Of a DNA stretch of 42,613 bases, positions 1-42,613 are shown piece by piece. Source of the stretch: Desulfobacterales bacterium (GTDB lineage: Bacteria > Desulfobacterota > Desulfobacteria > Desulfobacterales > JAIPEE01). The notes beneath the pieces are model-generated. The model was not told the DNA's origin and searched no databases. It worked only from the letters and a program-made list of their open reading frames with translations. How positions within the stretch are numbered: position 1 is the stretch's first letter; the number at the start of each line of letters is the position of its first letter. Position numbers and translations under genes: made by a program. The stretch covers positions 1 through 42,613 of the forward strand of contig JAIPEE010000034.1 of NCBI GenBank assembly GCA_021737275.1, in the 5' to 3' direction.

Positions 1-327
1 ATTCAAACCGCCAAATGAGCCATTTTGTACCTGACTGTAGTAAAGGGTGCACCGTTAATTGTAAAAGAGCAAATTGTTAAAAATCATCCACCTATAAAAT
101 GAGATGCCAGGTGGAGCTGTAACTCTAAACTTTAGTTATTATTACTTACTATAAAAAAGTATCAAGCGTTGACAGGCTTATTCTTAGGACAGAATACGGC
201 AGCCCGGACTGCGAGCATCCACCCGGTGCACGGGAATTGTTTTATTTCAGCCACAGTTAAATAACTGCAAAGGGTGAGATGTTGCCTGCCATTTCACCCT
301 TATGCATTGCAACTGCATCCATGATGT
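1..327. other. Non-coding left edge, no gene recognised
   Basis: No convincing coding frame or RNA gene is visible here. Two small inverted repeats can be seen: TCCACCT at 87-93 with AGGTGGA at 109-115, and CCCG/CGGG at 222-234 followed by a T-rich stretch. The hairpin at 270-301 is listed separately. The upstream neighbour lies outside the window, so it cannot be said what these elements belong to. Confidence 0.5.
270..301 (-). terminator. Possible terminator of the DUF2868/GTPase operon
   Basis: An inverted repeat pairs 270-280 with 291-301 (11 bp with one G-U pair, 10-nt loop), 26 bp past the stop codon of the minus-strand GTPase gene. There is no long T-run after it in the minus direction, so termination efficiency is uncertain. 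Position and stem length are the only support. Confidence 0.4.
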
Positions 328-1752
328 CTAAATCACCTGGTTTTTCTGATGTGAAATGTCAGTCAGTATCTTTTCAAGTGTCATGACGGCTTTCTTTTCA
401 ATCTCTGATGAATCCTTTTTGTTTTTTGTGACTATGGTGAACATGGTATCGAAAACTTTTCGGGCATCATCCGGAAAATCAGAAACCATCCCCTGTTTTG
501 AACAGCCTGAATTCACAACTTTATTTGAGGGCTCTCTCCTGCCATGGGCCCAGTTGATCACATGGGAATAATAGAGCAGGATTCTGTCAAGAAGCACATA
601 CATAAACTGAATATTTCGACACGGGCCTGTTGAGATTTTCCGCTTTCCTATTTTAAAACCGGCAACCCGGGTTCTGATCATTTTATTTTTATTTATATAG
701 GCATACCCGGCTCCTGAAGCACCTCCGATTACGGTAAAAAGGCCAAAGGTTATCCCATGTGCGGCTATGTCTGCCGCGGCACCAACCATGCTGCCGGTAA
801 CACCGCCGGCAATGGCAATCTGGTTTGGTTTCAGCCCCAGGACCCTTATAGATTCTTCATCAAAAAGATCGGCGTGAAGGATTGATGCGGGAGGGAGATC
901 GTAATCAAAGATATTGTGCCGAAAACGTTTTTTAATCGTTCGGCAGATCTCTTTTTCAAATGCAGTGATTCTGTTTTTATAGTTTTCAAGCTGCCTGCTT
1001 TTTAATTTCGAGAGTTCTTTGTCATTTGATGATTCTGTCGTTTCTTTATAGGTAATTGCCTTGACGAGCATTTCAACCGCAGCTGAGGCAACTGCCCTGT
1101 TTCTATTTGCCCAGTCCTGTCTGAATGAGTCAATCACATGTGATAAAGGCACTTCCCAGTCCTGAAATATAGCCCTTAAAGCGTCAAGAAGTTCAATTCT
1201 TTCAATGTAGGTGGCTGTGTGTCCATTAAAAATTCTTACTGAATTGAAATATTTTAAAAATTCTCTTTTCCAGTCGCGTATAAATTCATTGTTCAGATCC
1301 TTGCTGTTGATAACGGCAATTCGCGGTTGGCCGGTAAGCCTTAATATTTCCATTTCAATCGTATCGGTTTTTCCTACCGGTCTTGAACCGTCTACAATAT
1401 AGATGATGCCGGCACCTTTTGAGACAGGCTCGAGCAATCTGCATTCGTCGCTTAAGTCATTTTCTGAACGATTTTCTCTGATAAAAGCATTTATAATATC
1501 TTCATTATTTCCGGCATATTTCCGGAACCAGGCCAGAGCCTTTCTGGGGTTTTGAAAACCAGGTGTATCAATAAAACGGATGATTCCCCTGTCATCAATT
1601 TTTACAGGGAAGGCCATACATTCGACCGTCTCACCCGGTATCGGGCTGATTCTTACCCTATCATTTTCTGCAAGAGTTGAAACAATGGTTGACTTCCCCT
1701 CATTGGGATGTCCTATGATTGCAAATGCCGGAATCGAAAACTGATCATTCAT
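328..1752 (-). CDS. Era/TrmE-like GTPase, DUF3482 family
   Basis: This 474-residue protein has a clear N-terminal GTPase domain. The P-loop GHPNEGKS is at residues 14-21, the G3 motif DTPG at 62-65 and a G4-like NSKD at 149-152 (instead of NKxD). The C-terminal half contains a glycine/alanine-rich hydrophobic hairpin near residues 315-355 that may insert in a membrane. This arrangement, next to a DUF2868-like membrane protein, matches the DUF3482 GTPase family as I remember it; the cellular role is not established. It starts 18 bp after the stop of the upstream membrane-protein gene, so the two are very likely one transcript, and a hairpin lies shortly after its stop. I infer a membrane-associated GTPase working with its neighbour. 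The GTPase call is secure; the family name is less so. Confidence 0.8.
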   Translation of the reverse strand: MNDQFSIPAFAIIGHPNEGKSTIVSTLAENDRVRISPIPGETVECMAFPVKIDDRGIIRFIDTPGFQNPRKALAWFRKYAGNNEDIINAFIRENRSENDLSDECRLLEPVSKGAGIIYIVDGSRPVGKTDTIEMEILRLTGQPRIAVINSKDLNNEFIRDWKREFLKYFNSVRIFNGHTATYIERIELLDALRAIFQDWEVPLSHVIDSFRQDWANRNRAVASAAVEMLVKAITYKETTESSNDKELSKLKSRQLENYKNRITAFEKEICRTIKKRFRHNIFDYDLPPASILHADLFDEESIRVLGLKPNQIAIAGGVTGSMVGAAADIAAHGITFGLFTVIGGASGAGYAYINKNKMIRTRVAGFKIGKRKISTGPCRNIQFMYVLLDRILLYYSHVINWAHGRREPSNKVVNSGCSKQGMVSDFPDDARKVFDTMFTIVTKNKKDSSEIEKKAVMTLEKILTDISHQKNQVI

Positions 1753-1770
1753 AAATACAGCCTTTTACTG

Positions 1771-3276
1771 TCAGTATCGGGTTAATGAGATCTTTTCATC
1801 ACCCAGCCCTTTGATTTTATCCTGCCAGACTTTAAAATCACTGTCCGAAACGTCTGAAAATTCCCGACCGCCGGATGAAGGTTTGCCTATGAGTCCGACA
1901 ATAATGACGGTGCTTTTACCTGCGAGTTTCCCAAGCTTTTTCAGATAGTCAAGGGTCTCTTTTATCGGCGGCATCCATGCTTCACACACGAGAATCCATC
2001 CTCCCGGCAGCTTATTGTCCTGGTTGCCGGTCAAATGTTTCAGCATGTCTGAATCATTATCAAAATCCCCGGAAATCTTTATTGTTTCTCCCGATTTGAA
2101 CAATTCCTTTAAATTTGCTGCATCATAAATATCCTCAGGAATCAATGCTGCTGAATGGCTGTAAGAAGGAACAGCACCGATGACTGAGACTGAGTCGCCG
2201 TTTTTATTATCCTGCTGCCGCCTTTGGACTGAGTTGTCATAGTCAAATGTCATGTGAGGGCTTGTGAGTAGGGAGACTATTCTGTCCACAGCATGACTGG
2301 CATTCAGAATGTTCCGTCTTTCACGGGCTTCAAGGTATACCCCTATAAAATAAAGAATAAGACGCGGAAGAATAGTGTAAAAAAAGACAGTAAGACATAA
2401 GAATGCCCACCATGAGGCCAAATCGGTAGATAGAAGATTTTCAATGCCGTCTTTTAAAATAATCCTGCTTCCTTCAACCTGGGTTAATGAGGGCGCCGAA
2501 AAATGATCCGGAATGATCCACGCCCAAGGCCTGGAAAGTGTGTGTACGATTTCAAATATTGTGGCAGGCGCTGTCCGCAGGGTTGTCTGCCAACCGAATG
2601 CAAGGTCTGTAGTAATGACTTTGAAGACTGTCGCTAAAAGTACACCTGTGCTGAACATCAGACCTGTTACCTGAAAAAGCTTAAAAAAAGTCTGAAAATA
2701 AAGCCGGCTATATTTTTCCCTGTTTATTTTCATGATGCCAAGTGCCGCCTCAAACTGAAGCCTTCTTTTGCCGGTAACTTTTGCGGCAATACGCATGGCT
2801 GACTTGCGGATCATATATGAGGCAAAGGTGTAGGGCACCTGAAAAAAGTCAGGAAGAATTTTCAGACGAAATGCAATTAGACTGATCAGACTGACGCCGG
2901 TAAGAAGCAGTGGCACAAAAACAAAAAAGGCGATATAGACAGCTATATTGACCGGCTTTGACCCGGAATAAGTCAGGTATGAGAAAGTAATGCCGGTACC
3001 GGTGATGAATCCTGAAATGATGAAAACAGAAAAAATAAGGGTACATGCCGTATTGAATATCCGGCCTGGCGTCAACCCGTTATGCGCTTTCCTTTTTGCT
3101 TTAACCCAAAGAGATATTACTTTTTCTCTGTGATATTTTTCATTCTCTTTTATTTGCGGCTGTATCTGCTCAATGTATAATAATCGTTCTTCATCCTCAC
3201 CGCTGCCATTATCCATCCCGGATGTAAAATAGTGTGCATCAATGATTGAAGCTGTTGAAATTGTTTTATAAGCCAC
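1771..3276 (-). CDS. DUF2868-like integral membrane protein
   Basis: A 501-residue protein with about four hydrophobic segments: around residues 77-100 and 110-135, then around 200-220 and 285-310. It ends in a soluble domain (about 400-501) with alternating hydrophobic strands that resembles a Rossmann-like or receiver-like fold. The start codon is GTG at 3274-3276, with an AAGGA about a dozen bases upstream; the next methionine, at residue 21, has no better ribosome binding site. The pairing with the downstream GTPase, 18 bp away, is the main reason for the DUF2868 call. A near-consensus promoter lies about 170 bp upstream. Function is unknown; a membrane platform for the GTPase is an inference from gene order only. 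Confidence 0.7.
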   Translation of the reverse strand: MAYKTISTASIIDAHYFTSGMDNGSGEDEERLLYIEQIQPQIKENEKYHREKVISLWVKAKRKAHNGLTPGRIFNTACTLIFSVFIISGFITGTGITFSYLTYSGSKPVNIAVYIAFFVFVPLLLTGVSLISLIAFRLKILPDFFQVPYTFASYMIRKSAMRIAAKVTGKRRLQFEAALGIMKINREKYSRLYFQTFFKLFQVTGLMFSTGVLLATVFKVITTDLAFGWQTTLRTAPATIFEIVHTLSRPWAWIIPDHFSAPSLTQVEGSRIILKDGIENLLSTDLASWWAFLCLTVFFYTILPRLILYFIGVYLEARERRNILNASHAVDRIVSLLTSPHMTFDYDNSVQRRQQDNKNGDSVSVIGAVPSYSHSAALIPEDIYDAANLKELFKSGETIKISGDFDNDSDMLKHLTGNQDNKLPGGWILVCEAWMPPIKETLDYLKKLGKLAGKSTVIIVGLIGKPSSGGREFSDVSDSDFKVWQDKIKGLGDEKISLTRY

Positions 3277-3707
3277 TCTTTTTATTAGTTCCTTTTAAAA
3301 TTATTATTGAATTGAACTGAATATTGATAAGAACTTGATTTTTGAAAACAAATTGGATTGAAATTTAATGCTGTTTTTATTAGCCGGATCAATCTCAATA
3401 TATAGTATCCCTTTCATTTAGCGTTTTTTTAATCAATTAAGGCAATTATATCGCACACATGTTTTTTTTGTCAACTCGGCCTTTTTAACTGAAAATCTCG
3501 GTAGGTGGTGCATTTGCCACGGTTTCAGACATAATTTATCGTCACCTCTGAGACTTGGAGGAAAACGGGCTGGTTTTTTCTGAAATAGTATTATAACCGT
3601 GACCTGCTCTGATTAGATAAGGATATCAAAGAAATCACCACAACACAATTACCGGCTTGATTTATAAATATGGCTAAGTACTTTGAATAATTTCAGATAA
3701 AAGACTA
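3277..3707. other. 431-bp intergenic region holding a promoter
   Basis: This stretch lies between the 5' end of the DUF2868-like gene and the 3' end of the MOT1-like transporter gene, both on the minus strand. It contains the near-perfect minus-strand promoter at 3445-3474, so the DUF2868 transcript would have a leader of about 160 nt. A small GTGG/CCAC hairpin (about 3505-3520) lies behind the promoter. No coding frame or RNA gene was recognised. Confidence 0.6.
3445..3474 (-). promoter_or_regulatory. Near-consensus sigma-70 promoter
   Basis: Read on the minus strand, TTGACA (3469-3474) and TATAAT (3445-3450) are both perfect hexamers separated by 18 bp. It points toward the DUF2868-like gene, whose GTG start is about 170 bp downstream. 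Two perfect hexamers at an accepted spacing in an intergenic region are unlikely by chance. Confidence 0.75.
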
Positions 3708-4907
3708 TCAGATTGTCAGCTTTTTCCATTTCAACAGATGGGCAATTATGATTCCCGTGATAAATGCTGCCGCCAGATTGGCCGCCAGTGTGATACCCAG
3801 AATCATAAGCACTATAAAATAGTCTTTTCGATTATCCAGTCCGATAATGGTCAGGGATAACTGGATACCGGCAAAGACAAGGAGAACGCCCAGTATGGAA
3901 AAAGGAAGCAGGTTCAGCACAGTTACTATTTGATTGCCAAAAAGAATGGCCAGAACCATAAAAATGATGCCGATCATGACATTTGATCCTGCTGTTCTTG
4001 CCCCGAATCGATAGTGAGCAGCCAGGCCGCCTGCGCCGTGGCATAACGGCATACCACCCAACAAGAAGCTGAAAAAATTTGCTATCGCCATACTCAGACA
4101 GGCCTTTCCGGCAGTAACCCGGGATGCTTTTTCTCCGAAATATTCTTTTGATAAATCCGCATATGCAATAACCGCATTACCCAACGTCATGGGAAGTTGC
4201 GGCAAAACAAGAACGATCAATGCAAAGGATAGATCAGGAACCCCCGGAAGCGGAAACGGAAGTATCTTCGGCCAGTTAAAGCCTATTTCGATATACTTCA
4301 ATCCGATATTCCTGCCAAGTATCAAACTAATCATCACGCCGAATAAAATAATGGCAAGACCCGCCGGTACTTTTTTATTGTTCAGTAAAAGCAATGTCAC
4401 CAACCCGCCAACAGTTCCAATCAAAATACCGATCGGCAGCGGGCCTATCTGCTGAATAGCCAGATAGGGTTCAACGGTATTATGAATAGTCTGAAGAGTT
4501 GATGTACCGATTATAAATTTAACACCACCGGCAACCAGCAGCATACCGGTCGACAGTTGAACACCCCTGATCACAGCAACAGGCGTATATTTTCTGATTA
4601 AATCAATGGCTCCCGTCAGGCCAATGATCAGAAGGAAAACGCCCATCAGCAAGGAAGATGAAAGAATCTGAGGAACACTCATGGATGTGGCAATCGCATA
4701 AGCACCGATAACCTTCATCGGTTGAACCGGCACGGTCACACCGAAATATACGCCGGAAAGCAGATAAAATAAACCAATACTAAAAAACAGGCCGATGGGG
4801 TTCATGCCATTAACAAGTATCATGGCAATTGCAATAGGCAAAAGTGTTCCCAGGTCACCAAATGAGCCGGCCAGTTCCATCCGATTAAATTTAAAACGTT
4901 CCGACAT
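3708..4907 (-). CDS. MOT1/SulP-like molybdate or sulfate transporter
   Basis: A 399-residue polytopic membrane protein with roughly ten to twelve hydrophobic segments. Two motifs are typical of the MOT1-type branch of the SulP superfamily: FGDLGTLLP at residues 16-24 and PVQPMK at 60-65. A related pair, including HGAGG, recurs in the second half near residue 290. Members of this family carry molybdate or sulfate into the cell; I cannot tell the substrate from sequence alone. No STAS domain is attached, as is usual for this short form. The ATG start at 4907 is consistent with the conserved N-terminus. No molybdenum-cofactor riboswitch was seen in the 145 bp upstream. Confidence 0.85.
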   Translation of the reverse strand: MSERFKFNRMELAGSFGDLGTLLPIAIAMILVNGMNPIGLFFSIGLFYLLSGVYFGVTVPVQPMKVIGAYAIATSMSVPQILSSSLLMGVFLLIIGLTGAIDLIRKYTPVAVIRGVQLSTGMLLVAGGVKFIIGTSTLQTIHNTVEPYLAIQQIGPLPIGILIGTVGGLVTLLLLNNKKVPAGLAIILFGVMISLILGRNIGLKYIEIGFNWPKILPFPLPGVPDLSFALIVLVLPQLPMTLGNAVIAYADLSKEYFGEKASRVTAGKACLSMAIANFFSFLLGGMPLCHGAGGLAAHYRFGARTAGSNVMIGIIFMVLAILFGNQIVTVLNLLPFSILGVLLVFAGIQLSLTIIGLDNRKDYFIVLMILGITLAANLAAAFITGIIIAHLLKWKKLTI

Positions 4908-5056
4908 ATTTTACGCCTGATCAGATTTTAGGAGTACCACCATTGTTGATCGAAAAACATTTCCATTTTTTTGAGCGCGAAACAAATTATCAGTTAAAGC
5001 TAATACCATAATCCATTGAATTAAGCTACGATCAAAAAAGATATCATTATAATTGT

Positions 5057-5086
5057 TTGACACATTTCAAATATCACTGATATTAA
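5057..5086 (+). promoter_or_regulatory. Putative promoter of the thiamine pyrophosphokinase gene
   Basis: TTGACA at 5057-5062 is followed after 18 bp by TATTAA at 5081-5086 (4 of 6 consensus bases). Transcription would begin near 5093, just upstream of the ATG at 5122. This supports that start over the earlier in-frame TTG at 5053. Confidence 0.45.
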
Positions 5087-5121
5087 TTGTAAAAAATCAT
5101 CAATCGAAATGGGCGTACTTA

Positions 5122-5763
5122 ATGAGAAGTATTTTATTTGCAAACGGCAGTATCAGCAACCCTGAGATAATCACAGCCACTATACGGACGGACGATTTTG
5201 TTATTGCAGCCGATGGCGGTGCCCGGCACTGCCTTACGATGGATATTACACCGGATGTGATTATCGGTGATTTTGATTCCCTGACGGAAAAGGAGCTGAA
5301 CCGACTTAATATTCCTGAAGAAAATCTGATCCGCTATCCTGCTGCAAAAGACAAAACCGATTTACAGTTAGCTATTGAGCTTGCTGTTGATCGTGGTGCA
5401 AATGAAATAATACTGTTCGGTGCATTGGGCGGCCGCTGGGACATGAGCCTGGCTAATATTTTACTAATGGCATCACTTGAGAAAAAAAATACCGCCATAA
5501 GTATTATTGATGGCAAAGAAGAAATCCGGATTCTTAAGGGAAGGAATCAAATAACTTTATCGGGAAAAACAGGCAATATCCTTTCACTGATTCCTATAGG
5601 TGGAGATGCAACAGGCGTTACACTTTCAGGGCTTATCTATTCATTGGAAGACGGCACACTCAAATTTGGTGACTCCCGGGGTATTAGTAATAAATTTGCA
5701 GAAGACAAAGTCACCATTCAGTTAAAGCAGGGCCTATTGATCTGCATCCATACCCATAAATAA
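5122..5763 (+). CDS. thiN: Thiamine pyrophosphokinase
   Basis: A 213-residue protein that fits the thiamin pyrophosphokinase family, which transfers pyrophosphate from ATP to thiamine to give TPP. Family motifs are in order: ADGGA at residues 30-34, GDFDS at 49-53, KDKTD at 76-80 and GALGGRWDMSLAN at 100-112; the acidic residues there bind Mg-ATP. The frame is open back to a TTG at 5053, but that start would lie upstream of the likely -35 element and add 23 unconserved residues, so the ATG at 5122 is preferred. The gene stands alone, convergent with the downstream exoribonuclease gene. No TPP riboswitch was recognised. Confidence 0.9.
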   Translation: MRSILFANGSISNPEIITATIRTDDFVIAADGGARHCLTMDITPDVIIGDFDSLTEKELNRLNIPEENLIRYPAAKDKTDLQLAIELAVDRGANEIILFGALGGRWDMSLANILLMASLEKKNTAISIIDGKEEIRILKGRNQITLSGKTGNILSLIPIGGDATGVTLSGLIYSLEDGTLKFGDSRGISNKFAEDKVTIQLKQGLLICIHTHK

Positions 5764-5789
5764 AGAGGATACTTCTCAAAGGCCTCAAC

Positions 5790-7775
5790 TCACAGGAATA
5801 CGGAAAGGAGATCCCTTCTTGCATCAACATGCTGCACCGTAACCCGGAGAATGCTCTCCGGCTTGAGTGTGATTCCGGATGATACATGCAATTTGCACTC
5901 CAGCATATATTCTGTCAACATAACCTGGTAGTAATCCCGCTGCTTTCTCAGGACAATAGCCTCTTCCTTTGCGCCGATACACCCTTCCAGATAACTTAGT
6001 AACCAATATCTGTTTCGCTTTGTCTGGATCCGCATCAGCTTTCCAAGCGGCTGTTCAAGTGCTTGCGATATCCTGATTATCTCATCTTCCGTATAGGGTT
6101 CTTCCAATCCAAGTACCGCACGAATCTGGCGCTGGGTTACAAGATCCATATATTTCCTTATTGGTGATGTCGCAGTAAGGTAGGCATCATGGCCCAAACC
6201 GGAATGACTCTCCGCCTTTGTCCCTAAAACAAAACGGCAGAGGAGTTTACGCTGCATAAGATTCTGATAAAATGTACCGGTATCTTTTTTATAGAGCCGT
6301 TCCTTGGGTTCGGGCTGTGACCTGAAAATAGCCGGCATGTCTTTTTCTGATAAAAATTTTGCCATCAGCCAGTTAGCCATAATCATGTGCTCGGATATCA
6401 GCATCCGACCGGGGCTTTCTCTGTTAACCCTGTTTACGCACGGTGTATTGTTTTCATCAATCCAGATATTGATTTCCGGCAGATTTATCTGTACCGCCCC
6501 GTTTGACAGCCTCTTCTCACGAAGCTTTCCGGCAATATCATGTAAAACCCGAATCTCCCTGTTTGTATCTACCATATTGTTCGCGGCATAATAGGTAAGC
6601 TGATTGTCTACCATTATCCAGCTCGGAAAAATCTCATAATCACCCACTTCCGCATTTTTATCCATGTGAACCATTATGCTGATTGCCGGACGAAGTTCGC
6701 CTTCCCTGAGGCTGCAATAATTTTCAGCCAGAACCGGCGGTATCATGGGAATTCTCTGGTCGGGCATATAAATTGAGCTTCCCCTGGCCATCGCCGCTCT
6801 GTCTATCGCATCACCTTTTTTCACAAAATGTCCTACATCCGCAATATGAATCCCGACTTTATAATGATCATCAAAAACCTCAAGACTGACTGCATCATCA
6901 AAATCCTGTGTGCCCTGCCCGTCAATTGTGATCAGTGAAAGATGCGTCAAATCCCGGCGCGTATCATCTTTTGCCAATAAGGCTGTTTCATCAAATCCCT
7001 CCGCACACGCGATAACATCATCAGAAAAAACTGTTGGAATTTCATAACTGAGAAGTAATGTGTTTTCATGCTCACCCCAGACCCCCAGTTTAACTAAAAA
7101 TTTAAAAACAGCATCCGTATTATCTGCGCCTAGGCCGGTACCGTTGAGAATTGCCTTACCACTTTGATAATGGGGACTGTCCTTGGCAAACAGGTAATAA
7201 GATTTAAGTATGTTAATGATTTCCAGTTTGTCTTCTGAAAATTCCGAAGGCTGTTTTTTAATGGTTTGCTGCATCCAGCAGATGGCGGTTTCTATCAGTG
7301 TCCGTTTTCGTTTGGCAGCCTTTTTCTGTTCAATATTTCTTTCTATCCGGGCCATTGTAAACGGCTGAAACCGATCCACCTTAAACTTGAAATAATGTCT
7401 GTCATTAAAAAAAGCTCTTACCACTGCAGACTCGTGATTGTCACTTTTCTCACCGGGAAAACACAAACCGGCTATCTCCTCAATACCAATCCAGGCCTGT
7501 TTCCCCTTATACTTCTCCCACAGGTCTTTTACATTTATCTGTTTTACAATCTGAGCTCTTTTAAGGGCAATCTTTCTTATTGCCTCAACAAGGTTTTCTT
7601 TGCCAATCGAAAGGTCGAGCATATATTCCGACTGATGGGAAAGACGGTTTTCAGGATGGTTAACTTCGCGATTATCCTCTGTAAGTATGATCAGGCGGTT
7701 GCCTCTGATTTCAAGCACAACACCGCAAATAATTTTCTGATTATCAATATATTCAACTACGTATCCAGTTTTCAT
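5790..7775 (-). CDS. RNase II/R-family 3'-5' exoribonuclease (RNB domain)
   Basis: A 661-residue protein with a complete RNB catalytic domain. The acidic cluster is at D285, D291, D293 and D294 (in DGQGTQDFDDA), and TSPIRKYMDL at 536-545 matches the conserved HxTSPIRRY-type motif. These residues bind the two metal ions that hydrolyse RNA from the 3' end. The N-terminal 270 residues are not classical cold-shock domains by eye, and the C-terminal S1-like region (about 600-661) looks short and divergent. It is closer in size to RNase II than to RNase R, and similar proteins are usually annotated simply as RNB-domain ribonucleases. It is convergent with the thiN gene. Confidence 0.9.
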   Translation of the reverse strand: MKTGYVVEYIDNQKIICGVVLEIRGNRLIILTEDNREVNHPENRLSHQSEYMLDLSIGKENLVEAIRKIALKRAQIVKQINVKDLWEKYKGKQAWIGIEEIAGLCFPGEKSDNHESAVVRAFFNDRHYFKFKVDRFQPFTMARIERNIEQKKAAKRKRTLIETAICWMQQTIKKQPSEFSEDKLEIINILKSYYLFAKDSPHYQSGKAILNGTGLGADNTDAVFKFLVKLGVWGEHENTLLLSYEIPTVFSDDVIACAEGFDETALLAKDDTRRDLTHLSLITIDGQGTQDFDDAVSLEVFDDHYKVGIHIADVGHFVKKGDAIDRAAMARGSSIYMPDQRIPMIPPVLAENYCSLREGELRPAISIMVHMDKNAEVGDYEIFPSWIMVDNQLTYYAANNMVDTNREIRVLHDIAGKLREKRLSNGAVQINLPEINIWIDENNTPCVNRVNRESPGRMLISEHMIMANWLMAKFLSEKDMPAIFRSQPEPKERLYKKDTGTFYQNLMQRKLLCRFVLGTKAESHSGLGHDAYLTATSPIRKYMDLVTQRQIRAVLGLEEPYTEDEIIRISQALEQPLGKLMRIQTKRNRYWLLSYLEGCIGAKEEAIVLRKQRDYYQVMLTEYMLECKLHVSSGITLKPESILRVTVQHVDARRDLLSVFL

Positions 7776-7996
7776 GAAAACTTAATATCAGGGGCATTTT
7801 TTAAAGTCAACGCATTGGATAACCGAAAGAAGCCTTATAATCAGGGTATTTACACATTCAATTATAAAATTACGGGTTTGACGAACAACACAATCTGTTA
7901 TAAAATCAAAAAACATGCTGAACGTTACTGCCTTTCACAATAACGTTTCATCAATTGTTTTTTGGCTGTTAATTAACTCATACTTGATCGAAACCA

Positions 7997-9739
7997 TTGA
8001 AATCCACTTATCTGATAAAGCCATACATATGGAATAACCGCTTTCGAATTCTCATCGGACTGGCTGCACTTATTGTGGTTGATTTCTTTCAACTCCTCAT
8101 ACCACGGGTAATCAAGCTGGCGGTTGACGACCTGACCATAATGGATTCGGACAGCAGCCGTCTTCTTAAGTATGCGCTTTATCTGGTTTTCCTGGCATTT
8201 TTGATTGCATCCTTCAGGTATATCTGGCGCCATTTCCTTATCGGTTTTTCACGCCATGTAGAAGAGGGCCTCCGCAACAAACTGTTTTTTCATCTCCAGA
8301 TCCTTTCCGCATCATACTACAACCGGGTTACAACCGGTGACATCATGGCTCATGCGACAAACGATATCATGCATATCAGAATGGCGCTGGGCATGGGCAT
8401 TGTAGCGCTGACCGATGCAGTCGTACTGGGTATTGCCGCCATCGGCTTTATGGCCTATATAAATATTAAGCTGACTCTCTTTGCACTGATCCCGACACCT
8501 TTCATTATTTTAGGAACAAAGTTTTTCAGCAAAAAAATGCACAGATTATATGGTGATGTACAGGCGTCATTTTCAGATTTAACCGAGGCAGTCCGGGAAC
8601 AGTTTGCAGGTATTCGAATTGTAAAGGCTTATAATCTCGAAGAAACAGAACTGGCCGGTTTCAAAAAAACATCCGGAGACTATATTAAAAAAAATATTGC
8701 GCTGGTTAAGATTACAGGCTCTTTTTTCCCGTTGATGGTATTTTTTACAAACCTGAGCCTGGCATTTGTGATCTATCTTGGCGGCCGCCAGGCAGTTTTG
8801 AATATTATTACACCGGGTGATCTGGTTGCCGTCATCAGCTATCTGGGGCTTTTGACATGGCCGATGATGGCCATGGGCTGGGTGGCTAATCTTATCCAGC
8901 GCGGTGCGGCTTCTCTTGACCGTCTTGACAAAATTTTTCAGACCCGGTCTGATATCACAGATGCAGCAGATGCCGTCTCAATAGAAAAAATTACAAAAGA
9001 TATCACCTTTCATAATGTCAACTTCTCATACAGTTCGCATAACCGGTCTGCGCTCGAACAGGTCAGTTTTTCTGCCGGTGCAGGAAAAACCGTTGGCATT
9101 GTCGGACCGCCCGGAAGTGGAAAAACAACCTTGCTGGGCCTGATCCCCAGAATATTTGATACTACCGGCGGCACCATAACAGCAGACGACATAGATATTT
9201 GTCAGATTAAAACAGATGACCTTCGAAAAAACATATCATCAATGGCACAGGAGCCATATCTTTTTGCCGGCACAATCCGTGAGAATATTACCTTTGGAAA
9301 TCCTGATATCGACAATGATGCCCTTGACCGCGCCATTTCGGGTGCTTCGCTTAAAAATACGATAGACTCATTTCCAAAAGGGCTGGAAACGGTTGTCGGA
9401 GAAAAAGGTGTCATTCTTTCAGGTGGCCAGAAACAGCGGATCGCCCTTGCACGGGCCATACTTCGGGACGCTTCCATCATGCTACTTGATGATCCCATAA
9501 GCCAGGTTGATGCAGCTACAGGCACAACCATTATCAATACGCTTCATGACATGTCCGGCAGCCGGATTATCATCATTGTGTCTCACAGACTCTCTGCGGT
9601 AAGTCGTGCAGATAACATCATCGCCCTGGACGACGGCCGGATTATCGAATCAGGTACCCATGATCAGCTTATGGCTTTTGACGGATATTATGCAAAAACC
9701 TACCGGCTGCAGGAACTGGAAGAGGAATTAGATGTATAA
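7997..9739 (+). CDS. ABC exporter half-transporter with degenerate catalytic site
   Basis: A 580-residue half-transporter: six hydrophobic segments in residues 15-300, then a nucleotide-binding domain. Walker A (GPPGSGKTT) is at 370-378, the signature LSGGQ at 474-478 and the switch histidine at 530. Walker B ends in LLDDP, with Asp499 where the catalytic glutamate normally sits, as in the non-catalytic half of heterodimeric exporters. The start is a TTG; an in-frame TGA nine bases upstream leaves no earlier option, and the N-terminus aligns with the usual family beginning. Its stop overlaps the next gene by 8 bp, so the two halves are translationally coupled and surely form a heterodimer. 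Substrate is unknown (lipid or drug export is typical). Confidence 0.9.
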   Translation: MKSTYLIKPYIWNNRFRILIGLAALIVVDFFQLLIPRVIKLAVDDLTIMDSDSSRLLKYALYLVFLAFLIASFRYIWRHFLIGFSRHVEEGLRNKLFFHLQILSASYYNRVTTGDIMAHATNDIMHIRMALGMGIVALTDAVVLGIAAIGFMAYINIKLTLFALIPTPFIILGTKFFSKKMHRLYGDVQASFSDLTEAVREQFAGIRIVKAYNLEETELAGFKKTSGDYIKKNIALVKITGSFFPLMVFFTNLSLAFVIYLGGRQAVLNIITPGDLVAVISYLGLLTWPMMAMGWVANLIQRGAASLDRLDKIFQTRSDITDAADAVSIEKITKDITFHNVNFSYSSHNRSALEQVSFSAGAGKTVGIVGPPGSGKTTLLGLIPRIFDTTGGTITADDIDICQIKTDDLRKNISSMAQEPYLFAGTIRENITFGNPDIDNDALDRAISGASLKNTIDSFPKGLETVVGEKGVILSGGQKQRIALARAILRDASIMLLDDPISQVDAATGTTIINTLHDMSGSRIIIIVSHRLSAVSRADNIIALDDGRIIESGTHDQLMAFDGYYAKTYRLQELEEELDV

Positions 9740-11696
9740 GGATTTCGGATATGCCGAAGAAAATATGCTCGGCAAACCATATGATATAAAGCTGATGAAA
9801 AAGCTTTATCCTTTTACAAAACCATACCGCCTGACACTGATTTTTGCCGTTTTTATGGTTATTCTGCTGACATTGCTGGACCTTTCAATACCCTATGTAA
9901 CAAAGGTCACCATTGACCGGTATATTGTGCCTGCATTGAACGGCAGCAACCAGCAGGAACATGGTCAGAAAATCCGTCATCTGCCTATAAATACTACTGA
10001 TAAAAAAGCACTTGAAATTATTCAAAAGAACCCTGATCTTTTTGAATTTTCAGGCAACACGGCTACTGTCAGCATTGAAAGACTTTCTGAATTATCAAAA
10101 AAGGATCTTACATATCTGCGTGGCGATGATTTAAGGGGTGTCTCAACCATGGCAGTCTTGTTGCTTACCATCGTTATACTGCATATGGTGATCAACTTTA
10201 CGCATGTTATGATGATGGAGCTTGCCGGTCAGAAAATTATGCATGATCTGAGGATCAGGCTTTTTGCTCATATCCAGTCGCTTTCTGTATCTTTTTTTAC
10301 AAAAAACCCAACCGGCCGCCTTGTTACACGCGTCACCAGCGACATACAGAATATGCATGAACTCTTCACATCGGTTATCGCCCTTATATTCAGGGATTTT
10401 TTCATCCTGATCGGCATCGCCCTTGTTCTGATTATCATGAACTGGAAACTTGCACTGGTAACGTTTACAGTGCTGCCCTTTGTCATATATGCATCCCTTA
10501 CCTTTTCCGGGCGCATCCGTGAGGTGTTCAGGATCCAGCGTGTCAAGATAGCAGAGATCAATACCAAGCTTTCAGAGACCATTGGCGGTATGCGGGTTAT
10601 ACAGCTTTTCAGGCAGGAAAAGGCAAACTATAAAAAGTTTTCATCTCTTAACCATGAAAATTATCAGGCAGGTATGCGGCAAATTCATATTATGGCCGTA
10701 TTCATGCCGATCATTGAATTATTGAGCATTATTGCTGTTGCGCTTGTCATATTTTATGGCGGCGGCAATGTGATTAGTGGCTATATTACACTTGGAGAGC
10801 TGGTTGCATATATCTCATATATGCGCATGTTCTTCAGGCCTATCCGGGATCTTGCGGAAAAGTACAATGTCATGCAAAATGCCATGGCTTCTGCAGAACG
10901 AATTTTTCAGTTACTTGAGGTCACCGACCGGATCCCGCAACCTGAAACCGACACCTGGCCCCGTGATGAAAAGATAAAAGATATTGCCCTAGAAAAGGTT
11001 TCATTCAGTTATGTGCCGGAAGAACCTGTATTGAAAGAAATTTCTCTTAAAATAAAGGCTGGAGATTCCATTGCCATTGTCGGTCCCACCGGTTCCGGAA
11101 AGACTTCTCTCGTTAATCTGATCATGCGGTTTTATGATCCGGACAGTGGTTGCATTACCATAAATGGTGAAAACATAAAGACGGTGCCGATTTCAAGACT
11201 GCGGAATAAAATGGCGTTGGTCATGCAGGATCCGTTTCTGTTTACCGGTACAATCCGGGATAATATCCGGCATGGCAACCTTTCTATTTCCGATGATGAA
11301 ACAGAAAAAATCATTCATGCTTCCAATTGCCATCTGCTGGCAAAAAAACTTAAAAACGGCATCGATACCATGCTGGCAGAGGGCGGTTCATCGATTTCAA
11401 GCGGAGAGCGTCAACTCATTTCAATAGCACGGGCCTTTGCCCATAATCCGGAATTGATCATCATGGATGAAGCCACCTCATATGTTGATTCGGAAACAGA
11501 ACAGCATATTCAGAATGCACTTTCTAACCTCATGCAAAACAGGACGGCCATTATTATTGCCCACCGGCTTTCAACTGCCCGGGCTGTGGATAAAATAGTT
11601 GTGCTGAAAAAGGGCCGGATTATCGAATCCGGTACTCATGAAGCACTGATGCGGGAAAAAGGCTTTTACTTTAGACTGAACAGCCTTTATTCCTGA
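9732..11696 (+). CDS. ABC exporter half-transporter with extracytoplasmic insertion
   Basis: A 654-residue partner of the preceding gene. Walker A (GPTGSGKTS) is at 451-459, Walker B with catalytic Glu580 at 575-580, and the switch His at 611. Its signature is SSGER (about 556-560) rather than LSGGQ. The heterodimer should therefore have one competent and one weakened ATP site. Between the first and second membrane segments is an insertion of about 70 residues (65-137) that is hydrophilic and predicted to lie outside the cytoplasm; ordinary half-transporters have only a short loop there. The ATG sits inside the last codons of the upstream gene. Resembles MdlB/SmdB-type proteins; the exported substrate cannot be inferred. 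Confidence 0.9.
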   Translation: MYKDFGYAEENMLGKPYDIKLMKKLYPFTKPYRLTLIFAVFMVILLTLLDLSIPYVTKVTIDRYIVPALNGSNQQEHGQKIRHLPINTTDKKALEIIQKNPDLFEFSGNTATVSIERLSELSKKDLTYLRGDDLRGVSTMAVLLLTIVILHMVINFTHVMMMELAGQKIMHDLRIRLFAHIQSLSVSFFTKNPTGRLVTRVTSDIQNMHELFTSVIALIFRDFFILIGIALVLIIMNWKLALVTFTVLPFVIYASLTFSGRIREVFRIQRVKIAEINTKLSETIGGMRVIQLFRQEKANYKKFSSLNHENYQAGMRQIHIMAVFMPIIELLSIIAVALVIFYGGGNVISGYITLGELVAYISYMRMFFRPIRDLAEKYNVMQNAMASAERIFQLLEVTDRIPQPETDTWPRDEKIKDIALEKVSFSYVPEEPVLKEISLKIKAGDSIAIVGPTGSGKTSLVNLIMRFYDPDSGCITINGENIKTVPISRLRNKMALVMQDPFLFTGTIRDNIRHGNLSISDDETEKIIHASNCHLLAKKLKNGIDTMLAEGGSSISSGERQLISIARAFAHNPELIIMDEATSYVDSETEQHIQNALSNLMQNRTAIIIAHRLSTARAVDKIVVLKKGRIIESGTHEALMREKGFYFRLNSLYS

Positions 11697-12014
11697 TTTG
11701 TGCAAAGCATTTATCTGTTCAGTTTTCACTCTGACTTTTTAACGCTATTTCTATTGATGTTTCAGATATCACAACATACCGGCGTCTCCTTTTTGAAAAA
11801 AATCCTAAGTTATCGAATTTCGTTCACATTTCGTCAAGGTTATGACGATATCTGAAATCATTAGACATTTTTCATAAAGTTCTTGTCATAATTATTAACT
11901 TTTGATAGAGGGGATAATTTAATTATCTATTTGTTATTGGATTTTAAAAAATGAAATCAGGGTGAGAGACCCAATCCAATATTTTATTAACCATTAAAAA
12001 GGAGAGCAAGAGAG
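11697..12014. other. Structured leader/intergenic region upstream of fhs
   Basis: This 318-bp region separates the ABC exporter from the formate-tetrahydrofolate ligase gene. Three symmetric elements are visible. First, TTTCAGATATC at 11760-11770 is mirrored perfectly by GATATCTGAAA at 11847-11857. Second, GATAATT-T-AATTATC is a perfect palindrome at 11913-11927. Third, a possible leader hairpin pairs ATTGGATT (11936-11943) with AATCCAAT (11973-11980), enclosing a GGGT/ACCC stem (11960-11972). GATTT (11940-11944) can pair alternatively with AAATC (11954-11958). GGAG at 12001-12004 is the ribosome binding site. No known riboswitch class was recognised and no clean promoter hexamers stand out. 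Confidence 0.5.
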
Positions 12015-13778
12015 ATGGCTTACAATGCAGTAGAAATGGCTGACTGGCAGATTTCCGAAGCAGCGGAAAAAAACATGCCTTTGCCGGAAGATTGGAGAGT
12101 AAAGCTGGGACTCGAAAAAGACGAGATCCTTCCTATGGGAAGACTTGCCAAACTCGACTTCCTTAAAATTAACGAACGTCTTAAAGATAAACCCGATGGA
12201 AAATACATCGAGGTTACAGCTATTACACCGACCCCTCTGGGCGAAGGTAAAAGCACAACTTCTGTAGGTCTGATGGAAGGCCTTGGCGCCCGCGGTAAAA
12301 ATGTTGGCGGCGCTCTTCGTCAGCCTTCAGGCGGACCTACAATGAACGTTAAGGGTACTGCAGCAGGCGGTGGTAACTCTCTACTGATCCCGATGACCGA
12401 GTTTTCTCTGGGTCTGACCGGTGATATCAATGACATCATGAACGCCCATAACCTCGCTATGGTTGCACTGACATCCCGTATGCAGCATGAAAGAAATTAT
12501 AATGATGAACAGCTCGCACGCCTTACCGGTATGCGCCGTCTGGATCTTGACCCGACCCGTATTGAAATGGGCTGGATCATTGATTTCTGTGCACAGGCAC
12601 TGAGAAACATCATTATTGGTATCGGCGGACGTACTGACGGCTTTACCATGCAGTCCAAGTTCGGTATTGCTGTTGGTTCAGAATGTATGGCTATTCTGGC
12701 TGTAGCAAAAGATCTGAAAGATCTGAAAGAAAGACTGAACAACATTACAGTTGGTTTTGATAAGAGTGGCAAACCGGTAACAACCGGTGATCTTGAAGTT
12801 GGTAATGCAATGGCCGCCTTCATGAGAAACACGATCAATCCCACACTTATGTGTACTGCTGAATATCAGCCATGTATGGTTCACGCCGGACCGTTTGCTA
12901 ACATCGCTGTTGGCCAGTCTTCAATTATTGCAGATCGTGTTGGTCTGAAACTGTTTGACTACCATGTAACAGAGTCCGGTTTTGCTGCTGACATCGGCTT
13001 TGAAAAATTCTGGAACGTTAAATCACGCTTCAGCGGTCTGAAACCTCACGTTTCCGTTCTGACCACAACCATCCGCGCCCTGAAAATGCATGGTGGCGGA
13101 CCCAAGGTTGTAGCCGGTAAACCACTGGCAGATGAATACACAAAAGAAGATATCGGTCTGGTCGAAAAAGGCTGCGAGAACATGGTTCATATGATCAATG
13201 TTATTCGTAAAGCCGGCATCAATCCGGTTGTTTGTGTAAACCGTTTCTACACAGATACGGATGAAGAGGTAAAAGTTGTTAAACGTATTGCCGAAGCAGC
13301 CGGTGCCCGTTGTGCAGAATCCAAACATTGGGAACTTGGCGGCGAAGGCGCACTTGAATTTGCTGATGCTGTTGTTGATGCCTGTGAAGAAGAGAACGAT
13401 TTCAAATTCCTCTATCCGCTGGAAATGAAACTTCGTGACCGTGTTGACACAATTGCCAGAGAAGTTTACGGCGCCGATGGTGTTTCATGGAGTCCTGAAG
13501 CTGAGGCAAAAGCCAAGATGCTGGAAGATGATCCTAAATATGCTGATTTCGCCACAATGATGGTTAAGACTCACCTGAGTCTGTCACACGAACCGACGCT
13601 CAAGGGTGTTCCCAAGGGATGGACGCTTCCGATTCGTGACGTTTTGATTTACTCCGGTGCAAAGTTCCTCTGCCCATGTGCCGGTACAATCAGCCTGATG
13701 CCTGGAACAAGCTCCAACCCGGCATTCAGAAGAGTTGATGTTGATCCTGATTCAGGTAAAGTTAGCGGCCTGTTCTAA
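12015..13778 (+). CDS. fhs: Formate-tetrahydrofolate ligase
   Basis: A 587-residue enzyme that makes 10-formyl-THF from formate, THF and ATP, an early step of the methyl branch of the Wood-Ljungdahl pathway and a source of one-carbon units. The P-loop-like TPLGEGKST is at residues 73-81, and the conserved arginine of the formyl-phosphate site is in LRQPSGGP (about 101-108). Two motifs differ from the common form: RQPSGGPTM replaces REPSLGP-type sequence and KGTAAGGG replaces KGGAAGGG. It is about 30 residues longer than the clostridial enzyme. GGAG lies ten bases before the ATG. Codon use is strikingly regular (CGT, CTG, GGT), suggesting high expression. It is monocistronic, with a strong terminator after it. 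Confidence 0.95.
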
Positions 13779-13803
13779 TCACATCCGCATAAATAATGTA
13801 CTT

Positions 13804-13837
13804 AAAAGGGCTGGAGTTTTTATCCGGCCCTTTTTTT
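13804..13837 (+). terminator. Rho-independent terminator of fhs
   Basis: Arms at 13805-13815 and 13823-13833 form an 11-bp stem (one G-U pair) around a 7-nt loop, followed by an unbroken run of Ts through 13837. It begins 26 bp after the fhs stop codon. This is the clearest intrinsic terminator in the window. Confidence 0.9.
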
Positions 13838-13913
13838 ATTTAACATTAAGTTACGGATATGTGATTGAAACCCAAAAGCGGCCGTGCCTTGAGTTGGGTG
13901 ATAAGCTGTTTTC

Positions 13914-13966
13914 CGGCTGAAAGAACAGTTACCCGTTCAGCCGCGCTAAAGATAATCTAAAGCGGG
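13914..13966 (+). other. Tandem hairpins between fhs and hsp20
   Basis: Beyond the fhs terminator lie two further hairpins. CGGCTGAA (13914-13921) pairs with TTCAGCCG (13936-13943), an 8-bp perfect stem. It is followed at once by a near-palindrome at 13944-13964 (CGCT, AGAT, ATCT, AGCG blocks separated by AA mismatches), then TATTTTCTTT. They could be a second terminator, the end of a small RNA, or leader structure for hsp20. Confidence 0.4.
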
Positions 13967-14071
13967 TATTTTCTTTGCCTTTCTTCACTTTACAAAATCA
14001 ACCCACGATGTTAGATTGAATTATTAATCAGCACTGTTTTCTGTCTTTCAATTTAATAGCAGGAGCCACAT

Positions 14072-14503
14072 ATGGATTATATTAAAATTCGTTTTGGCAA
14101 TGGCATTGACTTTCCCGAATCCATTGAAGATGTTTTCCGTACGATCAGCCCTATGTTCAGTCCCCATGAACGCAGCTGGAAACCCCAGATGGATATCTAT
14201 GAAACATGTCATGAAGTTATTATTCTTGCCGAATTAGCCGGTGTGGAAAAAGATGACCTTGAAGTGGAAATTAATCAGAAAGCGGTTCGTATTTTTGGAA
14301 AGCGTCTGGAGTTTCCCCGTATTGAAAAGGCCACATATCGACTTGCTGAAATTCAGTATGGCAAGTTTGAACGCATTCTTTTTCTGCCCGCCCCCATTGA
14401 TACGGACAAGGTGACGGCATCTCATCTTAACGGGTTTCTTCAGATTCGCCTGGCCAAGTTACCGAAGGATAAGGTGCACAGAATCGAAATTTCCGACGAA
14501 TAA
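14072..14503 (+). CDS. Hsp20/alpha-crystallin family small heat-shock protein
   Basis: A 143-residue ATP-independent holdase chaperone. The alpha-crystallin domain spans about residues 38-135: it begins at the PQMDIYET strand, includes the YGKFERILFLP segment (about 95-106) and ends with the hallmark NGFLQIRLAK (about 119-128). AGGAG lies seven bases before the ATG. The lon gene follows 70 bp later, so chaperone and protease are probably co-expressed to handle misfolded protein. No CIRCE element or clear sigma-32 promoter was seen upstream. Confidence 0.9.
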   Translation: MDYIKIRFGNGIDFPESIEDVFRTISPMFSPHERSWKPQMDIYETCHEVIILAELAGVEKDDLEVEINQKAVRIFGKRLEFPRIEKATYRLAEIQYGKFERILFLPAPIDTDKVTASHLNGFLQIRLAKLPKDKVHRIEISDE

Positions 14504-14573
14504 ACATTGGGAAAGCTGTTTTATACTGTTAGTTTTGCAATAAATGTGAAACCCGTTATTTTTGGAGGAACAC

Positions 14574-16931
14574 ATGGATATACAACATCCCGACCCAGGG
14601 CTTGATACTGAAAATTTTCCGGATATTCTGCCGATACTTCCTTTATTTGATTCAACTCTTTTTCCAAAGATGGTCCTGCCGCTTGTTGTCATGCAGCAAG
14701 ATTCCATTCAGCTCGTGGATGAAGCCATGTCAAAGGATCGCATAATCGGCCTGATCGCCTCAAAAAACTCATCTACCGAGCGACCTGATCCCCAAAAAGA
14801 TCTTTATAAAATCGGAACCAGTGCACTGATTCTGAAGATGGCAAAATCTGAAGATAATAAGGCTCAACTGCTTGTTCAGGGACTTGGCCGGTTTAAAGTC
14901 AAATCATATATCAAAGAAAAACCCTATCTTCAGGCCAAGGTCGAGCGGTTGATGGATATTGAAAAAAAGGGACCGGCTGCAAAAGAAGCCAACGCTCTTA
15001 TGTCAAATATTCTAGGTCTTTTTATCAAGGTCGTTGATCTCTCTCCAGGGCTGCCCCATGAAATAGCATCAATGGCAAAATCAATTCAGGATCCCGGCGT
15101 GCTTGCCGATATGGTAGCATCAACAATCAATATATCTCCTGAAGAAAAACAGGGCGTTCTGGAAATTATGGACGTTTCAAAACGACTAAAGGAAACTAAC
15201 CGCCTTTTGAATTATCAGCATGAAATTCTCGAGCTGGGCAACAAGATCCAGTCTCAGGTTAAGGGAGATATGGATCAACGGCAGAAGGAATACTATCTGC
15301 GGCAGCAACTTAAGGCCATACAGGAAGAGTTGGGCGAAAAAGATGATACATCAATTGAAATTGATGAGTATCGTGAAAAAATTGAAAGCAAAAATCTCCC
15401 GGAGGAAGCAAAGCAGGAGGCCGAAAGAGAACTTAACCGGCTTTCAAAAATGCATCCCTCATCCTCAGAATATACCGTATCAACTACCTATCTGGACTGG
15501 ATAACAACGCTTCCCTGGAATGATAGTACAAAGGATAACCTTGACATTAAAAAAGCTCGCAAAATACTGGATGATGATCATTATGGACTGGAGAAAGAAA
15601 AAAAACGTATCATTGAGTTCCTTTCTGTAAGGAAACTGAAACCCGAATCCAAGGGCCCGATCCTCTGCTTTGCAGGCCCTCCCGGAACAGGTAAAACCTC
15701 TTTGGGCCAATCAATTGCACGGGCTCTGGGCAGAAAGTTTATCCGAATATCTCTTGGTGGCGTCAGGGACGAAGCAGAAATCAGGGGCCATCGCCGTACC
15801 TATGTCGGCGCCTTACCGGGAAGAATTATTCAGGGCCTTCGTCGGGCTGAGTCCAATAATCCCGTTTTTATGCTGGATGAAATTGACAAGGTCGGTAGTG
15901 ATTTCCGGGGAGATCCTTCTTCTGCACTCCTGGAGGTGCTTGACCCGGAACAGAATTTTTCTTTCTCAGACCATTACCTGGATGTCGCGTTCGACTTGTC
16001 AAAAGTCATGTTTATCACAACAGCCAATCTCCTGGATCCCATTCCGCCGGCATTAAGAGATAGAATGGAAGTCCTTCAGTTGCTTGGATATACTGACGAT
16101 GAAAAAGTCAAGATTGCAAACCGCTTCCTGATACCGCGCCAGCGTGAAGAGCACGGCCTAAAAGCCAGCCAGCTTTCTATTTCAAAGGGTGCCACTAGAA
16201 AAATCATCTCAGGATATACACGTGAAGCAGGTTTACGTAACCTCGAACGTGAGATAGCAAATATCTGCAGGGGTGTTGCAAGTAAAATAGCTCAGGAGGA
16301 AATTAAGTCTGCTTCCATTATTGTAAAAAGCCTTACCGGTTATCTTGGTCCACCACGTCTTTCACCGGAGGTCAAGCCCCGGGCTTCGACGCCTGGCGTT
16401 GCCATAGGTCTGGCCTGGACACAGACCGGTGGTGAAGTTTTGTTTGTCGAAGCCACAGCCATGAAGGGAAACAAAGGGCTTACGCTGACCGGGCAGCTTG
16501 GCGATGTCATGAAAGAGTCCGCTATAACATCCTTAAGTTTTATACGCTCAAATGCAAAAGCATTTTCGCTGGCGGAAAATTTTTATGATCCCTTGGATAT
16601 TCACATTCATGTTCCTGCAGGCGCCATACCAAAGGACGGCCCGTCTGCCGGCGTCACCATGCTGACAGCGCTTGTCTCGCTGCTAACCAATACGCCTGTT
16701 CAAAAAAATCTGGCCATGACAGGCGAGATTACGTTAAGGGGCCAGGTTTTACCGGTGGGCGGTGTAAAAGAAAAAGTACTGGCAGCACATCGTGCAGGAA
16801 TAAAAACCGTTATTCTGCCAAAGTGGAACAATAAGGACTTGACGGATATACCCAAAAAAGCTCAAAAAGAGTTACAATTTCATTTTGTAGAAAAAATGAT
16901 GGATGTGGTTAAAATTGCCTTAGCCCGGTAA
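14574..16931 (+). CDS. lon: ATP-dependent protease Lon
   Basis: A 785-residue LonA-type protease that unfolds and degrades damaged and regulatory proteins in the cytoplasm. The N-terminal substrate-binding domain covers about residues 15-210. The AAA+ module has Walker [10 protein letters not shown] at 368-376 and Walker B MLDEID at 433-438. The protease domain carries the Ser-Lys dyad at Ser691 (PKDGPSAG) and Lys734 (GGVKEK). The frame is open to a TTG at 14562, but GGAGG at 14564-14568 sits six bases before the ATG at 14574, which fixes the start. It lies downstream of hsp20, likely in one stress operon. All key residues are intact. Confidence 0.95.
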
Positions 16932-16976
16932 ATCTTTCAGCACATTGATATTAATATTTTTGCAGGAAAAACATTG

Positions 16977-17744
16977 ATGATAATAAAAGCCCCTTCTTTA
17001 AACTGTAAAAAAAGAGACTTTTTATATTTATTTTTTATCCTGATCTTTACCGCCGGTCTGTTTACCGGCTGTGCTACTTCTCCACCACCACAACGACCAT
17101 CAAAAGATTATCCAAAACCTTACCAGGTTTTCGGGAAATGGTATCAGCCGCTTCCTGATGCAAATGACTTCAGGGAAAAGGGGACGGCATCATGGTATGG
17201 GGAACCATTTCACGGCAGGAAAACCGCTAATGGTGAAACCTATAATATGTATGAAATGACAGCTGCCCATAAAACCCTGCCCCTTGGCACACTGGTCAGC
17301 GTTCGGAATCTTAATAACAATATTAAAATTGAAGTACGGATAAATGATCGTGGCCCATTTGTCGGCACCCGGATTATCGACCTTTCATATGCGGCGGCAA
17401 AAAAAATTAATATGGTTGATGCCGGAACAGCCAAAGTTGAAGTTATTGCTATGGGAACCCCCACTGCATCAGCCTCAAGTCAATATATCCCGGTGGACCT
17501 CAACTCCGAAAACCTTACCATCCAGGTTGGGGCGTTCAAAGAAAAGGATAATGCCATCCGTTTTAAGGAACAACTGGAAAACAAGTATAAAAATGTGCAT
17601 GTTACCGCCTATGATAGCAGAAGACTGGATATGAAGCTATATGGTGTTCGTATCGGAAAGTGTTCATCTCTGAAACAGGCTCATGAATATAAAGCAATAT
17701 TAATTGAAAACGGTTATCAGGGCGCATTTACAATTGCAGACTGA
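16977..17744 (+). CDS. RlpA-like septal lytic transglycosylase lipoprotein
   Basis: A 255-residue predicted lipoprotein. A hydrophobic signal ends in the lipobox LFTGC with Cys32. A double-psi beta-barrel covers about residues 68-157 (GTASWYG, TAAHKTLPLG with His98, and INDRGPF with Asp124, the pair expected to be catalytic). A SPOR domain (about 170-252) follows, which binds denuded peptidoglycan at division sites. RlpA proteins cleave such glycan strands. TTG (16974) and ATG (16977) are both possible starts behind AGGA at 16964-16967; ATG is chosen. It follows lon by 45 bp and overlaps the upstream open region of the phosphatase gene. Confidence 0.9.
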   Translation: MIIKAPSLNCKKRDFLYLFFILIFTAGLFTGCATSPPPQRPSKDYPKPYQVFGKWYQPLPDANDFREKGTASWYGEPFHGRKTANGETYNMYEMTAAHKTLPLGTLVSVRNLNNNIKIEVRINDRGPFVGTRIIDLSYAAAKKINMVDAGTAKVEVIAMGTPTASASSQYIPVDLNSENLTIQVGAFKEKDNAIRFKEQLENKYKNVHVTAYDSRRLDMKLYGVRIGKCSSLKQAHEYKAILIENGYQGAFTIAD

Positions 17745-17760
17745 TGATCAGAAATTTTTT

Positions 17761-18336
17761 ATGGCTGGAAACTTGCTTCAAAAGATTGTTTTTCTTGACC
17801 GGGATGGTGTGATTAACCGCGATTCACCCTACTATATAAAAAGCTGGGCGGAGTTCGAATTTCTGCCGGGGAGCCTTGATGCCATAAAACGGCTTACCCA
17901 AAACGGATTTACAATTATCATCATTACAAACCAGTCTGTTGTTAACCGAAAAATGGTTTCTCCTGATGATCTGCAATATATCTTTGAAAAAATGTGTGAA
18001 TCCATATCTATGGATGGCGGCGTCATAAAAGATATTTTTTTCTGCCCGCACACGCCTGATGACGACTGCAACTGCAGAAAGCCGGAACCCGGACTTATCA
18101 ACAAGGCCTGCCAGAAATACGATATCGACCCTTCCGACTCAGTAATGGTGGGAGACAGTGTAAAAGATATTCAGTGTGCCAGAAATGCAGGATGTGGGAA
18201 AGCTATACTTGTCAAAACCGGAAATGGTATTGAGTCTGAAAATATCCTCGCCCATATCCAGAGCGCGCCGGACTTTGTTGCCAATAATCTGTCTGACGCG
18301 GCGGACTGGATTATAAAAAACCACCCTGCCAATTAG
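17761..18336 (+). CDS. gmhB: D-glycero-D-manno-heptose 1,7-bisphosphate 7-phosphatase-like HAD enzyme
   Basis: A 191-residue HAD-family phosphatase of the GmhB/histidinol-phosphatase group. The nucleophile motif FLDRDGVIN places Asp13 and Asp15 in the active site. The zinc-binding loop CPHTPDDDCNCRKP (about residues 98-111) is diagnostic, and MVGDSVKD supplies the metal-binding Asp. GmhB removes the C7 phosphate in ADP-heptose synthesis for lipopolysaccharide core, consistent with a Gram-negative outer membrane. The frame extends back to a TTG at 17704 inside the rlpA-like gene, but the ATG at 17761 gives the normal family N-terminus. The recD2-like gene begins 9 bp after its stop. No other heptose gene is nearby, so the substrate is inferred from family. 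Confidence 0.88.
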   Translation: MAGNLLQKIVFLDRDGVINRDSPYYIKSWAEFEFLPGSLDAIKRLTQNGFTIIIITNQSVVNRKMVSPDDLQYIFEKMCESISMDGGVIKDIFFCPHTPDDDCNCRKPEPGLINKACQKYDIDPSDSVMVGDSVKDIQCARNAGCGKAILVKTGNGIESENILAHIQSAPDFVANNLSDAADWIIKNHPAN

Positions 18337-18345
18337 TCATTTATC

Positions 18346-20532
18346 ATGCCCTCTGAATCCCAACACCTTAAAATAACACTTGAAGGCAAAATTGAACATG
18401 TCACTTATCATAATGATGAAAATCATTATACAATCGCCCGGCTGAAGGTTTCCAAAACAGGTAATCGTGTTACCATTGTGGGATATATGCCGCCCATGAA
18501 CAGGGGAACAGCCATCAGCGTTACCGGTGAGTGGACAACTCACCCCAAATTTGGCCAGCAGTTAAAGTTCAGCTCATTTGAAACCCTTTTACCTGATTCC
18601 GTTGAAGGAATAAAAAAATATCTGACATCCGGTATGATCAAAGGAATCGGGCCATCCATGGCCAAAAAGATTATAGCTCACTTCGGAGAAGAAGCTCTTG
18701 AGGTTATTGAAAAAGAGCCCGGGCGCCTTTTGGAAGTTGACGGCATCGGGAAAACAAAAGCAGCAATAATAGAGACAGCATGGCAGGCGCATCATGCCGT
18801 AAGATCTTTGATGCAGCTGCTTCAGGAGATAAATATCAGTGCTGTTTTTTGCTCAAAACTTTATAAGCTATACGGTACAAATGCGGTTAACATTATCAAA
18901 ACCGATCCTTACAGAATAGCTGATGATATGCCCGGCAGCGGCTTTTTTATCGCTGATGCCGCTGCACAGAAATTCGGATTAGCTGAAAATGATCTGTTAA
19001 GGGTCAGAGCCTGTATTTTCCATCTGCTCTCCAGAGAATCTAATGATGGCCACATGTTTGCCTACAGACAAAAATTGACTGAAAGCTGCGCTTCTCTTTT
19101 TAATATTGCTCACGAACAGTTTGAACACGCACTGGATACCATGCAGGAAGATGAGAGAATTGTCATTGAAGCCGATCCGGAATCGGTGAACGATGCAGCC
19201 GTCTATCTCAAACCTTATCACCATGCAGAAAAGGGTATTGCGGACCGCTTAAAAGCCATGTTTTCGATCCCGGTTATTAAACCGGATATTGATACGGATG
19301 AAATTGCCGATGAGATATTGAACCGGCTCGCCATAAAACTATCTGATGAACAGCTTGAAATTCTGACACAACTCATCCATCACAGGGTTTCGATTATTAC
19401 CGGCGGACCCGGTACAGGCAAAACAACGCTTCTGCGCTCTATTTCAGCTATATTTTCAGCATTAGGTAAAAGGGTTCTGCTTGCGGCGCCAACCGGTCGT
19501 GCAGCCCGTCGCCTTTCTGATGTTACCAGGCGGCCGGCAAAAACAATCCATAAACTTCTGGGCTACAATCTTGAAGCGGGTCGTTTTGAAAAAAATCCTG
19601 ATAACCCGCTGGATGCCGATGTTGTCATCATTGATGAAGCATCCATGATCGATACAAATCTCATGTTTCATCTGATCAGCGCCATCCCTGTTATGTCAAG
19701 CCTGGTCATGGTGGGTGATATCTCCCAGCTGCCGTCTGTTGGCGCGGGTAATGTCCTTTCCGACCTGATCGGATCCGACAGAATTCCGGTATTTTATCTC
19801 AAGAAAATATTCCGGCAGGCGCAGGAGAGCCTGATTGTAACCAATGCACATAAGATAAAGGATGGAGAGTTTCCTGAGCATTGTTCAACCGGCGATCATG
19901 AGGACCTGTCGGAATTTTATTTCATCTATCAGCAAAGCCCGGAACAGGTAGCATCCACCATTGTCGACCTTTGCAGAATTCATATTCCCGACAAATTTAA
20001 TCTTGACCCCTATGCAGACATCCAGGTGTTAACCCCCATGCACAAGGGGGTTGCCGGCACCATCAACCTTAATCAGATGCTGCAAAAAGCGCTGAATAAC
20101 AGTACCGATGCAATTGGCAATACGGGTAATGTTTTCAAGGTGGGAGATAAAGTCATGCACCTGAGAAATAATTACCAAAAAGAGGTTTTTAACGGAGACA
20201 TAGGTATTATCAGTGATATCGATAAAAAAGCGGATATTGTCACCGTGGACTATGACAGCCGCCCGGTTGAATATATTTCGGATGAACGGGACGAACTGAC
20301 TCTGGCATATGCCATCTCTGTCCACAAGTCACAGGGATCTGAATATCCTGCGGTGGTGATCCCCATTATCACCCATCATTACACAATGCTCCAGCGTAAC
20401 CTTCTGTATACCGCTGTAACCAGGGGAGAGAAACTGGTTATCCTGGTTGGCACCAAAAAAGCCCTTGCCATTGCCTTAAAAAATAACAACCCCTGCCGGC
20501 GATTGTCAGGTTTAGCCCGAAAACTACAATAA
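18346..20532 (+). CDS. recD2: RecD2-family SF1B DNA helicase
   Basis: A 728-residue helicase of the RecD2/RecD-like type found in organisms without, or in addition to, RecBCD. An N-terminal OB-like and helix-hairpin-helix region (about 1-140, with GIGPSMAKK and DGIGKTKA) is followed by the motor domain. Walker A GGPGTGKTT is at 353-361, Walker B VVIIDEAS at about 426-433, and the C-terminal motif VHKSQGSEYP near residue 650. These enzymes unwind DNA 5' to 3'. It begins 9 bp after the gmhB-like gene and probably ends the lon transcript. A hairpin overlapping its stop codon region serves the convergent DUF1178 gene and possibly this one. Confidence 0.9.
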   Translation: MPSESQHLKITLEGKIEHVTYHNDENHYTIARLKVSKTGNRVTIVGYMPPMNRGTAISVTGEWTTHPKFGQQLKFSSFETLLPDSVEGIKKYLTSGMIKGIGPSMAKKIIAHFGEEALEVIEKEPGRLLEVDGIGKTKAAIIETAWQAHHAVRSLMQLLQEINISAVFCSKLYKLYGTNAVNIIKTDPYRIADDMPGSGFFIADAAAQKFGLAENDLLRVRACIFHLLSRESNDGHMFAYRQKLTESCASLFNIAHEQFEHALDTMQEDERIVIEADPESVNDAAVYLKPYHHAEKGIADRLKAMFSIPVIKPDIDTDEIADEILNRLAIKLSDEQLEILTQLIHHRVSIITGGPGTGKTTLLRSISAIFSALGKRVLLAAPTGRAARRLSDVTRRPAKTIHKLLGYNLEAGRFEKNPDNPLDADVVIIDEASMIDTNLMFHLISAIPVMSSLVMVGDISQLPSVGAGNVLSDLIGSDRIPVFYLKKIFRQAQESLIVTNAHKIKDGEFPEHCSTGDHEDLSEFYFIYQQSPEQVASTIVDLCRIHIPDKFNLDPYADIQVLTPMHKGVAGTINLNQMLQKALNNSTDAIGNTGNVFKVGDKVMHLRNNYQKEVFNGDIGIISDIDKKADIVTVDYDSRPVEYISDERDELTLAYAISVHKSQGSEYPAVVIPIITHHYTMLQRNLLYTAVTRGEKLVILVGTKKALAIALKNNNPCRRLSGLARKLQ

Positions 20533-20555
20533 AAAGCCGGATCTCGCAGCCCGGC
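20531..20555 (-). terminator. Terminator between convergent recD2 and DUF1178 genes
   Basis: GCCGG (20536-20540) pairs with CCGGC (20551-20555). In the minus direction the stem is followed directly by five Us (20531-20535), which also overlap the recD2 stop codon. It is therefore best placed as the terminator of the DUF1178 gene; in the plus direction the T-rich tract is more distant. Confidence 0.6.
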
Positions 20556-20597
20556 ATCATGATCTGTTTGTTTTTGTGAAATAGTGTAAAAGTTCTT

Positions 20598-21050
20598 TTA
20601 ATTATCTTTCTTTTTTTCCGGATCTGCCGGCTTTAAAGATGGAACTTTAAAAAAATTAACGCCCTCTTTTTTCAGAATTTTTTCTTCTTCTCCGGTGCTT
20701 ATCCCCTTTATGTTCCGGGGTTCAGATGAGCCATAATGAATTTTCAGTGCTTCAGAATAAAAGTTGGTACCCACATCATCAAAATTTTTATCCATATATT
20801 CATTAATTTTTTTGGCCGCCTTAAGTATCTCAAGTTGCTGCCGGTTAAAGGTTTTTGCCGTTGAAACAGGTGCTGCTGCCGGTTTTGATGATTTTATGGC
20901 AACAGGTGACAGGATTTTCTCAACGTTAGTTGTGCTGCATACCGGGCATTCAATCATGCCTTTATTGAGCTGCCGTTTATAAGCCCTGTGGTCTTTAAAC
21001 CACCCTTCGAATGTATGTCCATTTTCACATTGTAAATCAAATGCTATCAT
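20598..21050 (-). CDS. DUF1178 family protein
   Basis: A 150-residue protein beginning MIAFDLQCENGHTFEGWF, the typical N-terminus of the DUF1178 family, with a second cysteine pair in CPVC about 25 residues later. Cys/His positions suggest a small zinc ribbon. The C-terminal half is predicted helical and ends in a lysine-rich tail. An in-frame ATG six codons upstream (21068) is possible, but the family start is the methionine at 21050. The function is not known to me. It is convergent with recD2 and divergent from the SH3 protein gene. A CGGGTT/AACCCG hairpin sits at 21103-21124 upstream. Confidence 0.85.
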   Translation of the reverse strand: MIAFDLQCENGHTFEGWFKDHRAYKRQLNKGMIECPVCSTTNVEKILSPVAIKSSKPAAAPVSTAKTFNRQQLEILKAAKKINEYMDKNFDDVGTNFYSEALKIHYGSSEPRNIKGISTGEEEKILKKEGVNFFKVPSLKPADPEKKKDN

Positions 21051-21337
21051 AAAAACTTTTCGCCCCATCTTATCAAAAGATTCCTTAATAGAATATAATG
21101 AGCGGGTTAAACTTTGTAAACCCGTATCTCTCTATTTCAGGAACCGGAAATTCAACATAATTTTTATAAAATTATCATAACTGCCGGCAATATTAAAGTT
21201 AATTGTTGAAAGAATACTTTATTTTTTCAAGAAAATGTATTAAATATATGCAGTTAGCATAACCTGAGCCTTGTTTTTGGAAACTGACGGCAAGTTGACT
21301 CATAATGCAAATGGCCTGTTTATAGGAGATATGACTG

Positions 21338-21988
21338 ATGAAACGGATAGTTATGGTGGTTTTATGCCTGACAATTTTTGCGTCACCGGCCCTGGCAGAA
21401 CGCAGATATATTAAGTACCATATTGATACGATTACCTTCAGATCCGGACCGGGTACGGAATATAAGATTTTAAAAAAGATTGAAGTCGGCCGTCCAGTCG
21501 AACTACTGAAGGTTGAGGGTGACTGGAGCATGGTCAAAACTTCTGACGGTGAAGAGGGTTATGTCCTTTCACAGTTCCTCTCTTCTGAAGTTTCCAATGA
21601 GATTGCGCTTGAATCATTAAAAAAAAAATATGACTCGCTTTCTGAAAAATATACGGCGTTAAAGGAAACATCAACAACCTTAAAAGATGAGAATACCGTA
21701 CTGTCCAAAAATCTCTCCGAGGCAGAGGCTCAACTTTCCAATACAAGCAAATCATATGAAGCGCTCAAATCCGAATCTGCTGATTTTATAAAGCTTAAAT
21801 CAGACTATGAAAGGACAAGCGCTAAACTTGCTTCACAAGCAGAAACTCTTGAGGCGTGTGAAGTCGAGCTGGGCAGACTCCAGATGAATCAGAATCTCTG
21901 GCTCTTTTTTGGCGGTGCAGGCATACTTCTTGTCGGTATTATCATTGGGATGAGTGCCAGACGCCAGAAGCGGAGATCTCTTATTTAA
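21338..21988 (+). CDS. SH3-domain/coiled-coil membrane-anchored protein (YgiM-like)
   Basis: A 216-residue protein with four parts. There is a signal peptide (residues 1-21, ending ALA), a bacterial SH3 domain (about 24-85, with TFRSGPGTEYKIL and GYVLSQFL), a long coiled coil (about 88-182), and a single C-terminal membrane helix (about 187-207) followed by a basic tail. This order matches the YgiM/TIGR04211-type family of periplasmic SH3 proteins anchored by their C-terminus, whose role is thought to involve the cell envelope. AGGAG lies nine bases before the ATG. The nadB gene follows 11 bp later, so they are probably co-transcribed although no functional link is obvious. Confidence 0.85.
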   Translation: MKRIVMVVLCLTIFASPALAERRYIKYHIDTITFRSGPGTEYKILKKIEVGRPVELLKVEGDWSMVKTSDGEEGYVLSQFLSSEVSNEIALESLKKKYDSLSEKYTALKETSTTLKDENTVLSKNLSEAEAQLSNTSKSYEALKSESADFIKLKSDYERTSAKLASQAETLEACEVELGRLQMNQNLWLFFGGAGILLVGIIIGMSARRQKRRSLI

Positions 21989-21999
21989 GGTTTAATAAA

Positions 22000-23640
22000 A
22001 TGAATATCAATACGGATTTTCTGGTAATCGGCACCGGAGCAGCAGGTCTCAAATTTGCCCTGGATGTTGCCGGTCAGGGCACAGTTGCCATCGTTACCAA
22101 AAAAGATATTATGGAAAGTAACACCCGGTTTGCACAGGGTGGCGTCTCTTCAGTTTTTGATAAAACGGACTCATTTGAAAATCATATAGCGGATACCCTT
22201 GCTTCCGGTGATGGTATTTGTGACAAAGATGTTGTGGAGATGATTGTTAAACGGGCACCTGACGCCATAAAAGACCTCACCAGGCTGGGTGTCAAATTTG
22301 ATCTTAAAACATCAGATAAAGAAAAAACGCTTGATCCGTTTGATTATGAACTTGGACGTGAAGGCGGACACTCACACAACAGGATTGTTCATGTAAAGGA
22401 TCTGACCGGTCGTGCCATTGAAGAAGCTCTTGCAAAACAGGTTGAGGCAAACAAGAATATTACTGTTTATGAAAACCATATAGCCATTGACCTGATCACC
22501 TATTCCATGCACATGAAACGCGGTTTTATTACAACCAACCGCGAAGCAAACTGCTGCGGTGCATATGTACTGGATAAAAACAGTAATCAGATCAAAACCT
22601 TCACATCACACGTAACCGTTCTTGCAACAGGTGGAACCGGAAAGGTTTATCTATACACCAGTAACCCGGATGTGGCTGCAGGTGATGGTATTGCCATGGG
22701 TTATCGAGCAGGCGCATCGGTTGCCGATCTTGAATTTGTCCAGTTTCACCCCACATGCCTGTACCATCCGGATGCCAAAAATTTTCTGATTTCCGAAGCG
22801 GTCCGGGGTGAAGGCGGTATTCTGATCAATGCCGATGGCAACCCTTTTATGGAAAAATATTCACCATTGAAGGATCTGGCCTGCCGTGATGTGGTCGCTC
22901 GTGCCATTGATACCGAGCTAAAGCAAAGCGGTAATGATTCCGTTTTTCTTGATATCACACACAAGGATTCAAGCTTTGTCAAAACCCGTTTCCCCCATCT
23001 TTATGAAAGATGTCTTTCCTTCGGTATTGACATGACGACTGACCCCATACCGGTCGTTCCTGCGGCTCATTATATGTGCGGGGGGGTCGTTACGGATATG
23101 TGCGGTCGGACCGATGTTAAACAACTCTACGCTATTGGTGAAACAGCTTGTACCGGACTGCACGGGGCAAACCGCCTGGCAAGTAATTCACTGCTGGAAG
23201 CCGTTGTTTACGGAGATAATGCGGCAAAACAGGCAATTGAAGATATTAAATCAAAAAATTATAAAGATCTGCCGAAAGTACCTCCGTGGGATGAGGCCGA
23301 AACGACTGACAGTGATGAAGCCATTATGGTCACCCACAACTGGGATGAAATCAGACGCTGTATGTGGAACTATGTGGGCATCGTTCGTTCCCGAAAACGT
23401 TTGGACAGGGCCCGGCGACGCATTGAAAACATTCAGAATGAGATCAGGGAATACTACTGGGATTTTAAGGTTTCTGCTGATTTGATTGAACTCAGAAACC
23501 TGGCACAGGTTGCAGAACTGATCATTATGTGTGCGCTTCGCAGAAAAGAAAGCCGGGGCCTGCACTATAATATTGAGTATCCTGAAAAAGATGACCTGCG
23601 CTGGAAAAAAAGTTCTGTTATCAGGCGCCCATTTCTTTAA
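22000..23640 (+). CDS. nadB: L-aspartate oxidase
   Basis: A 546-residue flavoprotein that oxidises L-aspartate to iminoaspartate, the first step of de novo NAD synthesis. The FAD-binding GTGAAGLKFA motif is at about residues 11-20, the SNTRFAQGG substrate/FAD motif at about 40-48, and the ATGGTGKVY, EFVQFHPT and GANRLASNSLLEAVV blocks follow in the usual order. The Glu/Arg/His residues in these motifs separate NadB from fumarate reductase and succinate dehydrogenase flavoproteins, although close homology remains. In an anaerobe fumarate is the likely electron acceptor. nadA and nadC are not in the window. The gene faces the cystathionine lyase gene convergently. Confidence 0.92.
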   Translation: MNINTDFLVIGTGAAGLKFALDVAGQGTVAIVTKKDIMESNTRFAQGGVSSVFDKTDSFENHIADTLASGDGICDKDVVEMIVKRAPDAIKDLTRLGVKFDLKTSDKEKTLDPFDYELGREGGHSHNRIVHVKDLTGRAIEEALAKQVEANKNITVYENHIAIDLITYSMHMKRGFITTNREANCCGAYVLDKNSNQIKTFTSHVTVLATGGTGKVYLYTSNPDVAAGDGIAMGYRAGASVADLEFVQFHPTCLYHPDAKNFLISEAVRGEGGILINADGNPFMEKYSPLKDLACRDVVARAIDTELKQSGNDSVFLDITHKDSSFVKTRFPHLYERCLSFGIDMTTDPIPVVPAAHYMCGGVVTDMCGRTDVKQLYAIGETACTGLHGANRLASNSLLEAVVYGDNAAKQAIEDIKSKNYKDLPKVPPWDEAETTDSDEAIMVTHNWDEIRRCMWNYVGIVRSRKRLDRARRRIENIQNEIREYYWDFKVSADLIELRNLAQVAELIIMCALRRKESRGLHYNIEYPEKDDLRWKKSSVIRRPFL

Positions 23641-23714
23641 AAGTATTCCCTCTGCCCAAACACAGGGAGACATTTTATATTATACCGGTTATAGGTATCT
23701 TTTCAGAAATTATA

Positions 23715-24881
23715 TCAAAAAATCTTTGCAAAGGCACCCTTCAGATCATCAATTAAATCTTCTGTTTCTTCGAGACCGATATTTAATCTTATAATTGTTT
23801 TATCTGAATACTTGCTGTCAAAACGGCGTTTGCATTTACCGGCAGTGATCAAACTTTTAAAGCCTCCCCAGCTAAAACCAATGCCAAACAAATTAAGTGA
23901 ATTAACAAAGACCGCCATCTCTTTGTCGGAATAGTCTTGCTTAAATATAAATGCAAACAACCCGGAGGCGCCTGAAAAATCGCGCTTCCATAGATGATGC
24001 GCCGAATGGCTTGCCAGAGCAGGATGAATGACTTCACCGACAATGCACTCTGATTCAAGCCATTGTGCAATTTCAAATGCAGATTTTTCATGCTGCTTTA
24101 ATCTTACCGGCAGTGTCTTGAGGCCACGAAGTGCCAGGTAACAGTCATCTTGCGATGCATATATTTCCATGACGTTATAAAATTTATCGAACTCCGCCGC
24201 ATACTTTTCATTCACAGTCACCGTGCCGAGCAGAATATCCGAATGTCCGGCAATATATTTGGTTATGGATTGAATCGATACATCCACACCCAGGTCAAAA
24301 GGTCTGAGATAAAGCGGTGTGGCCCAGGTATTATCCAGTACAGTAAGAATATTCCGATTTTTGGCAATGGCCGTGATTGCCGGAATATCCTGTATCTCAA
24401 ATGTATTTGAGCCAGGGGACTCCAGAAATATCAACCGGGTATTTTCCTTTATATGCTTGTCAATATCAGCACCGATATCAGGCGGTACATAGTTTAATTC
24501 TACACCATACCGGGTAAGAATTTTATTACAGAAATGCGATGTGGGTCCATACACATTATCACAGACAAGAATATGATCCCCACTTTTGGTAAATGCCATC
24601 AGCGTGTTTATAATAGCACTGATACCCGACTGAAATGCCCGGGTCAGATAACCGCCTTCAAAAACCCTGATTGCGTCTTCAAAAGCTCTTTGTGTCGGCA
24701 AACCGGCAGTGCCGTATGCCACCCCTTCATATTGTCCTGAATTGGCTTTTAGCAAATCTTCATACTTTTCAAAAAGCACCGTTGACCCACGGTATATCGG
24801 GGGGTTTACCGTTCTTACCGGTTTTCCATTTACGACCTGATAATCGTCTTCATAGTTAATCAGTCGGGTTTTCTGTTTCAT
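23715..24881 (-). CDS. metC: Cystathionine beta-lyase (Cys/Met PLP-dependent family)
   Basis: A 388-residue fold-type I PLP enzyme of the cystathionine gamma-synthase/beta-lyase group. Lys208 in SITKYIAGHSD should hold the cofactor, Asp183 in LDNTWATP pairs with the pyridine nitrogen, and Tyr111 (NVYGPT) stacks on the ring. The overall pattern, including TVNPPIYRGSTV at 24-35 and the C-terminal SWGGFKSL block, resembles proteobacterial MetC, which converts cystathionine to homocysteine. Other family members (MetB, MetZ) cannot be fully excluded. It stands alone, with a long gene-free stretch upstream. Confidence 0.85.
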   Translation of the reverse strand: MKQKTRLINYEDDYQVVNGKPVRTVNPPIYRGSTVLFEKYEDLLKANSGQYEGVAYGTAGLPTQRAFEDAIRVFEGGYLTRAFQSGISAIINTLMAFTKSGDHILVCDNVYGPTSHFCNKILTRYGVELNYVPPDIGADIDKHIKENTRLIFLESPGSNTFEIQDIPAITAIAKNRNILTVLDNTWATPLYLRPFDLGVDVSIQSITKYIAGHSDILLGTVTVNEKYAAEFDKFYNVMEIYASQDDCYLALRGLKTLPVRLKQHEKSAFEIAQWLESECIVGEVIHPALASHSAHHLWKRDFSGASGLFAFIFKQDYSDKEMAVFVNSLNLFGIGFSWGGFKSLITAGKCKRRFDSKYSDKTIIRLNIGLEETEDLIDDLKGAFAKIF

Positions 24882-25565
24882 ATTCTCTATATCCTTTAAT
24901 TAGATGGCTCAAAAATATAGCGACTATTTTTAATTTCTACATTTGGTGGATTATAGCCGTTTTTATCAAAAAACAAATAGCCTTCTTTGCGTTTTTCCAA
25001 AAATCAATCCATTGGGACTTACTATTCTTTTTTATTTATTACCATATCTATTTGAAAATATGAAATATTTTACATTATCGGGCGATATAAAATTAAAACG
25101 AAGCGCAGTTTAAAGGAAGGGGTAAAAATCTCAAAGGGTTTTGTTTTAAATAGGCAAGATGCGCTTCGCCTTGATTTTTTGCATTCATCAGTTCCGAAGT
25201 GGGGAAATCGGAAACCTGACAGATCTTTTTAACAAACTCAATACTTCGAAAACCTTGGCATTTTTTCGAAGTTTCCCTCTCCCGAAGGAGAGGGAATATG
25301 AGTATTAGCGCTGCTTCATCGCAGGAGGGTTTGCAATTCACAATATCAACAGCAGCGCATTATAAAGAAATTATGTCTAAACTACATACACTTATAAATT
25401 TAATAACAAATTAATTGCTTCAAACTCATGAATTAAAAGTTAATTAAATTTCAATTAAAATGTTTTTTTTAAGTTTATCTATCTGTCGTGCTATTGATGA
25501 AGAAAAGGCAGGTATCTCCAACAGGCCGGCATTATCAGAATAAGTCCATAGCCGGGCTTTTCAGA
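24882..25565. other. 684-bp gene-poor region packed with inverted repeats
   Basis: No convincing gene. From 25099 to 25358 there is a run of perfect inverted repeats: CGAAGCGCA/TGCGCTTCG (25099-25107/25160-25168), TTCCGA/TCGGAA (25192-25197/25208-25213), a 10-bp pair ACTTCGAAAA/TTTTCGAAGT (25243-25252/25263-25272), a 10-bp stem with CGAA tetraloop (25273-25296), and GCGCTGCT/AGCAGCGC (25308-25315/25351-25358). An 82-codon minus frame (25093-25341, GTG start) spans them but resembles no family I know and has no clear ribosome binding site. The rest is AT-rich. This looks like a dispersed repeat or a decayed element. Confidence 0.55.
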
Positions 25566-26207
25566 TCATACTATTTTTAGTGCAGGTATAAGCTCAGTGA
25601 TACCTCTTGCCAATATCATAAATGCAAGAGACATCAAAATAATACCGCCGATCCTGACCATTATATCGGTGCCGTGGGATCCAAGCTTTTTGGTCATCGG
25701 GCCGGCAAAAATAAATGTCAGTGAGACAAAAAAACATGAAATACAGAGAAGACCTGTCAGTATCAGCCGTTCATAGTTATCACCAGCCTGTGCAAAATAT
25801 GTGATGACATATGAGATCATTGCTGCCCCGATTCCTATTGGAAATGTGAGGGGAACAATGATAATTGAACGCCATTTTTCACTGTTGTCTTCTTTATCAA
25901 CATTCTCCTGTCGGGATACATTTCCCTGCATCGTCATGGGAATGCTGGTCAGCAACAAAATAAAACCGCCGGTTGTCGTTAAGGCAGGAAGTGTGATACC
26001 AAGTAATGTCAGAAAATACTGGCCGCCCCATCCGGATATTAATAAGACCATAAAAACATTAAAGCTTACCCGCCACGCAATCTTATGCTGTGTTCGGGGA
26101 GGATAGCTGCTTACAAATCCACCAAAGGGTCCAATAATGCCGAAAGGGCTGAAGATTGCAATAAACCCGACAACAAACAAAAACATTTCACTTACAGTTA
26201 GCGGCAT
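25566..26207 (-). CDS. MarC family integral membrane protein
   Basis: A 213-residue protein with six hydrophobic segments and the N-terminal VGFIAIFSPFGIIGPF pattern and central ALTTTGGFILLLTSIPMT segment typical of the MarC (UPF0056) family. These are inner-membrane proteins of uncertain transport function; the old link to multiple antibiotic resistance has not held up in E. coli. GGAG eight to eleven bases upstream supports the ATG at 26207. It is divergent from the diguanylate cyclase gene. Confidence 0.9.
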   Translation of the reverse strand: MPLTVSEMFLFVVGFIAIFSPFGIIGPFGGFVSSYPPRTQHKIAWRVSFNVFMVLLISGWGGQYFLTLLGITLPALTTTGGFILLLTSIPMTMQGNVSRQENVDKEDNSEKWRSIIIVPLTFPIGIGAAMISYVITYFAQAGDNYERLILTGLLCISCFFVSLTFIFAGPMTKKLGSHGTDIMVRIGGIILMSLAFMILARGITELIPALKIV

Positions 26208-26424
26208 AACCTATCTCCGACACCATGATCCGGTTATAAATTCAGTTCATACCGGAATATATATTAAATGGGTGTATCGTAGCGTTTTAACCACGAAGCC
26301 AATCCGCCTAACCCGGGACAAATATAGCCGGATAATAACATCAGAATAAGCATAAAACCATTAAAATTTAAGCTTTTAAATAAAATATTTGATCTCAGGG
26401 AAACAAAATAATATAAAAGATTTC

Positions 26425-28065
26425 ATGGACACAAATCAGCTTAATAATTTGCTCGAACAGATATCGGAAAGTGCGTTGGGCGCGATCAGGGAAATGGTTT
26501 CCGGCAAACAGAGCCTGTCTGTCGATTCACTGCTTAAACATCTGAATACAGACCAAAAGCTCATAGCTCAAATTGCTGAATTTTCAGATCAGGAAACCAA
26601 TGATCATGAGGCATCATCTCAGATTTCTATTGAGGCTGAGGATCTTAAAGCCAAACTTTTAATTTTCAAAAATCAGAAAGATTCGCTCCTTAAGGATCAT
26701 GATACACTGGAAAGAAAACTGGGTGATACCGAAGAATTTTATCAGCGTTCACTTCTGTTTTTGATAGGTATGTTTGGGAGCGAAGAGAATCAGCCGCTGC
26801 AGGATAGCATTGGTCAGATAAAAAATCTGATCAAGGAAGGCACCAGCTCAACACAGCTGGCAGATGTCTTTCAGCGGTTTAAAGATACAGCTTTGAGAGA
26901 AAAAATTAAGGTTGATGCCGGAGAAATCAAAAAATCCAATCCTTTTTCATTTTTTTCAAAACTACTTAAAAGCGATCTCCCGGATATTGATGAGAAAGAT
27001 TTCAACAAAAAATACCTTACGCACCTGAAAGATTCTTACCGGAATATTACAGAAGAGTTAAAATTAAACCTGGGGAATAAATATTCCAAAAAACTTGATC
27101 GGATTGAAACGCTCATTAGTGAAAGCAATAATATTGAAGAACTTCATGATATTCGGGGAACCATTCTATCCCTTATTACCGAATATATTGACCGAATTGG
27201 CATGGAACGCCGCCAAGCCGTTGAAGTTTTACAAGAAATCGGAAAACGCCTGTTAAACATAGAAGAGACAATTCTGAAATCTTTAGCTGATACCGAGGCA
27301 GACTATCGGTCAAACACGCATTTTATTGACATCCTGGGAAAAAATATCACTGAACTTAAGGGCAAAGTCAATTTCAGTAAAACACTTGAGGAGGTTAAGG
27401 CCGTCTTCACTGAAAAACTGACTGATATTGAAGAAGCAATCCATGTAAAAAGCGAAACAGACAACAAAAATAGAAGTACTATAAAAAAGAATATTGAAAA
27501 TCTTAAGAGCAATCTCCAGGAAATGAGAAAAGACTTTAATGCGGCACTTGAACACTCACAGCAGCTTGAGCAGGAGATGCTGACAGATCCGCTTACCGGC
27601 GCATATAATCGCCGGGCTTACGACCGGCGTGTAAAAGAGGAGATGGAAAGATACCAGCGGTATAAACAGCCCCTCTCCATGCTTCTACTGGATATCGACC
27701 ACTTTAAGCAGGTTAATGACACTTATGGTCATGCAATTGGAGATAAATGCCTTATTGAGATTGTCCAGAAAGTAAAAGCCAATATCAGAAATTGTGATTT
27801 TCTGGGAAGATATGGCGGTGAGGAATTTGCGGTTATTCTCCCTGAAACCAATAGTGAATCGGCCCGCCTTGTAGCGGAAAAATTACGTATGGCTGTCGAA
27901 AAAACAACCTTTCTCCATAAAGATGAAACTGTCAAAATAACAATCAGTACGGGCGTGACCGGAGCAACGCCTTCAGATAAAGACCATAGTACTCTTTTTG
28001 ACAGGATGGATAAGGCCATGTATGAGGCAAAAGCATCCGGAAGGAACAAGGTGGTTGTCAGATAG
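26425..28065 (+). CDS. Diguanylate cyclase with long coiled-coil N-terminus
   Basis: A 546-residue protein with a C-terminal GGDEF domain that makes cyclic di-GMP. The active-site signature is GGEEF at residues 464-468, and the product-binding inhibitory site RxxD is intact (RNCD, 455-458), so feedback control is expected. Residues 1-385 are hydrophilic, heptad-rich and contain no membrane helix, so the enzyme is probably cytosolic and dimerises through the coil. No recognisable sensory domain was seen. The frame opens at a TTG (26389), but the ATG at 26425 is preferred; neither has a strong ribosome binding site. Confidence 0.85.
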   Translation: MDTNQLNNLLEQISESALGAIREMVSGKQSLSVDSLLKHLNTDQKLIAQIAEFSDQETNDHEASSQISIEAEDLKAKLLIFKNQKDSLLKDHDTLERKLGDTEEFYQRSLLFLIGMFGSEENQPLQDSIGQIKNLIKEGTSSTQLADVFQRFKDTALREKIKVDAGEIKKSNPFSFFSKLLKSDLPDIDEKDFNKKYLTHLKDSYRNITEELKLNLGNKYSKKLDRIETLISESNNIEELHDIRGTILSLITEYIDRIGMERRQAVEVLQEIGKRLLNIEETILKSLADTEADYRSNTHFIDILGKNITELKGKVNFSKTLEEVKAVFTEKLTDIEEAIHVKSETDNKNRSTIKKNIENLKSNLQEMRKDFNAALEHSQQLEQEMLTDPLTGAYNRRAYDRRVKEEMERYQRYKQPLSMLLLDIDHFKQVNDTYGHAIGDKCLIEIVQKVKANIRNCDFLGRYGGEEFAVILPETNSESARLVAEKLRMAVEKTTFLHKDETVKITISTGVTGATPSDKDHSTLFDRMDKAMYEAKASGRNKVVVR

Positions 28066-28088
28066 TTATATTGCCTGTTTCAAATTTA

Positions 28089-28511
28089 CTATTTCTGTTC
28101 CGGCGGGTATGCGTCATATGTCGGCAGTTTTAACGGATCTTTATACCATCCGGCTCTAGATGCCCAGAAAATATTGCAGTCCGGTTTCACATCCGGTTCT
28201 TCATCCAGCGTACCGGCCGGTATAATCATATGTTTCTCAGGATGATATTCATAAGGCACAGATGAACCACAAATCTTACAGAAGCAATTTGAAAATGTTT
28301 CGTCTTCATCAATATCATATCTGACCAGAAGGTCTTCACCTGATATCCAGTCAAATTGATCTGACGGAAGATACAGGCTCGACACATGCGCACTTCCGGT
28401 AATTTTTCGGCATCGTGAACAGTGACATAAATAAAATTCATAATTCTTGATTTCCGCTTCATAACTAACTTGCCCGCAGAGACAACTTCCTTTACATTTT
28501 TTAGAACTCAT
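28089..28511 (-). CDS. GFA (CENP-V) family zinc protein
   Basis: A 140-residue protein of the GFA/CENP-V family. The zinc ligands are visible as CLCG (about residues 10-13), CHCSRC (about 29-34) and CKIC (about 77-80), with the conserved GS after each. The family was named for glutathione-dependent formaldehyde activation, a role now doubted, so no specific reaction is claimed. GGAGG precedes the ATG. It follows the ankyrin lipoprotein gene by 39 bp on the same strand, suggesting one transcript, and is convergent with the diguanylate cyclase gene. Confidence 0.88.
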   Translation of the reverse strand: MSSKKCKGSCLCGQVSYEAEIKNYEFYLCHCSRCRKITGSAHVSSLYLPSDQFDWISGEDLLVRYDIDEDETFSNCFCKICGSSVPYEYHPEKHMIIPAGTLDEEPDVKPDCNIFWASRAGWYKDPLKLPTYDAYPPEQK

Positions 28512-28550
28512 CTTTTTTCCTCCGATTAAAAAACCTCTTCTACTATTAAC

Positions 28551-29435
28551 TCATTTAACATCACCTGAACCGTCAAGCATTGAAATAATCTCTGGCGATA
28601 TTTTTAACGACTGCCCGTATGCCGGCGCTGTCATACCTTCCTTGTTTTTAAGCTGAGCATCTGCACCAAGATCAAGCATTAACCGGACAAGCTGTGGCCG
28701 ATCATTAACAACAGCCATCATGAGCACGGTATAACCATATTTATCCATGCTGTCCACATCGGCACCGGCGTTGATGAGCTGCCTGATAATACGCTCAGCT
28801 TTTGTACGATCATCACTTTCAATATAAAGTTGTGCCGCCATATGGAGGGGTGTCTCTTTTCCCCCTTTTTCTGCTATCATATTAACGTCCGCACCATGAT
28901 TAATCAAAACTTTAATAATACCTTCCGCCTCAGGCTGAAATATAGCATGATGAATGGCCGCCTTACCGTAATCATTTTTAAGGTTTGGGTCTGCATCATA
29001 GTCGAGCAATAGTAAAACAATCTCCGCAGTTTCTGCCGCTTCCAGTGGTAACACGCCTGTTTCAGATGGTTTTTTGTTAGGGTCCGCCCCACTTTCAAGT
29101 AACTCATGTACATGCTGTGAGTCTCTGTTGCCAATTGCCTGAAAAAGTGAAAGTTCCAGGCTGGGCCTGATATCTTCAGGATATATGATCTCAATATCCG
29201 GCATGCTCTCTCGTTGATTAAAAATTGGATCGGTTGTACCAAAAACTGCAGCATCAGGTGACTTGTATTTTTCGGTGAGTACCTGTTCCGGAGTCAATAT
29301 AATTACGTTCTGAGAATCTTCTGCAATCGGGGCTGCTTCCATTGGAAGCATATCACCCTTTTCACTCTCCCCGCATGCCGGTAAAACAAGGACAATAGAT
29401 ACAATTACAACCATACTGATTCGATTGAAAAACAT
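28551..29435 (-). CDS. Ankyrin-repeat lipoprotein
   Basis: A 294-residue predicted lipoprotein. The signal ends in the lipobox LPAC with Cys21, and Gly at +2 does not signal inner-membrane retention, so outer-membrane anchoring is likely. After a low-complexity linker (about 22-90), some five ankyrin repeats fill residues 95-285, with repeated LLxxGADPNxKxxxGxxxLxxA patterns. Periplasmic ankyrin proteins usually serve as protein-binding scaffolds; no partner is evident. It precedes the GFA gene by 39 bp. Confidence 0.85.
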   Translation of the reverse strand: MFFNRISMVVIVSIVLVLPACGESEKGDMLPMEAAPIAEDSQNVIILTPEQVLTEKYKSPDAAVFGTTDPIFNQRESMPDIEIIYPEDIRPSLELSLFQAIGNRDSQHVHELLESGADPNKKPSETGVLPLEAAETAEIVLLLLDYDADPNLKNDYGKAAIHHAIFQPEAEGIIKVLINHGADVNMIAEKGGKETPLHMAAQLYIESDDRTKAERIIRQLINAGADVDSMDKYGYTVLMMAVVNDRPQLVRLMLDLGADAQLKNKEGMTAPAYGQSLKISPEIISMLDGSGDVK

Positions 29436-29645
29436 ATAAAATATCTCCAGGCTTCATTATTTTATTAATTCAGACTGATGCTGAAATTTGTATTTTAAAA
29501 CATACATAATTTCAAGCATTGCAACAACAGATAACAGGGCATCATCATGTTCCTGATGCGGATTTTTTTATTGCACTACGACCTTTCATATATTATTAAC
29601 GCCCCTCACCTGAAAATTGCGGATGCTATACAGGAGTTTCGAAAA

Positions 29646-32465
29646 ATGGAAAAATTCATTAACGGACAACGCTGGATCAGTGAAATGGAACCGGAGCTCG
29701 GTCTTGGCACCATTACCGATACAGAATACAGAAGTGTTCATGTCCGTTTTTATGGAAGTGGTTGTGAACGTCGATATGCAATAACATCCGCACCTTTAAA
29801 AAGAGTCCGTTTCAAAGCCGGAGATGTTATAAGTTCACGTGATAACATCAAAATAAGTGTTGAAAAATTTATTGAAGCTGAAGGTCTGATTTCCTATTAT
29901 GGTGATGGTCATGAAATTCATGAGCAAGATCTCAGTGACACCATCAGTTTTTCAACACCCGGAGATCGGCTGACGAACGGCCTGGTAGATTCAAACAGCC
30001 TGTTCAATCTCCGGTGTGACACACTCACTTTCCAGGCAAAAATACGAGAATCTGCCGTTCGTGGCTTTTCAGGTGGCCGTGTTGATCTGATACCCCATCA
30101 GTTTTACCTTGCCGGTGAAATAGCATCCAGACACATTCCCCGTGTTCTTCTTTCTGATGAAGTCGGGCTTGGAAAGACCATTGAAGCCTGTCTGGTTCTA
30201 CACCGTCTTTTGATATGTGAAAGAATAAGCCGAATTCTCATTATTGTTCCAAACTCTCTTGTTCACCAGTGGTTTGTGGAACTTTACAGACGTTTCAACC
30301 TTGTTTTTCGGATATTTGATGAGGAACTCTGTTTGTCTGCCGAGCAGCAGGAACCCGGCATCAATCCATTTATGGATTATCAGCTGGGCATCTGCAGTAT
30401 TGATTTTTTAAATAATGATAAGCGAAAAGCCCAGACTATTGAGGTGGGTTGGGATATGCTGATTGTTGATGAAGCCCATCATATTATTGAAGAGAGCCCT
30501 GAATATCTTTTTCTGGAAGACCTGGGGCAAAACACACGAGGTCTGATGCTTTTAACGGCGACACCCGATCAGCTTGGCGAACGCAGTCACTTTGCCCATC
30601 TTCGGCTTCTTGATCCGGCCCGTTATTATGATTTTGAGGATTTTCAGAAAAGCGCCGAAGATTATCATAAAACCGCTGAAATTATTGACAGAATTATCAA
30701 TAAACGAATTAATGGTGAAGAGGTTGAGTCATCTGCAATACGGCTGGGTTATAAATCAAATGAAAATATTGTCCGTTTTAAAGACTTGATTAATGGAGGT
30801 GTTGACGATCAAAAACAGCTCATTGATGAGATTCTCGACCGGCACGGTGCAGGACGCATTATATTCCGGAATACTCGTGCGGCCATCAAAGGCTTTCCAA
30901 AACGTTTTGTAAAGTTATATCCTCTTAATGGAAGCGATAAAGATATCCACCAGGCAAACCTGGAATTAAATGCTGAAATCAATGGAAAGAATGAAAAAAC
31001 TTGTAATTATACTGATGACCCCCGAATATCATTTCTTGTTGATCTTCTTAAGCGTCACAAAAAAGAGAAGGTTCTGCTTATTTGCAGATCATTAAAGCGG
31101 TCTGCGGCAATTGAAACAGCCATAAAAAAGTTAATAAATATTAAGATTGCACTTTTTAATGAAAAAATGACGCTGATTCAGCGAGACAGAAGCGCTGCAT
31201 GGTTTTCAGAAAAAAATGGCGCACAGATTATGATCTGTTCCGAGATAGGAAGTGAGGGGCGAAATTTTCAGTTTGCCCATCACCTGGTCCTGTTTGATCT
31301 CCCGTTGAATCCGGAACTACTTGAGCAGCGGATCGGCAGGCTCGACAGAATCGGTCAGACCAGTGATATAATCATTCATGTACCTTATATACGGAATAGT
31401 GCTTGGGAAATTCTGATAACTTGGCATCAGGCTGGTCTTGATATTTTTGAGCATAATGTAAATGGCGCTCATCATATTTTTAAAAAATTTGGACCGGATG
31501 TTATAAAACTGATCAGAAAACAGATCAACGAAACTGAACTTCCGAAATCCGCATTGAGCAATCTTATTAAAAAAACGGTCAACTTTAGAATAGAACTGGC
31601 CAAAAAACTCGAAAGCGGCCGGGACCGTCTGCTTGAACTCAACTCTTTCAGACCTGAAAAAGCCAAACAGCTTACGGATGAAATTGAACGCAATGATGAA
31701 ACCAGGGACCTGGATAACCTCATGCTCAGGATATTTGAACAATACGGTATCATGACTGACCCAATGGGTAAACGCACCTGGCGATTAAAATTCAGCGATC
31801 TGGTCAGCCCTGAATTTCCGGTTCCGACGATACGGAAAAACGGTATGGTTGTTACCTTTGACAGAAAGACCGCGCTGAGCAGGGAAGAAATTGATTTTAT
31901 CAGCCGGGACAATCCCATGGTGACAGGATCAATGGAACTGCTGCTGGGTACGGAAAAGGGTAATTCTACCTTAGCCATATGGCATGATGCCGATAAGCCC
32001 GGAATATTATTAGAAACTTTTTTTGTTCCGGAATGTATAGCGCTTCCTGAACTTCAGATAGACCGTTTTCTATCGGCCTCACCGGTTCGCATTGTTGTAA
32101 ATAATGCCGGAGAAGATGTCAGCACCGAATATCCCTTTGAACTGTTTGAAAAAAACCTTGAAGATCTTTCCGGATCATGGCTTTCGGAAAACCCTGAGAT
32201 ACCAAACAAGCTTCTGCCTGAAATGTTTAATAAAGCCGGTAATATTGCTGAAAAGATACTACCCCGCATCATCAAGTCAGGTGTTTTAAAAATGGAATCC
32301 GTTATGGAAACTGAAATCCGGCGTTTAAAAGAGTTAAGAAAGGTTAATCCGGAAATAAGAGAAGAAGAGATTGACTTCATGGCATTTGAAATGGGCGCTA
32401 TCAGAAAATATATGGAAACGACACGCTTCAGGCTGGATGCAGCCAGAGCTATATATATGTTATAA
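29646..32465 (+). CDS. rapA: RapA-like SNF2-family ATPase
   Basis: A 939-residue protein similar in plan to RapA, the RNA polymerase-associated ATPase that helps recycle stalled polymerase. The N-terminal start MEKFINGQRWISEMEPELGLG matches RapA's first Tudor-like domain. Helicase motifs follow: DEVGLGKT at 171-178 (Walker A), DEAH at 275-278, LLTATP, and the QRIGRLDRIGQ motif VI. A long helical C-terminal region follows, without recognisable enzymatic motifs. The frame is open to 29547, but a CAGGAG nine bases before the ATG at 29646 and the family alignment fix the start. It is monocistronic and convergent with yhbY. Confidence 0.88.
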   Translation: MEKFINGQRWISEMEPELGLGTITDTEYRSVHVRFYGSGCERRYAITSAPLKRVRFKAGDVISSRDNIKISVEKFIEAEGLISYYGDGHEIHEQDLSDTISFSTPGDRLTNGLVDSNSLFNLRCDTLTFQAKIRESAVRGFSGGRVDLIPHQFYLAGEIASRHIPRVLLSDEVGLGKTIEACLVLHRLLICERISRILIIVPNSLVHQWFVELYRRFNLVFRIFDEELCLSAEQQEPGINPFMDYQLGICSIDFLNNDKRKAQTIEVGWDMLIVDEAHHIIEESPEYLFLEDLGQNTRGLMLLTATPDQLGERSHFAHLRLLDPARYYDFEDFQKSAEDYHKTAEIIDRIINKRINGEEVESSAIRLGYKSNENIVRFKDLINGGVDDQKQLIDEILDRHGAGRIIFRNTRAAIKGFPKRFVKLYPLNGSDKDIHQANLELNAEINGKNEKTCNYTDDPRISFLVDLLKRHKKEKVLLICRSLKRSAAIETAIKKLINIKIALFNEKMTLIQRDRSAAWFSEKNGAQIMICSEIGSEGRNFQFAHHLVLFDLPLNPELLEQRIGRLDRIGQTSDIIIHVPYIRNSAWEILITWHQAGLDIFEHNVNGAHHIFKKFGPDVIKLIRKQINETELPKSALSNLIKKTVNFRIELAKKLESGRDRLLELNSFRPEKAKQLTDEIERNDETRDLDNLMLRIFEQYGIMTDPMGKRTWRLKFSDLVSPEFPVPTIRKNGMVVTFDRKTALSREEIDFISRDNPMVTGSMELLLGTEKGNSTLAIWHDADKPGILLETFFVPECIALPELQIDRFLSASPVRIVVNNAGEDVSTEYPFELFEKNLEDLSGSWLSENPEIPNKLLPEMFNKAGNIAEKILPRIIKSGVLKMESVMETEIRRLKELRKVNPEIREEEIDFMAFEMGAIRKYMETTRFRLDAARAIYML

Positions 32466-32471
32466 AAATTT

Positions 32472-32538
32472 ATCCCGGTCAGGAGCTGCAAGGTAATCAT
32501 GATCCGGGATTGTTGTGCCGCAGAGAATGCCTGTGCGG
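32472..32538. terminator. Hairpins between convergent rapA and yhbY
   Basis: Two inverted repeats lie in the 92-bp gap: ATCCCGG (32472-32478) with CCGGGAT (32504-32510), and CCGCA (32518-32522) with TGCGG (32534-32538). Their place between facing genes suggests a shared terminator, but neither has a T-run after it. Confidence 0.3.
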
Positions 32539-32557
32539 AACCTGTAACATATTAAAC

Positions 32558-32869
32558 TTATTTAGAGGGAATGCTGATCTTTCTTTTTTCCGGATCCTTT
32601 TGCTGACGATAAAAGATAACCATGTGACCGATCATCCCTACCATCTCGGCGCCGGTCTCTTTCTCAACCACCCCGGCCAGTTCCTGTTTCTGCGCTTTCT
32701 CCTTGAACTCAATAAATTTAACTTTGATAAGTTCATGGGTATCCAGCGCCTCATCAAGTGCCTTGATTACCGTAGGCGAAACAGCATTCTGACCGATAAA
32801 AACCTGGGGCTTTACACTATGAACAAGTCCCCTCAAATATTTTTTCTGAAAACCTTTCAGTTTTTCCAC
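32558..32869 (-). CDS. yhbY: YhbY-family (CRM domain) ribosome assembly RNA-binding protein
   Basis: A 103-residue protein that is essentially one CRM/YhbY domain. It contains KKYLRGLVH near the start and VFIGQNAVSP, LIKVKFIE and GHMVIFYR in the usual order. YhbY binds pre-50S ribosomal particles. The longest frame begins with a TTG at 32896, but a GGAGG five bases before a GTG at 32867-32869 fits both spacing and family length. It is convergent with rapA. Confidence 0.9.
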   Translation of the reverse strand: MEKLKGFQKKYLRGLVHSVKPQVFIGQNAVSPTVIKALDEALDTHELIKVKFIEFKEKAQKQELAGVVEKETGAEMVGMIGHMVIFYRQQKDPEKRKISIPSK

Positions 32870-32965
32870 GTTTACCTCCGCTTCAGAATTCTGCAATATA
32901 ATATTTAAAATATCTTCTACGCTATGTTTATAGCATGAGTCAAATTAAAGGCGCACCGATAATAG

Positions 32966-35900
32966 TTATTCACTGATTGGGTTACCAGGCTCACCGGTTC
33001 CTTTTTGGGAAGGTAACATACAAACCTGATTTTTACCTGAATGTTTTGCCTGATACAAAGCCTTGTCTGCACAACCGATTACTGTCTCCAGACAATCACC
33101 ATAATCGGGATACGCTGACAATCCAAGGCTCATGGTTATTCGAACATCCAACTCATCAAGGTGTCCTTTGAACCGTTTCATTTCAATTGCTGAACGTATT
33201 CGTTCAGCAGTCATATATCCGTTCCGGATATTTGTGTTGGGCAGCATTACGAGAAACTCTTCCCCGCCATACCGGGCAGCCATGTCAATTTTTTCACGGA
33301 TATTATAAGTAATTATAGTTGAAATTTCTTTCAGTAGCTCATCACCCCTGGGGTGTCCATAGGCATCATTATAATGTTTAAAATTATCAATATCCATCAT
33401 AATGATTGAGAGTGGCATTTTGTATCTCAATGATTTGACCAACTCTTCATTCAGCCTTTTGTCCATATATCTGCGATTATATAAACCGGTTAATCCATCT
33501 ATGGTTGCCTGGTGAGAAAGTTTTTCATAAAGTCTGGCCATTTCAATAGAACTGCCTGCTTTCTCGATAAAAAGTTCTAACAGGCGAACAGAGTCTTTGG
33601 TTGGACGCTGTTTATCAACCGGGTCATAAGCCTCTATGTAGCCGAGAAGTTGGCCTTTTCGACCCATCATCGGAACCAGCAGCATATCTCCGGTCTGCCA
33701 TTCACCGGCTTCACGCGGGCCAAGTTCATCACAGATAAAACATGCATGTTCTGCATCCGACCACCGGTGCAGGTTATGATCAACAAAATATGAATTTGAA
33801 ATCATTTCAGCATCTGAAATCAGACTTTCGAGTACTGAAACGGATTCGATTCCCTTCCGATTATTATTATCAAGCATGTTTTCACCTTGAATTACAGACA
33901 GCCTGAATTTTTTATTTTCAGCATCATACATATAGGCAAGCCATGCCCTGTATCCTAGCGCAGTTGCCATTGCCTGCCCCATAAGCTTCAGCAGTTCCTC
34001 TTCTTCCATGACACTTTGAAGCTGTCCGGAAACTTCAATCAGTGAGTTCAATTTTTTGTTAATATTTGCATATTTTATTTTTTCGGCCTTTTCCCGCTTA
34101 AAGGTCCGGGCATTTTGAATAGCGACCGCTCCCTGTGCGGCAATCATCCTGGCCAGTTGAATATCATTTTCACTGAACCGGCGAACTGTTTGCACTTCAA
34201 CCAGACGCACCAGACCCACAACCTGTTTATTGTATATCATCGGCATATTCAGGGCTGACTTTTCCCCCCACTCGCTCATGCCCGATCGGATTTCATCATC
34301 TAAATCAGGATTATCAATATATGAAATAACGGGTATCATTTTTTTCAAGCACCCATCATAACCCGGAAGCTCTCCGGCAGGAATGGTTCCATCCCATTCA
34401 TTTTCATAAGGGCTCTCATCGGAATCGGCTGCCAATATTAACATCTGATTCGACATATTATAATAATATATCTCCGCAGAAAATGTATTTAAAGCGGAGC
34501 TCAACTGTTCAGCCAGTGTTTTTAAAACAATATCGATATCTACCGTAGACGTAACGACCTCTACTGCCTTGAGAATGGTTTCAAGATCTTCACTACGCTG
34601 CCTTGACTCTTTAAACAACCGGGCATTATGAATGGCAACAGCAACCTGTTCACCAATGGCAATACCGATCTGAATATCTTTTGCAGTGAAACGCCGCTTA
34701 TACCTGTTTTCAATAATATCTATAATGCCGACAACCTGATCCTGATGAAAAATCGGAAGAGACATCAACGCTTTTTCATTAAATTCAGCCCTCCTTTCAA
34801 TATTTTCACGGGAAAGATCCGGATCATCCATATAAATGGTAACCGGATCACCATTTTGTATACAGGTATCCAGACCGGGCCATTCCGAAACTTTATATCT
34901 TTTCCCTATCCAGTCTTCACTCTTAATATTCAAATCGGGGTGAATATAGCTTGAAAGAAATTCTATCTCATCTTCTTTTTTATGATAACCATAAAAATCC
35001 ACAATGCTTACATCCAGCGCCTTTGCCATCTGCCCGGTAACAATTGATAATGCATCTGAAAGGTCCAGGGTCGTTGCAATAGTTTTCGCTGTATCCAGAA
35101 ACAGCTTAAGTTCCCTGTTTGAGGCCTCCTGTTTTGATAGTATCTGAATATTGTTAAATGCAATGGCTACTTTATGTGCGATGATTTCTGCAAGATGCTC
35201 ATCTTCTTCCGTAAACCGGCGAGCTTGATTATCATCCATGATAGTCAGCAAACCAACCGGATTATCTTCATAAATGACCGGCACATAAAGGGAAGCGCTT
35301 ATATTGTTTGCTGTCATCAATTTACGTTCAAACTCACTCATAGTCAGATCGTCAGCATAAGCACAAAAAGTTTTATGCGCCATAGTTGCTTCGGTAACAC
35401 CCTTTTGATTCGCAAGATAAAATTGTTTACCAACCCTGGAGTGAAAACCAAATTCATCCGACACATTATAATATGCGGAAACGGTAAATGCTTCCTGGTC
35501 GGGTAGTTTTGTACTTACTTCACATGAAGCAGCATGAAAGGTATTGGCAATATGTCCAACCAGTCGTTGCAGAAAATCTTCTTTTTCAATCTGGTTAGCC
35601 AGATTGCCAATTGACTCATTCAAAAATTCCAAATCAACATTTTGACGCTGCATCTCTTCAACTATCCGGGCATTATGAACGGCAAAGGCAATCTGGTCAC
35701 ATAAGTCTTTAACAAACGCCATGTCATCGTCACTGAGCTGCCGGTCAGGAAGGTTATCATAAAGCTCAACAACACCAATGGCTTTGTTATTCACTATCAG
35801 GGGAACCATGAGCAGGTTTTTGGTGTCAAAAGTATTCAGCATTACCTTTTCATCAGGATCAATATTTTCATCTGATTCATTGATTTTCACTGTGGCATGT

Positions 35901-36184
35901 TCGTTTATGACTTTTGCACTGGATGGATATTCGGACAGATAGTATGACGCTTCCTCATTTGCTTCACTACCATCAGAATTATATTCTGCAAACAGGTAAA
36001 GAAGCTTTGATCTTTCATTATATAATAAAATGGAAATCGTGGTGCATGACATTACTTCAAGAAATTCTTTGCACGCCCTCTTTATAATAACCTCCGATGA
36101 CAAATCAGTTGATAAATCTTTTTTATTGGTCAGGTTATTATCCGCTAATTTTTTTTTATAAATATCGAAGCTCTTTTTAACCAT
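32966..36184 (-). CDS. Cytosolic five-GAF diguanylate cyclase
   Basis: A 1072-residue protein with five tandem GAF domains (roughly residues 20-170, 190-345, 365-520, 535-690 and 705-880) and a C-terminal GGDEF domain. No membrane segment is visible, so it should sense cytoplasmic ligands or redox state. The cyclase signature GGEEF is at 973-977. The inhibitory site has EKID in place of RxxD, with the arginine shifted by one, so product inhibition may be lost. Several GAFs share the pattern ending in AxxIAxxxAVAIxNAR, which suggests internal duplication. It is monocistronic. Confidence 0.88.
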   Translation of the reverse strand: MVKKSFDIYKKKLADNNLTNKKDLSTDLSSEVIIKRACKEFLEVMSCTTISILLYNERSKLLYLFAEYNSDGSEANEEASYYLSEYPSSAKVINEHATVKINESDENIDPDEKVMLNTFDTKNLLMVPLIVNNKAIGVVELYDNLPDRQLSDDDMAFVKDLCDQIAFAVHNARIVEEMQRQNVDLEFLNESIGNLANQIEKEDFLQRLVGHIANTFHAASCEVSTKLPDQEAFTVSAYYNVSDEFGFHSRVGKQFYLANQKGVTEATMAHKTFCAYADDLTMSEFERKLMTANNISASLYVPVIYEDNPVGLLTIMDDNQARRFTEEDEHLAEIIAHKVAIAFNNIQILSKQEASNRELKLFLDTAKTIATTLDLSDALSIVTGQMAKALDVSIVDFYGYHKKEDEIEFLSSYIHPDLNIKSEDWIGKRYKVSEWPGLDTCIQNGDPVTIYMDDPDLSRENIERRAEFNEKALMSLPIFHQDQVVGIIDIIENRYKRRFTAKDIQIGIAIGEQVAVAIHNARLFKESRQRSEDLETILKAVEVVTSTVDIDIVLKTLAEQLSSALNTFSAEIYYYNMSNQMLILAADSDESPYENEWDGTIPAGELPGYDGCLKKMIPVISYIDNPDLDDEIRSGMSEWGEKSALNMPMIYNKQVVGLVRLVEVQTVRRFSENDIQLARMIAAQGAVAIQNARTFKREKAEKIKYANINKKLNSLIEVSGQLQSVMEEEELLKLMGQAMATALGYRAWLAYMYDAENKKFRLSVIQGENMLDNNNRKGIESVSVLESLISDAEMISNSYFVDHNLHRWSDAEHACFICDELGPREAGEWQTGDMLLVPMMGRKGQLLGYIEAYDPVDKQRPTKDSVRLLELFIEKAGSSIEMARLYEKLSHQATIDGLTGLYNRRYMDKRLNEELVKSLRYKMPLSIIMMDIDNFKHYNDAYGHPRGDELLKEISTIITYNIREKIDMAARYGGEEFLVMLPNTNIRNGYMTAERIRSAIEMKRFKGHLDELDVRITMSLGLSAYPDYGDCLETVIGCADKALYQAKHSGKNQVCMLPSQKGTGEPGNPISE

Positions 36185-36450
36185 TTAAAACTTTCTGACA
36201 ATCCATAGTAAAAAAGACGTACAAGTGACCTGAAAATTATAAATAATCTAAAAACGCAGATCACAGCATATTTTGGGTATTGGTATAATTTATTTATATA
36301 ATTTTATATTTTATTTCAAGTAGTTTAATAAAACCAGAATTAATAGAAGACCTTGCTGCATGACAAGCGGCTTTTCATTATCTCAATATTTTATCCGAAC
36401 TGCGATTTATATTATTTTTATTTTTCGGGCATGTGATAATCAGCGCCATC

Positions 36451-37137
36451 TCAGGCCTTCAAATCACGCTGTATCAAGATATAAAGGATTGCCAGAGAGA
36501 AAATAATCATAAAAATCGGGCTGAAAAACCACATCATCAGCGGAATTAAAAAATAATACCCTCTGATACCCATGGAGAAGTGTATCCCGGAAGTAAGGAA
36601 CATTTGGTCCAGATGGGATGTGGAATCTTTGCCCTCAATTTTATCAAGCTGGTCCTTCGGAATATTAAGAATAAAGGACATATAGTTGACCTCGCGGATA
36701 TGCGATGTGAAATTGAAAAAAGAATAAGATAAAATCAATACAATCAGCAAAAGTTTGAAAGCTTCTACGGACGGATCTGTTGTCCCTAATACATGGAGTG
36801 AATTCAGCTGTATTTCTGATGACCCCAGGGTATGCAACATACCAAGCGCCCCCATAATCAATATTACTGAAGTTGAAGCCATAAAAGATGCACTCATGAT
36901 CGTATTCCGCATGGTTTGCACAACTACAATGCTATTTTGATCACCGGTATGAATTTCTATCCAGGCCTTCCGATATTGCTGCAGCTTACCAAGAAAAAGT
37001 TTTTGGGGCCGGAACCTGAGCATCAACGCAAGAAAATATCGATATCCAAAAACGACCGAAAGGAAAATGATCAGAGCGATCCAATCAAAAAGTGTAAATT
37101 TAAAAAAAATATTTCCAAAAGTTGAAAATGCCGACAT
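36451..37137 (-). CDS. DUF599 family membrane protein
   Basis: A 228-residue protein with four to five hydrophobic segments. The central VVVQTMRNTIMSASFMASTSVILIMG segment (about residues 72-97), preceded by RKAWIEIH, is typical of the DUF599 family. Function is unknown. It lies 33 bp after the tetrahaem cytochrome gene and closes the same operon, so it may be the membrane component of that redox module; that is inference from position only. Confidence 0.8.
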   Translation of the reverse strand: MSAFSTFGNIFFKFTLFDWIALIIFLSVVFGYRYFLALMLRFRPQKLFLGKLQQYRKAWIEIHTGDQNSIVVVQTMRNTIMSASFMASTSVILIMGALGMLHTLGSSEIQLNSLHVLGTTDPSVEAFKLLLIVLILSYSFFNFTSHIREVNYMSFILNIPKDQLDKIEGKDSTSHLDQMFLTSGIHFSMGIRGYYFLIPLMMWFFSPIFMIIFSLAILYILIQRDLKA

Positions 37138-37170
37138 TATGGTCTCCAGATAATTATATGCTTTAAAAAA

Positions 37171-37629
37171 TTACGCCTGCTCTTTGATATGGCACTCCTT
37201 GCATCCCGTCGGACCGGTTGCAGGAAGTTTCGGTTTTAATATGGTTTTATCCTGCTCAATCTCTTCTCTTTTTATCCTGATCTCTTTATGGCACTCAATG
37301 CATGCTTTATGAAAAGCCGTTTTATAGTTTCTGAAGGCAGACGTTTCCTGTGATGTCTTGATAAGATCATGGCAGCCTGATGCCATACACCCGGTTACCT
37401 GGCTATACCCATCCCAAGTGTGATGGCACTTCTTACAATTGTAATCAAAGTGTCGGGAGTGGGGAAAAGATACTGATTTAGACCGTTTTGGCGTTACCCC
37501 GACCGGTGGTGAAATACTCAGGTCTCCCACAGGCACATAAATGCTGTCCATCTCTTTTGAAAAGGATATAGATGCCGCTGCAATCATAAGAACTATTATA
37601 GGCAGCAGGCTTACCTTGTTTTTAAACAT
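37171..37629 (-). CDS. Periplasmic tetrahaem cytochrome, class III (c3-like)
   Basis: A 152-residue protein with a signal peptide (about residues 1-24) and four haem-attachment motifs: CKKCH at 65-69, the extended CMASGCH at 81-87, CIECH at 110-114 and CKECH at 143-147. The FPHSRH segment (His57 and His60), His70 and His107 are positioned as distal ligands. This histidine and cysteine pattern, including one CxxxxCH, is that of cytochrome c3, the periplasmic electron carrier of sulfate reducers. GGAG precedes the ATG. It lies 69 bp after the multihaem/rhodanese gene and is a natural electron partner for it. Confidence 0.88.
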   Translation of the reverse strand: MFKNKVSLLPIIVLMIAAASISFSKEMDSIYVPVGDLSISPPVGVTPKRSKSVSFPHSRHFDYNCKKCHHTWDGYSQVTGCMASGCHDLIKTSQETSAFRNYKTAFHKACIECHKEIRIKREEIEQDKTILKPKLPATGPTGCKECHIKEQA

Positions 37630-37698
37630 GTGTGTCTCCCATCGGTGATTCGGTCGGTTTCTTGAATTAAACCGATAAAACTTTTATTAGGATATTTC

Positions 37699-39861
37699 TT
37701 AATAGCCACACCCCGGATACCTGACAAAGCTTTCCCATCCAACCCACGATGCATCATGCATTCTTACATCCGGATAACCCAGATAACGCAGCATAAAAAA
37801 ACCGGCACCTGCCCATGCGCCTGTATTACAAGTAATAATGACGGTTTTGTCCGGAGTTATGCCCCGGTTTTTAAGTACATACAACAATTCCTGAGGTGGT
37901 TTAACTTCAGCATGATCCATATAAAGTCCGTTCACCGGAAACTTTATAGAACCGGGAATACTGCCCAGGCTCAATGCACGGGGATGCTTGGCCAGTTTCT
38001 TGGACTGATCCAGTGTTCGAATATCCACGATAACAACATTGAAGTTGTCAAGATTGTCCAGAACAAACCGGTTATCAACAATAAACTGTGGTTGCGGTTT
38101 TATCTTAAATGTTTTGGCTTGAATATCCGGGTTATCCTTGCTCATGGGAAGCCCGGCTTCACGCCAATTTCGGAAACCGCCTTTCAGAAATGATATTTTT
38201 TCTGCACCGGCATAATCCAGCACGGACAGAAAAAATCCGGCCCGCCAGCCATCAGCATCATACACAACAATATGATCGGTTTCGTTAATACCTTTATCAC
38301 CCAGAACACGGGCAATTCTTTCAGGCTTAAGAAGCTGCTGGGGTTTATCCGAACCCCATGGCCAGCGCAACTCTCCGTCCTTCATGGGATCTAACTGTAT
38401 GGCTCCTTTTATGTGTCCATTTTTATAAACCCCTTCGGAACGGGTATCAATGATAACCAGATTTTCAGTATCGATATTATCCTTCAGCCATCGGGCATCA
38501 ACAATCCTGTCTTTTTTAACATTTCCGGTGTCAATATCCAGTGCCCTGGTCTTACTGATTTTTGCAGGTACCTGGGCATCAGAAACGACAACCTTTTCAT
38601 TCACCGTTATTTCATAATCCAGAAGATCCCTTTTGGACAAAAAGATATCCCGGTTATCATGACAATGATTACACGTTGCGGTCTGCCATGTTTTTCGCTG
38701 GATATTGTGCGGTGTGGCCCGTTTCCAGTTTGGCACGTCGTCAAAATCAGCCAGCGCATCTTTTGTATAATGGTCAAAAAGCTGTTGATCTACCGGCACA
38801 TGCCGAACCAGCATAAAGTTATAATCTGCGCCCGGTGCCGTATTATCATAGTTAAGCCCGATTTTGAAATTTTCTACATCTTTTTGGCTGGTATAATAAG
38901 GTAATCCATCTTTATCCGTACCGGTATGACAACTGTAACAGTTGGTATAGGATTGCGAATGGCAAACCTGGCACTGGACTTTACCAATATGAACATTATG
39001 ATCCCTGATGGACCCGATCTTCAGATCCTTATGGCAGTCCGTACATTTGGCAGCTTCTTCAAGATGATAACGACCAGCAAGGTTTTTCGGTGCCGCAGCA
39101 TGCATCTCTTCGGCCTTATGGCAGGAAACACAATGCATATTATAATCTAATGCATGAATATCACCCTGGCCCCTCATGCCAAGATATTCATTCCCGACTC
39201 GACTGCCATGGCAGGCAGTGCATTGATTGAGCAGGTCAGGACGTGCACTGAAAACATGGCCGTCAACAAAACCTTTTCCAACGGATTCAGGGCGGCTGAC
39301 ATGGCATCCGCCGCAACTGGTATGACATTGTCCGCAATGACGTTCCCGTCCTGCATCAATCTCTTTCCATTTATCCATGTCAGCACGCTGTTTTAAAATA
39401 GTTGAAAAGGGCCCAAGGGTCACATGAAGCGAATCCTTTACCGTGTCCGTTATTTCCCCATGACACTCGCCGCATGCATGTTCAGGATTATTGATTGACG
39501 GTTGGGGATCTACACCCTGATGGGCGGTCATTTTATCTGATGCCCCGGTATTGCCGCCATGGCAGTCAACACATGCAATTTTACCATGATCTGTTTTGAA
39601 AAATTTATTAGATACCTTTACTTTGTCCTGCGGCTCCAACGGAGCCACGGAGCCGCCTCAGCCGGCGCCTGATGTTAATGTTGATTTTTGCGGTTTCTTT
39701 TTGGACAGATTTTTGGTGAGCTTGTTTTCATCCGTATGGCAGCTAACACAACTTGATGCGGCCAGGACATTTCCGGTATAGATACATACAACCATCAACG
39801 CCAATGCCATTCCAACGAACATGGCGGACATATGATTTCGCTGTCTCTTATAAACCCACAT
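37699..39861 (-). CDS. Putative selenocysteine-containing 11-haem cytochrome c with two rhodanese domains
   Basis: Read as one 720-residue protein with selenocysteine at position 68, encoded by an in-frame TGA (39658-39660). Residues 1-35 form a signal peptide and the first CxxCH is at 38-42. After the motif SGAG-U-GGS come ten more CxxCH motifs (about 97-101, 130-134, 176-180, 183-187, 214-218, 244-248, 273-277, 297-301, 308-312 and 397-401). Two rhodanese domains follow (about 454-573 and 590-715). The first has Asp535 where the catalytic cysteine belongs; the second keeps Cys678. The downstream part has no signal peptide of its own and no ribosome binding site before its first GTG (39648), so readthrough is needed for haem loading. 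GGAGAGG precedes the ATG. Alternatives are a nonsense mutation or a sequencing error. A role in periplasmic sulfur or selenium chemistry is inferred. Confidence 0.75.
39630..39660 (-). promoter_or_regulatory. Candidate bacterial SECIS element
   Basis: Directly after the in-frame UGA, the mRNA can fold GUGGCUCC (39641-39648) against GGAGCCGC (39630-39637), an 8-bp stem with one U-G pair and a GUU apical loop (39638-39640). The loop begins 17 nt after the UGA and starts with GU, as expected for SelB recognition. A competing stem uses GCGGCUCC (39649-39656) with the same 3' arm. The segment is much more GC-rich than the surrounding gene. Confidence 0.7.
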
Positions 39862-39881
39862 AACATACCTCTCCAGAAAGT

Positions 39882-39899
39882 GATTTATATTAATAAATC
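39882..39899 (-). promoter_or_regulatory. Palindrome just upstream of the selenoprotein gene
   Basis: GATTTAT-ATTA-ATAAATC is a perfect 7-bp inverted repeat ending 21 bp before the ATG at 39861. It abuts one copy of the direct repeat at 39900-39914. It could be an operator. It does not match the FNR, Rex or HcpR consensus sequences that I know. Confidence 0.4.
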
Positions 39900-39914
39900 T
39901 GATCGGTGATGACA
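39900..39914 (-). repeat. 15-bp direct repeat, proximal copy
   Basis: TGATCGGTGATGACA on the plus strand. It matches the copy at 40026-40040 at 13 of 15 bases, with start-to-start spacing of 126 bp (12 helical turns). It lies between the likely promoter region and the start codon of the multihaem/rhodanese gene. Confidence 0.5.
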
Positions 39915-40025
39915 GGCAAACACATCATCATTTTTAAAGATTAATACTGTTTATAAAAGAAATATACCTTGTTGAAAAAATGAAAATGCTGCAGGAAACA
40001 CAGCACAGAAAAAAATTGCCATGTT

Positions 40026-40040
40026 TGATCGGTGAGGTCA
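40026..40040 (-). repeat. 15-bp direct repeat, distal copy
   Basis: TGATCGGTGAGGTCA on the plus strand, the partner of the repeat at 39900-39914. It sits next to the gamma-carbonic anhydrase terminator and about 165 bp upstream of the multihaem/rhodanese start codon. Confidence 0.5.
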
Positions 40041-40050
40041 ACATCAAAAT

Positions 40051-40075
40051 GAGATTAATCATACAGATTAACCTC
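40051..40075 (-). terminator. Terminator of the gamma-carbonic anhydrase gene
   Basis: GAGATTAATC (40051-40060) and GATTAACCTC (40066-40075) form a 10-bp stem with one G-U pair and a 5-nt loop. In the minus direction it is followed by ATTTT. It starts 27 bp past the stop codon of the carbonic anhydrase gene. It separates that gene from the cytochrome operon. Confidence 0.55.
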
Positions 40076-40102
40076 ACTTTGATTGGTTAATTTGCGATGC
40101 CT

Positions 40103-40651
40103 TTAATTTTGTTCTTTCAAATATTCATTTTTGAGCTTCACATAGTTTTGAGCTGAGTATGTGAGATACTCAATTTCCTTATCACTTAATCGGCGCACTT
40201 TTTTACAGGGTGCACCCACATAGAGATAGCCGCCTTCAAGTGCTTTTCCGGGCGTCACAAGAGAACCTGCGCCAATGAGCACCTCGTCTTTGACTACGGC
40301 GCCGTCCATAACAGTGGAACCCATACCCACCAATACCCTGTTGCCGATAGTACACCCATGGAGAATAACGGAATGGCCCACGGTTACATCATCACCAACG
40401 GTTACCGGGTAACCATCCGGATTATAGGTTCCGGCATGGGTAATATGCAGTACCGAGCTATCCTGAATACTGGTTCTTTTCCCAATACGTATATAATGAA
40501 TATCACCACGGATAACGGCCAGGGGCCAGATCGATGAATCTTCACCGATTTCAACATTGCCGATTACAACAGCGGTTGGATCCACCAGAACCCTGTCGCC
40601 TATCTTTGGCATAAACTCTCTGAAGGGGCGAATAGAGGGTTTTGATATCAT
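40103..40651 (-). CDS. Gamma-class carbonic anhydrase-like hexapeptide-repeat protein
   Basis: A 182-residue left-handed beta-helix protein of the gamma-carbonic anhydrase/YrdA group. Hexapeptide repeats (for example IGNVEIGEDSSIW) run through residues 25-150. The metal-binding histidines are visible in SVLHITH (69 or 72) and in VGHSVILHG (93 and 98). The family reversibly hydrates CO2 or acts on carnitine-like thioesters; many members have no measured activity. AGGTG precedes the ATG. It follows the hypothetical gene at 40708-41124, from which it is separated by about 56 bp, so the two may be co-transcribed. Confidence 0.88.
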   Translation of the reverse strand: MISKPSIRPFREFMPKIGDRVLVDPTAVVIGNVEIGEDSSIWPLAVIRGDIHYIRIGKRTSIQDSSVLHITHAGTYNPDGYPVTVGDDVTVGHSVILHGCTIGNRVLVGMGSTVMDGAVVKDEVLIGAGSLVTPGKALEGGYLYVGAPCKKVRRLSDKEIEYLTYSAQNYVKLKNEYLKEQN

Positions 40652-40707
40652 GTTTGCACCTGTAAATATTCATAAAATTTTTATTTATATAAAAAAATAA
40701 TGGCGTG

Positions 40708-41124
40708 TTATTTCTTTGAAGCGCTCCGACAAGCTTCATCAAGGCGCTCTTCAATATAACGCATTAACGCTTCATCCTGCTTTTCATAATCAAAGCAAAC
40801 CGCATCCTCACCAAGCAGGCCTTCCGGGACATAATCGCCTATCTCATCCGGATCTTCAACCATTTCACCATAAAAACAGATGGAAAGCCATCGGGGTTCA
40901 TCTTCAATAACATCAACCATTACAAAAAGTTCCTTGTCTTCCTGATTTTCATGAACAGCCCTGAGTGAGTAAGTAACACCGGGTCGCGGCAGAAAGTCAA
41001 GCGTGACACCCTCTTTTCCGGCCAGGTAATCTTTGAAATGTATAAAGGCCTCTTTATTTTTTTCGGGTGACGCTTTCCACTCTTCAATAAATGTGTTCAA
41101 TTCCTGATCTGATTTGTCCGTCAT
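40708..41124 (-). CDS. Conserved-looking hypothetical protein
   Basis: A 138-residue acidic, soluble protein that I do not recognise. It has a helical N-terminus (about 1-40), a beta-rich middle with PGVTYSLRAVH (about 48-58) and LFVMVDVIEDEPRWLSICFY (about 66-85), and an acidic C-terminal helix. There is no signal peptide, membrane helix or metal motif. The frame opens two codons earlier with a TTG, but GGAG six bases before the ATG at 41124 decides the start. It precedes the carbonic anhydrase gene on the same strand. The codon pattern looks like its neighbours, so it is probably a real gene. Confidence 0.7.
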   Translation of the reverse strand: MTDKSDQELNTFIEEWKASPEKNKEAFIHFKDYLAGKEGVTLDFLPRPGVTYSLRAVHENQEDKELFVMVDVIEDEPRWLSICFYGEMVEDPDEIGDYVPEGLLGEDAVCFDYEKQDEALMRYIEERLDEACRSASKK

Positions 41125-41438
41125 GTTCAACTCCTTACATCCTGTAGCTTGTTATAGTGTGAAAGTGGAGAAATTTATCCCACTGTTTTCATAAAAAACT
41201 GTTCGAAGTTTATTGTGCCAATGTGCCGGGGTCAAGAAAAAACGCCTTATAATCCAAGTATATTGCAGCATCTTTTTTTCATAAAAATTACAATATAATC
41301 CAGTATCGGATGGGACTGAAAAAAAAGTTAGCAACCTCCCGGAAATATTTGTATCAATACCGCTTTTGTGCAATAGAATTATATTATTGTTTGCGTATAA
41401 AATGGAAATCACAAAGAAAAGCGAAAACATATATTAAT

Positions 41439-42071
41439 ATGCCTAAAACTGAACCGTTTCAAAAATATACGAATCAATATGAACAGTGGTTTGAAGAAAA
41501 CACCTGGGTTTACGAAGCTGAATTAAAAGCAGTTCGGGCCTTGCTGCCTGAAAACCAGACCGGTATGGAAATAGGTGTCGGAACCGGCAGGTTTGCTGCA
41601 CCACTGGGCATTAAAACAGGCGTCGACCCTTCCGCCCATATGAGCGCAATAGCTAAACTACGCGGCGTTAATGTTACAGGCGGCGTAGCTGAAAACCTTC
41701 CTTTTAAGGATGCTGTCTTCAATTTTGTTCTCATGGTAACAACAGTCTGCTTTCTTGATGATATTAACAGGGCGTTCACTGAAGCCCGAAGGGTTTTATC
41801 TGAAGGCGGATATTTTATTATCGGCCTGGTAGATCGTAACAGCCCCATTGGACAAAGCTATTTAAAACATCAGCACAGCAGTGATTTTTATAAAGAGGCG
41901 ACTTTCTACTCGGTTGATGAAATCCTTGAAACAGCTAAGCGGCATGGTTATAATGAATTCAGTTTCAGACAAACTATCTTTTACGAACTATCGAAAATCA
42001 CCGAATTTGAAAAGATTACTCCCGGTTACGGCAAAGGGTCTTTTGTCGTAATACGTGGCCGGAAAAGTTAA
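41439..42071 (+). CDS. Class I SAM-dependent methyltransferase
   Basis: A 210-residue Rossmann-fold methyltransferase of the UbiE/Methyltransf_11 type. Motif I EIGVGTGRFA is at about 44-53, the acidic post-I residue in GVDPS at 61-65, and the motif IV-like NFVLMVTTVCFLDD and motif VI-like RRVLSEGGYFIIG follow. The substrate cannot be predicted. The frame is open to 41310, but the N-terminal 43 residues are basic, aromatic and unlike the family; the ATG at 41439 gives a normal start, though no strong ribosome binding site is visible. The J-domain gene follows 20 bp later. Confidence 0.82.
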   Translation: MPKTEPFQKYTNQYEQWFEENTWVYEAELKAVRALLPENQTGMEIGVGTGRFAAPLGIKTGVDPSAHMSAIAKLRGVNVTGGVAENLPFKDAVFNFVLMVTTVCFLDDINRAFTEARRVLSEGGYFIIGLVDRNSPIGQSYLKHQHSSDFYKEATFYSVDEILETAKRHGYNEFSFRQTIFYELSKITEFEKITPGYGKGSFVVIRGRKS

Positions 42072-42091
42072 TAACCGGACTATTTATTACA

Positions 42092-42409
42092 ATGAAAAAA
42101 TATCAGAAAATTACTAAAGCAAGAAAAATACTGGAGCTCTCTGAACAGGCATCTATGGCGGAAATAAAATCAAACTATAGAAAGCTCCTCAGCAAATGGC
42201 ACCCCGATAAATGCAAAAAAAACAGCGACCAGTGTGAAGAAAAAACAAGAGAAATCATCTCTGCCTATAAAATTATCATATCTTACTGCAACCAATACAA
42301 ATTTTCTTTTTCAAAAGAAGAGGTTAATAATTATCTGTCAGGAAAAGAGTGGTGGCTTGAGCGATTCGGTGATGATCCTTTATGGGGCAATCAACAAAAA
42401 CCTGAATAA
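42092..42409 (+). CDS. Small J-domain (DnaJ-like) protein
   Basis: A 105-residue protein consisting of one J domain (about residues 8-70) with the essential HPD tripeptide at 37-39 and a short tail ending in a tryptophan-rich EWWLERFGDDPLWG segment. It should stimulate an Hsp70 ATPase. It lacks the Gly/Phe and zinc regions of full DnaJ. It lies 20 bp after the methyltransferase gene, probably in one transcript, and is followed by a strong hairpin. Confidence 0.85.
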   Translation: MKKYQKITKARKILELSEQASMAEIKSNYRKLLSKWHPDKCKKNSDQCEEKTREIISAYKIIISYCNQYKFSFSKEEVNNYLSGKEWWLERFGDDPLWGNQQKPE

Positions 42410-42444
42410 TGGTATCGCATTTATAGATAAACTTATTATTATAT

Positions 42445-42472
42445 TTATGGGGCGCTAAAAAGCGCCCCATAA
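42445..42472 (+). terminator. Perfect 12-bp hairpin after the J-domain gene
   Basis: Arms at 42445-42456 and 42461-42472 are fully complementary around an AAAA loop, 36 bp past the stop codon. Position and strength suggest a terminator or mRNA 3'-end stabiliser, but no T-run follows in either direction. Confidence 0.5.
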
Positions 42473-42613
42473 GATTAAGGGCACCTCTAAAAATCACTTT
42501 ATTTGAAAAGTTTTATTTTTTGATGCCAAATTGATGATAGTTAAGCTTTATAATGGGTAAAATATTTAAATTGACTTGCTTTTTGAATCATATTTTTGGG
42601 CATTTTTCTGAAA
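42473..42613. other. Right edge, possible insertion-sequence end
   Basis: AT-rich sequence without a gene. GGGCACCTCTAAAAATC at about 42479-42495 resembles the ends of some insertion sequences I have seen, and would be the outer end of an element running off the window. No transposase or matching second end is present to confirm this. Confidence 0.25.

Follow-up and report, generated by a model that had tools for sequence, protein, structure and literature searches.

A multihaem cytochrome c joined to tandem rhodanese domains, with a predicted UGA-encoded selenocysteine, in a Desulfobacterales bacterium

Cytochrome selenoproteins as such are already known, namely ExtKL and MccSep. Among the 119 prokaryotic selenoprotein families in an inventory from 2026, those related to haem are ExtKL, a GSU2204-type CXXCH protein and a Sec-bearing entry of TIGR04315 (PMC13188914). 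ExtKL, which is encoded by GSU2937 and GSU2936 and described by the model NF040886, resembles the protein studied here in being a Desulfobacterota c-type cytochrome with an in-frame UGA and in having a rhodanese, ExtH, in its cluster (PMC1914089, PMC5877670). MccSep, a multihaem c-type cytochrome selenoprotein in the PDB (9wt8, 9wt9, and 9wta-c), is similar in kind, and no publication on it was found in our literature search. The octahaem tetrathionate reductase of Shewanella (1sp3; TIGR04315) resembles residues 89–437 of our protein moderately in predicted fold and weakly in profile. The rhodanese half is of the SseA/thiosulfate sulfurtransferase type, sharing both the fold and the arrangement of an inactive first domain and a Cys-bearing second domain. 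TsdA, a dihaem thiosulfate dehydrogenase/tetrathionate reductase that carries an S-thiosulfonate on a Cys located at its active haem, is used here as a mechanistic model only (PMC5146829).

The window, which means the whole stretch of DNA analysed, comprises 42,613 nucleotides of contig JAIPEE010000034.1. On its minus strand, positions 39861–37699 form one open frame of 720 residues that is interrupted once, by a TGA at codon 68 (39658–39660). The original prediction described a 67-codon part with a signal peptide and CVSCH that continues in the same frame after the TGA, and a 649-codon part, counted from a GTG, that has ten further CxxCH motifs and two rhodanese domains and lacks a signal peptide when taken alone. 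This description of the frames was upheld, and the number of CxxCH motifs is 11 in total. The gene is complete and its frame is kept in 67 homologous loci. All features given below are on the minus strand. The signal peptide covers residues ~1–35 (39757–39861), with a boundary placed by inspection and an N-terminal helix at 3–33 in the predicted model. The motif of haem 1, CVSCH (residues 38–42, 39736–39750), lies 5' of the UGA and is invariant in 53 sequences, and the CxxCH motifs of haems 2–11 are located at residues 97–401 (38659–39573) in a core resembling octahaem tetrathionate reductase. With an export signal and 11 CxxCH motifs, the protein fulfils the criteria for multihaem c-type cytochromes. 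The tandem rhodanese occupies residues 452–715 (37717–38508) and matches PF00581 with an E value of 3e-32 (111.5 bits against a gathering score of 22.2) and 1urh with 28% identity. Comparison with characterised rhodaneses predicted Cys678 (37828–37830), present in the motif CNTGAWA of the second domain, as the catalytic residue, and indicated an Asp at the loop position of the first domain.

Scanning genome contigs yielded nine relatives, each with TGA in the same column. The family is widespread in anaerobic Desulfobacterota; a family profile search, which was confined to this phylum, was positive for 48 of 395 genomes and, within the window's order, for 49 of 291. Desulfobacteraceae and Desulfobulbaceae are among the holders that have a name. 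After removal of duplicates, TGA was observed in 67 distinct homologous loci, far beyond chance, and the predicted motif SGAG-U-GGS was confirmed, its family form being GxG-U-(G/A)G. In five relatives (L108–L112), which group together as a single clade in the tree, the column is occupied by Cys (codons TGT or TGC) in the motif EGCGGAAP or SGCGGTAP, and one homologue of the fused form (L069, from G339 contig 82) has Tyr. A true Sec/Cys pair therefore exists. Since L069 keeps the same fusion and machinery, including selB, the Sec site can be lost, and the function of this Tyr variant is possibly lost or its active site changed. The glycine beside Sec (G67) is invariant in 53 aligned sequences, and the C, C, and H of the 11 haem motifs are invariant in 59, with ten CxxCH and one CxxxCH in the Cys homologues and in three Sec members. 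Sec or Cys follows haem 1 in every complete sequence read except one. Between the window gene and three relatives, synonymous sites are near saturation, but there is little nonsynonymous change either before or after the UGA. Two gene copies appear to be broken by a frame change (L114 of G448 and L102 of G324), and one member (L099:6326-8146) has an additional N-terminal CxxCH block, with 17 CxxCH altogether.

A hairpin of the bacterial SECIS type, GTGGCTCC-GTT-GGAGCCGC (39630–39648), is located just 3' of the UGA. Its 8-bp stem, its GUU loop (39638–39640) and the spacing of 17 nt from the UGA to the beginning of the loop agree with the stem-loop that had been proposed, and the SECIS criterion of a hairpin at this place with a G among the first loop bases is fulfilled. 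Compensatory changes across homologues were observed: in the 8-bp stem of 27 members, 94% of the cells are paired and 20 cells are changed on both sides, and the covariation score was matched by none of 500 shuffles. The VAPLEP and VEPLAP subclades have swapped arms (GGCTCC/GGAGCC versus GGAGCC/GGCTCC), in which the stem is kept and the residues are exchanged. All 28 of 28 genes use TTG for the Leu codon that leads into the loop, whereas its share elsewhere in these genes is 12%. A divergent subgroup with the motif GEGUAG has a 6-bp stem that is 94% paired and a loop containing G. Covariation was not significant in this subgroup, where the stem is kept but the sequences vary so little that covariation can hardly be tested. 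An Rfam search of the window gave no match.

The machinery for Sec, the presence of which had been named as a check, was found in full in the window's genome, with a tRNA-Sec (73 bits, anticodon UCA), SelB (372 bits), SelA (619 bits) and two SelD. The two selD genes are neighbours (C63:165761-166684 and 168564-169484), and each has an in-frame TGA, as in Sec-containing SelD. In the same genome, a secreted tandem rhodanese gene (L018:14918-16018) is located ~5 kb from the tRNA-Sec gene. Because selB is present in 353 of 395 Desulfobacterota genomes, and likewise in the genomes with the Cys and Tyr forms, its presence is necessary and not discriminating, and co-occurrence with selB was dropped as uninformative evidence for Sec decoding.

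We conclude with high confidence that the UGA at codon 68 is read as Sec under the bacterial SECIS hairpin and that the product is an exported 11-haem c-type cytochrome; the evidence is computational, and neither Sec nor the protein has been detected. If translation ended at the UGA, the first product would be a cytochrome fragment of 67 residues, and translation would restart at the GTG. A ribosome binding site at the GTG had been reported as absent, which was wrong, and the GAGG found 7 nt upstream of it speaks for a restart. This GAGG is merely part of the conserved UGA-GG, however, and the site GGAGAGG just upstream of the ATG is better. Moreover, the UGA is kept in the 67 loci and the GTG is not, being CTG in L057, L060, L063, and L064 and missing from the GEGUAG subgroup. 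The Cys homologues are continuous through the column, residues are conserved on either side of the codon, and the hairpin covaries. The restart product would also have no signal peptide, yet its ten haems require export. A true stop with GTG restart was rejected on these grounds and is, in our judgement, very improbable. An error in sequencing or assembly, or a pseudogene, might be suspected in a draft assembly of 104 contigs such as the one containing the window. The homologues refute it, and we consider it scarcely credible: the codon is common to independent genomes, including the single-contig G494 and G658 (loci L116 and L119), which rules out a sequencing error, there is no frameshift, and purifying selection acts both before and after the UGA, unlike in a pseudogene. 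None of the conditions named beforehand as refuting the original prediction was fulfilled.

The predicted structure was examined with AlphaFold, which gave confident models, with a pLDDT of 86 and a pTM of 0.85 for the full-length protein and 87.6 and 0.82 for the cytochrome alone; the models contain no haem. For the rhodanese half, the matches were SseA and TST, with Z values of ~28–30. The best match of the cytochrome core (residues 89–437) was 1sp3, with a VIA Z of 9.2 and an rmsd of 4.6 over 268 residues, and the next entry had a Z of 4.3. Against a multihaem protein, a Z of 9.2 indicates no more than moderate similarity. A Foldseek search with the cytochrome half gave no match at E < 0.001, which is not evidence for a new fold, and the matches listed for the whole protein were all rhodaneses. 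Outside the CxxCH motifs, nine His residues and Arg353 are invariant in 53 aligned sequences. Since there are 11 haems, one or two of them probably have no conserved His ligand, as judged from the alignment, and perhaps have another ligand. The His count would permit an active haem that is open or ligated by Sec, though this step is an inference.

The fusion of cytochrome and rhodanese that had been predicted is real in the window and is not a hallmark of the family, most members of which consist of the cytochrome only. Next to it on the same strand, usually a few tens to ~200 bp downstream, is a gene for a secreted or lipoprotein rhodanese. The family is thus wider than the fusion protein, with the fusion as a minority form and the rhodanese as the constant partner. 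A C-terminal fusion is found in the window, L009–L013, L068, L069, and L119–L122. In L083 (987 residues), both rhodanese domains are N-terminal, which is an independent joining in the reverse order, and in L098, L115, and L116 the rhodanese match is upstream of the cytochrome. Most adjacent rhodanese genes match an active-site Cys motif (CKxGGR, CDTG, or CNTG), the Cys forms also have a rhodanese partner, and visual inspection revealed single-domain rhodaneses, below profile detection, in L063, L117, and L127. When loci at contig edges (L055 and L100) and broken genes (L102 and L114) are left out, a rhodanese is fused or next door in all intact loci with readable flanks except L074. The fusion in two orders and the near-universal adjacency are strong evidence that the cytochrome and the rhodanese act in one reaction.

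Other neighbours were also noted. In the window, a tetrahaem cytochrome c3 gene (37171–37629, minus strand; PF02085, E value 2.6e-18) lies 70 bp downstream of the selenoprotein gene. It is also present beside the fused gene in L009, L120, L121, and L122, with ~44–45% identity, and its product is a likely electron partner of the selenocytochrome. A DUF599 membrane protein gene (36451–37137) lies downstream of the tetrahaem c3 gene and is possibly co-transcribed. About ten loci (L014, L016, L017, L053–L056, and others) have a PAS/sigma54-type regulator gene near that of the cytochrome, often directly adjoining it. L074 has cysteine-desulfurase-like and IscU-like genes just upstream, and genes for metallo-beta-lactamase-fold and cysteine-rich proteins occur in the neighbourhoods of L074 and L060.

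In rhodanese chemistry, a persulfide forms on the loop Cys. We propose, as the most likely interpretation and with an even balance of confidence and doubt, that the protein acts in the periplasm as a sulfane-sulfur reductase, the rhodanese persulfide passing to Sec68 and being reduced via the haem chain; the substrate, the direction, the sulfur transfer to Sec and the electron donor are all inferred. Thiosulfate, polysulfide or a comparable donor would supply the rhodanese with sulfane sulfur, to be held as a persulfide on Cys678. This persulfide, or a polythionate, may then donate sulfane sulfur or an oxidised chalcogen bond to Sec68, which is placed on a flexible GxGUGG segment. Electrons supplied by a tetrahaem c3-type cytochrome would travel along the haems to reduce the Se–S bond at Sec68, with release of sulfide. 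Sulfur as the substrate is supported by Desulfurivibrio, in which a secreted multi-rhodanese serves a polysulfide reductase (PMC12142623). The more specific picture, in which Sec68 lies at or ligates an active-site haem, forms a selenenyl-sulfide from the attached rhodanese and is wired by eleven haems, is only tentative, as the models are free of haem and the proximity of Sec and haem is inferred. No description of such combined sulfurtransferase, selenol and haem chemistry was met.

By analogy with the ext cluster, selenite reduction may be regarded as the main alternative to a sulfur substrate. The rhodanese would carry a perselenide and the cytochrome would reduce selenite or tellurite; the ExtKL cluster, with its rhodanese ExtH, is tied to these reductions, and the selenocytochrome family has a weak profile similarity to ExtM, ExtN, and ExtO (PMC5877670). 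However, no porin or other ext genes were seen among the recurrent neighbours, the selenocytochrome is not ExtKL, and in the ext work itself the direct evidence concerns ExtI, the role of ExtKL being called preliminary, so we hold a selenium or tellurium oxyanion to be a rather unlikely substrate. The opposite direction, with sulfide or thiosulfate oxidised at Sec68, sulfane sulfur removed by the rhodanese and electrons exported by the haems, is compatible with the nearly constant Sec or Cys after haem 1 and with the reversibility of TsdA-type enzymes (PMC5146829). Direction cannot be told from sequence, and the two families named above are among the holders, which leaves an oxidative role unlikely in our view. 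Desulfobacteraceae and Desulfobulbaceae are for the most part sulfur-reducing or disproportionating lineages. Small nitrogen compounds or oxidants (nitrite, hydroxylamine, or peroxide) could be the substrates of an enzyme like the octahaem, NrfA or HAO types in which the rhodanese protects or repairs the selenol, and the VIA list does include hydroxylamine oxidoreductase and octahaem nitrite reductases with Z values of 3–4. Such enzymes do not need a sulfurtransferase, which is the constant partner here, and we give this possibility little weight.

The near-constant coupling to rhodanese points to an undescribed selenium-dependent sulfur step outside the cell membrane, in which a selenol is added to periplasmic multihaem electron transfer. 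The partner opens to direct testing a question of the sulfur cycle, namely how sulfate reducers and related bacteria reduce sulfane sulfur beyond the inner membrane, and the Sec, Cys, and Tyr variants are a natural series with which the role of selenium can be investigated. Standard gene callers are expected to split the gene at the UGA, as in other UGA-decoded genes, so that the signal peptide is lost from the ten-haem proteins.

ExtKL membership was ruled out by profile: NF040886 (cut-off 250 bits) had no match in the members scanned at E values up to 0.01 or 0.1, and in 10 genomes no protein passed the cut-off and no match was found at the selenocytochrome loci. The window protein and MccSep (9wt8) match only weakly in sequence (19 bits, E value 0.005) over one ~120-residue stretch of 122 positions, with the haem pattern unmatched. 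The cut-off of TIGR04315 (375 bits) was not reached by the window protein (17.6) or the best member, L033 (37.9), nor was that of the MST equivalog model (250 bits) by the window protein (107). No NCBIfam cut-off was reached by the selenocytochrome family and no counterpart was identified in the 119-family table (PMC13188914), in line with the initial impression that no selenoprotein of this architecture had been described. Since no curated cut-off is reached, ExtKL is excluded and the Sec of MccSep is elsewhere, the protein is filed as a new family and a new architecture among c-type cytochrome selenoproteins; the literature search was incomplete and a prior description is possible. ExtKL carries five haems N-terminally, and no relatives are known for its C-terminal part. 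MccSep has its Sec late, at 325 of 450, in contrast to Sec68 after haem 1 in the window protein. TsdA has two haems and Cys instead of Sec, and no homology to it is claimed. The octahaem tetrathionate reductase has eight haems and no rhodanese, whereas the window protein has 11 haems, and, unlike SseA and thiosulfate sulfurtransferase, its rhodanese is joined to an exported cytochrome.
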